DNA from: Xylanibacter rodentium
GTDB lineage: Bacteria > Bacteroidota > Bacteroidia > Bacteroidales > Bacteroidaceae
Reading direction: 5' to 3'
NCBI RefSeq assembly: GCF_013166575.1
Contig: NZ_JABKKE010000001.1
Span: 124,001 to 188,000 of the forward strand
DNA: 64,000 nucleotides
Shown here: positions 1-64,000 of the stretch, one piece after another
Position numbering within the stretch: the stretch's first letter is position 1
Layout of the letters: each line of letters opens with the position of its first letter
Translations under genes and position numbers: made by a program
Notes under the pieces: generated by a model
The model's database searches: none
Seen by the model: the letters and a program-made list of their open reading frames with translations, nothing else
What the model was told of the DNA's origin: nothing

Positions 1-2045
1 CACGTATCCTTTTCTCCACTTATCAGACCATGATAGGACATTTGGACAGGGATACCAAGACATTCTCATTAGGCAGATTTGACCTTATCATCATTGACGA
101 AGCACACCGCAGTGTGTTTGGCAAATATGGAGCAATCTTTGAGTATTTCGATGGACTGCTCTTAGGACTGACGGCAACCCCTCGTGATGAAGTTGACCGC
201 TCTACATACGACCTCTTCGGTATGGAGCAAGGCGAGCCGACCGACAGTTACGAATATGACGAAGCGGTAGCTGATGGCTATCTGAACCCATTCAAGGCAA
301 TAAAAGACAACTCAAAAATTCTGACTACAGGAATTGACCCCGAACAACTTACTCCGGAAGAACGGGAGCAATTGGAAGAGATTTTCGAGTATGAGAAGAT
401 GAAAGCAGGATTGGAGCCAGATGAACCGTACAGCCGCACCATTAACGCAACGGAGATATTCAAATACATCTTCAACCAAGACACCGTAGATCATGTGCTG
501 AACCGCCTGATGAACGATGGAATCCGAGTGAAAGACGATACCATGATAGGCAAAACCATCATATTCGCCTATAACCACAAACATGCCGTGTTCATAGCCG
601 AACGGTTTACCGCACTTTACCCCGACTTGGGAGCGGACTTCTGCCGAGTAATTGATAATTACGAGAAATATTCATCCGACCTAATTGATAAGTTTGCCGA
701 TGCAGAAAAGCAACCACAAATTGCCGTATCTGTAGATATGCTCGACACGGGCATTGATGTGCCTGAAATCGTAAACTTGGTTTTCTTCAAACCTATCCAC
801 TCCAAGATAAAGTTCTGGCAAATGATAGGCAGAGGCACACGTCTGTGTGAAAATTTGTTTGGCGAAGGTAGGAATAAAGAAGAGTTTCTGATATTCGATT
901 TCTACCGAAATTTTGAGTATTTTGAGATGAATCCCGAAGGAGCCAAACCCACAAAATCGCAGTCCATTGTAAGTATGCTTTTTAATCTTCGCACTGATAT
1001 TAAATTCGCCTTGCAGGATGGAGCATATCAAAGCAAAGAAGAATCAAAGGCTTTTCACGACAACCTTGCCGGCATCTTGCACAAGCAAATAGCCGACTTG
1101 AACAGGAATCGGATAGATGTGCGCCTTCAACTGAAAGCCGTAGAGACATACGCCACACCAGAAGCCATGGTCTGTTTGACTCTTGGCGATGTGATGGCAA
1201 TGAAAGGTAATATCTCACCTTTATTCAAAAATGCAACGACAGACACTTCTGCTCTAAAATTTGATGCCCTTGTGCTAAAATCTCAACTTGCGTTAATAGA
1301 TGAAACGGTCAATTCCACATCGTCAGAGCGGAAAATAATGGACATAGCCAGTTATCTCAAAGAGAAAAAAGCCTCTATTCCGCAAGTAATGGCTAAGATG
1401 AATGTACTTAACGAGGTACTGTCCACTCATTTCTGGGAATCGAAAAGTCTTGGCTCTCTCGAACGCATCAGGCTGGAGCTTCGTGAGCTTATACAATACT
1501 TGGATGGTGGCACGGCAGGGCAAACATTTACAATCAATATAACCGACACATTTGAAGAAGATAGTTCAGGTGTCAATATAACCCCAATCCGTACCTATCG
1601 CCGTAGAGTGGAAGACTATCTCAAAGAACATCTATCAGATGATGATACTTTGCAAAAGATATACCACCTTGAACCGCTGTCCGAACAGGACATTGCCCGA
1701 TTGGAACAGATTTTCTGGGAAGAATTAGGCTCAAAAGAAGAATTTGATGCACAAACGAGAACAAAGCCCTATCAACATAATGTAGCCGCCTTCATTCGTT
1801 CCATCATTGGAGTGGAACAAGATGTGGCTCTGGAAAAATATCGTGCATTGATACATGGTGCGGAACTAACCCGTATGCAAGAGGAGTATCTGCGTACACT
1901 CATTCGCTATGTATGCGAAAATGGCGACATTGCCACTGTTGTATTGCAGCAACCACCTTTCAATAAGTTCACAGCTATCTTCCGTGATAGCCCTAAAGCA
2001 CTTATTGATTATGTAAAACTAATCAGTAGGGTGATTGCGGCGTAA
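1..2045 (+). CDS. hsdR: Type I restriction enzyme R subunit (HsdR), C-terminal part, cut by window edge
   Basis: The motor subunit of a type I restriction-modification system: it translocates DNA with ATP and cuts unmodified DNA. The reading frame is open to the left edge (residues RILFSTYQT precede the first ATG at 30), so the N-terminal nuclease domain and Walker A motif lie outside the window. Visible are the DEAH box (residues 23-26 counted from the ATG at 30), the TATP motif (48-51), and the second RecA-like domain with LDTGIDVPE and QMIGRGTR (about 235-275). The remaining 350 or so residues resemble the EcoEI-type C-terminal domain. HsdM and HsdS are not in view and probably lie upstream. 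The DNA is visibly more AT-rich than from 7 kb onward, which suggests acquisition. Confidence 0.92.
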   Translation, partial: RILFSTYQTMIGHLDRDTKTFSLGRFDLIIIDEAHRSVFGKYGAIFEYFDGLLLGLTATPRDEVDRSTYDLFGMEQGEPTDSYEYDEAVADGYLNPFKAIKDNSKILTTGIDPEQLTPEEREQLEEIFEYEKMKAGLEPDEPYSRTINATEIFKYIFNQDTVDHVLNRLMNDGIRVKDDTMIGKTIIFAYNHKHAVFIAERFTALYPDLGADFCRVIDNYEKYSSDLIDKFADAEKQPQIAVSVDMLDTGIDVPEIVNLVFFKPIHSKIKFWQMIGRGTRLCENLFGEGRNKEEFLIFDFYRNFEYFEMNPEGAKPTKSQSIVSMLFNLRTDIKFALQDGAYQSKEESKAFHDNLAGILHKQIADLNRNRIDVRLQLKAVETYATPEAMVCLTLGDVMAMKGNISPLFKNATTDTSALKFDALVLKSQLALIDETVNSTSSERKIMDIASYLKEKKASIPQVMAKMNVLNEVLSTHFWESKSLGSLERIRLELRELIQYLDGGTAGQTFTINITDTFEEDSSGVNITPIRTYRRRVEDYLKEHLSDDDTLQKIYHLEPLSEQDIARLEQIFWEELGSKEEFDAQTRTKPYQHNVAAFIRSIIGVEQDVALEKYRALIHGAELTRMQEEYLRTLIRYVCENGDIATVVLQQPPFNKFTAIFRDSPKALIDYVKLISRVIAA

Positions 2046-2076
2046 ATAAAAGAACAATAGAAAACAGAAGATAATT

Positions 2077-2904
2077 ATGGGGAAGACAGTAACAACATAT
2101 CTCATAGACGGAGACCCGAAAGGAACTCAATATGCATTCATCAGCAATAAGATTTGCCAGATGTTTGTCGTGCCACGTTCTAACCTCTCTTATCTGAATA
2201 CTCAAGAGAAGTTGCAGAAACCTGCATTTTATATATTACTGGGCGAAGATGAATCAACTAAGCCGCAGGCATACATTGGTGAAACGGAAAATTTTAAAGA
2301 GCGTGTGAAAGACCACGACAGCAAGAAGGTGTTTTGGCAAAAAGCACTTATATTCGTATCGAAAGATGCCGATATGACTAAAGTTGATGTGCAATACCTA
2401 GAACATAAAGCGATAGCTGAAGCCAAGAAAGCAAACGCTTTTGTTTTAAGCGATAATAAACAAATCCCTAAAGCACCGAATCTACCAGAGCATCAACAAG
2501 ATTCAATGGATGAATTTTTTGAAGATGTGAAATTTCTGGCATCATTTATCGGTTGCAATATCTTTGAAGTATCACAACCCAAAGAGGAACATCTATTCTA
2601 CACCAAAGGTAGAGGGTGCAATGCAAAGGGCTTCTACAGTTCCGATGGCTTTACAGTCCTAAAAGGGAGTATTGTTGCCAAAACAATGGTTCCGTCTTTC
2701 AACTGGAAAGAAAAACGAGAAAAGATGCTTCAAGATTACACTTCCAACGAGAACGGAATATTGGTATTAACATCGGATAAAACTTTTTCAAGCCCCAGTA
2801 CTGCCGCAGATTTCTGTATTGGTAGCAGCAATAACGGCTGGTTAGTATGGAAAGATAAAGAAGGAAACACATTGGATTCTGTTTATAGAAAACAGTTGGA
2901 TTAA
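2077..2904 (+). CDS. GIY-YIG nuclease family protein with DUF4357-like C-terminus
   Basis: 275 residues. The central part has the GIY-YIG fold signature: FYI at 51-53, YIG at 66-68 followed by ET, KER at 74-76 (the catalytic Arg position) and a Glu at 109 in the LEH segment. The C-terminal third (about 190-270, with GFYSSDGFTVLKGS and a conserved W) matches the DUF4357 domain that often follows such nucleases. It starts 31 nt after the hsdR stop on the same strand, so it is probably co-transcribed with the restriction genes. A DNA-nicking or end-processing role is inferred from the family; the substrate is unknown. Confidence 0.82.
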   Translation: MGKTVTTYLIDGDPKGTQYAFISNKICQMFVVPRSNLSYLNTQEKLQKPAFYILLGEDESTKPQAYIGETENFKERVKDHDSKKVFWQKALIFVSKDADMTKVDVQYLEHKAIAEAKKANAFVLSDNKQIPKAPNLPEHQQDSMDEFFEDVKFLASFIGCNIFEVSQPKEEHLFYTKGRGCNAKGFYSSDGFTVLKGSIVAKTMVPSFNWKEKREKMLQDYTSNENGILVLTSDKTFSSPSTAADFCIGSSNNGWLVWKDKEGNTLDSVYRKQLD

Positions 2905-2927
2905 TAACATATCAATTGGAGGCAAAT

Positions 2928-3353
2928 ATGGAAATTATCAATCTACTAGACTTCACAGACCGCATTGAACTGAGAGAATGGCTAGAGGTCAATCATAACC
3001 AGGCGAAATCGTGTTGGGTTGTAACTTCACGCTCTAAACAGCCCACATACGAATGTATTCCATACATTGAGGTTGTTGAAGAAGCATTGTGCTTCGGGTG
3101 GATTGATTCGACTCTAAAGAAACTACCAGACGGACGCCTTGCACAGCGGCTTTCACCTCGTCGCAAAGGAAGTCATTGGACTGAGTTAAACAAAGAACGT
3201 TGTATCAATCTTGAAGATCGAGGACTTATGACAGATGCCGGACGCCAAGCATTTGAGAAAGCCTATCCCTACGAAATAGTTCCCAAAGGTTCTCTTATGG
3301 AAGAAAGAATCATGATGCATAATAAGGAATTAAGACCGGGATTATACAAGTAA
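2928..3353 (+). CDS. YdeI/OmpD-associated family protein
   Basis: About 141 residues. The sequence FGWIDS, then RLSPRRKGSHWTELNKERCINLEDRGLMTDAGRQ, is characteristic of the YdeI family (called bacteriocin-protection or OmpD-associated; biochemical function not established). I start it at ATG 2928 because GGAGG at 2918-2922 sits at the right distance, rather than at the in-frame TTG at 2916. It is the third gene of the hsdR-led run, 23 nt after the preceding stop. It is shorter than many family members and may lack the C-terminal helical tail. Confidence 0.75.
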   Translation: MEIINLLDFTDRIELREWLEVNHNQAKSCWVVTSRSKQPTYECIPYIEVVEEALCFGWIDSTLKKLPDGRLAQRLSPRRKGSHWTELNKERCINLEDRGLMTDAGRQAFEKAYPYEIVPKGSLMEERIMMHNKELRPGLYK

Positions 3354-3382
3354 TTCTTATCATTATAAGATATATCAAGACG

Positions 3383-4768
3383 ATGAACGAGAACAACATA
3401 TTCCCTATTCAATCAGACTTTGAACGAATTAAAAAGCAAAACGAAAACGGTTCGGAGTACTGGACTTCTCGTGAGTTGTGCACCGCATTAGGCTATAGCA
3501 CATACCAAAAATTTAATCGTACTCTAAACAAAGCTATCGCTATAGCCAATAAGAAAGGTTGTAATACTACCGAGCATTTTAATGCTACGTTTGAGATGGT
3601 CAAACTAAATTCCGGTTCCTTTCGTAAGGTAAAGAATATACATCTATCACGAATTGCCTGTTTGATGATTGTTGAAAATGCCGATAGCAAGAAACCACAA
3701 GTGCAGATGGCAAGAGAATATTTCAAACAAGAAATATCAACTCCTGAATTAATCGACAATAACTTGTCATCCAATATATTGCTATATAAGACAAAACAAG
3801 GAGAAAGTCGTATAGAGGTCATCTTCAATAATGAAACATTTTGGATGTCGCAAAAGCGAATGGCCGATTTGTTTGGTGTTGAAACGAATACGATCAACAA
3901 CCATCTGAAAGAGATTTTCAAAAGCGGAGAATTGGAGGAGAGTTCAGTTATTCGAAAAATTCGAACAACTAAACTTGATGGCAAGAACGATGATACATTG
4001 TTCTACAATTTGGATGCGGTTATTGCCGTTGGCTTTCGTGTGGGCAGTTATCAAGCGAGCCAATTTCGGATGTGGACAACATCGGTTCTAAAAGAAATGA
4101 TCATAAAAGGATTTGTATTGGATGATGAACGCTTGAAACAGGGCAAACATTTTGGCAAAGATTATTTTGACGACCTCTTAGAACGTATCCGAGAGATACG
4201 AGCTTCAGAACGTCGGTATTATCAGAAAATCACTGATGTTTATGCCGAATGTAGTGCCGATTATGACCCTAAGGCTGAGACCACTCTACAATTCTTCAAA
4301 ATGGTGCAAGATATGATGCATTGGGCTACTTCCCATCAAACGGCAACCGAAATCATCTATTCAAGAGCAGATTCACAAAAGCCCCACATGGGACTTACCA
4401 CGTGGAAAAACGCTCCTGACGGCAGAGTTCAAAAGTCGGATACAATTATCGCTCAGAATTACCTATCAGACAAAGAAATCTCAGCTTTCAATCGTCTATC
4501 AACCGCATTCCTTGATTTGGCCGAACTTCGTGCCGAACGGCAAATAATTTCCACAATGGCAGATTGGAAAAAGCAATTAGATGATTTCTTGACTCTGTAT
4601 GAGTATGATAAATATAATAAGGTTGACACCATTTCCTTCGAACAAGCGAAAGAAAAGGCATACACTGAATATGATAAATTCCGTTTGATTCAAGACAAAG
4701 AGTTTCTTTCAGATTTTGATAAAGAAATCAAGGCATGGAAAAAGAAAGGATTGTTTGGTAAGGATTAA
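3383..4768 (+). CDS. rhuM: DinD-like N-terminus fused to RhuM family protein
   Basis: 461 residues. Residues 8-115 (NGSEYWTSRELCTALGYS, then LSRIACLMIVENADSKKPQVQMAREYF) look like the BRO-N-like N-terminal domain of DinD. Residues about 125-455 form a complete RhuM protein: FWMSQKRMADLFGVETNTINNHLKEI, a winged-helix-like start, then VGSYQASQFRMWTTSVLKEMIIKGFVLDDERLKQG and a long helical tail. RhuM proteins often sit inside type I restriction loci, as here, but their biochemical role is not settled. The start has no alternative nearby; it lies 29 nt after the previous gene. Confidence 0.85.
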   Translation: MNENNIFPIQSDFERIKKQNENGSEYWTSRELCTALGYSTYQKFNRTLNKAIAIANKKGCNTTEHFNATFEMVKLNSGSFRKVKNIHLSRIACLMIVENADSKKPQVQMAREYFKQEISTPELIDNNLSSNILLYKTKQGESRIEVIFNNETFWMSQKRMADLFGVETNTINNHLKEIFKSGELEESSVIRKIRTTKLDGKNDDTLFYNLDAVIAVGFRVGSYQASQFRMWTTSVLKEMIIKGFVLDDERLKQGKHFGKDYFDDLLERIREIRASERRYYQKITDVYAECSADYDPKAETTLQFFKMVQDMMHWATSHQTATEIIYSRADSQKPHMGLTTWKNAPDGRVQKSDTIIAQNYLSDKEISAFNRLSTAFLDLAELRAERQIISTMADWKKQLDDFLTLYEYDKYNKVDTISFEQAKEKAYTEYDKFRLIQDKEFLSDFDKEIKAWKKKGLFGKD

Positions 4769-4802
4769 TTCTATCTATAAACACTATTAACAGGAACATA
4801 AG

Positions 4803-5609
4803 ATGAATCATAGTAACACATTCTCACTATCTTTTCCCGAAGCCAAGACAATTATTGTCTCCGGTGACATTCATGGAGACTTTAATCAGTTGGTGTTCAA
4901 ACTCTGCATCCAATATCAGCTTACAGATACTTTGATAATTGTAGCCGGGGATTGTGGCTTTGGCTTCGAAAAGAAAGAGTACTATGAGCAGATGGTTAGA
5001 CGAAATGTCAAGCGAATGAACCAAGCCAACAATTGGATTGTGTTTGTGCGTGGTAATCATGATAATCCGGCTTATTTTAATGGTTCAACGTTCAACTTCA
5101 AACGCTTCATTGCTGTTCCCGATTATACTATTCTACAAGCCTGTAATCATACCATCCTTTGTGTTGGCGGAGCTATCTCTATTGACCGTATCTGTCGCAT
5201 AAATGAATGGAATAAACGCAAATACCGTGTTCATTCAAATGAGTCACAAGAAAATGATATTTCTCGCAATTTGTATTGGCAGAACGAAGCTCCTATTTAC
5301 GATTCTGATAAGCTGAATACCATCCGTGCAAACTTCTTGATTGATACAGTTGTCACACATACCGCACCTTCATATTGCGAACTATTCTCAAAAAGCAATC
5401 TTAACCAATGGACTGAGAACGATCCTTCATTGATCGAGGATATACAATTTGAACGGAGAACGATGGATATGCTTCTGCACCATCTTAAAACCGACAACCA
5501 TCCGATAAACCATTGGTACTATGGTCATTTTCATCAAAGTTGGCATTCTGCCATTAATGGAATACTATATCAGATGCTCGATATTATGGAATTCTGTCAA
5601 ATATTTTGA
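4803..5609 (+). CDS. Metallophosphoesterase (calcineurin-like)
   Basis: 268 residues with the five metallophosphoesterase blocks: GDIHGD (21-26), AGDCGFG (48-54), GNHDN (84-88), a His in VVTHTAPS (about 188-195) and GHFHQSW (about 244-250). These ligate two metal ions, so hydrolysis of a phosphodiester or phosphomonoester is expected; the substrate cannot be told. No signal peptide, so cytoplasmic. It is the last gene of the AT-rich plus-strand block, 34 nt after the RhuM gene. It could serve nucleotide or RNA turnover in a defence setting, but that is inference from position only. Confidence 0.85.
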   Translation: MNHSNTFSLSFPEAKTIIVSGDIHGDFNQLVFKLCIQYQLTDTLIIVAGDCGFGFEKKEYYEQMVRRNVKRMNQANNWIVFVRGNHDNPAYFNGSTFNFKRFIAVPDYTILQACNHTILCVGGAISIDRICRINEWNKRKYRVHSNESQENDISRNLYWQNEAPIYDSDKLNTIRANFLIDTVVTHTAPSYCELFSKSNLNQWTENDPSLIEDIQFERRTMDMLLHHLKTDNHPINHWYYGHFHQSWHSAINGILYQMLDIMEFCQIF

Positions 5610-5620
5610 TTTATACCATT

Positions 5621-5660
5621 TCGGGTATAATATTGATGTAATAAATAGAATTATACCCGA
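5621..5660. promoter_or_regulatory. Inverted repeat, possible operator
   Basis: TCGGGTATAAT (5621-5631) is repeated as its exact reverse complement ATTATACCCGA (5650-5660) around an 18-nt AT-rich spacer. The arms lie just after the metallophosphoesterase stop. The spacing and the GGGTAT/ATACCC half sites resemble operators of small XRE-type regulators. No such gene follows, so it may be left from a lost toxin-antitoxin or regulator gene. A weak terminator is the alternative, but no T run follows. Confidence 0.35.
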
Positions 5661-5742
5661 TAGGATATAATAGTTATTGCATAAATACAAGTGTTTCTGT
5701 TAGGGCATACAAACATTTTCCATAGTGGGCAAACGGAGCAAT

Positions 5743-5826
5743 TACATTTTTTCAAGCGAATAAATCTGATTCGTTACACTTTTTCAAATGAATATCACCC
5801 ATTATCATACACTTTTTCAAGCGAAT
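5743..5826 (+). repeat. Three spaced direct repeats at end of island
   Basis: The motif ACA(T/C)TTTTTCAA(G/A)(C/T)GAAT occurs three times, with its CAA at 5753, 5785 and 5818 (spacing 32 and 33 bp). The first and third copies are near identical; the second differs at two positions. Regular spacing near three helical turns at the edge of an AT-rich block could mark recombinase arm-type sites or a regulator array. No integrase is in the window. Confidence 0.45.
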
Positions 5827-5925
5827 CAAATGTAAATCCTACAAAACATGAACATTTTTCTACCATCCAACACCATTCAAAGAATAAAAATCAACCGCAA
5901 CCCACAGAAATTCCAAGAAAACCAC

Positions 5926-5933
5926 TACCTTTG
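5926..5933 (+). promoter_or_regulatory. Possible -7 element (TAnnTTTG)
   Basis: TACCTTTG matches the Bacteroidetes sigma -7 box. No good TTTG was found about 20 nt upstream, so the promoter is weak or the match accidental. A transcript from here would run to the terminator at 6220-6250 and covers only a 24-codon reading frame (from an ATG near 6056) and the hairpins at 6135-6201. Confidence 0.35.
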
Positions 5934-6058
5934 CATTCAACAAGCGTTCTGTAACATACCCGTGGAAATACCCTATCATTCAATACCTTGTATCTGATAG
6001 CGGACATTCCACAAAAGGGCTGAAAAGAGGCGGTACAACACGTATATGCAAAACCATG

Positions 6059-6250
6059 AAATACAACGATTTGCATTTGTCCCTACATTCTGTGTATTTG
6101 TCAAAACAGAGGTTGTACCGATTAAAATGAATGGTCACTGATAATCAGTGATGTAAAGATGCTGCGTTGGCAAGTAAGTGGTGATTACCAACGATTAGCA
6201 TATATCATCAATGATTATCAAGGCGTTCATTTTGAGCGCCTTCTTTTTAT
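6059..6250 (+). ncRNA. Possible structured RNA or leader ending in a terminator
   Basis: Between 6130 and 6250 three hairpins follow one another: TCACTGA/TCAGTGA (6135-6141 with 6145-6151), a two-part stem ATGCT..CGTTGG with CCAACG..AGCAT (6059 lies upstream of it; arms 6159-6170 and 6188-6201), and a terminator. Upstream there is a TAccTTTG box at 5926. No protein longer than about 24 codons fits. The 5' boundary is uncertain. An attachment-site relic is an alternative. Confidence 0.3.
6220..6250 (+). terminator. Rho-independent terminator
   Basis: AAGGCGTTC (6220-6228) pairs with GAGCGCCTT (6234-6242, one G-T pair) around a five-base loop, followed by a T-rich run to 6250. It works for plus-strand transcripts only. 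It closes the plus-strand block before the minus-strand genes begin. Confidence 0.75.
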
Positions 6251-6270
6251 AGTCATCGTTTAAATGTTAT

Positions 6271-6474
6271 TCAGTTGATTTGTTTGTATATGATGTAAAC
6301 TGCCTTGCTGCTATTCTCCTTTGAGATGGCTACCACTTCATAATTGAAAAAATCCAAAAGTTGATTAATTTTTATCAAGTCGTAACGTTTCCTTTCCTTG
6401 TTTAAAATCATGAATGGACACAAGCAATTGCATGAGCTTGTCAGACGATTCATTCGCTGTTCTTCATGGTTCAC
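6271..6474 (-). pseudogene. Doubtful small reading frame, possible frameshifted remnant
   Basis: A 67-codon frame ends at 6271; its last 45 residues (from ILNKERKRYD to IIYKQIN) look protein-like, while upstream a different frame (SSDKLMQLLVSIHDFKQGKE) reads better. This pattern fits a broken gene with a frameshift near 6370-6400, but no family was recognised. It lies downstream of the PqqD-like gene on the same strand. It may equally be non-coding. Confidence 0.2.
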
Positions 6475-6539
6475 ACTTGCGCAAAACCACGGAAAAATCG
6501 CACTTCCAACTTGAACTTACTGATATCATCACCTATTGT

Positions 6540-6812
6540 CTATTCAGAGACCAGTCCTAACGACTTCCACCCTTTTAACAACGAATGAACGTCATTTGCT
6601 GCAGTATCCGTGTCAATATCATATTCTTCACAAAGAAGATTTACCAAAGTCTCTTCTGTAAACGATTCCTTTGCAGAAGAAGCCTCCCATAAAAATGCCG
6701 CACTTTCGTTAAGATTGATTAGTTTATTGAAATCCAAATTATCCAAACCGTACGCTATAATTACTTTCTCACCACAGATATTACGTATTTCAAATCCGTC
6801 TTTTATTCTCAT
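6540..6812 (-). CDS. PqqD family protein
   Basis: 90 residues. It has the PqqD fold pattern: a short beta segment (GEKVIIAYG), LNESAAFLWE at about 34-43, then a helix with L and E spacing (FTEETLVNLLCEEYDIDTDTAANDVHSLLKGWKSLGLV). Family members bind precursor peptides for radical-SAM maturases or act as free chaperones. No radical-SAM gene or precursor peptide was found nearby, so the partner is unknown. It lies 112 nt downstream of the TonB receptor on the same strand. Confidence 0.82.
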   Translation of the reverse strand: MRIKDGFEIRNICGEKVIIAYGLDNLDFNKLINLNESAAFLWEASSAKESFTEETLVNLLCEEYDIDTDTAANDVHSLLKGWKSLGLVSE

Positions 6813-6924
6813 ATGTCCTTATTCTTTGCATGCTACAGGAAAATATACAAACACTATTAAATCAATAAGAAGCCACTTGACCGAAAGTTACTGAACCGAA
6901 ATCCATTAAGTTATAATTCTTCTA

Positions 6925-9315
6925 TCAGAACTCCAGCAATACGCGTCCGTTGATTTGGCGTCCCGTCAGGTAATTAGGTACAGCATACTGCTGATTTGTC
7001 ACATCTGTCACCCAATAATAAGAGTTGACATTGCTTATGCCGAACAGGTTGAGACAGTCAATGCCCACCCATAAATTCTTCAACAAAGGACGCTTCTTTC
7101 CGTCCTCGTTGTCGTACGCCCGGTAGCTCATGCCTATATCCGCACGCTTGTATGCCGGAGCACGGAAGTTCTGATATTCCAGCCCACGATGCGGAGGACC
7201 GAAAGGCAAACCGTCGGCAAAGGCCAGCTTCAGCGTCATCTTCCAGCGTTCCGTACCGGGGAAATAGTCTGTGAAATGCAGGTTGACAGCATAGCGTTGG
7301 TCAGTAGGCATAGGTATCCATTGCCCATTCATCTTCTGTCTTGTACTCATCAGAGAGAATGTCACCCACGAGTCCGTTCCAGGTACGAACTCTCCATACA
7401 ACTTCAAGTCGAGACCTGCTGCATATCCGTTGCACATATTCTGTCCGTAATATGTTATCTTCACATTGTTCACGTTGTATGGTACAAGATTGTTCAGTAT
7501 CTTATAGTAAGCCTCGGCCGTGAACTTATACGGCCTCTCCTTCATCTTGAAACGGTAGTCAAAGGCAGCCACAAAGTGTATGGAGCGCTGACTCTTTATC
7601 TTATTGTTTAGCGTAGCAACGGTTACTCCCCCCACGGTGGTTGTGTCGCGCAGTTCTTTGAAAAACGGAGTCTGATAATAAAGTCCCGTTGCCAGACGGA
7701 ATGTCATGTTCTGGTCGAATGCCGGTATTATGGCCAACGATGCGCGCGGAGACACCACCGTCTCCTTGTTGAACGACCAATTGCTGAACCGGACACCATA
7801 GTTCAATGTATACAACGTCTGGTTTTCTTCGCCGGAGGCAAAACGGTAAGTATCCTGTACATATCCCTCAATACGGTTGGCATCGAGCCGGTTTCTCGAA
7901 TTGAGCGAATAAATCAAATCAAGTCTGTCGGCAGAGTGAGGCATCGAATATCCGGCCGAATCCCGCATCTCATACTCACGCGAGTTTTCCTTTATCTTTT
8001 CCCGCTTGTATGTCATACCGGCTTCAATGTCGTGATGTTTGGTCTTGTGCTTTACCATCAGTTTCAGACTTTTCACATCGGCAGTCAGATAGTTGCGTGC
8101 ATGCTCCATGTATGTTCCTACACCGAGGTTTACATTTGTCTGTGTATCGTCAAGCCAATATTGCCCTTGTGTATCGTATGTCTCCTGTTCCTTGGTATAA
8201 AATGCCGATGCCAGCAGCGACACTGTAGTACGGTCGCCAAAATGGCGCGAGATGCCCAATGTACCGAAATATGTGCGGAAGATGTCCTTCTCCTGACCGT
8301 CAAAGTATACTCGGAACGACTTCACGTTCTCCATCGTTCCGAAAGACGTCTCGCGATCGGTCGGCTTGAAGTTGTAGTGATTTTCCGATATGTTACCGAT
8401 AAAATCCATCGTCCACCGACTGTTCGGTTTATAACTGAGATACGTCTGGTAATCAAGGAAGTTGGGCTTATACTCGCCTTTTGTCTCCAACGAACCGAGC
8501 AGGTAGCGATTGGTCTTGTACCTTATACCATGACTCATGGCCAGCTTCTTCGATGCAACGCCAGCATATGCACTTGCCCCTAACAGCGACGCCGACACTG
8601 TAGCCTCGGTACGCTTCGGACGCTTGTAGGTTATGTCAAGGGCTGACGACATCTTGTCGCCGTATTTGGCTTCAAATCCTCCCGACGAAAACGCCACGGC
8701 CTCCACCATGTCGGGATTGATGATGCTGAGTCCCTCTTGCTGACCGCTGCGTATGAGCAACGGACGGTATACCTCCACATTGTTGATATACACGGAGTTC
8801 TCGTCAAAACTGCCGCCACGGACATTATACTGCGACGACAGCTCGCTGTGCGTAGACACTCCTGCCTGTTGCTGTATCAGTTCCTCGACAGCATTGCCCG
8901 ATGCCGTGGGCACGCTCTTCATGTCTTTTATGTCAAGACGCTCTGTACCGGTGGTCTGCCGGCGTTTCTCCGTCACCACCACCTCACCCAATGCCTGCAT
9001 GGACGGCAGCTGCACCTCTACGTGCATCTTTCCCTTTGGCCGGCGGAACACACGCTTTCGGGCGTTGTATCCCACCATCGAGAACTTCACGACAACGCTG
9101 TCCCCTGAATCCAGAGATATGCTGAACTCCCCTTTCAGGTCAGTCATCACCATCTTCCCCTGTTCCAGGCATGACACCGTAGCCAATTCTATCGGATTGT
9201 TCTCCTCGTCCACCACACGCCCTGTCAGCGTGAATCCGTCGGCAAAAACGCCCGTATATGCCGTTGTCAGCATTATGAGCAGTGCTATATATCGTATATT
9301 GAAATAAGTCTTCAT
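6925..9315 (-). CDS. TonB-dependent receptor with carboxypeptidase-like N-terminal domain
   Basis: An outer-membrane gated channel of 796 residues. I chose ATG 9315 because it gives a signal peptide (MKTYFNIRYIALLIMLTTAYTGVFA); the longer frame to 9510 is not supported. After the signal come a carboxypeptidase-regulatory-like domain (about 27-105, GRVVDEENNPIELATVSC), a plug (about 115-230, with EELIQQQAGVST and NVRGGSFDENSVYINN) and a beta-barrel ending in F. No SusD partner is adjacent, so it is more likely a receptor for a metal complex, peptide or cofactor than a Sus-type glycan importer. The substrate is not visible. Confidence 0.9.
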   Translation of the reverse strand: MKTYFNIRYIALLIMLTTAYTGVFADGFTLTGRVVDEENNPIELATVSCLEQGKMVMTDLKGEFSISLDSGDSVVVKFSMVGYNARKRVFRRPKGKMHVEVQLPSMQALGEVVVTEKRRQTTGTERLDIKDMKSVPTASGNAVEELIQQQAGVSTHSELSSQYNVRGGSFDENSVYINNVEVYRPLLIRSGQQEGLSIINPDMVEAVAFSSGGFEAKYGDKMSSALDITYKRPKRTEATVSASLLGASAYAGVASKKLAMSHGIRYKTNRYLLGSLETKGEYKPNFLDYQTYLSYKPNSRWTMDFIGNISENHYNFKPTDRETSFGTMENVKSFRVYFDGQEKDIFRTYFGTLGISRHFGDRTTVSLLASAFYTKEQETYDTQGQYWLDDTQTNVNLGVGTYMEHARNYLTADVKSLKLMVKHKTKHHDIEAGMTYKREKIKENSREYEMRDSAGYSMPHSADRLDLIYSLNSRNRLDANRIEGYVQDTYRFASGEENQTLYTLNYGVRFSNWSFNKETVVSPRASLAIIPAFDQNMTFRLATGLYYQTPFFKELRDTTTVGGVTVATLNNKIKSQRSIHFVAAFDYRFKMKERPYKFTAEAYYKILNNLVPYNVNNVKITYYGQNMCNGYAAGLDLKLYGEFVPGTDSWVTFSLMSTRQKMNGQWIPMPTDQRYAVNLHFTDYFPGTERWKMTLKLAFADGLPFGPPHRGLEYQNFRAPAYKRADIGMSYRAYDNEDGKKRPLLKNLWVGIDCLNLFGISNVNSYYWVTDVTNQQYAVPNYLTGRQINGRVLLEF

Positions 9316-9424
9316 TGTATTAGATAACGATAAAATATATGTATTATTGCCACATACATGAATATAATAACGCGGATTATGACAGGCATACGTAAAATAT
9401 ATCACAACAATACCAACCATCCAT

Positions 9425-10423
9425 TCACCACTTATACCTCCACGACATGACAGTGTTGAGCCATCGTGCCGAAAAACGGAACCAGCGATAGGTGCTGACG
9501 GGTTTCCCACCGAAACGCAGGATAAATTCGCGAAACGGATTCTTGCTGAACGGAAGTCCTACATCCATGAAGTGTATGTGCGAATATCCACGCGAATAGG
9601 CATTGTCTATGGCATGCCAGATGGTCATGACATCCGGACGGACCATAACGAAACTCTTGCGCAGAAATGCGAAATACCACAGATAGGCATCACCTTCCGA
9701 ATATGCACACGCACAGCACCCCACCACACGGCCTTTGTACCGTGTGACAAAAAGCCGGGCATGCTCCGTCTGCATCAGTCCGCGGAAGAAGTTGCAGTCA
9801 GGAATATACCGCTTCAACTTGAACCGGTTGTGACTTCTGAGCAGCGCACAGAAAGCTCCGAGTTCCTCCTCTCCCTCCACTTCTGCCGTCACCACCCCCT
9901 TTTCATAGGCCCGTTCTATGCGCTTCCTCATCTTCCGGCCCAAACGTTCTGCGGGCGGCATACTGTGCAGCGAATTGTGTATTCCCATCCAGTGAACAGG
10001 AAAAAAGCCGGCCTCACGCAACAGTTTATATCCGAACATCTTTCCCGAAAGATTGCTTATCTCGACATACATCACACGCACTTGCAGCCGTGACATCAGC
10101 GACACAAGCATTTCTCTGAAAAGTTCCGTAACGGTATATTCCCCATCACCTGTCTCCGACAAGTCCGCCACATACTCCCCCTCACCCCATATCCGGCAAT
10201 GGGCACACAGGCAAGGCGACAACAGAGGCCTGCGGTGTCTAACGACAGCGAGCAGATGGCCCAGCACGCGACCGCCTCCATCTGTCACAACAGCCATATA
10301 AGGCTGCTGACGCGGTGTCTGCTCCAGCAGTGCAAACAGAGACCTGCTGTGAAAGAAGTTGCGGTACTCCATCTCCGGAAGGTCGTCGGCACGGGTATAT
10401 ATCGTTGTCACTGTATTTTTCAT
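9425..10423 (-). CDS. GNAT/FemAB-like acyltransferase
   Basis: 332 residues from ATG 10423. The C-terminal half (about 180-320) has a GNAT-like core: FVTRYKGRVVGCCACAYSEGDAYLWYFAFL, then VRPDVMTIWHAIDNAYSRGYSHIHFMDVGLPFSKNPFREFILRFGGKP, the pattern of FemAB-like or lipid-linked acyltransferases. A TATTTTTG -7 box (10428-10435) ends only four bases before this ATG, so the mRNA would be leaderless or nearly so. The upstream 15-codon extension would then not be transcribed. Its acceptor is unknown. It is 109 nt upstream of the TonB receptor. Confidence 0.72.
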   Translation of the reverse strand: MKNTVTTIYTRADDLPEMEYRNFFHSRSLFALLEQTPRQQPYMAVVTDGGGRVLGHLLAVVRHRRPLLSPCLCAHCRIWGEGEYVADLSETGDGEYTVTELFREMLVSLMSRLQVRVMYVEISNLSGKMFGYKLLREAGFFPVHWMGIHNSLHSMPPAERLGRKMRKRIERAYEKGVVTAEVEGEEELGAFCALLRSHNRFKLKRYIPDCNFFRGLMQTEHARLFVTRYKGRVVGCCACAYSEGDAYLWYFAFLRKSFVMVRPDVMTIWHAIDNAYSRGYSHIHFMDVGLPFSKNPFREFILRFGGKPVSTYRWFRFSARWLNTVMSWRYKW

Positions 10424-10427
10424 TTCG

Positions 10428-10435
10428 CAAAAATA
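10428..10435 (-). promoter_or_regulatory. -7 box for the acyltransferase gene
   Basis: TATTTTTG read on the minus strand, ending four bases from the ATG at 10423. No clear TTTG at -33. It implies a near-leaderless message. Confidence 0.5.
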
Positions 10436-10509
10436 CAAAATCTTTTCATAAAAGCGACAGTCAGACACGTTTTTATGGCCACAACCATCCGTAACCGGGA
10501 AAATTTATA

Positions 10510-10517
10510 TATATTTG
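10510..10517 (+). promoter_or_regulatory. -7 box for the nitroreductase operon
   Basis: TATATTTG fits the TAnnTTTG box, about 43 nt before the ATG at 10561. No good -33 TTTG is seen. It is divergent from the minus-strand box at 10428-10435. Confidence 0.5.
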
Positions 10518-10560
10518 CATCACGTTTACATTATTACATGTCAAATAACATATAAAAACC

Positions 10561-11088
10561 ATGACAGACTTCAAACAACTCGTACAGCAGCGACGCAGCT
10601 GCCGAAAATACACAGACAGCGAGATTGATGCCGAAGACATCAGGCTTATAATGCGTGCGGCACTGATGTCACCGACGTCCAAGGGACAACGCAACTGGCA
10701 CTTCATCCTTACCGACGACAAGACAACAATAGAGAAACTGGCCGACGCCAAAGACATGGGCTCACAATTCATGAAAGGCGCCGCTGTGGCCATAGTCGTG
10801 ACCGGCGACCCGCTGCAGAACGACTGTTGGGTGGAAGACGGAGCCATAGCAGCCATTTCAATGCAGTATCAGGCTGAGGAACTCGGCCTGGGCACATGCT
10901 GGATACAAATGCGCGGACGCGGTCTGAGCGACGGCACCGCCGCCGACGATGTAATACGCGGTGTGCTCGGCCTGCCCGACAACTACAACGTACTCTGCAT
11001 TATTGCTGTCGGGCAAAAAGCCGACGAGCGCAAACCGCAGAACGAGGACAAACTGAAATGGGAAAACGTACACATAGATAAATTCTGA
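10561..11088 (+). CDS. Nitroreductase family protein
   Basis: 175 residues. It starts FKQLVQQRRSCRKYTD, the FMN phosphate-binding RxSxRxY pattern of the nitroreductase fold, followed by MRAALMSPTSKGQRNWHF and a C-terminal GLPDNYNVLCIIAVG. FMN-dependent reduction of a nitro, quinone or enone group is expected; the substrate is not known. First gene of a four-gene plus-strand run. Its stop overlaps the next start by one base (TGATG), so translation is probably coupled. Confidence 0.88.
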   Translation: MTDFKQLVQQRRSCRKYTDSEIDAEDIRLIMRAALMSPTSKGQRNWHFILTDDKTTIEKLADAKDMGSQFMKGAAVAIVVTGDPLQNDCWVEDGAIAAISMQYQAEELGLGTCWIQMRGRGLSDGTAADDVIRGVLGLPDNYNVLCIIAVGQKADERKPQNEDKLKWENVHIDKF

Positions 11089-11864
11089 TGAAAATAGTAT
11101 TAGCAGGTGCAGGCAAACTCGCCACCAATCTCGGACAGGCCCTGCACGCAGCCGGACACGACATCGTACAGGTGTACAGCCGCACAATGGAGTCGGCAGC
11201 GGCACTGTCCGCCATCGTGGGCGGCTCTCCCGTCACCGATACCGGAGCCATTACCGACGATGCCGACGTATATATCATGTCGGTCACCGATGCGGCCATG
11301 CCCGTCCTTGTCCCCGTGATATGTAAGGGACGCGAACAAAAGGTATTCGTACACACGGCCGGCAGTATGCCGATGGACGTGTTTCAGGGCATGGCACTGC
11401 ACTACGGAGTGCTCTACCCTATGCAGTCGTTCTCAAAAGAGCGCAAGGTCAACTTCCGTGAGGTGGCATGCTTCACCGAGGCCAACGACGAGTATGCCGC
11501 CGGAATAATCGGACGTCTGGCCTGCGACGTCAGCGACAATGTGAAACCGCTTTCGTCAGAAGCCAGGAGGCATCTGCATCTGGCAGCCGTCTTTGCCTGC
11601 AACTTCGTAAACCACTGCTACGCCATCTCGGCCGACATCCTCGCCCGCCACGACATTCCCTTCGACGTGATGCTGCCCCTCATCGACGAGACTGCACGCA
11701 AAGTGCACAGCATCACTCCGGCATCGGCACAGACAGGCCCTGCCGTGCGATACGACGAGAACGTGATACGCAACCAGAGCATGCTCCTGCGCAACAATCC
11801 TCTGATAAAGGAAATATACGAGAGAATGAGCATGAGCATACACCGCAAATACACAAAGGAATGA
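11088..11864 (+). CDS. Rossmann-fold protein with DUF2520 domain
   Basis: 258 residues. The N-terminus ([33 protein letters not shown]) has a GxGxxxxN dinucleotide-binding loop and an Arg after beta-2 that favours NADP. The C-terminal half (about 120-255) is helical and matches DUF2520 ([22 protein letters not shown]). These look like prephenate- or ketopantoate-reductase relatives without assigned substrate. It overlaps the nitroreductase by one base and the next gene by four bases (ATGA), a tight operon. Confidence 0.85.
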
Positions 11865-12379
11865 TCAACTACGACCTTACGAAAATACGGATGATAGCAT
11901 TCGACGTGGACGGTGTGCTCAGTTCCGGGACAATCATGCTGCACCCCGAAGGCGAACCCATGCGCACCGTCAACATAAAAGACGGCTACGCCATACAGCT
12001 CGCCGTCAGACTCGGGCTGCGTATAGCCATCATTACCGGTGGCAAAACCAACAGCGTATACAAAAGATACACCGGCCTGGGTGTTGAAGACGTATATATG
12101 GGATGCAGTGTCAAGATCAATACATACGACGGACTGCTGAAGAAGTACAATATCAAAGACGACGAGGTGATGTACATGGGCGACGACATTCCCGACTACG
12201 AAATCATGCGCCGTTGCGGATGTCCCGTATGTCCTGCCGATGCCTGTCCCGACATCAAGGACATATCCATATATATAAGCGACAGAAACGGAGGACACGG
12301 ATGCGGACGCGACGTGATAGAACAAGTGTTGCGCGCACAAGGCAAATGGCTCAACGGCCGGGAGGCATTCGGGTGGTGA
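11861..12379 (+). CDS. kdsC: KdsC-like HAD phosphatase
   Basis: 172 residues from ATG 11861, which overlaps the preceding stop by four bases; a longer upstream frame covers the previous gene and is rejected. HAD motifs: FDVDGVL (14-20), ITGGK (about 57-61), a Lys in [10 protein letters not shown] and MGDDIPDYE (about 104-112). The lack of a cap domain and the length fit KdsC, which removes phosphate from 3-deoxy-manno-octulosonate 8-phosphate for Kdo/lipid A synthesis. A related KDN- or general sugar-acid phosphatase is possible. Confidence 0.83.
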
Positions 12380-12427
12380 CCGGAAAGCCAAAGGCCTGCA
12401 AAAACAAACTCCAAAACAACAATAACA

Positions 12428-13012
12428 ATGCTCGACAATCTTAATAAATACAATATCGTTCTGGCAAGCAATTCCCCCAGACGCAGGGAACTGCTTGCCG
12501 GACTCGGCATACCGTTTGAAGTGCGTGTGCCTGACGATATAGACGAGAGCTATCCCGCAGGAGAACTCAAGGCTCACGACGTACCCTTATACATAGCCGC
12601 CAAAAAAGCCGACGGCAACCGCATATACATGAATCCCCGCGACCTGCTCATCACTGCCGATACGGTGGTGATAGCCGAAGGCGAGATTTTAGGCAAGCCC
12701 TCCGACAAGTCCGAAGCCTGCCGCATGTTGCACAAGCTGAGCGGCAAGACCCACTGCGTGGTCACAGGTGTCTGCCTTACCACATCCGACAGGCAGAGCC
12801 GCTTTTCCGTGTCGACCGATGTAACGTTCAAGACACTTGCCGACGAGGAGATAGACTACTATGTATCCACCTGCCGTCCGTTCGACAAGGCCGGAGCCTA
12901 TGGCATACAGGAGTGGATTGGCTACATCGGCGTGACCGGTCTCAGCGGAAGCTATTTCAATGTGGTGGGCCTGCCGGTGCAGCGCATATACAGCGAACTG
13001 CTGAAGTTCTGA
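12428..13012 (+). CDS. maf: Maf-like nucleoside triphosphate pyrophosphatase
   Basis: 194 residues with the Maf signature ILASNSPRRRELLAGLGIPFEV (11-32), the catalytic Asp region ITADTVVIAEGEILGKP (about 75-91), SGKTHCVVTGV, and the C-terminal GAYGIQEW..I..I.GSYFNVVGLPV. It hydrolyses non-canonical or m5-nucleotide triphosphates to monophosphates (house-cleaning). It is the last gene of the nitroreductase-KdsC run, 48 nt after kdsC. Confidence 0.92.
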   Translation: MLDNLNKYNIVLASNSPRRRELLAGLGIPFEVRVPDDIDESYPAGELKAHDVPLYIAAKKADGNRIYMNPRDLLITADTVVIAEGEILGKPSDKSEACRMLHKLSGKTHCVVTGVCLTTSDRQSRFSVSTDVTFKTLADEEIDYYVSTCRPFDKAGAYGIQEWIGYIGVTGLSGSYFNVVGLPVQRIYSELLKF

Positions 13013-13144
13013 CCTTCCAAGCACTGCAATATACAGAATATGCACACAATAATGACGAACAATCCATGTATTTAACAAAAGAGAACAAAAAACACGTTCA
13101 ATACTAAACAAAAGTTAATACATGGAAAATAATTGTCCAAAGTG

Positions 13145-13175
13145 TTTGTCCATTCAACAAGAATGTGTACCTTTG
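13145..13175 (+). promoter_or_regulatory. Consensus Bacteroidetes promoter for a short transcript
   Basis: TTTG (13145-13148), 19 nt, TACCTTTG (13168-13175): a full match to the TTTG-N19-21-TAnnTTTG consensus. It points to the right, where only a hairpin terminator follows within 50-80 nt. Confidence 0.8.
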
Positions 13176-13178
13176 CAT

Positions 13179-13256
13179 CGTACAACTAGTAATTTTAATC
13201 TATATTTATCATTTTCCTAATTGGAATCTGTCTGTGAAGATAGATTCCTTTTCTTT
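13179..13256 (+). ncRNA. Candidate small RNA of about 75 nt
   Basis: A consensus promoter (13145-13175) is followed, with no open reading frame, by an 11-bp hairpin and T run (13223-13260). The predicted transcript begins near 13179-13182 with an AT-rich 40-nt single-stranded part. The next genes point the other way, so it is not their leader. No known RNA family was recognised. A relic of a lost gene's promoter is the alternative. Confidence 0.45.
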
Positions 13257-13260
13257 TTAT
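13223..13260 (+). terminator. Rho-independent terminator
   Basis: GGAATCTGTCT (13223-13233) pairs with AGATAGATTCC (13238-13248; one G-T pair) around a four-base loop, then TTTTCTTTTT. It may also receive minus-strand transcripts from the DUF5675 gene, but there the T run is missing. Confidence 0.8.
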
Positions 13261-13273
13261 CCCCCTTTAGGAC

Positions 13274-13684
13274 TCACATCACCTCTATCACTATCTTCTC
13301 GCCCCTTGCCAACGCCTCGACCATACGGTTCATCAGAAGTGTAAGTGCAGAGCGCGAGTTGACCAGCCGCCCGCGAAGCCTGTTCCACCCCACGAGGATG
13401 CATCCCTCGGTGTCATCGGCAGTGTTGCCTGCGTGTATCCTTATGCCGCTGAACCGTGGCACCCCCAGCAGCAGCGGCAGCCACCGTCTGAACCGTGGCG
13501 ACTTGGTTATCACTACCGGATATGCCCCCTCTCCGATGGCAGTGCGGCCCGGCACCTTGGCTACGCCTCCCGCCAGATTGCGCCATTGCGGCTCCAGCGT
13601 GTCACAGAAGTACTGTCCGCCTATGGCAAGACGCCCGATGGTGTAACCATCCTTCTTCGCAATTCGTGTCAATGTAATCTCCAT
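13274..13684 (-). CDS. DUF5675 family protein
   Basis: 136 residues. It contains CDTLEPQWRNL, AIGEGAYPVVITKSPRF and IRIHAGNTADDTEGCILVG; the last stretch (HxGN...DTxGCI) is typical of DUF5675, a family seen in prophage-like and conjugative cassettes of Bacteroidetes and resembling L,D-transpeptidase/endolysin-like folds in its His-Cys arrangement. Enzyme activity is not shown. It is the last gene of the minus-strand cassette, 51 nt after the DUF3987 gene. Confidence 0.82.
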   Translation of the reverse strand: MEITLTRIAKKDGYTIGRLAIGGQYFCDTLEPQWRNLAGGVAKVPGRTAIGEGAYPVVITKSPRFRRWLPLLLGVPRFSGIRIHAGNTADDTEGCILVGWNRLRGRLVNSRSALTLLMNRMVEALARGEKIVIEVM

Positions 13685-13735
13685 AACTCTCTTATTTTAA
13701 ACATTAAAAAAAAACACCAAACATCATACAGCCTC

Positions 13736-16153
13736 TCACATCATCTTGACATACACCCCCTTCTTCCTCCCCTTCTTCACGTATCCCCGCTCCATCCAGT
13801 AGGCCACGAGCTTGCGGTTGGCATCGACGGTCTTGTCGGGTCGCAGCCTTTGCACGTCGTCGCGCGTGAAACTCTCCGGCAGCTTGTCGTAGACATCTGC
13901 TGTATATACCTTGCGCTCAGCCGTGCGCCATTTCTCGCCCACAGCCTCCTTGCGTTCGCGCATCATCACCGAAAACTTCATGTACTGCATATCCAGACAG
14001 AAGTCGGCCACCACGCGCGCAAACTTTATTGCCGACGACGACACTGTGAGCACACCCGTGCGCTCGAAGTCGTCCAGATGCTCCATTATCGCGTATGCCA
14101 CGCCCGCCCGCGTACCTATCAGAGCCGTACGCTTGCGCAGATCGTCCAACTCGTAGTCGAGTTCGTTCTTTGCCCTGTCGGCCTGAGCCTCGCACCACTT
14201 GTACATAGACTTTGTCAACGTAGTGGCATCCACGTGTCCGCCCAACCGGTCCAACCGCCATGCCACAGAGCGCACCAACCCGCGTTTTTCCTCATTCATC
14301 TCTTTGCGGCATTCCATCATCCTGAACGGCTCTGCGACCATCGGAAAATACATCAGTCGCGTGGGCAGTCCCGAGAGCACCGTACCCTGCGGCACAAACG
14401 TGTTGAAAGCATCTTCCGTACCCGAGATTACGAGATTGTAGTTCACCTCCACCTCACCGTTTATCACCTGGTCACTGGCATAGTCCACACCCCAAGGCTC
14501 GTTGTGAAACGCCTTGCAGTATATGTCGTTCTTCTCTATCCACGTGCCGCCGCGCTGCGATCTGATCGCCGTGGCCAGCTCCGTCTCGCATGAGTACAGG
14601 TGCAGACCCGTCCGCGACATCCCGTCGGCGTTCTCCTCCACGGCGTCCATAAGCCGGGTGATGAGCATGGCGTTGGATATCTGTATCGGCACCACCCTTA
14701 TCACAGGGTGCGGGCGTTCCATCTGCTTGCGTTCGTTCTTCCGCAACTCTTTCTCACGACGGTATTCGGCCTCCATATGCCGGCCTTTGGCGTCGGCCGC
14801 ACGCACCGGCTCCATCCACATGGCATCGAGCTCACGGATAAAGGCCTTGCCGCTTGCCGCCGGACCGATGATGAATACGAGGCCCGAGAGCCGCGTCTCG
14901 CTGCCGTCGAAGTGGTCGAAGCGTATCCTCGTGAGCAGTGTGTATATCATCACCAGCTGAGCCAGCACAGCACCCATCCGCAGCCGCGGCTCCACCGTCT
15001 CCGTCGCCTCTTTCAGTCCCGGAGGCAACGTGGGCAGGCGCCGCCACCACCGTGCCCACGACCTGCGGCTGCAGGCCGCAGGTGCCCTTTGGTCGTCTGC
15101 GGCGGCACATGTGGTGGCGGCATATTCTCTCTTTGCCTCGGCCACCACTCTTTTCAGCCTGCGCGGCATGCTGCACGGGGGAGCCGAGCAGGCCGAGCGC
15201 ACCACAGCTTTCAGCTCGGATTCCGACAGTCCCAGCCTCGGCAACACGCTGAGAAGCAGCTGCTCCCTGTTGTCGCAGATATGCCGCAGATGCATCGCCA
15301 GCTGATACAGCTTGGTGTTGCGCTCGCCCTCTATAGGCACACCGCCGTTGTACTTCCACCAGACGTCGATTATCTGCGAGTAAGGAATGCCCGAGAATGA
15401 CAGGGCGGCCGCCTCTGCCGCCCATTCCGCCCCTGCCGCCGGTAGAGGCGGAGGCTCTACCGGCGGCAGGGGCTCATTCACCTTGAGCGCATCCTCCGCA
15501 CCGGCATCATGACCTGCCGCATCCGGCCCCCAGACCGTCTCTTCTCCGGGGAAAAAGAAAAAATATCCCCGTGGCACGACAAACGAGCAGCGGGCATAGT
15601 CCTTCACCGACGCATCGTAAGTATCATCGCCCAGCCGCGTAGCCATCCATTGCTGCGCGGCAGCAGGCGTCATGCCGTGCGGGATGCGGAATATGAGCCG
15701 CAATCCCTCATACGACGGAGTAATGTGCGCCAGCACAATGCCCAGACGTGCGGGCTGCCCGTCACAAGCGGCGAGCACCTTGTGCTGCCAGTAATCGTGT
15801 GGCGACCCGATATGGTCGGCATCATACATGGCCAGTCCCGACGGCACAGCCTCCGAGTTCTTGCGATGGCCCGAGGGAAAAGCGGCATGAGGCATTATTA
15901 CAGGCAACTGCTTTTTCAGCCGGCTCTTGCGTACCTCATAGTCGGCATGTGTCATCCCGCCGCTGTCGCGCGTCGCTTTCAGCTGTCGCAAGTCGGCACA
16001 CACGGCAGCGACACGCGGCGAGTCGACAGCGGAGTTGAGTCTGTCCCACGTACACATCTCCACCCTGCCACTCACACTGTCAGCATAGCCGAATCCCAGT
16101 GGCCTGGCTCCCTGCGGTGTATTCAAATTTTCATTCGATGTGTTCATATCCAT
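13736..16153 (-). CDS. BT4734-like/VirE N-terminal and DUF3987 domain protein
   Basis: 805 residues. The N-terminus (about 50-215) is the BT4734-like domain (GLAMYDADHI, LRLIFRIPHG, YARCSFVVPRGYFFF), related to primase-polymerase folds. The middle and C-terminus (about 380-720) form DUF3987 with a P-loop-like GPAASGK (about 425-431) and a helicase/DnaB-like layout (LYSCETELATAIRSQRGG, LVISGTEDAFN). The C-terminal tail (about 745-800) resembles a small winged-helix. Such proteins are frequent in Bacteroides accessory cassettes; a replication or DNA-maintenance role is presumed only. It has its own promoter at 16209-16238. Base use is G+C richer than its neighbours. Confidence 0.85.
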   Translation of the reverse strand: MDMNTSNENLNTPQGARPLGFGYADSVSGRVEMCTWDRLNSAVDSPRVAAVCADLRQLKATRDSGGMTHADYEVRKSRLKKQLPVIMPHAAFPSGHRKNSEAVPSGLAMYDADHIGSPHDYWQHKVLAACDGQPARLGIVLAHITPSYEGLRLIFRIPHGMTPAAAQQWMATRLGDDTYDASVKDYARCSFVVPRGYFFFFPGEETVWGPDAAGHDAGAEDALKVNEPLPPVEPPPLPAAGAEWAAEAAALSFSGIPYSQIIDVWWKYNGGVPIEGERNTKLYQLAMHLRHICDNREQLLLSVLPRLGLSESELKAVVRSACSAPPCSMPRRLKRVVAEAKREYAATTCAAADDQRAPAACSRRSWARWWRRLPTLPPGLKEATETVEPRLRMGAVLAQLVMIYTLLTRIRFDHFDGSETRLSGLVFIIGPAASGKAFIRELDAMWMEPVRAADAKGRHMEAEYRREKELRKNERKQMERPHPVIRVVPIQISNAMLITRLMDAVEENADGMSRTGLHLYSCETELATAIRSQRGGTWIEKNDIYCKAFHNEPWGVDYASDQVINGEVEVNYNLVISGTEDAFNTFVPQGTVLSGLPTRLMYFPMVAEPFRMMECRKEMNEEKRGLVRSVAWRLDRLGGHVDATTLTKSMYKWCEAQADRAKNELDYELDDLRKRTALIGTRAGVAYAIMEHLDDFERTGVLTVSSSAIKFARVVADFCLDMQYMKFSVMMRERKEAVGEKWRTAERKVYTADVYDKLPESFTRDDVQRLRPDKTVDANRKLVAYWMERGYVKKGRKKGVYVKMM

Positions 16154-16208
16154 TGCTTTTTTACGTTGTCATATCCGTACACACTCCCGTTTCAGAAGCG
16201 ATACGGCA

Positions 16209-16238
16209 CAAAGGTAGCACTAAAGGCGCACATACAAA
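16209..16238 (-). promoter_or_regulatory. Promoter of the DUF3987 gene
   Basis: On the minus strand TACCTTTG (16216-16209) is preceded by TTTG (16238-16235) with an 18-nt spacer, one base shorter than usual. It lies about 55 nt upstream of the ATG at 16153 and overlaps the T run of the upstream gene's terminator. Confidence 0.6.
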
Positions 16239-16272
16239 AAGTCTCCGCAAAGCCCGTGCAGCTTGCGGAGAC
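16236..16272 (-). terminator. Terminator of the upstream cassette genes
   Basis: GTCTCCGCAA (16241-16250) and TTGCGGAGAC (16263-16272) form a perfect 10-bp stem. Read on the minus strand it is followed by TTTTT (16240-16236). It separates the 16314 gene from the DUF3987 gene. Confidence 0.7.
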
Positions 16273-16313
16273 AAAATGAAGAAAATCGTGAAACGGACGG
16301 TGAATATCCGTAC

Positions 16314-16877
16314 TTATACCCCTTTCCGGAACAGACTCAGAAAACGTCTGCCGACGTTGACGCGGCGCATCACCTCGCGTCTGTCAGACTTGTCTTCAAA
16401 TGTCCATTCCGGAAACGTGCCGTACACCACCGACAACTTGCGGGTGAGCGACGACGAACACGGGCCGCCGGCTATACCCAAATCATCGGTGATATACTTC
16501 ACGAACGAGGCGGCACTGTAGAAACGGTGCGGCAGACGGTGCTCGTCGGCCTTTCTGAACAGCTCCATCACCCACGCATAATCGTAAGAATAGAGCAGAA
16601 CCCTTTCGCGCTTCATCTGTTCCAGAACAGCCTTCACCCGCTCATCGTCGGGCGTGAGCGCCGGCTCCTCCACAATTTCCAACGGCGGTTCCGGTGCCAC
16701 ATCGGCCCCGGAAGGCGGCACATCGGCGGAAACTGTCTTGACCGTTACGGCCGTAACAGGGTGATTGCTTGCCGGAGCACTGTAATTGTTCACCGGAGCA
16801 TTGAAATTGTTCACTGTCTGATTGTCGATACGGTCCACATACATAGCACCGGCATTGATGTTGATAATCTTGTCCAT
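16314..16877 (-). CDS. Cassette protein of unknown function with NQTVNN motif
   Basis: 187 residues, no recognised domain. The N-terminal 40 residues carry an Asn-rich segment (DNQTVNNFNAPVNNY) like that of the neighbouring 150-residue protein, then a Pro/Ala/Val-rich linker (about 45-75) and a folded-looking C-terminal part (80-187, with RVLLYSYDYAWVMELFRKAD and FVKYITDDLG). Its position just upstream of a BT4734/DUF3987 gene suggests it belongs to the same cassette. It ends 42 nt before its terminator. Confidence 0.7.
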   Translation of the reverse strand: MDKIININAGAMYVDRIDNQTVNNFNAPVNNYSAPASNHPVTAVTVKTVSADVPPSGADVAPEPPLEIVEEPALTPDDERVKAVLEQMKRERVLLYSYDYAWVMELFRKADEHRLPHRFYSAASFVKYITDDLGIAGGPCSSSLTRKLSVVYGTFPEWTFEDKSDRREVMRRVNVGRRFLSLFRKGV

Positions 16878-16987
16878 AAGCTGTAAAACGTTTTTAAAAG
16901 AAAAAAATAAAAAAAGATAAAATAAAACAGATAAAAGTCAGAAAGAAAAAGAAAAAAACATGCCTCCCGTGACCGTCGTGTACGGCC

Positions 16988-17440
16988 TCAATCCTGCTGC
17001 CCGGCAGGGCTGTCAGGCCGTCTGCCCGTCGGTTCGTCGGGCTTGACCGGTGTATTCCGCCCGTCCTTGCAGCCATTATTTACAGTTTGCTTGCCGACAT
17101 TCTCGGCATACACACTGCCATGATCAAAATTGTTGTTGTAGACGATGGTTTTCGCACATTGTCTCTCCGCCTCGCGCCGGGACTGAAGTGCAGCGATTTC
17201 GGCCACAGTGCTTTTCAAGAACAGCAACACCGCTTCTTTATCGCTGTCCGGCAGAAAGTCGGAACAAAAAATGTGTGCTATGGATTCGGTGCAGAATCTA
17301 CGTGTCGATTCGGCAAAGTCGCCCGTGCACGGGCCGGGATTACTTACCACCAGCACCAACAGCTCTCCGAAACGCCTCAAGGACATGTCCCCAGGAGCGG
17401 TTTGGTTTTGTTGCGATATGTCGGTATTGGTGTGTGTCAT
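16988..17440 (-). CDS. Cassette protein of unknown function, second NQTVNN-like motif
   Basis: 150 residues, not recognised. Residues about 15-90 are helical (MSLRRFGELLVLVVSNPG, DSDKEAVLLFLKSTVAEIAALQSRREAERQ), followed by an Asn/Gly-rich piece (YNNNFDHGSVYAENVGKQTVNNG) and a charged tail. The GKQTVNN piece echoes DNQTVNN of the next gene. A run of A/T-rich sequence (16878-16930) separates them. The start is uncertain because the frame upstream (17340-17693) overlaps. Confidence 0.55.
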   Translation of the reverse strand: MTHTNTDISQQNQTAPGDMSLRRFGELLVLVVSNPGPCTGDFAESTRRFCTESIAHIFCSDFLPDSDKEAVLLFLKSTVAEIAALQSRREAERQCAKTIVYNNNFDHGSVYAENVGKQTVNNGCKDGRNTPVKPDEPTGRRPDSPAGQQD

Positions 17441-17693
17441 GACTGTGTGCTGTGGTAAACGTTATGTAACTTGACATATTGGTTGTGAGAAACGGTGACG
17501 GCTTGACGCCCTTGACGATGGATGAGCCTGGATTTATTCCACCCGTAATACGGACATTGCCGCCCGCGACAACTATAATCCCCACGCACTTGCGGTGACG
17601 AGATGTCTCCGGCACATGGCACAACGTCTCCGCCACACCTCGTGGAGAGAATGCGTTTGGGATGTTGACGTTGTCGGTATGTGCATACTTCAT
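17340..17693 (-). CDS. Possible first gene of the cassette, hypothetical
   Basis: 117 codons from ATG 17693, placed about 30 nt behind a near-consensus promoter (17722-17753), which is the main reason to list it. No family recognised. Its last 33 codons overlap the next gene's start in another frame, which is unusual, so either this frame ends in the overlap or only its first part is translated as a leader peptide. Confidence 0.3.
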   Translation of the reverse strand: MKYAHTDNVNIPNAFSPRGVAETLCHVPETSRHRKCVGIIVVAGGNVRITGGINPGSSIVKGVKPSPFLTTNMSSYITFTTAHSHDTHQYRHIATKPNRSWGHVLEAFRRAVGAGGK

Positions 17694-17721
17694 GATTGTA
17701 ACAATAAAAGGATTATTTTTG

Positions 17722-17753
17722 CAAAGGTTATGATAATTTGTTAAATATACAAA
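17722..17753 (-). promoter_or_regulatory. Cassette promoter
   Basis: Minus strand: TTTG (17753-17750), 19 nt, then TAACCTTTG (17730-17722), one base longer than the TAnnTTTG box. It lies about 29 nt before the ATG at 17693. Confidence 0.55.
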
Positions 17754-17947
17754 TTTTTTTGCAACTTTTTTGCATATTCACCTCATTTTTTTCACCCAAC
17801 CGCTTTTCATATCCACTACTGACCTCATTTCCATTTATGCTTGCAAATCGAAAGTATTCCGCGAAAAACGCTCTTCATTCCGCTACAGCCAATTCTCCGA
17901 AATGACGAAACAAATTCTCCGGAGAGCTGCTTTGGGAACGAAAAAGA

Positions 17948-18019
17948 CTGTTTGAATTCTCCGTTTTGTCGGTTTAACATATGTTAATGGGTGCATCGGG
18001 ACAGCCAATTCTCCGTTTT
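17948..18019 (+). repeat. 72-bp inverted repeat, left copy
   Basis: Matches the reverse complement of 19008-19079 at 70 of 72 positions by my hand alignment. It contains two ATTCTCCG sites and the 14-bp palindrome TTAACATATGTTAA. Weaker similarity continues about 20 bp outward. Confidence 0.9.
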
Positions 18020-18263
18020 TTCACGAATAATGTTGCTTTTTATGACGGCAGCACCACACTCGTTGTTTCCCGCAACCAGGTACAGATGCACCGTGGAACA
18101 CACTGCCGGGCTACGACTTTCACGGATAATTCAATGTGTGCCCGTCATGCGTCTGTCGCAACATAAAGTATATGTTTATGTCAAGATAATTGGTACAATC
18201 TCAAAGGCGGAGAATTCGGAGAATTGAAAAACAAGGTATTCGCCATATACGATTCCCGTATGG

Positions 18264-18313
18264 TATATTCCAATCTGTTATATATAATATTATATATAAC
18301 AGATTGGAATATA
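18264..18313. repeat. 50-bp perfect palindrome
   Basis: Positions 18264-18288 are the exact reverse complement of 18289-18313 with no spacer. It is AT-rich in the centre. It lies between the left 72-bp arm and the long inverted repeat. Confidence 0.9.
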
Positions 18314-18334
18314 AAATAAGTAGCTAACAAAATC

Positions 18335-18811
18335 AAACTACATTATCGTCCGGACATAGGATGGATGCGCCCCGGTCGTACTTTTCCACACGGTAGAGTA
18401 TGATAGATGCACCTTGAAAGGCAAAAAGCACACAGCCACCACATTGATCCACATTACGATTCGTAGGATGTGGGCGCCTTGAAAAGGCAGCAAGCGCAGA
18501 GCCCGGGGAAGAGCGAAGCGGCACCCCGGGAACAACATGATGTCCCATTCGCCCTGCAAGGGCAAAAGCGTTAGTTATCAGATATTTATAATTTTCCATC
18601 CCATATATTTTTATGCTTTTGCCCTTGCAGGGCGCGGGGATTCTAACACATGGATTCCCGGGGTGCCGCTTCGCTCTGCTCCGGGCTATGCGCTTGCTGC
18701 CTTTTCAAGGCGCCCACATCCTACGAATCGTAATGTACATCAACGTGGTGGCTGTGTGCTTTTTGCCTTTTCAAGGCGCATCCATCCTATGTCCTGAGGA
18801 TAATGCAGTTT
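18335..18811. repeat. Long palindromic element, copy 1
   Basis: Left arm 18335-18569, right arm 18615-18811, loop 45 nt. Ends carry AAACTACATTATCGTCCG (right end: two or three changes). Arms share blocks GGATGGATGCGCC, AAAAAGCACACAGCCACCAC, AGGATGTGGGCGCCTTGAAA, AGCGAAGCGGCACCCCGGG and GCCCTGCAAGGGCAAAAGC. The left arm has an extra piece of about 40 nt near 18371-18410. Copy 2 is at 25199-25502. Confidence 0.85.
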
Positions 18812-19007
18812 AATTCTGTTGATTAACTTATAAGAATCAGTTATGAACATTGTTTTCGGAGATTCTCCGTTTTCATTTCTCCGAAAGCGAGTATTTTTGT
18901 AATAAAAAAGTATCTGCCATACATCCGTGTCCGCTGTCTTAAGAAAGGCTTGACGTGGTAAACTCAGCTTCATTCTGTAAAAACATTACGCAGTGTGTCC
19001 GACGGAG

Positions 19008-19079
19008 AAAACGGAGAATTGGCTGTCCCGATGTACCCATTAACATATGTTAAACCGGCAAAACGGAGAATTCAAACAG
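19008..19079 (-). repeat. 72-bp inverted repeat, right copy
   Basis: Reverse complement of 17948-18019 with two mismatches. Together the pair bounds a 1132-bp segment. Confidence 0.9.
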
Positions 19080-19206
19080 CCTCTTTCGTCTCCAAAACAC
19101 CCTTCATAGAATCCGTTTCTCCGACTTTTTTGCCCGTTTTTCTCTCCGATGACGGCCGGACACGTTGAGAAGAAGTGCAAAAAAACGTCATCCACTAATA
19201 CTACAT

Positions 19207-19295
19207 TTCACATCCTCAAAGTGCCACTTCACATCCTCAAAGTGCCGTTTTCGCAATGCAAAAGTGGCACTTTCACACCCCAAAAGTGCCACTTT
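19207..19295. promoter_or_regulatory. AAAGTGCC site array upstream of mutA
   Basis: A 19-nt unit ending TCCTCAAAGTGCC occurs at 19207-19225 and 19228-19246 (period 21 bp), followed by two palindromes AAAGTGGCACTTT (19261-19273) and AAAGTGCCACTTT (19283-19295). The array ends 86 nt before the -33 box of mutA. It could bind a regulator of the mutase operon. A non-regulatory intergenic repeat is the alternative. Confidence 0.45.
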
Positions 19296-19380
19296 CACTA
19301 TGCGATATGGGCCATATGAGAATTTAACAAACAATGCGTCACAACAAATGCTTTTCACACTCATAAAGTTCCGGTTATTA

Positions 19381-19412
19381 TTTGTATATTAAATCTTTTT
19401 TTATTACCTTTG
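19381..19412 (+). promoter_or_regulatory. mutAB promoter
   Basis: TTTG (19381-19384), 20 nt, TACCTTTG (19405-19412): a full consensus match. Transcription would begin near 19416, giving a leader of about 150 nt. Confidence 0.8.
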
Positions 19413-19417
19413 CACAT

Positions 19418-19569
19418 CGGACATTTATATGTCCGCACTTGATTCCGGACGCCTTGCCGACTGCCTTACTCAGGCACATGTCGGATAAAAGGAACCGACC
19501 GGCGGCCGGGATATTGCGACATAGGCAAAAAAGGAAACAACTCATATTATAATAACATAACTACAGAAT
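19418..19569 (+). promoter_or_regulatory. Structured 5' leader of mutA
   Basis: The predicted mRNA opens with a hairpin CGGACAT/ATGTCCG (19418-19435), then a bulged stem CCGAC-TGCCT / AGGCA-cat-GTCGG (19457-19484). The following GC-rich stretch (19497-19510) is palindromic. The leader length is compatible with a riboswitch or an RNA stabiliser. I looked for a cobalamin B12 box and saw none that convinces. Confidence 0.4.
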
Positions 19570-21423
19570 ATGTCAAACAACAAAGAAAGACTCTTTACCG
19601 AGTTCGCTGCGCCCACCACGCAAGAGTGGCTGGACAAGATTCAGGCAGACCTGAAGGGCGCCGACTTCAACAAGAAGCTGGTATGGAGAACCAATGAAGG
19701 ATTTAACGTACAGCCTTTCTATCGCAGGGAAGATGTACTGAAACTGAAGACCCCGGACGCTCTGCCCGGCGAATTCCCGTTTGTACGCGGCAACAAGAAA
19801 GACAACAACGAATGGTATGTGCGCCAGAACATCGTTGCCGAAGACGCCGCAGAGGCTAACGCCAAGGCCCTCGACATTCTCGGCAAGGGTGTCGACTCGC
19901 TCGGTTTCCGCATCCCCGGCGACAAGGTGAGCGCCGGTTTCATAGAGACTCTGCTCAAGGATATCCGCTGCGACATCGTGGAAGTGAGCTTCCGCACATG
20001 CCCGTGCCACGTGCTCGAGCTGACCGACATCCTGACAGCCTATTTCGAAAAGCAGGGCTACGACAAGGAGAAGATTGTGGGCGGCATAGGCTTCGACCCT
20101 ATCGAGAAGATGCTGATGAAAGGCAAGGACACATCGAAGATGCTCGCCAACGCTCCCGTACTGGTGGAGAAGCTGAAGGACTATCCCAACCTGCGCTGCA
20201 TCATGGTCCATTCGGAGGCTCTCAACAACTCCGGCGCATACATCGTCCAGGAGTTGGGCTATGCCCTGGCATGGGGCAACGAATATCTGCACCAGCTCGT
20301 AGAGGCCGGTGTGGATGCGGACCTGGCCGCACGCAGCATCAAGTTCTATATGGGCGTAAGCGAGAACTATTTCATGGAGATAGCCAAGTTCCGCGCCGCA
20401 CGTTTGCTTTGGGCAGAGATTGTGAAGCAATATGAGCCCAAGTGCGAATGCTCGTGCAAGATGATCGTCAACGCCCAGACCACGACTTACAACCAGACCA
20501 TGTTCGACAGCTATGTCAATCTGCTGCGCACACAGACCGAGACAATGAGTGCCGCCCTGGCCGGTGTGCACTCCATAGTGGTTACCCCGTTCGATGCTGT
20601 ATACGAGCAGCCCACGGATTTCTCGGAGCGCATAGCCCGTAACCAGCAGCTGCTGCTTAAGGAAGAGAGCCATTTTGACAAGGTGGTCGACCCGTCCGCC
20701 GGTTCTTACTATATCGAAGAGCTCACACACTCGCTGGCCGATGTGGCATGGAAACTGTTCCTCAAGATTGAGGAGGAAGGCGGATTCCTCGCCGCCGTAA
20801 AGGCCGGAACCGTCCAGGACGACATCAACGCCACCAACGACAAGCGTCACGCAGACGCCGCCAAGCGCAAGGAATTCATCCTCGGCACCAACCAGTTCCC
20901 CAACTTCACGGAGACATCGGACGGCAAAGCGCCGAAGGCATGCGCCTGCTCGTGCGGACACAATCACGAGGCCACCATCAAGGCCATCAGCACGACACGC
21001 CTGGCAGCCGACTTCGAGCAGCTGCGTATCAGTACGGAAAACAGCGGCAAGACTCCCGTCGCCTTCATGCTGACAATAGGCAACCTGGCATGGCGTCAGG
21101 CCCGTGCACAGTTCTCGTCGAACTTCCTCGCCTGCGCAGGATACAAAATCATCGACAACCTCGGTTTCGAGACCGTCGAGGAGGGTGTCGACGCAGCTTT
21201 GGCAGCCGGAGCCGACATCGTAGTGCTCTGCTCGAGCGACGACGAGTATGCCACATATGCCGTTCCGGCTTTCCGGTATCTCGACGGACGCGCAATGTTC
21301 ATCGTTGCAGGTGCGCCCGCATGTATGGAAGAGCTCAAGGCCGCCGGCATAGAGAACTTCGTGCACGTAAAATGCAATGTGCTTGAAACACTTAAGGAGT
21401 ATAATGCAAAGTTGGGAATATAA
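19570..21423 (+). CDS. mutA: Methylmalonyl-CoA mutase small subunit
   Basis: 617 residues. The small, non-catalytic partner of the heterodimeric B12-dependent mutase: TIM-barrel region (about 40-420) and a C-terminal flavodoxin-like domain (about 480-617) that lacks the DxHxxG cobalamin motif, as expected. Two Cys-rich spots stand out: CECSC (about 290) and CACSCGHNH (about 458-466, in a linker). First gene of the operon; mutB follows after 90 nt. Acts with MutB in interconverting succinyl-CoA and methylmalonyl-CoA for propionate formation. Confidence 0.95.
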   Translation: MSNNKERLFTEFAAPTTQEWLDKIQADLKGADFNKKLVWRTNEGFNVQPFYRREDVLKLKTPDALPGEFPFVRGNKKDNNEWYVRQNIVAEDAAEANAKALDILGKGVDSLGFRIPGDKVSAGFIETLLKDIRCDIVEVSFRTCPCHVLELTDILTAYFEKQGYDKEKIVGGIGFDPIEKMLMKGKDTSKMLANAPVLVEKLKDYPNLRCIMVHSEALNNSGAYIVQELGYALAWGNEYLHQLVEAGVDADLAARSIKFYMGVSENYFMEIAKFRAARLLWAEIVKQYEPKCECSCKMIVNAQTTTYNQTMFDSYVNLLRTQTETMSAALAGVHSIVVTPFDAVYEQPTDFSERIARNQQLLLKEESHFDKVVDPSAGSYYIEELTHSLADVAWKLFLKIEEEGGFLAAVKAGTVQDDINATNDKRHADAAKRKEFILGTNQFPNFTETSDGKAPKACACSCGHNHEATIKAISTTRLAADFEQLRISTENSGKTPVAFMLTIGNLAWRQARAQFSSNFLACAGYKIIDNLGFETVEEGVDAALAAGADIVVLCSSDDEYATYAVPAFRYLDGRAMFIVAGAPACMEELKAAGIENFVHVKCNVLETLKEYNAKLGI

Positions 21424-21513
21424 TTTCAATTAAACGCAAAAATACGGAGTATACAGAGTCACGAACCAAGACCTTGCATCCTTGCGCCCTTTGCGTTTAA
21501 AAAACAAAAAGAT

Positions 21514-23661
21514 ATGAGAAAGAATTTTAAAGACATAGACATATATGCCGGTATAAAGGCCGCCGACGGCGCCGACTGGCAGAAGACTAACGGCATCGCT
21601 CCCAACTGGAAGACACCGGAGCACATTGAGGTCAAGCCCGTTTACACAAAAGAGGATCTCGAGGGCATGGAGCACCTCGACTATACGGCCGGTATACCGC
21701 CGTTCCTGCGTGGTCCGTATTCAATGATGTATCCGTTCCGCCCGTGGACCATCCGCCAGTATGCCGGATTCTCCACAGCCGAGGAGTCGAACGCGTTCTA
21801 CCGCCGCAACCTCGCTTCGGGACAGAAGGGACTTTCCGTCGCTTTCGACCTCCCCACACACCGCGGCTACGACCCTGACAACGAGCGCGTGGTGGGCGAC
21901 GTCGGCAAGGCCGGAGTGTCCATATGCAACGAGGAGAACATGAAGGTGCTCTTCGACGGCATCCCGCTGAACAAGATGTCGGTGTCGATGACGATGAACG
22001 GAGCCGTGCTGCCCATCCTGGCTTTCTATATTGTGGCAGGTCTGGAACAGGGTGCCAAGCTCGAAGAGATGGCCGGAACGATTCAGAACGACATCCTGAA
22101 AGAGTTCATGGTGCGCAACACATATATCTACCCGCCTGCATTCTCGATGAAAATCATCGCCGACATATTCGAGTATACATCGCAGAACATGCCGAAGTTC
22201 AACTCCATCTCAATCTCGGGATACCACATGCAGGAAGCGGGAGCCACTGCCGACATCGAGTTGGCATACACGCTGGCCGACGGTATGGACTATATCCGTG
22301 CCGGAGTGAACGCCGGCATCGACATCGATGCCTTTGCCCCGCGCCTGTCGTTCTTCTGGGCCATCGGCGTGAACCACTTCATGGAGATAGCCAAGATGCG
22401 CGCCGGACGTCTGTTGTGGGCCAAGATCGTGAAGAGCTTCGGTGCCAAGAACCCGAAGTCGCTCGCTCTGCGCACCCACTCGCAGACATCGGGATGGTCG
22501 CTGACGGAACAGGATCCGTTCAACAACGTGGGCCGTACATGTATCGAGGCTATGGCCGCCGTACTCGGCCACACACAGTCGCTGCACACCAACGCTCTCG
22601 ACGAGGCTATCGCACTGCCTACAGACTTCTCGGCACGTATAGCCCGCAACACTCAGATATACATACAGAACGAGACAAAGGTGTGCAAGCAGATAGACCC
22701 TTGGGCCGGTTCCTACTACGTCGAGACACTGACCAACGAGCTGGTGCACAAGGCATGGGAGCACATCCAGGAGATAGAGAAACTCGGAGGTATGGCCAAA
22801 GCCATCGAGACCGGTGTGCCCAAGATGCGCATCGAGGAGGCGGCTGCCCGCACTCAGGCCCGCATCGACTCGGGCGTGCAGACCATCGTCGGCACGAACA
22901 AGTACCGTCTTGAGCATGAGGACCCCATCGATATCCTTGAGGTGGACAACACCGCCGTGCGCAAGCAGCAGGAGGAGAACCTGGCTGCCGTACGTGCATC
23001 ACGCGACGAAGAGGCTTGCCGCAAGGCGCTGGCCGAACTCACCGAGTGCGTACGCACAGGCGAGGGCAACCTGCTGGCTCACGCCATCGAATGTGCGAAA
23101 CTGCGTTGCACGCTGGGAGAGATCAGTGATGCCTGCGAGGAAATCGTAGGCCGTTATAAAGCTGTAATAAGAACAATATCAGGAGTGTATTCATCAGAAA
23201 GCAAGAACGACAATGACTTCGAGCTGGCATGCCGGCTGACGGAGGAATTTGCCAGGAAGGAGGGCCGCCGCCCGCGTATCTTCGTGGCAAAGATGGGACA
23301 GGACGGCCACGACCGTGGCGCCAAGGTAGTGGCAACGGGTTATGCCGACTGCGGTTTTGACGTGGACATGGGGCCGCTCTTCCAGACGCCGGCCGAAGCA
23401 GCCCGCGAGGCTGTGGAGAACGACGTGCATGTAGTCGGCGTATCGTCATTGGCAGCCGGACACAAGACGCTCGTTCCGCAGCTCATCGAGGAACTGAAGA
23501 AGGCGGGCCGCGAAGACATCATGGTGATTGCCGGCGGTGTAATCCCCGCCCAGGACTACGACTTCCTCTATCAGGCAGGAGTAGCCGCCATATTCGGCCC
23601 CGGTACTTCAGTAGCCAAAGCTGCTGTGGAGATGATGAAGATATTGCTCGACAAAGAGTAA
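21514..23661 (+). CDS. mutB: Methylmalonyl-CoA mutase large subunit
   Basis: 715 residues, the catalytic chain. It has the substrate barrel (about 60-420, with [18 protein letters not shown] and [23 protein letters not shown]) and the C-terminal cobalamin domain with DGHDRGAKV (about 593-601), whose His is the lower cobalt ligand, then [10 protein letters not shown] and GGVIP. Length is normal. Coupled to mutA and followed by a strong terminator at 23687-23749. It needs adenosylcobalamin, which links it to B12 uptake. Confidence 0.97.
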
Positions 23662-23686
23662 ACAAGAATCATAAGGTAATATAAAA

Positions 23687-23749
23687 AGACGTATTCTATA
23701 TGCCGGAGTGTATTCATCTACATTCCGACATATAGAATATGTCTTTTTT
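23687..23749 (+). terminator. Terminator of mutAB
   Basis: A 21-bp stem with two G-T pairs (AGACGTATTCTATATGCCGGA with its partner ending at 23744), further closed by GTGTA/TACAT, then TTTTTT. Strong and plus-directed. Confidence 0.85.
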
Positions 23750-23817
23750 GTAGTTACTTAATTCATCACCACAGTAGAGACTCGGCACAGCATCATTGTT
23801 TTTCATGTAATGCGATT

Positions 23818-23891
23818 GGGGCTGTGTCAAAATATAGATATCGAAAAATATGTCCCTACAAGCAAAATGGACCGGATTTTGACACAGCCCC
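23818..23891. repeat. 74-bp hairpin-like element with 16-bp perfect terminal inverted repeats
   Basis: GGGGCTGTGTCAAAAT (23818-23833) and its exact reverse complement (23876-23891) flank 42 nt. Ends of this type occur at Bacteroidetes insertion sequences, so a MITE or IS relic is plausible. No target duplication is clear. It sits between two convergent genes and could also stop transcription. Confidence 0.5.
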
Positions 23892-23914
23892 ATAAGTTAT
23901 AACTAAACCGGACT

Positions 23915-25003
23915 TTATCCGAGAATTATCTGCACTATACGCTCGGCTGTGCGTCCGTCCCATCTGTCTGGCAACGAGCTTTTCTTCCAGTTGCCGTCGA
24001 TCATGTCGGCAAGAGCCGAACGCAGCTTGTCCGCATCCTCTCCTACCAGCACGTTTGTGCCCTGCTTCACGGTTTCTATATGCTCCGTGTAACTGTTGAG
24101 CGTGATGCACGGCACACTGTTGAACGTGGCTTCCTCGGCCACATTGCCCGAATCGGTAATGATTCCCTTGGCGTTGGCCGACAGGTAACCGAACTCCAGA
24201 TAGGGCAACGGCTCCACGATGTGTATATTGGGAAAGGCGGCAGCCAGCGGCTCCACCACGCTGCGGGCCAGTCCGCGCAACGGAGCCACAACGGGGATAC
24301 CAGCCGGAACTGATGTGCCGATGACCTCGATAAGAGCAGCTATCCGCCCGCTGCCGGCCAGCAGGGCCTTGCGGTTGACGGTGAGCACGATGTATCCGCT
24401 ATCGGAAAGGCACAGCGACTCGAAGACTGCCGGACGGCGCAGACGCTCACGGTTGAAACGAAGCGTGTCCATGAGGATATTGCCGACCATATATATCTGT
24501 GACATCTCGGCTCCTTCGCGTGTAACGATGCTGCTGGCACCAGTACCGGCCGTAAAGAGCAAATCGCTCAGGCCGTCTATCACCAGGCGGTTTATCTCTT
24601 TGGGCATGCTTATGTCGAAAGACCGGGTGCCTGCTACAAGATGCGCCAGCTTTATGCCACGCTTTTTGGTCACTATGGCCGCTGCCATCGTAGACGCAAG
24701 GTCGTCGACAACAATCACCACATCGGCCGGATAAGAATCAAGATAGCGGTCGAACTCGGACATCACACGTCCTGTAAGTTCATTCAGACTAGCACAGTCT
24801 ACACCAAGGAAAACATCCGGAGGGGCTATATTCAAATCGTCGAACAGCGACTGTTCAATCGTCGCATCCGTATCCGCGCCGGTATATACCAACCGGTAAC
24901 CGACGTCGCGTCTCTCCCCGATCACCCGTTCAATAGCTCTTATTATTGGTGCCACCTTTATGAAATTGGGACGGGCACCGGCCACTATACAAATATTACG
25001 CAT
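23915..25003 (-). CDS. Divergent UDP-N-acetylglucosamine 2-epimerase (WecB-like)
   Basis: 362 residues from ATG 25003, chosen because family members begin with the VxGxRPxFIK strand (MRNICIVAGARPNFIKVAPII). GT-B fold blocks are in order: VVVIVVDDLAST, AHLVAGTRSF, MPKEINRLVID, VGNILMD, LTVNRKALL, LPYLEFGYLSANAKGIITDSGNVAEEA, TERVK-like HIETVKQGTN. Canonical HVEAG, FPEE and HRREN read HLVAG, MPKE and NRKAL here, so residues known to be catalytic in E. coli WecB appear replaced. The true activity may differ. It stands alone, convergent with mutB. Confidence 0.75.
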   Translation of the reverse strand: MRNICIVAGARPNFIKVAPIIRAIERVIGERRDVGYRLVYTGADTDATIEQSLFDDLNIAPPDVFLGVDCASLNELTGRVMSEFDRYLDSYPADVVIVVDDLASTMAAAIVTKKRGIKLAHLVAGTRSFDISMPKEINRLVIDGLSDLLFTAGTGASSIVTREGAEMSQIYMVGNILMDTLRFNRERLRRPAVFESLCLSDSGYIVLTVNRKALLAGSGRIAALIEVIGTSVPAGIPVVAPLRGLARSVVEPLAAAFPNIHIVEPLPYLEFGYLSANAKGIITDSGNVAEEATFNSVPCITLNSYTEHIETVKQGTNVLVGEDADKLRSALADMIDGNWKKSSLPDRWDGRTAERIVQIILG

Positions 25004-25164
25004 GGGCTCATTACATTTGTTCAGTATATTGTCAATCACGTGCAAATGTACAATAAAATAGTGATATTATACACCGGCAGGATAAAGAAAATTATTTTTC
25101 TTTAGAGGAAAGATAATAATATATTCGGAATAAAGCATCCATATCGCCATCTATATTTACATGA

Positions 25165-25200
25165 GTCGGACAACAGAATTAAGTCGGACAACAGAATTAA
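25165..25200 (+). repeat. Tandem duplication of an 18-bp repeat end
   Basis: GTCGGACAACAGAATTAA occurs twice in direct tandem (25165-25182 and 25183-25200). It forms the outer flank of the palindromic element; the mirrored flank on the right (GATTCTGTTGACTGAC) is single. Confidence 0.8.
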
Positions 25201-25502
25201 ACTACATTATCGTCCGAACATAGAATGAACACGCCCCAACGGGGCAACGAGCACATAGCCCGGGGCAGAGCGTAGCGGCACCCCGGGTATCAAACATCGA
25301 CACTCCGCGCCCTGCAAGGGCAAAAGCATAAAAAACATACAATACATAAACTGTAAACACTTGATAATTAATGCTTTTGCCCTTTCAGGGCGAGTGTGTA
25401 CAATCGTGTTGTTCCCGGGGTGCCGCTTCGCTCTGCCCCGGGCTATGTGCTCATTGCCCCGTTGGGGCGTGTTCATTCTATGTTCGGACGATAATGTAGT
25501 TT
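25199..25502. repeat. Long palindromic element, copy 2
   Basis: Arms 25199-25329 and 25371-25502 with a 41-nt loop. Both ends carry AAACTACATTATCGTCCG, as in copy 1. Shared blocks are GGGGCAACGAGCACATAGCCCGGGG-type, CGGCACCCCGGG and GCCCTGCAAGGGCAAAAGCAT. It is shorter than copy 1 because it lacks the GGATGGATGCGCC-to-GTGGGCGCC segments. No gene lies within 25046-25536. Confidence 0.85.
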
Positions 25503-25536
25503 GATTCTGTTGACTGACTTGGATTTACATATGCCG

Positions 25537-26133
25537 CTATCCGAAAACGAATACCACGGAATGATACAGTTGGGCCAGCAATATATAGAACAGAAAGAAC
25601 GGAGCAAACATCCCTATACCCTTGAACAACGACTTGTATACATCTTCCATACCACAAAAACGGGCGGAGACAATGCCGTAAACGACCGAAAGGGAAGTGA
25701 CCCCGAACGCAACGACAGGAACAATGGACGAACTGAAAGGCGACGGAAAAATATGGCCGGAGGCACTGAGCAGAACGGCATGGGGAATAAAAGCAAGAAG
25801 TCCGAAAGCACCGGCATATACCAGCAACAGTATCCCCACAAGTGTCAAGGCGATGCGCTCACGGTAACGCAAGCTATAACCGGAACGGAAGACACATGCA
25901 AGGCCACTGCCATAAAAACATCCTACAGCTATGGACAAAAGAAGAATCCATACAAGCACAGGACCGGCAAGCATATCGACAAAGCCACCGAAGAACCATC
26001 TTATACCCTCCCCGTCAAGCATACTCCGTATACCGCTGTCGGGCAGAAGAACACTGAGCATCCATGAGGCAAGAACAAGCACTATCTCAAGAACGCCAAG
26101 CACAATGGCTATATATGCCAAAATCTTATTCAT
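25537..26133 (-). CDS. Multi-pass membrane protein, unknown function
   Basis: 198 residues with about five hydrophobic spans: 5-28, 52-77, 90-115, 132-152 and 172-195. The segment RSMLDGEGIRWFFGGFVDMLAGPVLVWILLLSIAVGCFYGSGL resembles the first helices of AbgT-type transporters, but the protein is far shorter than that family. Lies 12 nt upstream (transcriptionally downstream) of the response-regulator gene, so probably in one unit with it. Confidence 0.6.
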   Translation of the reverse strand: MNKILAYIAIVLGVLEIVLVLASWMLSVLLPDSGIRSMLDGEGIRWFFGGFVDMLAGPVLVWILLLSIAVGCFYGSGLACVFRSGYSLRYRERIALTLVGILLLVYAGAFGLLAFIPHAVLLSASGHIFPSPFSSSIVPVVAFGVTSLSVVYGIVSARFCGMEDVYKSLFKGIGMFAPFFLFYILLAQLYHSVVFVFG

Positions 26134-26145
26134 GACACGATGAAA

Positions 26146-26871
26146 TCATTCGTCGTCCGGCTCAAGACTGTCCACATCGAGTATGCGCAGTTCGAAAGCA
26201 CGCACGACAAGTCTGGTGGCATTGACACTGCTTCTCCCGTTGCCATCAGGAAAAAGTTTCTGTATAAGCTCGTTCTGACGCTTCTCAAGACTCTTCACAC
26301 CAAACGGCATTCCTCTCAAACCGGCTATCTGCTCCTTGGTATATCCCAAGGCAAGATGCCGGAGCAGGCGCTCGTCATATTCGTCTATCTCGTAATGCAC
26401 GAACGCTTCCTGACGTGCGAGCTGGCGGCCTACGGAACTTTTGAAACGCTCCACTATCTTTTGCAGAATCGGCTGGTTGAAGACAAGACGCTTGCCTTCC
26501 ATTACGCTGCGTACATCACCACGCGTGAGCAGTTCGCCACTCTTCAGAATTATACCATCGGCACCGGCATCGAGCACATCCACCCATAGCTTCTCATTGA
26601 GAATCTCACCGGTAAAAATAAGAATCTTCATATTGGGCCAGGCATCTCTGGTATGGCGGCAAATCTCCACTCCGACCGTTGTCGAACCGCCAAGTCCAAG
26701 GTCGAGCAGCACCAGATCGGGAACATCCTCCTTCATCAGCTGCCAATAAGCCGCTTCGCTGTCTGCCGTACCTATAATGTCTGCCTCGGGAATATCATTG
26801 CGTATGATACCTTCCGTGCCTTTCAGTTCCAACGGCACGTCTTCCACTATTATAATCTTGAACTTCTCCAT
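26146..26871 (-). CDS. Response regulator with LuxR-like C-terminus
   Basis: 241 residues. Receiver domain 4-125 with acidic pair ED (10-11), phospho-acceptor Asp 57 in LLDLGLGG, Thr in ILIFTGE and Lys in IILKSGEL. The C-terminal part (about 160-225, YDERLLRHLALGYTKEQIAGLRGM) has the spacing of a LuxR-type helix-turn-helix. It follows the large sensor kinase by 19 nt, so it is most likely its partner. Confidence 0.85.
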   Translation of the reverse strand: MEKFKIIIVEDVPLELKGTEGIIRNDIPEADIIGTADSEAAYWQLMKEDVPDLVLLDLGLGGSTTVGVEICRHTRDAWPNMKILIFTGEILNEKLWVDVLDAGADGIILKSGELLTRGDVRSVMEGKRLVFNQPILQKIVERFKSSVGRQLARQEAFVHYEIDEYDERLLRHLALGYTKEQIAGLRGMPFGVKSLEKRQNELIQKLFPDGNGRSSVNATRLVVRAFELRILDVDSLEPDDE

Positions 26872-26890
26872 AATCGTATTGCTATTTTAT

Positions 26891-29800
26891 TCATGAATAC
26901 CTTGGTAACGTAATCTTCACTATCGTCTCTTGCCTGCATACCGTTGCCAATATGCCGCAACCACGCCGGTTGGCGCTCTCCGAATGGTCACGGACAATCT
27001 GACGGCAAAGCAGGTACGGAATATTGTCCACTGAAGGGACAAACAAATCCGAGGCCTTACGTTCGTCGATATGCAGGCCGGTCATTTTCACTGAGAACTG
27101 CACATATCTGTCATCCTTTGCCTCTGCCGTGACATCAAGCGGCAGACGTCCGTTCTGTTTCCTGAGTATCTCGAAAAGATATTCCAACAGATTGCGATTT
27201 CCCAGGACACAAAGTTTCTCTCCACGGACATCCTTCACTATATCATGTATAGGAACAGCAGAAAGCGCCAGTTGGAGACTCTCCGTCTGCCGGACAGCCT
27301 GACGGCTCAATATGGAATATATGTCACGATAATATACAACAATCTCTTTCATTGCCTCCATATCATTCTCTCCACCATCTACAAGCTGGCGTATACGGCT
27401 GGGATAATACATAGTTTCATGTTTCAATGCCGAAAGGCAATTGTCCGATATAGAATTGGCTATATGCAGATTGTTGTCCTCATATTCCGTGCGACGACAC
27501 TCATCTTCTGCCAATTCGATATTGTAAAACTGCTCTTTACGCGATAATATTGCGTCACGCAATACATTGTCTATCCGGTCTACAACTTCCTGCAGCTCCT
27601 CCGGATACTGCTCATTGGCGAGCGGGCTTATCCTCTGTAGTTTTTCTGTTGGCTCTGCATCGCTAAGAAGTATCTCGTTTACAGACTTCACACGCTCCAC
27701 ACAAAACCGATAATAGAGCCTATGGCGATAATACAACATATAGTACGCCGGCAGAATCATTATCAGAACAAGTATCAGGACGATGATGGCAACGGTCTTG
27801 TTGGTCTGTGACTGCTGCATGGTGCGGCAATAGTCGGCAAGTGTGTTGTCGGCCGACATCTCTTTGAAAAGGAGGGTGTATATCTTGTTGTTATAAGCGT
27901 ATATGCGCCATTGATGCAGGGCAAGTGCGGCCACGGCACTCTCGTTGCGTATGTCAAGTATTATGTTGTAGTTGGTATTTACACTGTCCTGAAACCATCT
28001 TATCTCAGGAAAAACAAGCGAAATATCACCTTCACGCTGCATGAAATACTGTCCGTCGGGATAAAGCTCACGATAATGAAGGTTGAGATACTTGCGACAA
28101 GAATCGGCAAAACGCATCGTATTCTCATAGGTTCCGTCTATATTGGAAAAATATGCACTGTCGGCAAACGATTTTGCCCGTGACAGATTACTCTCCGCCG
28201 TCACTCCATTGGCAGGAATGACGGCAACTGACATCAACAGAACAAACAATACGGTACGCGCAATGCCCTTAGGCAGACGGAAGAAGAATCTGCTTCCGTG
28301 CCCTTCTTCGCTGACAGCCGAAAGTTTGCAGACACTGAATATACGGCTTATCTTACGGTATTTTTCCATTATTCCGCGACAGTTCATAAGCCCGAACCCG
28401 TGTCCGTTGTAAACCTTATGGTCAAAAATTCCGTCAAGTTGTTCTGCGGACATTCCGCGTCCGGTATCCTCAACTGATATTTCCACATAGTCATTCTCTT
28501 CATAAGCGCTTACTTTGACACTGCCACCGGATGGCGTGAACTTGCGCGCATTGTCGGCAAGAGTGTTTATCATGAACAATGTGAGCACTCTGTCCGCCTT
28601 GACCCAAGCATCGGTACGGCCGACGGTAAACTGCAACCCGGACATGACGAATCCCGTCTTGCTCCGCGCCACAATATCAAACAACGGCTGCAATGGGAAA
28701 CTCTCTATATGAAGGTCGATATGGCCACGACGAAGCTGAATCCAGTGTGTAAGCACATCATTGTATTCTTCTATCTTTCCTGCAAGCTCTGCCACATAGG
28801 CATAACGTTCCGAACGACGTTTTGAATCTTCATTACGTGAAGAAAGCTGGTTGACTTCGTTTATTATGCGGTCGATAAACGGGATTATACTGCAAACCAA
28901 CGAAACCTTGGCACGATTTTCAAGACTGCGCCGTTCTCCATTGCGTACACGTATCTGTCCCAATGTATACTCTTCATGTATTTTCTCTATCCTGTCTTCA
29001 AGGTCTGCTGTCTGCTTGACGTTTGCAGCCTGCCATTCACGCAAGGGCATAAGAAGACTGTCCATGGACAGTTTTCTGCTACGTTTCCGATTGAGGTAAT
29101 AAAACAGACAAAGCATGAAGACGAGCAACAGAATTGCCGTCGCAACGGCTATAATCATGATATTAAGTTGCAACGCGGATTTATTAAGTTTGCCGGCCCG
29201 GGATTCCAGATAACGGTCCTGGCGTGTCTTCTCCTGAAGTTCTATATATATATTGCGGTTATAGTCACTGGCGGGCTTGTCGTTGATGGCCGAATAGACC
29301 ACACTGAGTTGCTCACGGATACTGGCAACAAGATCAGGAGCCTGTTCTATCTTCGTGTTTTCCAAAGCCTTTTCCAGATGGTACAGAGCCAGATTGTAGT
29401 CGCCACGCTCCATGAAACACGAGGCAAGTGTGCGGTGGGCACCGGCTATCTGATAGACATCGCCATATTCACTGAACAGCTGCAGGGCCCGAACGGCCAT
29501 CCATTCCGGAACAGTATTGTCGTCAATACTGTCCGGAACAACGAAATTGACAGCAATGGAATTGTCCTGTAGCAGTTGCGTACGCGACTCATCGGATACC
29601 AGGTGTTCTGCCATTGCCTCAAGCGTATTTGCCTCAAAGAATGTATACCCGTGTTGTGCAGCTATAAGATAGCATTTCAGCAAACTCTCAAACTCTTTCT
29701 GAATTATATCTTTTTGCTGTCCGTCAGATATAATTCCTCCTGCACCGACATTATATAAATAGCTCAGATATTGAACAGTGTCCTTCTGTATCTCACCGTC

Positions 29801-30355
29801 GATATCTATATTCAAAAGGGATTCGGCCGAACGACGTTCCAGTCCGACATAATAATAATATATGGAATTGACGATATGAAATTCTGTCTCTGCATATATC
29901 ATCCTTTTGTGCATCCGGCCGGACAGTCCGGCACGTTCTTCATTGATTCGTGCCATACGCATACGGGCACGCTCACAATAGTCATAGAACTCACGGTTGC
30001 GTGACATCCGTTGACAAAGACGCATCTGCTGGACATCGCATACAAGCAGTTCCACCTGATTGTCTGTGCATGATGCGACCTCGTCAAGCAACCTTTTGGC
30101 CACATCATAATCCATACCGGCCATGTGGACAAAAGCCATGTTATTGAGCGCCTCCGCCCTACCGTCTCCATAATGCTCAGACATATCATAAGCACGGACG
30201 GCATACATGGCGGCAGAATCAAGATTACGATAATGACAGGCGTATGACAAACCATTCAGCTCGTCCACCTGCGGCCTATCATGATGTGAACAGGCTGAAA
30301 AAGACAAAAGGTTCCAAAGGAAAAACAAGAGACCTTTGAAACCTTTTGATATAAT
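26891..30355 (-). CDS. Giant sensor kinase with TPR sensor (DUF5112/DUF5113-type)
   Basis: About 1154 residues if started at ATT 30355. The start is uncertain: no ATG fits, and the frame upstream overlaps eda by 57 codons. Starting at ATT gives a lipoprotein-like signal (ISKGFKGLLFFLWNLLSFSAC); TTG 30328 is the alternative. Order: TPR-rich extracytoplasmic sensor (about 25-390), membrane span (397-421), dimerisation helices and HATPase (NTLADNARKF at about 610; DTGRGMS; GHGFGLMNCRG at about 655), then a second membrane span (about 695), a second sensor part, a third span (about 850) and a degenerate kinase-like tail (VDNIPYLLCRQIVRDHS). It phosphorylates, presumably, the response regulator that follows. 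Such two-module proteins belong to Bacteroidales. Confidence 0.78.
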   Translation of the reverse strand: MISKGFKGLLFFLWNLLSFSACSHHDRPQVDELNGLSYACHYRNLDSAAMYAVRAYDMSEHYGDGRAEALNNMAFVHMAGMDYDVAKRLLDEVASCTDNQVELLVCDVQQMRLCQRMSRNREFYDYCERARMRMARINEERAGLSGRMHKRMIYAETEFHIVNSIYYYYVGLERRSAESLLNIDIDGEIQKDTVQYLSYLYNVGAGGIISDGQQKDIIQKEFESLLKCYLIAAQHGYTFFEANTLEAMAEHLVSDESRTQLLQDNSIAVNFVVPDSIDDNTVPEWMAVRALQLFSEYGDVYQIAGAHRTLASCFMERGDYNLALYHLEKALENTKIEQAPDLVASIREQLSVVYSAINDKPASDYNRNIYIELQEKTRQDRYLESRAGKLNKSALQLNIMIIAVATAILLLVFMLCLFYYLNRKRSRKLSMDSLLMPLREWQAANVKQTADLEDRIEKIHEEYTLGQIRVRNGERRSLENRAKVSLVCSIIPFIDRIINEVNQLSSRNEDSKRRSERYAYVAELAGKIEEYNDVLTHWIQLRRGHIDLHIESFPLQPLFDIVARSKTGFVMSGLQFTVGRTDAWVKADRVLTLFMINTLADNARKFTPSGGSVKVSAYEENDYVEISVEDTGRGMSAEQLDGIFDHKVYNGHGFGLMNCRGIMEKYRKISRIFSVCKLSAVSEEGHGSRFFFRLPKGIARTVLFVLLMSVAVIPANGVTAESNLSRAKSFADSAYFSNIDGTYENTMRFADSCRKYLNLHYRELYPDGQYFMQREGDISLVFPEIRWFQDSVNTNYNIILDIRNESAVAALALHQWRIYAYNNKIYTLLFKEMSADNTLADYCRTMQQSQTNKTVAIIVLILVLIMILPAYYMLYYRHRLYYRFCVERVKSVNEILLSDAEPTEKLQRISPLANEQYPEELQEVVDRIDNVLRDAILSRKEQFYNIELAEDECRRTEYEDNNLHIANSISDNCLSALKHETMYYPSRIRQLVDGGENDMEAMKEIVVYYRDIYSILSRQAVRQTESLQLALSAVPIHDIVKDVRGEKLCVLGNRNLLEYLFEILRKQNGRLPLDVTAEAKDDRYVQFSVKMTGLHIDERKASDLFVPSVDNIPYLLCRQIVRDHSESANRRGCGILATVCRQETIVKITLPRYS

Positions 30356-30359
30356 GTGA

Positions 30360-31028
30360 CTATGCGCGTGCCTTAGCAATGTAACCAAGAGCCTCAACAC
30401 ACTTATCGGTAATTGCCTGCCAGTTTTCGGCTGCAATGACGTCTTTGGGGAACAACTTGGATCCCATGCCGACACAATAAACACCGGCTTTAATCCATGA
30501 TGTAAGATTGGCCTCATCGGGCGAGACGCCACCTGTCACCATCAACTTGGACCAAGGCATCGGAGCCATAAGACCTTTCACGAGATTGGGACCAAGCACA
30601 TCACCGGGGAATATCTTGCACAGATCGCATCCTGTCTCCTGAGCTGCTCCAACCTCAGACACGCTACCGCATCCGGGAGTATAAGCCACCAGACGACGAT
30701 TGCATATCTTGGAAATCTCAGGATTGAACAACGGACCGACAATGAAGCAGGCACCAAGCTGGAGATAGAGGGCTGCGGTAGCAGGATCGACAACAGAACC
30801 TACTCCCAGTGCAAGCTCGGGACATTCCTTCGCAGCGAACTTTACAACCTCTTCAAACACCTCGTGAGCAAAGTCGCCACGGTTGGTGAACTCAAAAGCA
30901 CGCACACCGCCATCATAACAAGCCTTTACGACTTTCTTTGCCACCTCGGCATCCTTGTGATAGAACACCGGCACCATACCTGTCTGGCCTATCTTTGCCA
31001 GAACTGCTATTTTATCAAACTTAGCCAT
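30360..31028 (-). CDS. eda: 2-dehydro-3-deoxy-phosphogluconate aldolase
   Basis: 222 residues. Class I aldolase that splits KDPG to pyruvate and glyceraldehyde 3-phosphate. Motifs: [11 protein letters not shown] (catalytic Glu region, about 40-50), [11 protein letters not shown], the Schiff-base Lys in [13 protein letters not shown] (about 135-146) and [13 protein letters not shown]. Downstream of kdgK by 33 nt on the same strand, so the two make a kinase-aldolase pair. The long sensor kinase begins just past its stop. Confidence 0.93.
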
Positions 31029-31061
31029 TTATATTATAAATAAAATGTGTACAAACAAATA

Positions 31062-32084
31062 TCAACGCTGTACGCGACCGTTTGCATTGCCTCCGGCCAA
31101 TGCCTCAACCTCGGCAACACTTACAAGATTGTAATCGCCATTGATTGTGTGCTTAAGTGCAGATGCCGCTACAGCAAATTCAAGTGCCTCACCCTGCGTA
31201 GGTTTGGTAAGCAATCCGTGAATCAAACCACCGGAGAAAGAATCGCCTCCACCTACACGATCTATAATAGGATTGATTTCATATCGCTTGCTCTGATAGA
31301 ACTCTTTGCCATCATAAATAAGAGCTTTCCATCCATTGAATGTTGCCGAATAACTCTCACGCAGCGTTGAAACCACATACTTGAAACCGAATTCTTCTTT
31401 CATCTGCTTAAAGATGCCCTCATATCCGGCTGCATCAGTCTGACCGCCTTCCACGTCTGCATCAGGTTTGAAGCCAAGGCAGAGTTCAGCGTCTTCCTCG
31501 TTGCCGATACATACATCGACATACTTCATCAACGGACGCATTATTGAAATAGCTTTCTCCGATGTCCACAGTTTCTTACGGAAGTTCAAGTCTACAGAAA
31601 CAGTCACACCATGGCGCTTTGCAGCTTCGCAAGCCAAACGTGTAAGCTCGGCAGCTTTGTCCGAAACAGCCGGTGTGATGCCGGACCAATGGAACCAGTC
31701 AGCACCTTCCATAATTGCATCAAAGTCAAAATCAGACGGTTCAGCCTCTGCAATAGCACTATGAGCACGGTCATAAATGACTTTTGAAGGACGCATGGAA
31801 GCACCTGTCTCGGCATAATACAGACCGACACGCTCACCGCCACGGGCAATAAACTGAGTGTTCACACCATAACGACGCAGGGAATTAACTGCAATCTGTC
31901 CTATTTCATGAGCAGGCAATTTGCTTACAAAATAAGCGTCATGTCCATAATTGGCACAACTGATGGCCACATTAGCCTCACCGCCACCGGGAATGATGCG
32001 GAAAGAATCTGTCTGGATAAAACGGTCATTACCGTCAGGTGAAAGGCGGAGCATAATCTCGCCTAATGTTACAACTTTAGCCAT
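31062..32084 (-). CDS. kdgK: 2-keto-3-deoxygluconate kinase (PfkB family)
   Basis: 340 residues. PfkB signatures: GGGEANVAISCANYG (about 32-46) near the N-terminus and DRVGGGDSFSGGLIHGLL (about 271-288) with the catalytic Asp. Phosphorylates 2-keto-3-deoxygluconate to KDPG, which Eda then splits. First gene of the minus-strand kdgK-eda unit; the LacI gene is divergent 191 nt away, with -7 boxes for both directions in between. Confidence 0.9.
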   Translation of the reverse strand: MAKVVTLGEIMLRLSPDGNDRFIQTDSFRIIPGGGEANVAISCANYGHDAYFVSKLPAHEIGQIAVNSLRRYGVNTQFIARGGERVGLYYAETGASMRPSKVIYDRAHSAIAEAEPSDFDFDAIMEGADWFHWSGITPAVSDKAAELTRLACEAAKRHGVTVSVDLNFRKKLWTSEKAISIMRPLMKYVDVCIGNEEDAELCLGFKPDADVEGGQTDAAGYEGIFKQMKEEFGFKYVVSTLRESYSATFNGWKALIYDGKEFYQSKRYEINPIIDRVGGGDSFSGGLIHGLLTKPTQGEALEFAVAASALKHTINGDYNLVSVAEVEALAGGNANGRVQR

Positions 32085-32139
32085 TTTGATTTTAATATTT
32101 TATTAATGTTGTTTATAATAGACAGTTTGTTTTTGAGTA

Positions 32140-32147
32140 CAAAAATA
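32140..32147 (-). promoter_or_regulatory. -7 box of kdgK
   Basis: TATTTTTG on the minus strand, about 56 nt before the kdgK ATG at 32084. The -33 part is weak (TTTC). Confidence 0.5.
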
Positions 32148-32242
32148 GTATTAAATTCTTAAACAGCGAAAGAAATCCGGCAAAATCTTTAATATTTCGC
32201 AAAATATACGAATGCCTGTTATCGCAATTCATTTTTTATTGG

Positions 32243-32250
32243 TATTTTTG
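32243..32250 (+). promoter_or_regulatory. -7 box of the LacI-family gene
   Basis: TATTTTTG, 26 nt before the ATG at 32276. No clear -33 TTTG. The divergent layout with kdgK suits control of both by the LacI protein. Confidence 0.5.
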
Positions 32251-32275
32251 CAAAGACAATAGCAAAACGATAAGC

Positions 32276-33343
32276 ATGGTTCCTGACAAAATCAGAATAA
32301 AAGACATAGCAGAACATTCAGGGGTATCTGTCGGTACTGTTGACAGAGTACTCCACAACAGACCTAACGTATCAAAGGCTGCACGCGAGAAAGTAGAGAA
32401 AACACTCAAAGAGCTGGACTACCATCCAAACATGTATGCAAGCGCACTGGCATACAACAAAAGCTACACTTTCCACTGCATTATCCCCAAACACGAATCA
32501 GAAGCATACTGGGAAGAAATAGAGGAAGGGGCTATGAGTGCAGCCGAACATCGCCGCGACTTCCACATCAACATAAAAATCAAATACTATAAACGCTTCA
32601 GTTCAAACACATTTGTCAAAGTTACTGAAGAAAGTCTGAAAGAAAATCCCGACGGAGTCATAATCGTTCCGTCAAAGCTTGACCTCACACGCAAGTTCAC
32701 GGACGAGCTTCACGAAAGGAACATACCTTTCGTATTCCTCGACTCCTATATGCCAGATCTTAAACCATTGGCTTTCTATGGCCAGGACTCTTTCTGTAGC
32801 GGATATTTTGCCGGAAAGATGCTTATGCTCATTGCATCCAATGAGAAAGAAATCATGCTGATGAAACAGATGAAGGACGGGAACGTTGCCAGCAAACAGC
32901 AAGAAAACCGCGAGACGGGATTCAGGCACTACATGCGCGACCACTTTCCGAATGTAACCATAACGGAAGTCAACCTGCCATTGGATGAAGAAAGGGAAAA
33001 ATATGATGACATACTTGAAGAGTTCTTCTCGACCCATCACAATGTCCACCATTGTATCACATTCAATTCCAAAGCTCATCTCGTCGGAGAATTCCTGCTT
33101 CGCAGCAACAGGCGCAACGTGCAGATAATGGGCTACGACATGGTCAGTAAAAACGCCGATTGCCTTCGGCAAGGCTCCATATCGTTCCTCATAGCCCAAC
33201 ACGCATATATGCAAGGTTTTTCATGTATAGAATCGCTTTTCGAAGCGATTGTGCTTAAAAAGGAAGTAACCCCTGTAAACTATATGCCAATCGAAATACT
33301 TACACGGGAAAACATTGACTTCTACAGGCGCACCCAATTATAA
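32276..33343 (+). CDS. LacI-family transcriptional regulator
   Basis: 355 residues. N-terminal LacI helix-turn-helix (RIKDIAEHSGVSVGTVDRVLHNRPNVSKAAREKV, about 5-40) with the hinge YHPN, then a periplasmic-binding-protein-like ligand domain (about 60-345). GTVDRVL in place of the usual TVSRVL is typical of one Bacteroidetes subgroup. It lies between kdgK-eda (divergent) and uxaA (same strand, 45 nt), so it likely senses a hexuronate intermediate and controls both. Confidence 0.92.
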   Translation: MVPDKIRIKDIAEHSGVSVGTVDRVLHNRPNVSKAAREKVEKTLKELDYHPNMYASALAYNKSYTFHCIIPKHESEAYWEEIEEGAMSAAEHRRDFHINIKIKYYKRFSSNTFVKVTEESLKENPDGVIIVPSKLDLTRKFTDELHERNIPFVFLDSYMPDLKPLAFYGQDSFCSGYFAGKMLMLIASNEKEIMLMKQMKDGNVASKQQENRETGFRHYMRDHFPNVTITEVNLPLDEEREKYDDILEEFFSTHHNVHHCITFNSKAHLVGEFLLRSNRRNVQIMGYDMVSKNADCLRQGSISFLIAQHAYMQGFSCIESLFEAIVLKKEVTPVNYMPIEILTRENIDFYRRTQL

Positions 33344-33387
33344 TCAATATTGAAGAGACAAAAAGTATTAACTAAATAACTACTTAA

Positions 33388-34881
33388 ATGGAACAGACTA
33401 TTATCAAAATCAATCCGGCCGATACGGTCATCGTATGCCTGCAACCTAAAAGCAAAGGCGACGTGGTGGAAGTTGACGGCAAGAGCATCACCGTCAATCA
33501 GGACACACCGGCAGGTCATAAGATTCTGATTACAAACACCTGCAAAGGCAAGGATATCATAAAATACGGATATCCGATAGGCCATGCATTGCAAGACCTC
33601 AAAGCCGGCGACTGGGTTAATGAGAACAACCTGAAAACCAATCTGGCCGGAACGTTGGAATATACATACTGCCCTGTCAGTGAAACACTTGACATCAAAG
33701 ATGAAAAGCGGACATTCAAAGGATATGTACGCAAGAATGGTGAGGTTGGCACACGCAACGAAATATGGATAGTACCCACGGTGGGATGCGTGAACGGCAT
33801 CGCCGAGAAACTCGCCGAGAGGCTTCGCTGCGAGACGGGCACTGAAGGGGTCGATTCAATATACGCCTGGCATCACAACTATGGATGCTCGCAGTTGAGT
33901 GGCGACCATGAGAATACACGCAAAATACTGCGTGACATAACCCTGCATCCCAATGCCGGAGGTGTGCTTGTTCTCGGTCTCGGATGCGAGAACAACCAGC
34001 CCGAACTTTTCGAACAGCTGCTCGGCGACTATGACCGCGAGCGAATCAAGTTCCTCGTAACACAGAAAGTAGACGGTGACGAAGTCGAAGCCGGCATGGA
34101 GATACTGCGCGGCCTATATGCCAAAGCATGTGAAGACAAACGCGAGGATGTATCCGTAAGCAAGCTACGTGTAGGCTTGAAATGCGGAGGCAGCGACGGG
34201 TTCAGCGGCATCACGGCCAATCCGCTTGTCGGAGAGTTCTCAGACTGGCTTGTCGCTCAAGGCGGAACGTCCATCCTGACTGAAGTTCCCGAGATGTTCG
34301 GTGCCGAGACCATACTGATGAACCGCTGTAAATCCACCGAGCTGTTTGACAAGACAGTGAGCATGGTCAACAACTTCAAGGAATATTTCCTCAGTCATGG
34401 AGAGCCTGTCGGCGAGAATCCGTCGCCCGGCAACAAAGCCGGAGGCATATCGACACTGGAAGACAAAGCCCTGGGATGCACCCAAAAATGCGGCCGTGCC
34501 CCGGTGAGCGGTGTGCTTGAATATGGCGACAGGCTGGAAGCCACCGGCCTGAACCTGCTCTCAGCTCCGGGAAACGACCTCGTAGCATCTACGGCATTGG
34601 CATCCGCCGGATGTCAGATAGTGCTTTTCACCACGGGGCGGGGCACTCCTTTCGGCACTTTTGTCCCCACTATGAAGATAGCCACCAATCCTACACTCGC
34701 ATCACGCAAACCCAATTGGATAGACTTCAGCGCCGGTCAACTGGTGGAAAACAAGACCATGGGCGAGCTTGTTCCGGAGTTCATAGACAAGATTCTCGCC
34801 GTGGCAAGTGGTGAAAAAGCCCGTAACGAAGAGAATGACTATCGCGAAATAGCTATCTTCAAAAACGGAGTGACTCTCTAA
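33388..34881 (+). CDS. uxaA: Altronate dehydratase (UxaA family)
   Basis: 497 residues. An N-terminal SAF domain (about 5-85, INPADTVIVCLQP, GHKILITNTCKGKDIIKYGYPIG) is joined to the catalytic domain (about 105-490) with VPTVGCVNG, HNYGCSQLSGDHENT, LKCGGSDGFSGITANPLVG and TGRGTPFGTFVPT. Length equals full UxaA. Converts altronate to 2-keto-3-deoxygluconate, the KdgK substrate, so this is the galacturonate branch. A galactarate or other aldonate dehydratase cannot be excluded. Confidence 0.92.
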   Translation: MEQTIIKINPADTVIVCLQPKSKGDVVEVDGKSITVNQDTPAGHKILITNTCKGKDIIKYGYPIGHALQDLKAGDWVNENNLKTNLAGTLEYTYCPVSETLDIKDEKRTFKGYVRKNGEVGTRNEIWIVPTVGCVNGIAEKLAERLRCETGTEGVDSIYAWHHNYGCSQLSGDHENTRKILRDITLHPNAGGVLVLGLGCENNQPELFEQLLGDYDRERIKFLVTQKVDGDEVEAGMEILRGLYAKACEDKREDVSVSKLRVGLKCGGSDGFSGITANPLVGEFSDWLVAQGGTSILTEVPEMFGAETILMNRCKSTELFDKTVSMVNNFKEYFLSHGEPVGENPSPGNKAGGISTLEDKALGCTQKCGRAPVSGVLEYGDRLEATGLNLLSAPGNDLVASTALASAGCQIVLFTTGRGTPFGTFVPTMKIATNPTLASRKPNWIDFSAGQLVENKTMGELVPEFIDKILAVASGEKARNEENDYREIAIFKNGVTL

Positions 34882-35082
34882 TTACGACGTTCACATCGAT
34901 CTTTGAATCTTGAACTTTATTCTGTTTGATATGAAACGTTTATGGAAAATCATATCACAACATCATAAAGTTCGGGATTTAAAGTTCGATATCCAATGCT
35001 CAAACACTGAATTTTGATATTTGAAGTCTTATCTCCGTACACTATCAGTTTAGTGTCTGGAGTTTAATGTTTAAAGGAAGCC

Positions 35083-36357
35083 ATGTCCAAAGGTCTCATC
35101 GCACTAAGCCCATTGCCGGTATTCATAGCCGTTTATCTCATCACATCCGTTTCGGCCGGCGACTTCTATGCCATGCCCATTACCGTGGCTTTCATGCTTT
35201 CTTCAATTTATGCCGTCATCGTCAGTGGCGGCATACCCTTGCGCCGGCGCATCGACATATTCAGCCGTGGCGCCGGACGGGACAACATGATGCTCATGCT
35301 ATGGATATTCGTACTTGCCGGAGCATTCGCAAACAGCGCCAAGACAATAGGCAGCATCGATGCTACTGTCAACCTCACACTGACCTTGCTGCCTGGCAAC
35401 ATGCTTTTGGCCGGACTATTCCTCGCTGCATGCTTCATTTCACTGTCGATAGGCACGAGCGTAGGGACCATTGTCGCACTCACGCCTATAGCAGCAGGCA
35501 TCGCCCACACCACCGATGCAGCTCTGCCGCTGCTGACTGCCGTTGTCGTCGGCGGCTCCTTTTTCGGAGATAACCTTTCTTTCATCTCCGACACTACCAT
35601 TGTATCCACATCGACACAAGGCTGCAAACTGAGTGACAAGTTCCGTGTAAACGCCTATCTGGCATTTCCGGCCGCGGCCGCCATACTAATTCTATATCTT
35701 ATTATCGGTCACGATATCAGTTCGCCACGCGACATTCCCGATGTAGATTATATCAAAGTCGTGCCATACATCGTTGTTCTCGCCATTGCCATACTCGGCA
35801 TGAACGTCATGGCCGTGCTCACCATAGGCATCATTCTCTGCGGAATGATAGGCATGATATGCGGTTCTTTCAACATTTACGGATGGTTCAATGCCATGGG
35901 AGAAGGCATTGCCGGCATGGGGGAGCTGATAATAATTACGATGATGGCCGGCGGAATGCTCGAACTTATTAAGGCGAACGGCGGCATAGACTACATCATC
36001 GACAAACTTACAAGCCACATAAACAGCAAGCGCGGAGCCGAACTGAGCATAGCCGCACTCGTCTCTATAACGGACATATGCACCGCCAACAACACCATAG
36101 CCATCATCACCGTGGGTGGCATCGCCAAGCAAATCAGCGACCGTTTTGGCCTTGACAGCCGCAAATGTGCAAGCATACTCGACACAATGTCGTGTTGCAT
36201 GCAGGGCATAATCCCCTATGGAGCCCAGTTGCTTATGGCTGCCGGTCTGGCTTCCATAAGCCCTGTCAGCATCATACCATACTTATACTATCCAATGGTG
36301 ATAGGCATCATAACCTTAGCTGCCATCCTGTTACGCTATCCACACAGGTATTCATGA
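35083..36357 (+). CDS. Na+/H+ antiporter, NhaC family
   Basis: 424 residues, about 11 membrane spans. The hallmark GGSFFGDNLSFISDTTIVSTSTQGCKLSDK (about 162-191) and IATVGT-like SIGTSVGTIVALTPIA identify the NhaC superfamily; SITDICTANNTIAI and SCCMQGIIPYGAQLLMA are the second repeat. It exchanges Na+ (or an organic ion such as lactate/malate) for H+. It stands 201 nt after uxaA, separated by AT-rich non-coding DNA with repeated AAAGTTCG/GATATT pieces, so membership in the hexuronate operon is unclear. Confidence 0.88.
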   Translation: MSKGLIALSPLPVFIAVYLITSVSAGDFYAMPITVAFMLSSIYAVIVSGGIPLRRRIDIFSRGAGRDNMMLMLWIFVLAGAFANSAKTIGSIDATVNLTLTLLPGNMLLAGLFLAACFISLSIGTSVGTIVALTPIAAGIAHTTDAALPLLTAVVVGGSFFGDNLSFISDTTIVSTSTQGCKLSDKFRVNAYLAFPAAAAILILYLIIGHDISSPRDIPDVDYIKVVPYIVVLAIAILGMNVMAVLTIGIILCGMIGMICGSFNIYGWFNAMGEGIAGMGELIIITMMAGGMLELIKANGGIDYIIDKLTSHINSKRGAELSIAALVSITDICTANNTIAIITVGGIAKQISDRFGLDSRKCASILDTMSCCMQGIIPYGAQLLMAAGLASISPVSIIPYLYYPMVIGIITLAAILLRYPHRYS

Positions 36358-36416
36358 CAGTCAGATGATGCTACACAACGAAAAAAACATTACTCATACG
36401 CAACAAACCAACCTAT

Positions 36417-37526
36417 ATGAACATCATACAGCGTAATTTCTTCACCCTCCTGCGCAGCGGAGCATTCGGCAGTAAAGGCCATATCGAACCCATGTCGGCA
36501 TGGAAATGGAACAGACTGTACCAGCTTTCACTCATGCACGGTGTGACGGCCATCGTATACGACGGCATAAGCAACCATGACGACGACTTCTTCATGCAGA
36601 TGCCAAACTGGCAATTAGCCAACTGGCAAAGAGCTACGGAGGAAACCGAACTCAACAACCGCCGCATCGACGATGTCACTGTCAGGCTCATTGAAGAACT
36701 TGACCGCGGGCAGATGCGTCCGATATTGTTAAAAGGACAATCCGCGGCCACACTGTATGACAATCCGCTTCACCGCACTCCCGGCAACATAGACATCTTC
36801 TTTCCCTACACAACCCAAGCCCGCAAAGCCGACGAGTGGGCCGAAAAGAACGGCTCTGCCCCTACCAATCCTTCACGCCACATCATGCAATATACGTGGA
36901 ACGGCATCGAGATAGAACATCACCACTGCATGCAGCAGCTCACCAACAAGGCGCTCAACGCCAGACTGCAAGCCATAACCGAGAAGGAGATAAGAGAGAG
37001 CAAACCGGCATACATCACAATATACGATACCCGGGTGGAAGTGTTGCCTCCTACCCTGAGCCTTCTCCATGCCCTTATACGCATCACACGCTACATCCTC
37101 AACGAAGGCATCTGCATGAAACAACTAATCGACCTTGGCATATATCTGAGAAAGGCAGGCGACAAGGTTGACTTCGTAAAACTGCAGACATGGATAAAGA
37201 AACTCGGCATGCAGAACATTGCACGCCTCATCAGCGGCATCATGGTGACACTGTTCGGATTTGAAGAAGACGAACTTCAGTTTGCAAGCGGCAAACCCGA
37301 TGCAGACATAAACAGCATAATCAACGAAATGTTTCACATTACCGACAATCATGCCGACAGCTGGTACTTCACACAAGGCAAGAACATCTTCGTACGCACA
37401 AGCGACTCGAACGCGATGATATGGCAGATCAAGCACAGTGCAAAATACTTCCGGTATTATCCGAGCGAGACCGTTACCAACTTCTTCACCACTTTCGCCC
37501 ACTCCATCTCGCATATAGAGGAGTGA
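36417..37526 (+). CDS. Nucleotidyltransferase family protein (NTP_transf_5-like)
   Basis: 369 residues. The segment RPILLKGQSAATLYDNPLHRTPGNIDIFFPY (about 100-130) is the LKG...P..R..GDIDL pattern of the uncharacterised nucleotidyltransferase family; the first acidic residue (GDID to GNID) is changed, leaving DIF only. A helical C-terminal half follows (LLHALIRITRYILNEGICMKQLIDLGIYL). These proteins occur near glycan or peptide-modification genes. 59 nt after the antiporter. Confidence 0.75.
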   Translation: MNIIQRNFFTLLRSGAFGSKGHIEPMSAWKWNRLYQLSLMHGVTAIVYDGISNHDDDFFMQMPNWQLANWQRATEETELNNRRIDDVTVRLIEELDRGQMRPILLKGQSAATLYDNPLHRTPGNIDIFFPYTTQARKADEWAEKNGSAPTNPSRHIMQYTWNGIEIEHHHCMQQLTNKALNARLQAITEKEIRESKPAYITIYDTRVEVLPPTLSLLHALIRITRYILNEGICMKQLIDLGIYLRKAGDKVDFVKLQTWIKKLGMQNIARLISGIMVTLFGFEEDELQFASGKPDADINSIINEMFHITDNHADSWYFTQGKNIFVRTSDSNAMIWQIKHSAKYFRYYPSETVTNFFTTFAHSISHIEE

Positions 37527-37547
37527 GCCTGTCATTCCTGCATCAGG

Positions 37548-39446
37548 CTAAAATCTCAGTTTCACTCCTCCCATAGCCGTGAATCCCGGCATTTCATATC
37601 CCTCGTTGATGGTGTATTCCGCATTTGTCATGTTGTCAAACGCGGCAAACACATCGAGCGAGCGCATGGCCTTGTACGTCAGTTTCATGTTTACCAGCAC
37701 ATAGTCCTGGCGGTCCACACCGTCTGCCACATACAAACCGCCGACGCCACGCAGCCCGGCATCGACCGACAGACGGCCCGCAGGCTGCCATGCTACGCCC
37801 AGACTGTACTGATTCTTTGGCGCTGCCGTCAGACCGGCGAGCGATGTATACATATGACTATACGTCGCATTCAGCACAAGTTTGTCCGTCGGACGACTGT
37901 CGACCGACAGTTCCAAACCCTTGTTTCTGAAACTCCCCGTGTTTACATTCTTCATCGATACGGTCTGAATCATATTGCTTCCCTCGCTGAAATAAGCCGT
38001 AACGTCAAAACCGAAATAACGTGAGAACGTCTTGCCCACCGTCACTTCATAGTTCATCATGCTCTCCGGTTCAAGCTCGGGATTTGCCATGCGATAAAGA
38101 TACATCTCGCGAAACGACGGATTGCGATACCCTTTTGCCAACGAGGCCTTAACCATCCAGTCTCCTCCGGGACGTACAACCACTCCGCCCTGCGGGACCC
38201 AATATGTGCCGAAACGGTCGCTGTTGGCCATCCGCAAACCGCCGTTCAAAGTCAGCACACCGTCAAAAAGCCCCTGCGAAAACGCCACATAAGGCGAATA
38301 CTCCGTTATACTCTTGCGGCCGATTGTCTGCATCTGTGCCTGCAGGCTGCCGTCACCGAAGGCATGTCCGCCCGATACGGGAATCTCACCCGTGTACGTG
38401 TCAAAGTCGAAACCCAACGTGATGTCCGTACCGGCCCACGGACTGAAATTCTGATAGGCCAACACGCCGAAGCGGTCGTCAAGGCTGTGAAAATGGCGCG
38501 GGTCGTCTACGAAATGGTTGCCGTAGCTGTAGTACATACGCACACAGCCGCTCATATCGTCATAACTGTTGCTCAACGACAATGAAGCCTCGCCGCGTGT
38601 AATGTTCTGGTGATAGATGTCGGTAGACTCCGCGTCGGACAGTCTGGGATAAACGGGGTCGTTGCCGGTGAAGTTCATCAGCGAATAGTCGGCCCGTACC
38701 TGCCATCGTCTGCTTATGTCATAGCCAATCTTGGCATAAACGCTCTTCTGCTCGAAATCGAAATTGTCACGGATGCCATCCGTCCGGTCATATCCCACGG
38801 AGACGAGCGACGAGAAACGACCGAAGCGTACGGTGTTGGTCAGTGCTGTCTGCCAAGTGTTGTACGAGCCGTACTGCGATGTCAGCGTCGTGTGCACACC
38901 CTCATGCCTTGCATTCCTGGTAATAACGTTCACCACACCGCCCATGGCGTTGGAACCATATAGAACTGAAGCAGGGCCGCGCAACACCTCAACACGCTCG
39001 ACATATTCCGTCTCATAGAAGTCGGCCACACTGTGGGAGTAAAGTCCGGCAAACTGCGGTTGCCCGTCGACCATCATCAGCACGGCATTGGTAGGGTCGC
39101 CGCCGACGCCCCTGATCTTGATGCCGCCCGAACCGCCATTGCTTATCCCGAATCCGAAAATGTTGCGCTCCGAGACAAACAGGCTCGGGACATGCCCCGA
39201 CAAGGCCGAGAGCAGTTGCGTACGGCCGGTGGCTTCCAGCTGCCGGCCGTCCATCACGCTCACAGTATAAGGCAGCAAGTCGCGCCCCGTGACGTTGTTG
39301 CTGCCGGTCACCACCACCTCTCCGATATTATATACCCGCGCCGTATCAGACAATGCCTGAGCCGACATACCGCCCGTACAAGCCATTGCAACGCACAAGA
39401 CAATCCCCTGTGCCCAGCCGTTTGCCCCTGTTGTTTTTCCCGTCAT
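37548..39446 (-). CDS. TonB-dependent receptor, BtuB/FepA-like
   Basis: 632 residues. Signal peptide to about residue 29 (GIVLCVAMACTGGMSAQA), TonB-box-like IGEVVVTG (about 41-48), plug 50-170 (VEVLRGPASVLYGSNAMGGVVNVITR) and a 22-strand barrel ending in LRF. It lacks the carboxypeptidase-like domain of the other receptor. The size fits siderophore, heme or cobalamin uptake; given the B12 need of MutB, cobalamin is possible but unproved. Its promoter (39568-39598) contains a 7-bp inverted repeat in the spacer. Confidence 0.9.
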   Translation of the reverse strand: MTGKTTGANGWAQGIVLCVAMACTGGMSAQALSDTARVYNIGEVVVTGSNNVTGRDLLPYTVSVMDGRQLEATGRTQLLSALSGHVPSLFVSERNIFGFGISNGGSGGIKIRGVGGDPTNAVLMMVDGQPQFAGLYSHSVADFYETEYVERVEVLRGPASVLYGSNAMGGVVNVITRNARHEGVHTTLTSQYGSYNTWQTALTNTVRFGRFSSLVSVGYDRTDGIRDNFDFEQKSVYAKIGYDISRRWQVRADYSLMNFTGNDPVYPRLSDAESTDIYHQNITRGEASLSLSNSYDDMSGCVRMYYSYGNHFVDDPRHFHSLDDRFGVLAYQNFSPWAGTDITLGFDFDTYTGEIPVSGGHAFGDGSLQAQMQTIGRKSITEYSPYVAFSQGLFDGVLTLNGGLRMANSDRFGTYWVPQGGVVVRPGGDWMVKASLAKGYRNPSFREMYLYRMANPELEPESMMNYEVTVGKTFSRYFGFDVTAYFSEGSNMIQTVSMKNVNTGSFRNKGLELSVDSRPTDKLVLNATYSHMYTSLAGLTAAPKNQYSLGVAWQPAGRLSVDAGLRGVGGLYVADGVDRQDYVLVNMKLTYKAMRSLDVFAAFDNMTNAEYTINEGYEMPGFTAMGGVKLRF

Positions 39447-39567
39447 AATCTTTCGAATTTGTCTGTTTCATCCATTCCTTGATGCAAATGCCATGGCGTC
39501 ACGTACTGATTCTCACGTTAAAGTCCGGTACGTATCAAGCCACTCTCATCATGAATGTTTCTTACTG

Positions 39568-39598
39568 CAAAGGTACGGATAAATTGTCTTATCCGCAA
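39568..39598 (-). promoter_or_regulatory. Promoter with embedded operator for the TonB receptor
   Basis: Minus strand: TTG (39598-39596), 20 nt, TACCTTTG (39575-39568). Exactly within the spacer lies CGGATAA-N6-TTATCCG (39576-39595), a perfect 7-bp inverted repeat. A repressor bound there would block the polymerase. The leader to the ATG at 39446 is about 115 nt. Confidence 0.65.
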
Positions 39599-39852
39599 TA
39601 GACGGATTACAGATTGCCTTACCATTATTACGGTTTGTCGTCATAAACATGTCCTTAAGCCAATACATGTCTTTTGACACGTCATGTTCTGTCCTTCTTT
39701 TTCTTAAAAAAACACATTTCTTTTTTCCTGAAATAGAAAAATTTCGCCCCATATCCGGACCAATTTAAGCTCATTTCGGGGCTGTCACATCACTGTTTTT
39801 GACATTTTATACTGCAATCCGGCATATTTTACAGTCCCAAACGGCCCATATT

Positions 39853-39912
39853 GCAACCTCAAACCGCCTATTTCGCAACCTCAAACGGCCTATTTCGCAA
39901 CCCAATATGGCC
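39853..39912 (+). repeat. 22-bp tandem repeats, intergenic
   Basis: GCAACCTCAAAC(C/G)GCCTATTTC occurs at 39853-39874 and 39875-39896 with a partial third copy to 39912 (GCAACCCAATATGGCC). The core CCTCAAA(N)2GCC is also found in the 21-bp units upstream of mutA. No spacers, so not CRISPR. The rest of 39600-40295 holds no gene I can support. Confidence 0.65.
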
Positions 39913-40295
39913 CAAACGGGAAACCGGACCACCCGGCATTTTGACGCAACTCCATAACTGTCTGACTGTCAATGCTTCCTGTTTTAAACATAAAACCGCT
40001 ATTTTCAGGCCATAATCCGCAAAAGACTGTCTTGTAACGTACGACGAAGTGTTTTGTCATTATTATTCCGAATTATTGCATCAAACCGCCAATCCCACCT
40101 GTATGACGGTTGCCCATGCCATGGGAAAATGCGGTAAGACCGAATGAAACGCAGACGGAAATACAACAGAAACGAGGTGTGAAAACTCCAATGTCTCCAC
40201 AATCATAACTGAAAAAACGGGCCGGTCCGGACCCAATGCTATTTTCAAAGACATAAAAAATAATCTTCTGGAAAATACTAAACCGTAAAAAAACG

Positions 40296-40326
40296 TTGGT
40301 CGTTCAAACTAAAATCAGTATTTTTG
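40296..40326 (+). promoter_or_regulatory. Promoter of the cyclophilin gene
   Basis: TTG (40296-40298), 20 nt, TATTTTTG (40319-40326). It gives a leader of about 135 nt to the ATG at 40463. Confidence 0.65.
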
Positions 40327-40462
40327 CAACATATTTCATGCCATTACGGTCATGCCCCGACAAGCTATGTCCGCCGCATGGAAAACAAGGCAACAGCATC
40401 TGTAAGGCAACAGAGAATGGCATCAACCGCAAGGAAGACAAACAACAAACAACAACAATCAA

Positions 40463-41200
40463 ATGAAAGCAAGGATACAGACCACACTTGGCGACATCGT
40501 CGTACGGCTGTACGACGACACCCCACTCCACCGCGACAACTTCATACGGCTGGCAAGCGATGGATTCTATGACGGAACACTGTTTCACCGCGTCATCAAA
40601 GACTTCATGATACAGGGCGGAGACCCTGACTCTAAAGGGGCACCGGCAGGCAAAATGCTTGGAACGGGCGGACTGGGATATACCATCGAAAGCGAAATAA
40701 AGCCGGGGATATTCCATAAGCGCGGAGCGCTGGCTGCGGCACGTCAGGGAGACGAGGTCAATCCGGAACGCAGAAGCAGCGGCTCACAGTTCTACATCGT
40801 ATGGGGACAGACGTACAACGACGGCCAGCTTAGCCAGTTATCACGCCAAATGAAGATGCAACGGATGCAGCAGGTCTTCGACTCACTGGTGGCGCAACAC
40901 CGTGACGAGATAATGAATCTGCGTCGCGAGCGCAACCGTGCCGCACTGCAAGAGTTGCAGGAAAAGCTGGCCGCAGAGGCCGAGGCACAATTGAAAGCCG
41001 ACGGCAGCACGGGAATGAGCGACGAGCAGAAAACCGTATACTCCACCATCGGCGGCACACCGCATCTCGACGGGCAGTATACCGTGTTCGGTGAAGTGGA
41101 AGAAGGCCTCGACATCGTAGAGCAGATTCAGCAGGCAGCAACCGGGCGTGGCGACCGTCCGGCAGAAGACATTGTCATAACAGCCGTCACACCGCTATAA
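40463..41200 (+). CDS. Peptidyl-prolyl cis-trans isomerase, cyclophilin type
   Basis: 245 residues. Cyclophilin core split by a charged helix: LFHRVIKDFMIQGGDPDSKGAPAG (about 36-60), SSGSQFYIVWGQ (about 107-118), then an insertion of about 65 residues rich in Q, R, E (125-190), then HLDGQYTVFGEVEEGLDIVEQI. No signal peptide, so cytosolic in contrast to many relatives. The insertion probably forms a coiled coil. First of a plus-strand gene run. Confidence 0.92.
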   Translation: MKARIQTTLGDIVVRLYDDTPLHRDNFIRLASDGFYDGTLFHRVIKDFMIQGGDPDSKGAPAGKMLGTGGLGYTIESEIKPGIFHKRGALAAARQGDEVNPERRSSGSQFYIVWGQTYNDGQLSQLSRQMKMQRMQQVFDSLVAQHRDEIMNLRRERNRAALQELQEKLAAEAEAQLKADGSTGMSDEQKTVYSTIGGTPHLDGQYTVFGEVEEGLDIVEQIQQAATGRGDRPAEDIVITAVTPL

Positions 41201-41203
41201 TTC

Positions 41204-41698
41204 ATGGACGATTTTGCGGCCATAGACTTTGAAACGGCCAACCAATACCGCTCCAGCGTGTGCAGTGTCGGTGTGGTGACAGTGCGCAACGGGCAGCTCA
41301 AGGACAAATTCTACAGTCTTGTCTATCCACGTCCCGACTTCTTCATCCCATGGACCACCCGCATCCACGGACTTACGATGCTCGATGTGGAAGACGCGCC
41401 GCCGTTTCCCGACGTATGGGCAAGCATAGCCCCACTCATCGAAGGCCTGCCCCTTGTGGCCCACAACAGCTCTTTCGACGAAGGATGCCTGCGTGCCGTA
41501 TTCAGCGAATACCATATGGAATATCCCGGATATACGTTCCACTGCACCTGCCGTTCCGCACGCCGGTGTCTGGGACATATCCTGCCCGATCATCAGTTGC
41601 ATACGGTGGCCGCATACTGCGGCTACAACCTCGCCAACCATCATCATGCCCTGGCCGACGCCGAAGCATGTGCCGCCATCGCAATGAGGCTGTTGTGA
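41204..41698 (+). CDS. 3'-5' exonuclease, DEDDh (DnaQ-like)
   Basis: 164 residues. Exo I FAAIDFETAN (4-13, D8 and E10), Exo II VAHNSSFDEGCL (about 86-97, D93), Exo III HHALADAEACA (about 148-158, H and D). A stand-alone proofreading-type exonuclease of the epsilon/YqhS kind, working on DNA or RNA ends. It starts three bases after the cyclophilin stop, so co-transcribed. Confidence 0.9.
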   Translation: MDDFAAIDFETANQYRSSVCSVGVVTVRNGQLKDKFYSLVYPRPDFFIPWTTRIHGLTMLDVEDAPPFPDVWASIAPLIEGLPLVAHNSSFDEGCLRAVFSEYHMEYPGYTFHCTCRSARRCLGHILPDHQLHTVAAYCGYNLANHHHALADAEACAAIAMRLL

Positions 41699-41755
41699 GG
41701 CCTGCCGCACAGACCGTTTTCAATCATTCAAGACAACATCAATTTAAATAAAGCA

Positions 41756-42079
41756 ATGATAAAGATATTCGTAATGAAGACATGCCCCGACTGCACGCAT
41801 GTAAAAAAACTGGCAGAAAACGACCCGCGTTTTGAGATAACAGACATTGGCGAGCATGTACGCAACCTGAAGCAATTCATCACCCTGCGCGACTCTTCAC
41901 CGGCTTTCGACGACATACGCGGCCGCGGAACTGTGGGCATACCGTGTTTCGTGCTTGAAGACGGGCGCATCACATTCTCGCCTGAGGAAGCCGGCATAGA
42001 GGAAAAGGCCGGGCATACGGACAACACGGAGCCCATGCCAGAAGGGACATCATGTAGCATTGACGGCACGGGATGCTGA
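41756..42079 (+). CDS. Glutaredoxin-like protein
   Basis: 107 residues. CPDC redox motif at 10-13 (VMKTCPDCTHVKKL), a cis-Pro in GIPCFVLEDG (about 64), and a short C-terminal tail with two more Cys (SCSIDGTGC). Likely cytosolic thiol oxidoreductase. The C-terminal Cys pair might bind metal or act in resolution. 57 nt after the exonuclease gene. Confidence 0.82.
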   Translation: MIKIFVMKTCPDCTHVKKLAENDPRFEITDIGEHVRNLKQFITLRDSSPAFDDIRGRGTVGIPCFVLEDGRITFSPEEAGIEEKAGHTDNTEPMPEGTSCSIDGTGC

Positions 42080-42130
42080 CAACACCGTCAGCCATTACAT
42101 AAATCCGGACTTACACCAAACAATCAACCA

Positions 42131-42529
42131 ATGACATTCAAACCACTGATAATGAGCTTAATGACAATGCTGTGCAGCCTGTTTGGCTGTACGGCACAGA
42201 CAATAGGATTCCGAAGCGTGGAGGCGGAGGAATTCGGACGGATAATAGCCGATACGACCCAAGCCGTGACAAGGCTCGACGTGCGCACAGCGGCCGAATA
42301 CGCAGAGGGGCACATAGCCAACGCTGTGAACATAGACGTGCTCGACGGCAATTTCGAAAGCCGCGCCACCGGAAAACTCCCCAAAGACAAGACCGTCGCG
42401 GTATATTGCCGCAGCGGAAAGCGCAGCAAGAAAGCCGCCGCCATTCTCGTCAGAAACGGATACAGTGTCGTCGAACTGAACAGCGGCTACATGGGATGGA
42501 CCAAGGCCGGCATGCCAACAGACAGGTAA
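42131..42529 (+). CDS. Rhodanese-like domain lipoprotein
   Basis: 132 residues. Signal with a lipobox-like LFGC (Cys at about 20) followed by a single rhodanese domain (RLDVRTAAEYAEGHIANAVNIDV; active Cys in VYCRSGKRS, about 92-98). It probably sits in the inner or outer membrane facing the periplasm and handles sulfane sulfur. 51 nt after the glutaredoxin-like gene. Confidence 0.85.
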   Translation: MTFKPLIMSLMTMLCSLFGCTAQTIGFRSVEAEEFGRIIADTTQAVTRLDVRTAAEYAEGHIANAVNIDVLDGNFESRATGKLPKDKTVAVYCRSGKRSKKAAAILVRNGYSVVELNSGYMGWTKAGMPTDR

Positions 42530-42584
42530 AGCACCGACGGCACATAGGGACAAACAGACAAGAACAACAAATAAGATTCATATC

Positions 42585-43997
42585 ATGCAAAAAAGGTTTT
42601 TATCATTATTAGCGGTCATAATGATTTCCATTATGACCATGGCCCAAAGCCAGGTGAAGTATGTGTTCTACTTCATAGGAGACGGTATGGGCGTGAATCA
42701 GGTCAACGTAACCGAAACCTACCTTGCCGCCCTGAAGGGACGCATAGGATTCGAGCCTATTCTCATGTCGAGCCTGCCAGTAGTGGGACTTGTCAACACC
42801 TATTCCGGAACAAACGGTGTGACCGACTCGGCCGCCGGAGGAACCGCACTGGCCACCGGCAGCAAGACAAAAAACGGTGCATTGGGACTGACTGTCGACC
42901 TGCAGAACGACGTGCAGAGCGTGGCGTCATGGGCCAAGGATACCGGTGCGGCCGTAGGAGTGGCAACGAGTGTGGCTGTAGACCATGCCACCCCGGCTGC
43001 TTTCTATGCCCACGTGCCCAAACGACAGATGTATTATGAGATAGGCAAGCAACTCATAGCCTCGGGATACGACTATTTCGGAGGGTCCGACTTTCACAAG
43101 GCCAATGAAAAGCCTGAGGAGGGAAGTCTGTACGAACAAGCAGCGAAAGCCGGCTACACCATTGCCAAGGGTTACAACGACTATATGAAGAAAGCCCGCA
43201 CGGCCGGGAAAATGATTCTGTTGCAGAGCGACGAGGCAAACAGCAAGCTGGACCACGACCGGATTCCTTATGCCATAGACCGCAAGAAAGGCGACCTGAC
43301 ACTCGAAGAGATTACTCGCGCCGGCATCAACTTCCTGAGCAGGCAGCAGAAAAACGGATTTTTCCTGATGGTGGAAGGCGGAATGATCGACTATGCATGC
43401 CACCGCAACGACATCGGTACGGTAATCAACGAGGTTCTCGATATGGACAAGGCCATCAAGGTGGCATACGAATTCTACTCACAACATCCCGACGAGACAA
43501 TCATCATCATATCCGCAGACCACGAAACGGGCGGACTCGTCATGGGCAAAGGGCCGTATGAGCTGCACACAGACCTGCTCCGTTTTCAGAAAATGTCCAA
43601 ACCCGAATTTCAGCGGCATCTCAACGACCTGTACAAGAAACATCCAAAACGCTTCAACTGGACGCTTGTCGAGAAAGAGCTCAAGGCGCAATTCGGTTTC
43701 GGCGACGGCATCACACTGACCGACGAGCAGACTGCCAGACTGAAAAAACGCTGGACAGCCATCGAAGATGCCGTCAAAGACAACGGCAAGGTCAATGAGC
43801 GAATCAACGACTTGGGCGAAACGGCATGCCGGATTATATCGGAAGCCGCTATGATAAGCTGGGCAAGCGGCGGTCACAGCAACGGCTATGTGCCGATATA
43901 TGCCATAGGTCCGGGCACAGAAGTGTTCCAAGGACGGATTGACAATATCGAGATAGCTCCCGCCATCGGCAAAATCACAGGATGGAAAAAGCAGTGA
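42585..43997 (+). CDS. Alkaline phosphatase
   Basis: 470 residues with signal peptide (FLSLLAVIMISIMTMAQS). The phosphatase motifs are present: FIGDGMGVNQV (metal Asp at about 29), VTDSAAGGTALATG (nucleophile Ser at about 83), EGGMIDYACHRND, SADHETGG and GGHSNG near the end. Secreted or periplasmic phosphomonoesterase supplying phosphate. No Pho-box is defined in this group. 55 nt after the rhodanese gene. Confidence 0.93.
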   Translation: MQKRFLSLLAVIMISIMTMAQSQVKYVFYFIGDGMGVNQVNVTETYLAALKGRIGFEPILMSSLPVVGLVNTYSGTNGVTDSAAGGTALATGSKTKNGALGLTVDLQNDVQSVASWAKDTGAAVGVATSVAVDHATPAAFYAHVPKRQMYYEIGKQLIASGYDYFGGSDFHKANEKPEEGSLYEQAAKAGYTIAKGYNDYMKKARTAGKMILLQSDEANSKLDHDRIPYAIDRKKGDLTLEEITRAGINFLSRQQKNGFFLMVEGGMIDYACHRNDIGTVINEVLDMDKAIKVAYEFYSQHPDETIIIISADHETGGLVMGKGPYELHTDLLRFQKMSKPEFQRHLNDLYKKHPKRFNWTLVEKELKAQFGFGDGITLTDEQTARLKKRWTAIEDAVKDNGKVNERINDLGETACRIISEAAMISWASGGHSNGYVPIYAIGPGTEVFQGRIDNIEIAPAIGKITGWKKQ

Positions 43998-44028
43998 CCT
44001 GTGGCCGGACAGCAGTCTGAACAGAGAG

Positions 44029-44075
44029 TATGGCACATTTATGTCACGCCTGACAAGTGACACGAATGTGCCATA
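44029..44075. promoter_or_regulatory. 19-bp hairpin between alkaline phosphatase and GH30 genes
   Basis: TATGGCACATTTATGTCAC (44029-44047) pairs with GTGACACGAATGTGCCATA (44057-44075) with one mismatch and one G-T pair around nine bases. There is no T run after it, so it is not a classic terminator. It may be an operator or an mRNA processing or stability element just upstream of GH30. Confidence 0.5.
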
Positions 44076-44116
44076 CGTAATATATAATGTATCAAGACAT
44101 AACAAAACAATATTGC

Positions 44117-45619
44117 ATGAATACAAAAAGACTACTGACTTCGCTGCTGCTTGTTGCAGCGGCAGGCGCCGGGGCACAGACCTTCACGGCATACACGAGC
44201 ACCGACAGCCTGTTCTGGAAAAAATCGAAAGTGTCACTGCAGGGCAAGACCGCACGCACACCTGACATGACCGTCACGGCAAACACTGCCGGAAAAGACA
44301 CCGGACACGTATTTCGCGCCTGGGGTACATGCTTCAACGAACTCGACTGGGACGCTCTCAACCTGCTCACACGCAAGGAGCAGGAGGAAGTGATGAGCCG
44401 TATTTTCGCTCCCGACGGAGACTTGAAGTTCACTCGCGGACGCATCTCGATGAATGCCAACGACTACAGTCGCTCATGGTACAGTTGTGACGACGTGGCC
44501 GGAGATTTCCAATTGCGCCATTTCAACATCGAACGGGACAAGCAAGGCATCATCCCGCTCATAAGGGCCGCACAGCGATACAACCCGAACATGACTTTCT
44601 GGGTTTCGCCGTGGAGTCCTCCGGCATGGATGAAAATAAATCAGGATTACTGTGTGGTGAGCAGCAAGTTCAACACTCAGGATGCAAGAAAGGATTATCT
44701 GCTCTTCGGAACCGTGGGAAAGATAGACGAGGACGAGGTGAAGATGGCCGGACAACAGCAGGGAAAGTTCCCGCGACAACTGGCCGCACAAAACTATTTC
44801 ATACAAGACGAGCGCTATCTGAAGAGCTATGCCGACATGTTCTGCCGGTTCATCGACCTGTATGCCGAACAGAATGTGCCGATTGATATGGTGATGTATC
44901 AGAACGAGGCATACAGCTATACCCCCTATCCCGGATGTCCGTGGACTGCCGACGGCACCATACGCTTCAACCGCGACTACCTCGCACCGGCACTCCGCAC
45001 CGCCCATCCCGACGTGAAACTGTATATAGGTACATTCAACACCAACCGTCTCGACTATGTTGAGAAGATTGTCGACGGTGTGAAAGGCCATGTGGACGGA
45101 GCCGGATTCCAATGGGAAGGCCGCGAAAATCTGGAAGCCATACGCCGGAAATATCCCGACATGCACCTCATATCGTCTGAAAGCGAATGCGGCAACGGAA
45201 GCATGAACTGGGCTGCGGGCGAACATACGTTCTTCCTGCTTGCCGACTACATCGGAAAAGGCTGCGACGAATACTTCATCTGGAACTTTATACTGACAGA
45301 CAACGGCGAAAGTCCGTGGGGATGGCGGCAAAATGCTCTGATACAGGTGGACAGCAAGTCGCGCCGGCTGCGCTATACCCCCGAATACTATGCTGTGAAA
45401 CACTTCTCGAACATGGTGGAACCGGGCAGCCGCATGGTAGCCTATGCCAAAGAGGACATGCGTAGGCCGGCCATCGTTTTCCGCACACCCGGCGGCAAAC
45501 ATATCGTCATTGCCGGAAATTTCACCGACGACACGCAACCGCTTACCGTCAGACTGCGCGGCAAATACCTCAACGTAACGCTGCAACCGCATTCGTTCAA
45601 CACCTTTGCCGAACAGTAA
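44117..45619 (+). CDS. Glycoside hydrolase family 30
   Basis: 500 residues from ATG 44117, which begins a signal peptide (MNTKRLLTSLLLVAAAGAGAQ); the 10-codon upstream extension is not needed. GH30 TIM-barrel features: FTRGRISMNANDYS, WVSPWSPPAWMK, acid/base Glu in MVMYQNEAYSY and nucleophile Glu in HLISSESECGNG, then a beta-sandwich. Likely acts on a beta-linked glucan, xylan or fucoside; subfamily not fixed. Preceded by the 44029-44075 hairpin. Confidence 0.92.
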   Translation: MNTKRLLTSLLLVAAAGAGAQTFTAYTSTDSLFWKKSKVSLQGKTARTPDMTVTANTAGKDTGHVFRAWGTCFNELDWDALNLLTRKEQEEVMSRIFAPDGDLKFTRGRISMNANDYSRSWYSCDDVAGDFQLRHFNIERDKQGIIPLIRAAQRYNPNMTFWVSPWSPPAWMKINQDYCVVSSKFNTQDARKDYLLFGTVGKIDEDEVKMAGQQQGKFPRQLAAQNYFIQDERYLKSYADMFCRFIDLYAEQNVPIDMVMYQNEAYSYTPYPGCPWTADGTIRFNRDYLAPALRTAHPDVKLYIGTFNTNRLDYVEKIVDGVKGHVDGAGFQWEGRENLEAIRRKYPDMHLISSESECGNGSMNWAAGEHTFFLLADYIGKGCDEYFIWNFILTDNGESPWGWRQNALIQVDSKSRRLRYTPEYYAVKHFSNMVEPGSRMVAYAKEDMRRPAIVFRTPGGKHIVIAGNFTDDTQPLTVRLRGKYLNVTLQPHSFNTFAEQ

Positions 45620-45676
45620 ATGCAAGACAGCTGCTTAAAAAAGGGGAATTGCCGATAGGATAATATAGATTGGCCT

Positions 45677-45790
45677 ATTGAAAATGGAGAGTTGAAAATC
45701 ATGATTACTCTTGTCAGTAAGATATGTAATGCGGTCACATCCGCACCGACAGACAAAGCCAATCATAATCCTCAACCCTCCATTTTCTAT
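45677..45790. repeat. Intergenic inverted repeat between convergent genes
   Basis: ATTGAAAATGGAGAGTTGAA (45677-45696, continuing to 45706) is mirrored with a few changes at 45761-45790. The type (AAAATGGAGAGTTGAA) is frequent in Bacteroidales intergenic DNA. It lies between GH30 and GH78 and may form a loop that stops both. Confidence 0.5.
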
Positions 45791-45824
45791 TGTCTTAAAT
45801 CCAAACCGGTCGGCTACCGGTGAT

Positions 45825-48800
45825 TCATTTTCTCTTTTTTATTTCAAAAACATATTTCCCCGAACCCAATTCGTATTCCATAATATCACCGTTCCGATGC
45901 CCGGACAAAGCCCGTGCGTCCGGCTTTATCCTGTCATCGGCAGAAATCGGTAGCATCAGCGTGGCCTTGGTATTGGCTGGAACGGTAAACTTATATACCG
46001 TTGTCCCATCGGGTTCTATCCGCCATCCGCTCTCTATGCGGCCGTACATCGAATCGTAATGGGCCGCGGCCGATGTGAGCCTGCCCGTAGAATCGGTAAC
46101 GGGACGGAGGAAGAAATGATGGAAAGCGGGACTGGCTTCATCGGGAGATATGCCGGCAGAACGCTGCATCAGCCAGTCGAAGACACAACCGAAAGCGTAA
46201 TGGTTGAACGAGTTCATACTGTTGTTGCGTCCGAAACCGTCTTCATGTGTGAAAGAGTTGAGCCTCTCCCATATCGTCGTGGCACCCTGCGTGACGGGAT
46301 AGAGCCATGACGGGTAACCCGTATGCATCAGCAGACGGTATGCCTCGGCAGCATGCCCGTTGTCTGAAAGGGAATAGCATATCCACGGTGTGCCGACAAA
46401 ACCCGTCATGAGCGAGTACGGCGGATACTTCTTGCCGGCATCGTCATATGACGGAGAGACAACAAGCCGTGCGAGATTGTCGGCAAAAGTCTGCCGGCAG
46501 ACAGTGTCGATAACACCCAGGGCCAGCGGAACGGCATAGGAAGTATGGGTATCTATCGGCCGTCCGCGCTCAACGGAACCGATATATCCCGTCCAGGTAG
46601 AGACCCGCTTACCGGCATGTCCAGTACCGACGGTTCGCGATGTCAGGCTGTCGAGATAGTTGTTGTTGATGAACTCACGGCGCATTTTTCTCCATTTCGC
46701 ATAGCGGCGTGCATCGTCGTCGAGACCAAGCAGGGCGGCCATCTTCTCCATAAGTCCGAGTTCGTAGACAAGATAACTGTCAAAGAGCAAAGTGTTGTCG
46801 TTCTGCCTGTTCTGCGGTCCGAGCCAGTCGCCGAGATCCTTCCATGTCGAGCTGCCTCGGAAATGGCCGTCGCCCTTGTCTATGTAACGCTCCATCACCA
46901 TATCGATATAGCGCTTCATGGCTGGATAGTGCTCACGCACGGTCACCGTGTCGCCATAACGCAGATAGTTGTTCCATGGCAGAACGATGCCCGCACTCTG
47001 CCATAACGGACCGCCAAAACCGCCTCCGCCGGGGGCGATTGGAGGGAAAGCGCCATCTGGTTCTTGTGTGTCGCGCAGGGCACGGACATGGCGTTCGACG
47101 AATCTGTCGGCATCCCAAAGGAATGACATGGCCGGAACAAATACTGAAACGTCACCGCTCCATCCCATACGCTCGTTGCGCTGAGGGCAGTCGGTAGGCA
47201 CGGAAAACACATTGCTCAATGTGGAATAACGGACATTGGTGACCAAGCGGTTGAGCAAAGTGTCGGAAGAATGATAACCGGCAGTAAAACCGTCTACCGA
47301 ACTCAGCACCATACCGTGCACATCGTCTACAGGCAACGGACTGCCGATGCCCGTAAGTTCTACATAGCGATAGCCGTGATATGTGGAACGCGGAATGTAT
47401 TCCTCCACACTGTCGCCACGGGATATATATATGTCTTGAGCCATGGCTGCACGTATGTTCTCAAGCATTGGCATACCGGCATTGCGGGCATAGGCGGGCA
47501 AGTCGGGATAAAGCACTTCGGCAAAGCGCATGACGACTTTCTGTCCACGGCGCAATCCGCGGAATACGATACGTGGCACACCGGCAAAATTCTGCCCCAT
47601 GTCATAGACAAATACACCGGGACGCGGCTCTGTTACAGCCTGTGCGGTGAGTTCTTCGAAACATTTCACTTGACCGCCCAACTGCGGCACAAGTTCAAAC
47701 CGGGAATAATCATCGGCTAATGGCCAATCACCGACAGGCTTATCGCTGACCGTTCCTTCGAGACAGACCTCCTTTGCCGGTGCCCAACTTGCAGCGTCAT
47801 ATCCTTCAAGCCCGAATCCGTCATACCCGACACGTGCGTCATAGACTTCGCCTTGGAACAGACTGCCACAACGTATCGGGCCGCTGTTGCTGCTCTGCCA
47901 CTCTCCGGGTGACGTAACTACAGTCCGACAACTGCCGTCATCATACCATATGCGCAGACAGGCCAACAGTGACTGACGGTCGCCAAACCAGTTCCAACAC
48001 GCCGGGTCAAAAGAAAATCCGCCACTCCACCATCCTTCGTTGAGCACCGCTCCTGCAACATTATTGCCTTCACGGAGCAGAGAGGTGACATCATATGTCT
48101 GATAGAAATGTGTCTTGTTGTACTGTGTAAGTCCGGGAGCGAAGAAACCGTCCCCAACGCGCTTACCGTTCAGACTGAAATCATAAATGCCGCGTGCCGT
48201 GACATAAAGTCTGGCTTTGCGCACTCCCTTTTCCACCGTAAAATCGCGGCGCAACATGAGTGCTCCCGTCTCGTGAGGACTGACAAGGCGCATGCCACTC
48301 ACCGTACCGAAATCCATTGTGCAGAGTATGTTGTTCGGACTGCGATAATTCTCTATCCGGACATTGCGGAAAGTAGCTTCACAACCCTGCGGCAGACGAT
48401 ATCCGACGTCACCAACTACAGGAAAAGCGATGTAGTCGCCACCGTTGCCCATAGGGTTTATACCGACATGGCCTATCTCATGCCCGTCAATATCTATACG
48501 GGTATGTCCGGCAGCAGAGTGTATCAGCACATCATGAAAACGATTGATGTCAAAACCGGATGGCATGGCAAAAGATTTCAGCGGGAGTCCGGCTTTGTCT
48601 GACGGTTTGTAGCCCACACGATACAGACGCAGGCTGTCGGAAGCGAGCTGCACTTCAATATAGGAAGTTCCTCGCTCAGCAGCCATACCGAGAATATTGC
48701 GGTTGTTACTCATCAACCGGGTATCATTGGCACCGTAAAGAAACCCCACCCTGCCATCCTTTCCTCCTGACAAGGAGACAGAGAAACCAATGCGGAATAC

Positions 48801-49238
48801 AGGCAGATATTGACAGTAGAAAGGAATATCACCACCGCCTATCCACCGGGCACCTCCCCAATCTGCCACCGCCGTCTCAAAAAATGACGAGGAAGAGGAA
48901 CGGTTGCCACGCGAATCCCATACGGAAACGGTCCAGGTATAACGCGTCTCTGGCTGCAATGGTCTGCCGCCATAGACTATGTCTACGGAACGGTCTGAGG
49001 CAATACGGCCTGAATCCCAAACTACCATGCCACTTTCGTTGCAAACCACAATGCTATAGGCCTTCTGAATGATGTTATATCCGTCGGACGACATCTGCCA
49101 TGAAAAACGCGGATGCATGGAACATACGGCCATAGGTTCACACTCATGTTCCACCACAAGACGCTCCACGCTCATCTTGGCATTACAAATCGCGGAAACA
49201 TTAAGAGTCATGAAAAGAAGAATTAATATATGTTTCAT
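45825..49238 (-). CDS. Alpha-L-rhamnosidase, GH78
   Basis: 1137 residues. Signal peptide 1-20, then N-terminal and concanavalin-like accessory domains (about 25-320), the bac-rhamnosidase domain (RKARLYVTARGIYDFSLNGKRVGDGFFAPG) and an (alpha/alpha)6 barrel with PTDCPQRNERMGWSGD (catalytic Glu) and GATTIWERLNSF (second Glu). The Asn in QRNERMGW replaces the common Asp. Removes terminal rhamnose from pectic or flavonoid-type glycans, probably in the periplasm. Overlaps GH2 by four bases, so translation is coupled. Confidence 0.93.
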   Translation of the reverse strand: MKHILILLFMTLNVSAICNAKMSVERLVVEHECEPMAVCSMHPRFSWQMSSDGYNIIQKAYSIVVCNESGMVVWDSGRIASDRSVDIVYGGRPLQPETRYTWTVSVWDSRGNRSSSSSFFETAVADWGGARWIGGGDIPFYCQYLPVFRIGFSVSLSGGKDGRVGFLYGANDTRLMSNNRNILGMAAERGTSYIEVQLASDSLRLYRVGYKPSDKAGLPLKSFAMPSGFDINRFHDVLIHSAAGHTRIDIDGHEIGHVGINPMGNGGDYIAFPVVGDVGYRLPQGCEATFRNVRIENYRSPNNILCTMDFGTVSGMRLVSPHETGALMLRRDFTVEKGVRKARLYVTARGIYDFSLNGKRVGDGFFAPGLTQYNKTHFYQTYDVTSLLREGNNVAGAVLNEGWWSGGFSFDPACWNWFGDRQSLLACLRIWYDDGSCRTVVTSPGEWQSSNSGPIRCGSLFQGEVYDARVGYDGFGLEGYDAASWAPAKEVCLEGTVSDKPVGDWPLADDYSRFELVPQLGGQVKCFEELTAQAVTEPRPGVFVYDMGQNFAGVPRIVFRGLRRGQKVVMRFAEVLYPDLPAYARNAGMPMLENIRAAMAQDIYISRGDSVEEYIPRSTYHGYRYVELTGIGSPLPVDDVHGMVLSSVDGFTAGYHSSDTLLNRLVTNVRYSTLSNVFSVPTDCPQRNERMGWSGDVSVFVPAMSFLWDADRFVERHVRALRDTQEPDGAFPPIAPGGGGFGGPLWQSAGIVLPWNNYLRYGDTVTVREHYPAMKRYIDMVMERYIDKGDGHFRGSSTWKDLGDWLGPQNRQNDNTLLFDSYLVYELGLMEKMAALLGLDDDARRYAKWRKMRREFINNNYLDSLTSRTVGTGHAGKRVSTWTGYIGSVERGRPIDTHTSYAVPLALGVIDTVCRQTFADNLARLVVSPSYDDAGKKYPPYSLMTGFVGTPWICYSLSDNGHAAEAYRLLMHTGYPSWLYPVTQGATTIWERLNSFTHEDGFGRNNSMNSFNHYAFGCVFDWLMQRSAGISPDEASPAFHHFFLRPVTDSTGRLTSAAAHYDSMYGRIESGWRIEPDGTTVYKFTVPANTKATLMLPISADDRIKPDARALSGHRNGDIMEYELGSGKYVFEIKKRK

Positions 49239-51652
49239 TCGAATGTAAGTTTTATTGTCTTCCTGAGTTGTTTTCCATCTTTAACATCTGCCGTCACAAT
49301 GACGGCAGACTTGCCACGCCGTCCGTTACTGCGCACAACAGCAAGAGCACGGCCCTTCCACGCACGATGGATATTGTCAAAGTACGGATCTTCGTCCTTT
49401 ATGTCGGCATTGCCAAGAGCTTGAAGCATAGCCGCACCGGTAACATCTACCGTCAGCATATTATCGGCCACGGGCACAGTACGACCTTCGGCATCCAATA
49501 TCTCGATGACAACAAATGAAAGGTCTTGACCGTCTGCCTTTATATGGCTGCGGTCGGGTGTCAACCGAACGGCGGCCGGCTCTCCGGCTGTTGCCAATGT
49601 CACCGTTTCACACACACTTCCGCCAGATATCCCCTCAGCTCTAAGAACGCCCGGACGGTACGGAACAGCGAACACTGCCTTCGTTTCCTTCACTTCTTTC
49701 TCACCCACGAGACGATTGTCCTGATACAGTTTTACCTTAGGATAGTGTGAATATACCTCGACATCGATATTGCGCCCTTCATGTCCCGGCCAATTCCAAC
49801 TTTCAAACGTGGGCCATGTGCCCCACAGTGTTGTCTTTATCTGTCCGTGATAACCGTCAGGTTCTTTCACTGCAATGAACAGATGTTCGTCATTTTCGTT
49901 CCAAAGCATTGAACGGTAATGGCTTATAGGTTTGCGAAATCCGGTGAGATCAATATCTCCGCAATATGATGCGTGCCACGGATATAGCGGACGATGATAG
50001 TGCTCACCTTCCACATCACCTTCATAATACCAGCGTCCTATTCCCGACTCACCGATATAGTCCATGGCTGTCCAGACAAAATCACCTATTATATATGTAT
50101 TGTCTTTTGCCTTACAGTAGTTCTTCCACGCATCGTTGGGATATGACTCGGTCTGCATCATCACCCGCGACGGAACTCGTTTGTGGTCGCTTTCCGACTT
50201 ATGTATCATATAGTTATATCCGGTAATGTCATGTTCGGCAGCCAACGGGTCGTATATATCCCAGTCGTTGTCCCATGATGCCAATGCCGAAGTAACCGGG
50301 CGGGTCGGGTCAAGCCGGCGGCACAGACTGGCAAGTTTACGGGCTGTAGTCACCACTTCTATCTTTTTACGCTCTATCACCTCATTACCGATACTCCAGC
50401 AGAATACAGACGGATGGTTACGGTCGCGCAGTACCATGGCTTCCACGTCACTTTGCCACCAACGGTCGAAAAGAACATGATAGTCGTAATCATTCTTCTT
50501 GTCACGCCATCCGTCAAAAGCCTCGTCTATAACGAGCATACCCACCTCGTCGCAAGCATGCAGGAATGCTTCGGAAGGAACGTTGTGGGAAGTGCGCAGA
50601 GCATTGAATCCGGCTTTCTTGAGCTGTTCCACACGGTAACGCTCGGCACGGTCGAAAGCTGCCGCTCCCAATATGCCATTGTCATGATGGACGCAACCAC
50701 CGTTGAGCAGTATGGACTCGCCGTTAAGCAGCAAACCGCTGTCAGCAGACCATGCAATGGTACGAAACCCGAACCTTTCCTCCACCTCGTCTATTATACG
50801 GCCGTTTTCCTTTACAACTATGCGGGCTGTATAGAGATTGGGGGACGATGGCGACCACGGTTTTGCATCGGGCAAACGGATAGTGTGTCTTACCGTAACA
50901 GGCTCACCACCGGTCTTCACGCTGCAATTCTCACTTACTGCAACTCCCTCTATATATGCTGTCACCTCAAGCATTCGTTCTTTCAAGTCTCCGCCATCCA
51001 TGCCGTCATCGTCAGCCTTTGGTTTTTCCTTCGTCACAACAGCATCACTGACAATAGAGGTGGATATTACTGCCGTATTAAGGTCGGGAGTGACTATATG
51101 CACACCATGGTTTGCCACATGGGTTTGCCCTGTCTCTATCAACCAAACATTACGGTAAATACCCGAACCGCTATACCATCGGCAATTCTTCTGTTGGGAA
51201 TTGTCCACTTTCACGGCTACAGTATTCCTGCCTTTATGCACATAAGGCGTTACATCGACAAAGAACGACGAATATCCGTAGGGGTATCCTCCCGCATGAT
51301 GACCGTTGACATAGACTTCCGCATTCATATATACACCCTCGAAATACAGTTGCATCTTCCTGCCGGATGTTGATGTAGAAATGTCAAATGTCTTACGATA
51401 CCACCCTATTCCCGTTGGCAGATATCCGCCATCATTACCGGCCGGTGCGTTTCTGTCAAACTTTTCACGTATGCTCCAATCGTGTGGAAGAGTGAGTCTG
51501 GACCAGTCTCGGCTGTCAAACCCAGGATTCTTTGCTTCCGATATATCGGCAAGCATAAAGCACCAGTTGTCGTTGAACAATCGTCTCCTTGTACCGGACA
51601 ATATGGTGAGAGACACTATAAAAAACAAAGACAACAAAAACAATTTCCTCAT
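49235..51652 (-). CDS. Beta-galactosidase-type glycoside hydrolase, GH2
   Basis: 805 residues with signal peptide (LFLLSLFFIVSLTILSG). GH2 sugar-binding domain (about 40-190), Ig-like domain, TIM barrel with FNALRTSHNVPSEAFLHACDEVGMLVIDEAFDGW, acid/base Glu in WSIGNEVIE and nucleophile Glu in MMQTESYPND, plus C-terminal DUF4982/Ig-type domains. Possible beta-galactosidase or beta-glucuronidase. First gene of the GH2-GH78 pair. Confidence 0.92.
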   Translation of the reverse strand: MRKLFLLSLFFIVSLTILSGTRRRLFNDNWCFMLADISEAKNPGFDSRDWSRLTLPHDWSIREKFDRNAPAGNDGGYLPTGIGWYRKTFDISTSTSGRKMQLYFEGVYMNAEVYVNGHHAGGYPYGYSSFFVDVTPYVHKGRNTVAVKVDNSQQKNCRWYSGSGIYRNVWLIETGQTHVANHGVHIVTPDLNTAVISTSIVSDAVVTKEKPKADDDGMDGGDLKERMLEVTAYIEGVAVSENCSVKTGGEPVTVRHTIRLPDAKPWSPSSPNLYTARIVVKENGRIIDEVEERFGFRTIAWSADSGLLLNGESILLNGGCVHHDNGILGAAAFDRAERYRVEQLKKAGFNALRTSHNVPSEAFLHACDEVGMLVIDEAFDGWRDKKNDYDYHVLFDRWWQSDVEAMVLRDRNHPSVFCWSIGNEVIERKKIEVVTTARKLASLCRRLDPTRPVTSALASWDNDWDIYDPLAAEHDITGYNYMIHKSESDHKRVPSRVMMQTESYPNDAWKNYCKAKDNTYIIGDFVWTAMDYIGESGIGRWYYEGDVEGEHYHRPLYPWHASYCGDIDLTGFRKPISHYRSMLWNENDEHLFIAVKEPDGYHGQIKTTLWGTWPTFESWNWPGHEGRNIDVEVYSHYPKVKLYQDNRLVGEKEVKETKAVFAVPYRPGVLRAEGISGGSVCETVTLATAGEPAAVRLTPDRSHIKADGQDLSFVVIEILDAEGRTVPVADNMLTVDVTGAAMLQALGNADIKDEDPYFDNIHRAWKGRALAVVRSNGRRGKSAVIVTADVKDGKQLRKTIKLTFE

Positions 51653-51990
51653 AATCAGTTAGTTTGTAAGTTATTAGGTTTGTTCCACAAAATTAAATAT
51701 AAATTATCAAAGACTATAAAATATCTGTCAATTTAGAGTTTTTTAATCATACCATCTTTGGTAAGCAACCATAAAGACACTGAATTCAATGACACACAAA
51801 ACATACTGTTTTCTTTATAGATACGTATAAAGGAAGATTGATACTTGCCCAAGGCTTGGTTTTACATGCGACATAAGTCCGACACACGGTCTGGTATATT
51901 ATTCTCTCCTTAACAACCCCTTACAACATTACTATTCAGACTTTTATTCGATTTTATGATAAAAAGCTCGTAGTTCTCAGCTTTTTGTCG
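51653..51990. other. Intergenic region, no gene
   Basis: Between divergent GH2 and alkD. A CAAAATTA (51688-51695), read on the minus strand as TAATTTTG, may be the GH2 -7 box. Nothing else of note is seen. Confidence 0.5.
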
Positions 51991-51998
51991 TATATTTG
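51991..51998 (+). promoter_or_regulatory. -7 box of the AlkD-like gene
   Basis: TATATTTG ends nine bases before the ATG at 52007, so the leader is only a few bases long. No -33 TTTG is evident. Confidence 0.5.
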
Positions 51999-52006
51999 CC
52001 AATGTT

Positions 52007-52720
52007 ATGAATACATCAGAACATATCATCAGCGATTTGCGGGCTGTAGCCATTGAAGAAAAACGCCAAGGCATGGCCCGCTTTTTCAAGACAGGCAAAG
52101 GAGAATATGGCGAAGGAGACATATTTCTCGGTGTCACAGTTCCATGCGTCAGACGTGTTGCCAAGGCCCACATATCGACTCCACTCGAAGAGCTCCACCA
52201 TCTGATGATTTCCGAATATCACGAAGCAAGACTGTGCGCCCTGCTGATAATGGTGATGAAATGCGAACATGCAAATGAATGTATCCACAAAGAAATACTT
52301 GATTTCTATCTTAAGTATACAAAGTATATAAACAATTGGGACCTTGTTGACCTATCAGCACCTGTCATCGTCGGCAATTATCTGGCCGACAAGCCCCGAG
52401 ACCTGATTTACAAGTTGGCCGACAGTCATCTGCTATGGGAGAACCGCATAGCCATTGTTTCCACAATGGCACTGATACGACGCGGCGACACCGATGATAT
52501 CTATGCGTTGGCCGTAAAGATGATGGGCCACCGGCATGACCTGATACGCAAAGCCATAGGATGGATGCTGCGAGAAGCCGGAAAACACGATCATAAACGT
52601 CTGTATGACTTTGTGGAAGCCAACCGTAACCGGATGCCTCGTACGATGTTGCGCTATGCCATAGAGAAATTTACGGATGAGGAACGGAAATATCTTATGA
52701 AGAAACAGGCCCGCATATAG
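52007..52720 (+). CDS. DNA alkylation repair protein (AlkD-like)
   Basis: 237 residues of HEAT-like helix pairs throughout. The stretch FFKTGKGEYGEGDIFLGVTVPCVRRVAK (about 24-52) and NNWDLVDLSAPVIVGNYL (about 107-124), then AVKMMGHRHDLIRKAIGWMLREAGK, match the AlkD family, which excises alkylated purines. Likely cytoplasmic. The Trp-Asp in NWDLVD is the catalytic Asp region. tex follows after 48 nt. Confidence 0.9.
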   Translation: MNTSEHIISDLRAVAIEEKRQGMARFFKTGKGEYGEGDIFLGVTVPCVRRVAKAHISTPLEELHHLMISEYHEARLCALLIMVMKCEHANECIHKEILDFYLKYTKYINNWDLVDLSAPVIVGNYLADKPRDLIYKLADSHLLWENRIAIVSTMALIRRGDTDDIYALAVKMMGHRHDLIRKAIGWMLREAGKHDHKRLYDFVEANRNRMPRTMLRYAIEKFTDEERKYLMKKQARI

Positions 52721-52768
52721 GAAACTATAGCATAACGAAAAAGACAAAGATTTATTCAAAATACAATA

Positions 52769-54979
52769 ATGGACAACAGTATTCTCACTCCGCTTATATC
52801 TGATGAGCTTTCACTTCCGGAATCCGGCATATCAAATACTTTACAGCTGTTGGCCGACGGATGCACAATACCATTCATCAGCCGCTACCGCAAAGAGCGC
52901 ACTGGAGGGCTTGACGAGGTACAGATAGCTGCCATCAGCGAAATGAACGACAGACTGAATGAAACAGCCAGACGCAAAGATACTATCATAAAGACAATCA
53001 CAGAACAAGGAAAAATGACCGGCGAACTGAAGTTGCGTATAGACCGATGCTGGAACGCTACAGAGTTGGAAGACATATATCTTCCATATAAGCCGAAACG
53101 GCGGACAAGGGCACAAGTGGCACGTGAGCAAGGATTGGAACCGTTGTCGGTTATAATCATCATGCAACGCGAGCAAAATCCGAAAGAAGCGGCACGACGT
53201 TTTGTCAATGGCGAAGTGAAAGACGTGGATACTGCAATAAAGGGAGCTCAGGATATCATTGCCGAAACGGTGAGCGAAGACGAACAGGCACGCCGCCGTA
53301 TACGCGACATTTTCCATCGTGAAGCAGTGATAACATCTAAAGTGATTAAGACAAAAGCCGACACCGATGAGGCAGCAAAATATTCCGATTACTTTGACTT
53401 TTCAGAACCGTTGCGTCGCTGCTCGTCTCACAGATTGCTGGCCATGCGTCGTGGCGAAGCCGAAGGGATTTTACGCGTGAATATATCAGCCGATGACGAC
53501 GAATGCACTGAGAAACTTAAAAGGATATTCGTAAAAGGAAGCGGATACTGCGGAAAGCTCATTGCCGAATCTGTGGAAGACGGCTATAAGCGACTGCTCA
53601 AACCGAGTATTGAAAACGAGTTTGCTTCACTAAGCAAAGAAAAAGCAGACAATGAAGCCATCAACGTATTTGCAGAGAATCTGCGCCAACTGCTTCTATC
53701 GGCTCCACTTGGACAAAAGCGAGTAATGGGCATTGACCCGGGATTTCGCACCGGATGCAAGATTGTATGCCTTGATGCACAAGGCAACCTCTTACATCAC
53801 GAAGCGATATTCCCACACCCACCAGTGTCAAAACGTGAGCAAGCCATGGCACAGATAACAAGCATGCTCGAAAAATATGACATTGAGGCTATCGCTATTG
53901 GTAACGGAACGGCAAGCAGAGAGACAAAAGATTTTGTGGAAAAAACACTTGAAAAAGGCTCGTCGCCATCGCAAAGCACTCAACAACAGTATGCTCAAAA
54001 ATCCGTTTCATCCACTTCTAATCATAAGTTTGCAAGCATAAAAATATTCGTAGTAAGCGAAGACGGTGCATCGGTATACTCTGCATCGAAGACTGCACGT
54101 GAAGAGTTCCCGGACAAAGACGTTACCGTACGCGGTGCCGTATCTATAGGACGCAGACTTATGGACCCTTTGGCAGAACTGGTAAAGATTGATCCGAAGA
54201 GCATCGGTGTAGGACAATACCAACACGATGTCGACCAAACAAAACTGAAAAAGAGCCTTGACCACACAGTGGAAAGTTGTGTAAACTCAGTGGGCGTGAA
54301 TCTAAACACGGCAAGTAGCCATCTGCTGACATACGTGAGCGGTCTTGGCCCGACACTGGCCGGCAACATCGTTGAATACAGACGTGAAAAAGGTCCATTC
54401 ACCAGCAGGGCACAATTGAAGAAAGTACCGAGACTCGGGCCGACTGCATACGAACAATGTGCCGGATTCCTGCGTATACCTGGAGCCTCGAATCCGCTTG
54501 ACAACAGTGCCGTTCATCCGGAGAGTTATAAGATTGTGGAGCAAATGGCAGAGGACTGCGGATGTTCAGTCAAGGAACTTATTGCTTCTGCTGAAAAACG
54601 AAAGTCCATAAAAATAAAACATTATGTCACGGATAAAGTGGGATTGCCAACATTGAACGACATCATGCAGGAACTGGAAAAACCGGGACGAGACCCACGT
54701 GAACAGATCGAGGAATTTGAATTTGACCCGAACGTAACATCTGTAGACAATCTGACCGAAGGCATGGTACTGCCTGGCATTGTTACCAACATTACCAATT
54801 TTGGAGCTTTCATAGATATCGGTGTTCATCAAGACGGACTTGTTCACATATCTCAACTGACCAACCACTATGTTGCAGACCCGACACAAATAGTACATTT
54901 GCATCAGCATGTGAAAGTAAAGGTGATGGAGGTAGACAGGAAACGAAACAGAATATCACTGACAATGAAAGATGTATGA
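52769..54979 (+). CDS. tex: RNA-binding transcription accessory protein Tex
   Basis: 736 residues. N-terminal helix-turn-helix region (FISRYRKERTGGLDE at about 38-52), YqgF-like domain with RVMGIDPGFRTGCKIVCLD (about 318-336), a helix-hairpin-helix (GLGPTLAGNIVEYRREKGPF) and a C-terminal S1 domain (GMVLPGIVTNITNFGAFIDIGVHQDGLVHISQL). An Ser/Gln-rich piece (SSPSQSTQQQYAQKSVSSTS, about 396-415) is an insertion between YqgF strands. Ends at a strong two-way terminator. Confidence 0.95.
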   Translation: MDNSILTPLISDELSLPESGISNTLQLLADGCTIPFISRYRKERTGGLDEVQIAAISEMNDRLNETARRKDTIIKTITEQGKMTGELKLRIDRCWNATELEDIYLPYKPKRRTRAQVAREQGLEPLSVIIIMQREQNPKEAARRFVNGEVKDVDTAIKGAQDIIAETVSEDEQARRRIRDIFHREAVITSKVIKTKADTDEAAKYSDYFDFSEPLRRCSSHRLLAMRRGEAEGILRVNISADDDECTEKLKRIFVKGSGYCGKLIAESVEDGYKRLLKPSIENEFASLSKEKADNEAINVFAENLRQLLLSAPLGQKRVMGIDPGFRTGCKIVCLDAQGNLLHHEAIFPHPPVSKREQAMAQITSMLEKYDIEAIAIGNGTASRETKDFVEKTLEKGSSPSQSTQQQYAQKSVSSTSNHKFASIKIFVVSEDGASVYSASKTAREEFPDKDVTVRGAVSIGRRLMDPLAELVKIDPKSIGVGQYQHDVDQTKLKKSLDHTVESCVNSVGVNLNTASSHLLTYVSGLGPTLAGNIVEYRREKGPFTSRAQLKKVPRLGPTAYEQCAGFLRIPGASNPLDNSAVHPESYKIVEQMAEDCGCSVKELIASAEKRKSIKIKHYVTDKVGLPTLNDIMQELEKPGRDPREQIEEFEFDPNVTSVDNLTEGMVLPGIVTNITNFGAFIDIGVHQDGLVHISQLTNHYVADPTQIVHLHQHVKVKVMEVDRKRNRISLTMKDV

Positions 54980-55062
54980 AAGTCCCAATATACGAATCTC
55001 TTGCATACTATGAATATTCATATTGATTATGATATACTATATTGAGTGATTGCCATGGAAAA

Positions 55063-55119
55063 AATAAGAGTCCGATAAATTGGAAATATATCTCATCTCC
55101 AATTTATCGGACTCTTATT
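55063..55119. terminator. Bidirectional terminator
   Basis: A 22-bp perfect stem (55063-55084 with 55098-55119) around 13 bases, flanked by an A run on the left and TTT on the right. It serves tex (plus) and nadE (minus), which converge. Confidence 0.9.
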
Positions 55120-55133
55120 TCAATATGGACCTT

Positions 55134-57074
55134 TCAAAGTTCCTCGCATTCCTTCATCCATATTGCACTTGACGCGTCGCTTGGCATGCGCCAGTCACCA
55201 CGCGGACTTAGACTGACACTGCCCACCTTGGGGCCATCCGGCAAACAAGAACGCTTGAACTGCTGATTGAAAAAGCGGCGACAGAAAATCTTGAGCCAAT
55301 ATTTTATTGTTTCACCATCATACCGCCCTGCCTCTGCATGAGTACCATTAAAGGCATGTTCGGCAAGCATATATATCTTAGACGGCCGGAAACCGAACCT
55401 CAGGAAATAATAAAGGAAAAAGTCATGCAGTTCATAAGGTCCTACAAGGTCTTCTGTCTTCTGCTTTATATCCCCATGCTCATCCGCAGGAATCAGTTCC
55501 GGACTTATCGGAGTATCGATAATATCCAACAAAGTCGCTTTTGATAAAGAATCAACATCAGTGATGGCAATGTATTTTACAAGATAGCGTATGAGGGTTT
55601 TGGGCACTCCCCCGTTCACTCCATACATCGACATGTGATCACCGTTATATGTGGCCCAACCGAGAGCAAGCTCGCTAAGATCGCCTGTTCCGATGACAAG
55701 CGCATCCGTCTTGTTTGCCAAATCCATAAGTATCTGAGTGCGTTCACGGGCCTGGCTGTTCTCATATGTCACATCGTGAATGTTAACATCATGATCTATA
55801 TCTTCAAAATGCTGCAACACACTCTTTGTTATGCTTATTTCCCGCGATGTCACTCCAAGCGATGCCATCAAGTTGGTGGCATTGTTGTGGGTGCGATTTG
55901 TTGTGCCAAAACCAGGCATAGTAACACCGATTATTCCGCGACGACAAAGTTTCAAACGGTCGAAAGCACGTACACAAACCAACAGTGCCAATGTAGAGTC
56001 AAGCCCTCCACTTATCCCCACAACCACTTTAGAACTATTTGTATGAGAAAGACGCTTCATCAATCCTGCCGTCTGTATATTGAGTATTTCCTCACATGTT
56101 TCCGTCATTTCGTCACTTGAGGGGATAAACGGCCAAGGATTTATATCACGCATCAGACGGAAATCCTTACTGTCGACCGGCTTTGTATCTACAATCTCGG
56201 CCGATGCTTTACGTTGGGAATTGATGAATGTGGTATTCATTCGACGCTCCGCACGAAGCAATTCTATATCAATCTGAGAGATCTGCAACTGCGGAGTTAT
56301 CGAGAAACGTTTTCCTTCACACAGCATCTTGCCATTCTCGAATATCATAGCATTGCCGCCGTATACCACATCCTGAGTGCTCTCACCATATCCGCATCCG
56401 GAATATACATAACCGCTCATAGTGCGCGCACTCTGCTGTGCAAGCAGAGATTTCAAATAATAATGCTTACCTGCTATCTCATTGCTTGCCGAAAGATTGA
56501 ATATTATATCAGCACCGGCAAGAGCAAGATTGTTACTCGGTGGAATTGGGGACCACACATCCTCACATATCTCAACACCAAAGCACACCCCACTCATTGT
56601 TCTGAATATTTTAGGATTTGAGGATAATGTGACTGGACTGCCGGCTAGATATACTACAGTGTCACGCAAATCTTGTGCCGATGCAAACCAACGTTTCTCA
56701 TAAAATTCGTTGTAATTAGGAAGATATGTTTTCGGAACAATACCAATTATACCTCCATGTTGTATCACCACTGCACAATTGAGCAGTATGTCACCGGCTA
56801 CAACCGGAATGCCCGCTATTACGATTATATCAAGCATGCGTGTAAAATCGATAAGTTGCACAAGTGCATCTTCCATCTTATCAAGCAAAAGTTGCTCGCG
56901 GAAAAGGTCTTGACAAGAATATCCTGTCAAGCCAAGTTCAGGAAAACAGATTATCTCAACTCCCTTGCCTTCTGCTTGCGCAATAAGACTTTCCATTTCG
57001 CGAACGTTATAGTCCGTATCAGCAACTTTTACAGCCGGAACAGCAGCTGCCACCGTTATGAATCCGTATTTCAT
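55134..57074 (-). CDS. nadE: Glutamine-dependent NAD+ synthetase
   Basis: 646 residues. N-terminal nitrilase-type glutaminase (Glu in CFPELGLTGYS at about 44-48, Lys in PKTYLPNY, Cys in CFGVEICEDVW) and C-terminal ATP-dependent synthetase with the SGGLDSTLAL loop (about 358) and GTGDLSELALGWATYNGDHMS. Makes NAD from deamido-NAD using glutamine. Eight bases after the Smr gene on the minus strand, so the start of a chain of overlapping genes read leftward. Confidence 0.96.
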   Translation of the reverse strand: MKYGFITVAAAVPAVKVADTDYNVREMESLIAQAEGKGVEIICFPELGLTGYSCQDLFREQLLLDKMEDALVQLIDFTRMLDIIVIAGIPVVAGDILLNCAVVIQHGGIIGIVPKTYLPNYNEFYEKRWFASAQDLRDTVVYLAGSPVTLSSNPKIFRTMSGVCFGVEICEDVWSPIPPSNNLALAGADIIFNLSASNEIAGKHYYLKSLLAQQSARTMSGYVYSGCGYGESTQDVVYGGNAMIFENGKMLCEGKRFSITPQLQISQIDIELLRAERRMNTTFINSQRKASAEIVDTKPVDSKDFRLMRDINPWPFIPSSDEMTETCEEILNIQTAGLMKRLSHTNSSKVVVGISGGLDSTLALLVCVRAFDRLKLCRRGIIGVTMPGFGTTNRTHNNATNLMASLGVTSREISITKSVLQHFEDIDHDVNIHDVTYENSQARERTQILMDLANKTDALVIGTGDLSELALGWATYNGDHMSMYGVNGGVPKTLIRYLVKYIAITDVDSLSKATLLDIIDTPISPELIPADEHGDIKQKTEDLVGPYELHDFFLYYFLRFGFRPSKIYMLAEHAFNGTHAEAGRYDGETIKYWLKIFCRRFFNQQFKRSCLPDGPKVGSVSLSPRGDWRMPSDASSAIWMKECEEL

Positions 57075-57081
57075 CGTATGC

Positions 57082-58164
57082 TTATTTTATTGTTACCTGA
57101 GTGGCACCATATCCATACTCACGGAAAGAAGCATCTTGATAAGTATAATTCTTAAAACGATAACGCAACTCATTGACTATGGCATGTCGTAACACTCCTT
57201 CTCCTTTGCCGTGAATGAAAACTATCTTCTTGCCTTTCTTCTTCTCATAATCTTTAAGAGTCTTACGGAATATATCCAACTGATAATTCAGTATATCGGC
57301 TGGAGACATTCCTGAAACGGTATCAAGCAACTCATCGGCATGCAGGTCCACTACAACAGGTGCATTCTTGTCTTCCGTCTTAGGATGCCTATTAGCCGAA
57401 GACACCAACATATCATCAGCTTTTGCCTTGTTCATAATCTCTTTTTTCAATTTATCCGGGTCTACGACAAGCGGTCTTACTTCTTTATCGTTCTCGACAA
57501 GTGTATATATCAAAGCCGGTTGTTCAAAGAAAGCACTCTCACGGAATGTATGCAATTTATAGAACTTAACAATATCCAAACGCAACTGTACGTCGACCGC
57601 CGGCTTCAGTATAAAACTTTTATCACGTTTGTAAGACATAATCTGTACACAGATACGCTCCATATTGTTAAGGTCGTCACGTCCAAACTCTTCGACAAAT
57701 AGTTTGGTGTTAGGTTCTACCTCATATGTAGCACGAAAATGCCAGTTGGCACCTTCGGCTGTCATATATGCAAACCGCATATAATAATTGCTGTCATTCA
57801 CGAAATAAGTCTCAAAGCGTGTTGACGTAATCTCCTTTACATCAACCGGCACAAATGCCAGATATGCGCCCAATTTATCTCCCCCTTTGCGTTCTTCTGC
57901 CATAGGCTTGAACGTAACAGGACGTTCCGCCGGATCATAATCTTCGTCATCATCAGGTATGGATTTTACTTTCGGCTGTGTCTTATTCTCTATAATACGT
58001 GATGTGCTGTAATCGTCATTGTCTACTATTACAACATCAGTTATGGATGTCGGAATTTGGAAACCGTCGGCATCTTCTACCAAAACAATATCCTTACCTT
58101 GGAAGCCGGCTACAACACCACCCCCAACATCACTGAGAAAACGTACTTTATCCCCTATCTTCAT
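57082..58164 (-). CDS. DUF2027 and Smr domain protein
   Basis: 360 residues. N-terminal part (1-60, VGDKVRFLSDVGGGVV-like) and DUF2027 core, then a C-terminal Smr domain (VVDLHADELLD at about 280 and KIVFIHGKGEGVLRHAIVNELR at about 322-343). Smr domains bind or nick nucleic acids; here the LDxH and HGxG motifs are intact. A charged, Lys/Glu-rich middle (about 55-95) is probably flexible. Exact role unknown; between queA and nadE. Confidence 0.85.
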   Translation of the reverse strand: MKIGDKVRFLSDVGGGVVAGFQGKDIVLVEDADGFQIPTSITDVVIVDNDDYSTSRIIENKTQPKVKSIPDDDEDYDPAERPVTFKPMAEERKGGDKLGAYLAFVPVDVKEITSTRFETYFVNDSNYYMRFAYMTAEGANWHFRATYEVEPNTKLFVEEFGRDDLNNMERICVQIMSYKRDKSFILKPAVDVQLRLDIVKFYKLHTFRESAFFEQPALIYTLVENDKEVRPLVVDPDKLKKEIMNKAKADDMLVSSANRHPKTEDKNAPVVVDLHADELLDTVSGMSPADILNYQLDIFRKTLKDYEKKKGKKIVFIHGKGEGVLRHAIVNELRYRFKNYTYQDASFREYGYGATQVTIK

Positions 58165-58173
58165 AATTCTTTT

Positions 58174-59388
58174 TTAAGGTATTAACAATGAACTGTCGCC
58201 ATAACTCAGGAATCTGAAGTCATGAGCAAGAGCGTAATCATATATGCGTCGCCAATCACCTTTTACAAAAGCGCTCACAAGCAGCAGTAAAGTACTTTGA
58301 GGCTGATGGAAATTGGTGACAAGCATCTTTACTATTTTATATTCATATCCTGGAACAATGATTATCTGTGTACTTGAATGAAGAGATTTATTTCCGTTAC
58401 GATCAAGATAATCCAGTAATATTTTAAGAGACTCAAGCGGAGTTATATCAGCCTTAGTCTCATAAGGTTCCCACTGCCCTACATGAAGTTGTTCCTCTGT
58501 AAGATTAGGATTTCCATATAGGCGCAATCCCATATAATAAAGACTCTCTAGAGTACGCACGCTGGTAGTACCCACAGCTATGGCCGAAGCATCATGACTT
58601 ATAAGTTTCTCAAGTGTTTTTCGGCATACACAGATATATTCTGTATGCATCTCATGTCCTTTTATTTCCTCACTCTTCACCGGCTTGAATGTTCCTGCAC
58701 CAACATGCAGTGTCAACTCCTCGCGGTCAATACCAACCGCATCAAGTTCCATAAGCACATTGTTGGTAAAGTGAAGTCCGGCTGTCGGAGCGGCTACACT
58801 ACCCTTTATCTTTGAATATACCGTCTGATACGTACTCTTGTCACTTTCCTGTGTTTCCCTATTGAGATATGGAGGAATTGGCAACTCTCCCATGGCATCT
58901 AGTATATCCGCAAATGTAACATCGTTATCGTCCCAACTGAAAACTACACGATGGCTTGTCTTCTCCTCACCAACATGAACTGCTGTCAATGTAACGTGTC
59001 TGCCACATACATCAAATTCGCGCTGCAACGCTCCCTCTTTCCATTTCTTAAGATTACCGATTAGACAAAGCCATGTACATTCTTTTCTGCACTGAAACAT
59101 CTGTTCATAATCTGCAGGAACAGCCGGCTCTAAAATAAATATCTCTATGAGAGCACCTGTTGTTTTGCGAAAGTGCATGCGTGCCTGTATGACTTTCGTG
59201 TTATTGAATACCATCAGTGCACCAGAAGGGAGATAATTCTTGATATTATAGAATATGTCTTCTGTCACATTGCCATGGTTGTAAACGAGAAGTTTGGACT
59301 GGTCACGATTGGTTTTAGGAAACTTTGCAATCTGGCTATCCGCCAAATTATAGTTATAATCACTGATATGTATATGTTTGGGATCCAT
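58174..59388 (-). CDS. queA: S-adenosylmethionine:tRNA ribosyltransferase-isomerase
   Basis: 404 residues from ATG 59388 (MDPKHIHISDYNYNLADSQIAKFP), the usual QueA start; the longer frame reaches back into the PAP2 gene and is rejected. Motifs: YNLADSQIAKFP, LMVFNNTKVIQARMHF, LPIPPYLNRE, VAAPTAGLHFT and LHVGAGTFKPV. Transfers the ribosyl group of AdoMet to preQ1 in tRNA during queuosine synthesis. Ends 9 nt before the Smr gene. Confidence 0.95.
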   Translation of the reverse strand: MDPKHIHISDYNYNLADSQIAKFPKTNRDQSKLLVYNHGNVTEDIFYNIKNYLPSGALMVFNNTKVIQARMHFRKTTGALIEIFILEPAVPADYEQMFQCRKECTWLCLIGNLKKWKEGALQREFDVCGRHVTLTAVHVGEEKTSHRVVFSWDDNDVTFADILDAMGELPIPPYLNRETQESDKSTYQTVYSKIKGSVAAPTAGLHFTNNVLMELDAVGIDREELTLHVGAGTFKPVKSEEIKGHEMHTEYICVCRKTLEKLISHDASAIAVGTTSVRTLESLYYMGLRLYGNPNLTEEQLHVGQWEPYETKADITPLESLKILLDYLDRNGNKSLHSSTQIIIVPGYEYKIVKMLVTNFHQPQSTLLLLVSAFVKGDWRRIYDYALAHDFRFLSYGDSSLLIP

Positions 59389-59402
59389 TTTTTCTTTATT
59401 TG

Positions 59403-60101
59403 TTATAACAATACCAGACAAGCTCGTATAAGTGTATAGACAAATGTCAAGAATAAAACATTTATCACTACATCTATATCTATAAGCTGATAACCTGTTG
59501 AGGTATATTGAGATGATATGAATTTCATTCCTGCAGATATTCGGACATTGATTTTGTAATATACATAGTATACAGATAAACCTACCAATCCACCCCAAAT
59601 AAGCCCACAGAGAATATCACCCGGAAAATGTACTCCAAGATACATGCGTGTCCAACAATTAATCAAAGACCATAGAACAAGCAAAAAAGACAGAATGCCA
59701 TTGCGCACAAGAAGACTGAAAAAGACGGCAATACTGAATGTGTTTGCGGCATGTGCCGAGAAAAAGCCGTATCTGCCACCACGATATCCGTCGACAACAT
59801 CCACTGACATTCCTATCTGCAAATCATGTGTAGGGCGTAGACGGGCAACTGCAGGTTTAACGATAGAATCATCTACAGTTCCGGCCAACACGACGCATAA
59901 TGCCGCACAACCCACAATCAGCAATATTTGCTTCATACTTTCATTGTTTCGCAACACAAGAAAAAATAACGCCAAATAAAGCGGTATCCATGTTGCAGCT
60001 GTAGTCAGCGCGACAGCAAGCCCATCAATAAACAACGACTCACTGCCATTAACAGCTAAAAGCAACTGTTTGTCAATCTGTATCAATGATGACCAATCCA
60101 T
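59403..60101 (-). CDS. PAP2-family phosphatase
   Basis: 232 residues, five to six membrane spans. Phosphatase motifs in order: KPAVARLRP (about 85-93), FFSAHAANTFS (about 115-125, the SxH motif) and RMYLGVHFPGD (about 152-162). Acts on a lipid or isoprenoid phosphate in the cytoplasmic membrane, for instance undecaprenyl pyrophosphate or phosphatidate. Two bases upstream of the BatDE gene's stop, so in the same chain. Confidence 0.9.
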   Translation of the reverse strand: MDWSSLIQIDKQLLLAVNGSESLFIDGLAVALTTAATWIPLYLALFFLVLRNNESMKQILLIVGCAALCVVLAGTVDDSIVKPAVARLRPTHDLQIGMSVDVVDGYRGGRYGFFSAHAANTFSIAVFFSLLVRNGILSFLLVLWSLINCWTRMYLGVHFPGDILCGLIWGGLVGLSVYYVYYKINVRISAGMKFISSQYTSTGYQLIDIDVVINVLFLTFVYTLIRACLVLL

Positions 60102-60103
60102 TA

Positions 60104-62677
60104 TTATATTATTTCTATCTGTGATGATTCTATCCAGCCTTCCTTACCGTCGGCTATCCTTATCTCTTTCCAGTCATGCATTGAACCGTCTGTTATCTCA
60201 ACCTTGGTACCTTCATGGAGTATAAACAGATCTGTACCGCTCTTTGCCGGAGTGCTCTTTATCGATGCTGAAGATGATATGATGATGGCACCGGTGCGAT
60301 TATTAAAAACTTTCTTCTGTTGGTATGCAAATATGTTCGATACAATGAAGACAACTATAAATGCCAATCCGCAGAAAAAGCCGAGTTTACGCAACAACAA
60401 TATATTAGCAAAGAGATACATAAGAGACAGGACTATTGCCAATCCAAGAGATATCAATGCCGTGCGTGCCCATCCGTCAACACTCATCATATTGACAACA
60501 GAACGATACCATATAATGAAAAACATCTCCGTCTCAGGTGTTATCTTGTCTATTGTCTTTCCACGTGCCATCTGCAAATTGAAACGTATGTCCTTGTCAC
60601 CAGGAGACAATAGCAAAGCACGTTCGTAATTAAGGACAGCACGTGTAATGTTATCCGTGCGGTAATAGGCATTTCCGAGATTATAGTACAGGTCGGCACT
60701 AACACCTTTTCCCAGCAACTCCTCATAATCCTTTATGGCCTGCACATAGTTCTGCTTTGCATATGCACTGTCCGCATTCTCCTTTGTAACAGCAAATGAC
60801 GATAGCGGAACTGATACTGTCATTGCAAACAATATGACTGCCATCAAAGGCAACAGTCGTTTCTTCTTTTTCATCACATCTTCGATATCCATTATAGCAG
60901 TCATTGCAGCCTCAAAAGTCTTGCTCATATTTCCTTTTATATCTCCGGGAGCATAACGTTCAAATTCGCATTCATCTATGGCCTGCATAAATTGATTTAT
61001 TATTTCTTCGCTCACACTATATTCTGCAAGACATTGACTGATGTTCTCACGAGATATCTGCGTCACCGGCATGTTAAGTTTGTCACCGACATATCCCCAA
61101 AGTGTACGAAGCACTTCATCGTAAAAGTCTGTTTGATTGCCGTTGTCCATCATTTTCTTAGCTCTCTTCAAACGCTTTGTTGCCACTTTATTGGCTTTCT
61201 TACCTCGTTGTTTAACAATATTGGCATTGTCGATAGCGCGATGACGGAATATGACAAACATGGATATGAATATCAACATCAGCACAACAAGCGAAATCCA
61301 ATATGACAGCGACCCAAAAAAGAATTCACCTACGGTTTTGACTTTTGTTTCACCGGTTTTGATATATCTGATGTCTGTATTAAGCTGCTTCAATTCCTCC
61401 TGACTTACATAGCTGCCACTGCCTGTACCGTTACCTGTCCCCTTTGCAACATTGACAATAAACGGCTGTGTCTTCAATGTCTTGTAACTGTTGGTCTTTG
61501 TATCGTAATAGACAAACTCTACAGCCGGTATTTCATATTTACCCGCATGACGTGGAATTGCAAGACAGTCGTAAACCATACTACCCTCAACTCCTGCGGC
61601 TGTAAGTCTTGTCTTATCGGTTATCTTGGCATCATACTTGTCAAAGTCTTTAGGAAATTCTACAACTGGAGCCTTTATGAGTTTCAAGTTACCGGTTCCA
61701 CTCACTATCACACGCAACGTTATAGGTTCGTTAGCCCTTACTTCCTGTTTGTCAAGTTGTGACGTAATATTGAACTGCCCCACTCCACCAGAAAAATCAG
61801 CAGGACGTGTTGGCAATGGATCTACTTGAATAGTAAGTGCTGGCGCCTTTATGCTATGTTTGACCTCTACATATCCGGAACCTCCATTAAAGAAAGCTTC
61901 AAAAGGATCTACATTGCGGTTCTGCTGCACGACCATGCCATTGAATGTAAGAGCGGGTATCTCTATCTTGCCTGTCTTCTGCGGAAACATCACATATTGC
62001 CTTATTGTTACAGTCTTGTAAGGACGCCCGTTTATGGTTTCCACCTTAAAACTTTTTTGCTGCGGCAAGTCTATTTCCTGAGTATACACTCCATTCAAAT
62101 CAGGCATCTTACCGTCTATTTGGGTAAGATTAACCAATGTACAAACCTTATATGTAAGCAATATCGGCTCCTGTTCGTGAACGCGCTGTTTGCTGGCAGT
62201 GACTTTTATAAACAAGTCTGATCCGGATATACGCGAACCAGCCTCACGCATTTGTCCATGTCCGGCACCGTATTGTGACTGCCTGTTGCTACTTTGCGAA
62301 GCGGCATATACACGAATGCGCAGCGAATTGGATGTCATGTTCTTACCACCCACTGATATGTTCGCAGCAGGAATATTATATTGCCCTTCCTTGTTGGCAC
62401 ATAATATGTACGTATAAGTTATGGATGATGAAGAACTGGTGTGTCCGTTTATCATCTGAAAACTTTGCTGCTGCGACGTGCTTGGTCCCATAAGAACCTC
62501 CAAAGCCGCCGGAATACTACCTATGCGGAAATTGCTTACGTTCTGAGAATTTATAGTGTATGTCAACCTAAACTGTTCTCCGACAGTCACTTCCGTCGGA
62601 GCTTCGGCTACAAATTTCTGCGCTTTCACTGCTATAGTGACAACGCACAACATCAATACTATATACAACCTCTTCAT
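60104..62677 (-). CDS. BatD-BatE fusion protein
   Basis: 857 residues. Signal peptide 1-19, Ig-like BatD repeats (about 20-435, VTVGEQFRLTYTINSQNVSNFRIGSIPAALEVL), membrane span (about 445-468), a basic cytosolic helix, then a second module with signal-like MAVILFAMTVSVPLSSFA (about 610), two TPRs (ADSAYAKQNYVQAIKDYEELLG; AVLNYERALLLSPGD), two membrane spans (about 730-785) and an SH3-like tail (STPAKSGTDLFILHEGTKVEITDG). In many relatives BatD and BatE are separate genes. The Bat set is linked to aerotolerance and membrane stress. Confidence 0.85.
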   Translation of the reverse strand: MKRLYIVLMLCVVTIAVKAQKFVAEAPTEVTVGEQFRLTYTINSQNVSNFRIGSIPAALEVLMGPSTSQQQSFQMINGHTSSSSSITYTYILCANKEGQYNIPAANISVGGKNMTSNSLRIRVYAASQSSNRQSQYGAGHGQMREAGSRISGSDLFIKVTASKQRVHEQEPILLTYKVCTLVNLTQIDGKMPDLNGVYTQEIDLPQQKSFKVETINGRPYKTVTIRQYVMFPQKTGKIEIPALTFNGMVVQQNRNVDPFEAFFNGGSGYVEVKHSIKAPALTIQVDPLPTRPADFSGGVGQFNITSQLDKQEVRANEPITLRVIVSGTGNLKLIKAPVVEFPKDFDKYDAKITDKTRLTAAGVEGSMVYDCLAIPRHAGKYEIPAVEFVYYDTKTNSYKTLKTQPFIVNVAKGTGNGTGSGSYVSQEELKQLNTDIRYIKTGETKVKTVGEFFFGSLSYWISLVVLMLIFISMFVIFRHRAIDNANIVKQRGKKANKVATKRLKRAKKMMDNGNQTDFYDEVLRTLWGYVGDKLNMPVTQISRENISQCLAEYSVSEEIINQFMQAIDECEFERYAPGDIKGNMSKTFEAAMTAIMDIEDVMKKKKRLLPLMAVILFAMTVSVPLSSFAVTKENADSAYAKQNYVQAIKDYEELLGKGVSADLYYNLGNAYYRTDNITRAVLNYERALLLSPGDKDIRFNLQMARGKTIDKITPETEMFFIIWYRSVVNMMSVDGWARTALISLGLAIVLSLMYLFANILLLRKLGFFCGLAFIVVFIVSNIFAYQQKKVFNNRTGAIIISSSASIKSTPAKSGTDLFILHEGTKVEITDGSMHDWKEIRIADGKEGWIESSQIEII

Positions 62678-62678
62678 A

Positions 62679-64000
62679 TCACCAGTTTTTCTGTAACTTA
62701 CGAGAACCAGGCTGTTGCATGGCTTTATTCATGCGCTGCTGAGTGTTCTTCTCCTGCTGCATGGCTGCATTAAGCAACTGCTCAGCATTGTCCTTGCTCA
62801 TTTTGTCGTTCTTGTTTTCCTTTTTCTCTGGTTTGTCGTTCTTCTGCTTGTCGTCTTTCTTTTCTTCTTTATCTTTCTGCTTATCTTTGTCGTTGTTCTT
62901 TTTGTCGTTATTATCGTTGTCTTTCTTATTATTCTCATTCATCTTCTGCAGATGCTTGCAGAGAGCAAGATTGTAACGCGTCTCATCGTCATTTGGATTC
63001 ATACGCAGTGCCTCTTTATACTGTTCGATTGCATCATCATACATTTTCAAATTCTGACAAATCCAGCCCATATTATGATAAACTTTTGCCTTACGCAAGG
63101 GATTTGTCTCCAGTCGTGCCGCAGCCTGAAACTGACTGACAGCCGCCGAATCTTTTTTCTGTGCCAAAAGCACCCTGCCAAGATTATACACTGCCTGCGG
63201 ATTGCGCGGATTGCGTTCCACAGCCTTGCGATACGACACTTCCGCCCTCTCATAATCACCGGCATGAAACTGTTTGTTGCCGTCGCGCACATACTGACGG
63301 TCAGTCTGAGCCATTACCGACAACGACATTACCGTCAGGACAGCCAAAACTGTCACTTTCCTGGAACCGAAAAGCTTGACATCTCTCAGTAAGGGATTCT
63401 TACTTTCAAGCAGACACACCTCAATAATCAACAAAAGCAAAATGATAATGGTCAATGCAGGAAACTGTTCATCGTAGTCACTGTAAATATTGGATGAAAT
63501 CTCTTTTTTCGCCAATTTGTCCAACTCTTTATCAAGCAGTTCCTGAGCGTTAACATTGTTGTCCACATGAATATATGCCCCGCCACCGGCAGAAGCCAAT
63601 TGTCTGCACATGTCTTCATTGAGCACAGAGACCACCGTATTTCCCGTATTGTCCTTCATATAGTCGTGTGAACCTGACACTGGAACGGGTGCACCACCAG
63701 ACGAACCTACGCCAAGCACATATACTCTCATGCCTTTCCTCTTCGCAGCTTCTGCCGCCTCCACAGCCCTGCCCTCGTGATCTTCACCGTCAGTTATCAG
63801 TATTATGGCCTTTCCAACTCCTTCTTGTTGAGTAAAACTATGGGATGCAAGGTCTATCGCGGCAGCAATATCCGTACCCTGACTTGCCATCATTGACGGA
63901 TCTATACTGCTGAGAAACATCTTGGCCGACACATAATCGCTCGTTATCGGCAACTGAACAAAGGCATCACCGGCAAAGACGATGAGTCCAATCTTGTCAT
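62679..64000 (-). CDS. BatB-BatC fusion protein, 5' end beyond window
   Basis: The visible part is about 440 residues; the frame stays open to the right edge (GLIVFAGDAFVQLPITSDY). It starts inside a von Willebrand A domain (IILITDGEDHEG at about 50 from the first ATG at 63953), then a membrane span (about 168-187), a second signal-like span (VTVLAVLTVMSLSVMAQ, about 200-216), three TPRs (about 218-330) and a Lys/Asp/Asn-rich tail (about 335-400). So BatB (VWA) and BatC (TPR) are one chain. BatA would lie beyond the edge. Confidence 0.88.
   Translation of the reverse strand, partial: DKIGLIVFAGDAFVQLPITSDYVSAKMFLSSIDPSMMASQGTDIAAAIDLASHSFTQQEGVGKAIILITDGEDHEGRAVEAAEAAKRKGMRVYVLGVGSSGGAPVPVSGSHDYMKDNTGNTVVSVLNEDMCRQLASAGGGAYIHVDNNVNAQELLDKELDKLAKKEISSNIYSDYDEQFPALTIIILLLLIIEVCLLESKNPLLRDVKLFGSRKVTVLAVLTVMSLSVMAQTDRQYVRDGNKQFHAGDYERAEVSYRKAVERNPRNPQAVYNLGRVLLAQKKDSAAVSQFQAAARLETNPLRKAKVYHNMGWICQNLKMYDDAIEQYKEALRMNPNDDETRYNLALCKHLQKMNENNKKDNDNNDKKNNDKDKQKDKEEKKDDKQKNDKPEKKENKNDKMSKDNAEQLLNAAMQQEKNTQQRMNKAMQQPGSRKLQKNW

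Follow-up and report, generated by a model that had tools for sequence, protein, structure and literature searches.

Long palindromic elements of Xylanibacter rodentium share three-hairpin arms with a Y1 transposase gene

Two long palindromes and the insertion of copy 1

The window, the whole 64,000-nt stretch of Xylanibacter rodentium DNA that we analysed (contig NZ_JABKKE010000001.1, positions 124,001 to 188,000), contains two long palindromes, which a sequence-only reading had placed at 18335-18811 (copy 1) and 25199-25502 (copy 2). We found both at these locations, and their longest ungapped arm pairs were 95% complementary, spanning 116 nt in copy 1 (18417-18532 / 18655-18770) and 107 nt in copy 2 (25181-25287 / 25414-25520). 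The innermost stems enclose a loop of 45 nt in copy 1; in copy 2 this loop has 35 nt. The extent had been set too short: the elements reach 16-20 nt further outward, and the terminal inverted repeat extends outward as AAGTTRGTCAACARAATT. The 18-mer AAACTACATTATCGTCCG, described as common to all ends, was exact at three of them and carried three mismatches at the right end of copy 1. The palindromes and this terminal 18-mer are far beyond chance, the 18-mer occurring four times in the window against 0.03 expected from shuffles.

The features are listed below. Core arms were scored with a covariance model, R1, built from 30 foreign transposase-flanking arms only; hp1, hp2 and hp3 denote the hairpins of an arm.

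18319..18828, no strand: whole inserted element of copy 1, 510 bp; TA on both sides; stretch lacking in five paralogous host-repeat copies (L103-L107)
18319..18352, + strand: left outer terminal inverted repeat of copy 1; matches the AAGTTRGTCAACARAATTAAACTACATTATC family
18794..18828, - strand: right outer terminal inverted repeat of copy 1; inverted match to the left end, with the three mismatches in the inner 18 nt
18475..18570, + strand: core arm of copy 1 with three hairpins; R1 64.0 bits, E 5e-13; DNA fold
18476-18488, 18502-18530 and 18551-18563, + strand: hp1, hp2 and hp3 of this arm
18571..18613, no strand: AT-rich loop of copy 1, placed relative to hp3; equals the position of the transposase gene in locus L030
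18614..18712, - strand: mirrored core arm of copy 1; R1 65.8 bits, E 2e-13
18715..18778, - strand: extra degenerate hairpin block of copy 1; direct repeat D1, 83%; weak R1 match, 17.3 bits, E 0.037
25164..25519, no strand: whole element of copy 2; TG border on both sides; left start at about 25164/25182
25232..25328, + strand: core arm of copy 2 with three hairpins, all three in the DNA fold; R1 64.9 bits, E 3e-13
25329..25371, no strand: AT-rich loop of copy 2
25372..25469, - strand: mirrored core arm of copy 2; R1 68.7 bits, E 4e-14; DNA fold z -3.1

The modular blocks noticed earlier were present, and their nature proved to be that of self-complementary hairpins. As had been observed, one copy lacks blocks that the other has: each arm of copy 1 has one additional hairpin block, partly duplicated (18715-18778, mirrored near 18408-18474), which fits the proposed growth by block duplication. 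Smaller copies elsewhere in the genome (65-200 bp; L070-L073 and L079) point to loss of inner modules. At its left end, copy 2 has the 18-nt terminal repeat twice in exact tandem (25164-25181 and 25182-25199).

Copy 1 lies in a non-coding host repeat of about 1.1 kb (window 17886-19130), of which the genome holds six copies (L102-L107) at 74-80% identity. The ends of this host repeat are inverted over 95 nt (17928-18022 / 19005-19099), an AT palindrome occupies its centre (18259-18318), and it contains TTAACATATGTTAA motifs. Short direct repeats (TTTCACATCCTCAAAGTGCCACTT) were also seen at 19206-19294, upstream of methylmalonyl-CoA mutase-like genes. We compared the occupied site with the empty ones, and the results showed that five paralogues lack 18319-18828 while both sides align. 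Copy 1 is demonstrably an insertion of a 510 bp composite, outer shell included, and the shell has thus moved with the core at least once. Relative to the empty sites, 13 nt of host sequence (TTTGATTACAATA) were missing at copy 1, and TA stood at both borders. We saw no transposition in which the core moved by itself; the only proven insertion has the outer shell in it. A cross-species empty site was not found for copy 2, where the flanking genes aligned at 66-76% and the intergenic stretch did not align.

A genome-wide family of small hairpins

The two palindromes noted in the window belong to a family spread over the 3.53-Mb genome, in which blastn with copy 2 as query gave 116 matches and R1 found 138 arms. 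At least 44 two-armed copies were read individually, and about 50 copies were read to define ends and anatomy. Several arms lay at contig ends (C2, C11, C65, C66 and others), indicating that the repeats probably broke the assembly and that the copy numbers are minimum values. The family copies were mostly intergenic (21 of 24 loci tested).

From outside to inside, a full copy consists of an outer terminal repeat, a variable spacer, hairpin 1, hairpin 2, hairpin 3, a loop and the mirror image of this series. Hairpin 1 reads GCCCCAACGGGGC or GCCTTGAAAAGGC and is followed by about 13 nt ending in ATAG and then by hairpin 2 (CCCGGGGCAGAGCGNAGCGGCACCCCGGG). After a linker of about 20 nt comes hairpin 3 (GCCCTGCAAGGGC or GCCCTGAAAGGGC), followed by AAAAGC, and the AT-rich loop between the arms measures 43-50 nt across the family. 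Most copies in this genome sit in an outer inverted-repeat shell (AAGTTRGTCAACARAATTAAACTAC...), usually flanked by TA. Its outward end pattern, TAAGTTRGTCAACARAATTAAACTACATTATC, matched 133 times in the genome, and the reversed-pattern control gave 0 matches. Beside many copies (L004, L006, L008, L009, L011, L013, L016, L019, L020 and L078) a module, TATTTGACTATGATTTCAGAAATGARCGACAAGTTTTGGACACCCTACC, recurs, which suggests further mosaic growth. Four loci (L007, L010, L017 and L019) share a common outside flank (AATACAGAATATGACATTGTTGCAATTGAGTAATT...), which may be a hot spot or a further repeat.

We then examined which structure is kept in the arms. Of 18 hairpin pairs compared over the 30 foreign arms, 11 were changed on both sides (29 cells) and none on one side only. 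In alignment A1, hp1 and hp3 had been picked for perfect 5-bp stems, so that the pairing percentage is partly built in and only the variety of pairs counts as evidence there; alignment A3, not picked for perfect stems but fitted to the model, was 94% paired. Among 89 distinct arms of the genome, in a fitted alignment, hp1 kept its pairing in every cell counted, and two positions showed 26 and 31 double changes. The two arms of one copy differed in hp1 in 18 of 44 copies, and both stems were perfect in 15 of these, indicating that complementarity between the long arms has been sacrificed and the small hairpins individually maintained. The small hairpins, and not a large cruciform, appear from this covariation to be the conserved structure. 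Copies with equal hp1 in both arms were also commoner than expected (26 against 9.9; 5000 permutations never rose above 19), so common ancestry or partial homogenisation also links the arms. The single-strand DNA folding energies of the four window arms were unexceptional (z -1.1, 0.2, -1.1 and -3.1), and the structural claim therefore rests on covariation.

The foot of hp2 was ATAG in 69 and ACAG in 15 of the 89 genome arms, the AG was invariant in A1, and the foot was exactly GTAG in a planctomycete locus (L066). Judged from these alignments, the invariant AG that immediately precedes hairpin 2 on its 5' side is the best candidate for a guide motif.

A Y1 transposase gene inside the same arms

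A search for a Y1 transposase in genomes carrying the palindromes had been proposed. We searched this genome for the Y1 transposase family PF01797 and found an intact gene on contig C8 (L030:1402-1857). It occupies the loop position and is enclosed by mirrored three-hairpin arms, the only intact Y1 gene in the genome so placed. The product, P0001, is a Y1 (HUH) transposase of 151 aa with the motifs DHVH, WQ and YIERQREHH. Its catalytic residues are H55, H57 and Y115 together with Q119, H122 and H123, and these six as well as W95 and Q96 were invariant in 19 homologues. Conserved C-terminal helices span 119-125, 128-138 and 145-148. The AlphaFold model of P0001 (pLDDT 87.8) gave structural matches at E 6e-8 to 3e-7 with the hairpin-bound TnpA proteins of ISDra2 and IS608, and at E 3e-4 with 4er8, a REP-associated transposase. 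Against the NCBIfam IS200 model P0001 scored 48 bits, below the cut-off of 55. By its signature (Y---Q--HH, DH[IV]H, WQ and a C-terminal domain), P0001 is assigned to TnpA-Y1 subclass 1.2.

Two further Y1-type genes or fragments occur in the genome, at L031:1369-1812 (147 aa) and L032:1507-1581. One of them matched NCBIfam REP_Tyr_transpos below cut-off, and the L031 gene, which lies between genes of a 2-oxoacid oxidoreductase, was called REP_Tyr_transpos-like. On inspection, three-hairpin arms were absent at both loci.

To place the arms in a wider context, we collected 37 loci from named records that encode relatives of P0001. Their hosts were mostly Prevotella, Segatella, Hoylesella, Leyella and other Bacteroidales, with one Prolixibacteraceae, one Planctomyces and one Bacillus fragment. 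Inverted arms lay within 250 nt of the gene in 29 of 36 loci tested, our own gene included, and in 0 of 117 control placements drawn in the same loci. R1 found all four window arms (E 4e-14 to 5e-13), and the two arms of the genome's own gene ranked first and fourth among its 138 matches. These sequence matches showed that the window arms are homologous to gene-flanking arms of other species. In several genomes R1 matches lay directly beside the gene; arms were seen at Segatella copri loci, and the gene occurs in named genomes of Segatella copri, Leyella stercorea and Hoylesella timonensis. G193, a one-contig genome, has at least 72 arms and two gene copies. The hp2 loop is about 15 nt in gene-flanking and gene-less arms of X. 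rodentium and 3 nt in both kinds of arm of G193. The planctomycete genome of L066 yielded just the two arms beside its gene and no gene-less copies.

The own gene's arms have GCCCTGAAAGGGC as hp1 and so differ from most copies, whose hp1 is GCCCCAACGGGGC or GCCTTGAAAAGGC; judged by this sequence, they are not the immediate parents of most copies. The loop showed weak kinship with the gene ends (p 0.01-0.5, mostly 0.05-0.2), which gives little support to the idea that it is an exact remnant of the gene.

Across genomes, the gene and arm families co-occur at both the order and the genus level. Among 149 genomes of the order, 76 have a homologous Y1 gene and 44 of these have arms, against 9 of the 73 lacking the gene (p 4e-9); for the best genes (E<=1e-34) the figures were 20 of 22 against 33 of 127. 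Among 60 genomes of the genus, arms were found in 9 of 9 with a close gene and in 11 of 51 without (p 1e-5). Both p values treat genomes as independent, with shared ancestry uncorrected. Arm-bearing genomes in which no gene (in the genus, no close gene) was detected numbered 9 of 53 in the order and 11 of 20 in the genus, which may reflect loss, incomplete assemblies or another driver.

P0001 resembles the described members of subclass 1.2 in length (about 150 aa), DHVH, WQ, Y---Q--HH, extra C-terminal helices, low copy number and occurrence in Bacteroidetes. That subclass is characterised by Y---Q--HH, an extra C-terminal domain, a length of about 148 aa and presence in Bacteroidetes and Cyanobacteria, and was described as generally without terminal secondary structures, with 'no' in the REP column and IS properties unshared (Quentin 2018, PMC6006769). 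In contrast, the genes studied here are flanked by conserved three-hairpin arms. We read the inverted hairpin arms at 29 of 36 genes as a correction to the published description of the subclass, not to the membership of P0001 in it. We found no open-access paper with GCCCTGAAAGGGC in its text, nor one linking subclass 1.2 to hairpin arms.

Origin and spread of the elements

The sequence-only reading had offered mobilisation by a REP-type transposase as one option. This option is strongly supported, since the same hairpin train encloses a Y1 gene here and in many other genomes; the enzyme class is 1.2 and not that of a class 2 RAYT. We consider both palindromes likely to be REPIN-like elements that lack a gene and are non-autonomous; they would belong to a subclass 1.2 Y1 transposase, with whose help in trans they have probably spread. 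Among the closest parallels is the REPtron with its RAYT/TnpAREP and REPINs (Nunvar 2010, PMC2817692; Bertels and Rainey 2011, PMC3116915; Corneloup 2021, PMC8266576). The two systems share inverted palindromic repeats around a Y1 gene, repeats that are also dispersed in the genome as many gene-less intergenic copies, co-occurrence of gene and repeats, and a low gene number. They differ in that the class 2 motif Y---NP is replaced here by Y---Q--HH, and one GT[AG]G hairpin of 20-40 nt per unit by three hairpins per arm with a foot that in this genome is usually ATAG or ACAG. In TIRtrons, too, long inverted repeats enclose a Y1 gene, and some of these repeats are self-complementary and recur in the genome (Di Nocera 2013, PMC3733652, a paper in which Prevotella is absent), but the TIRYTs listed there fall into subclasses 2.1, 2.2 and 2.5, and none is reported for 1.2 (Quentin 2018, PMC6006769). 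The IS200/IS605 elements IS608 and ISDra2 provide the nearest solved structures and have single-strand hairpin ends, although IS200 ends are not long inverted repeats.

IS608, ISDra2 and REP-associated enzymes recognise hairpins in single-stranded DNA and cut and join through a tyrosine. The gene-bearing form of the family consists of a three-hairpin arm, the Y1/HUH gene and a mirrored three-hairpin arm. By analogy, the enzyme would act in trans on single-stranded arms, as on the lagging-strand template. Its targets would be the small hairpins and among them probably hp2, whose AG foot is invariant (in this genome usually as ATAG). The tyrosine would nick beside the hairpins and the element would be joined elsewhere, as in IS200/IS605 TnpA and REP-associated TnpA. 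Gene-less forms may arise by gene loss between the arms. Against this scheme, the two arms are symmetrical, unlike classic IS200 ends, and the ends of the outer shell are not obviously explained by a Y1 enzyme.

The shell is central to an alternative that we regard as possible, though clearly less probable, in which a TA-targeting DDE transposase (IS630/Tc1-like) recognises the outer repeats and the composite is its MITE, with the hairpin core as an internal passenger picked up once and multiplied with it. The terminal repeats of the shell occur at 133-135 places in the genome, nearly always preceded by T (TA|AGT...), the borders of the proven insertion are these repeats with TA on both sides, TG flanks copy 2 at either end, and two loci (L071 and L072) have outer repeats with little or no core. 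However, no gene-bearing element with AAGTTRGTCAACA ends was seen among the loci read, and 15 of 44 copies had no outer repeat on one or both sides that loose matching could detect. The outer repeat occurred in none of 59 further genomes of the genus, several of which are rich in the core, and the core stands without a shell around the Y1 gene here and in G193, G190, G207 and G176, indicating that the shell of this species is a private addition around the core. The TA on both sides of copy 1, where 13 nt of target are missing relative to the empty sites, may be a target duplication made by the shell.

It is improbable, in our view, that the arms are kept for a cellular role of the sort proposed for REP/BIME (transcription termination, mRNA stability, or nucleoid or gyrase sites) and that the gene has been domesticated for their maintenance. 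The intergenic position of the copies agrees with such a role, as does the gene itself, which is low-copy and has none or only a few distant relatives in viral contigs, phages and plasmids, like housekeeping-type RAYTs; the patchy distribution within one genus (20 of 60 genomes) and the private shells argue against an essential role. The long complementary arms had also been taken as a possible long structured RNA. We regard this as very improbable, since the region has no Rfam match and the arm-to-arm pairing is broken at hp1 in the 18 copies with differing arms, whereas the local hairpins are mostly intact.

As a tentative extension of the REPIN-like reading, for which we would claim less than even chances, subclass 1.2 enzymes may drive widespread three-hairpin elements in Bacteroidales, with a single gene-bearing planctomycete relative, and the elements of this genome may be two-layer units whose TA-bounded shell is moved by another enzyme. 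The REPIN-like reading would give a DNA partner, in gut genera, to a transposase subclass described as having none. It would also explain a large number of the palindromes interspersed in such genomes, and some of the breaks between their contigs. Two questions would become directly testable: which hairpin the enzyme recognises, and whether arms with several hairpins stand midway between IS200 ends and single REP hairpins.
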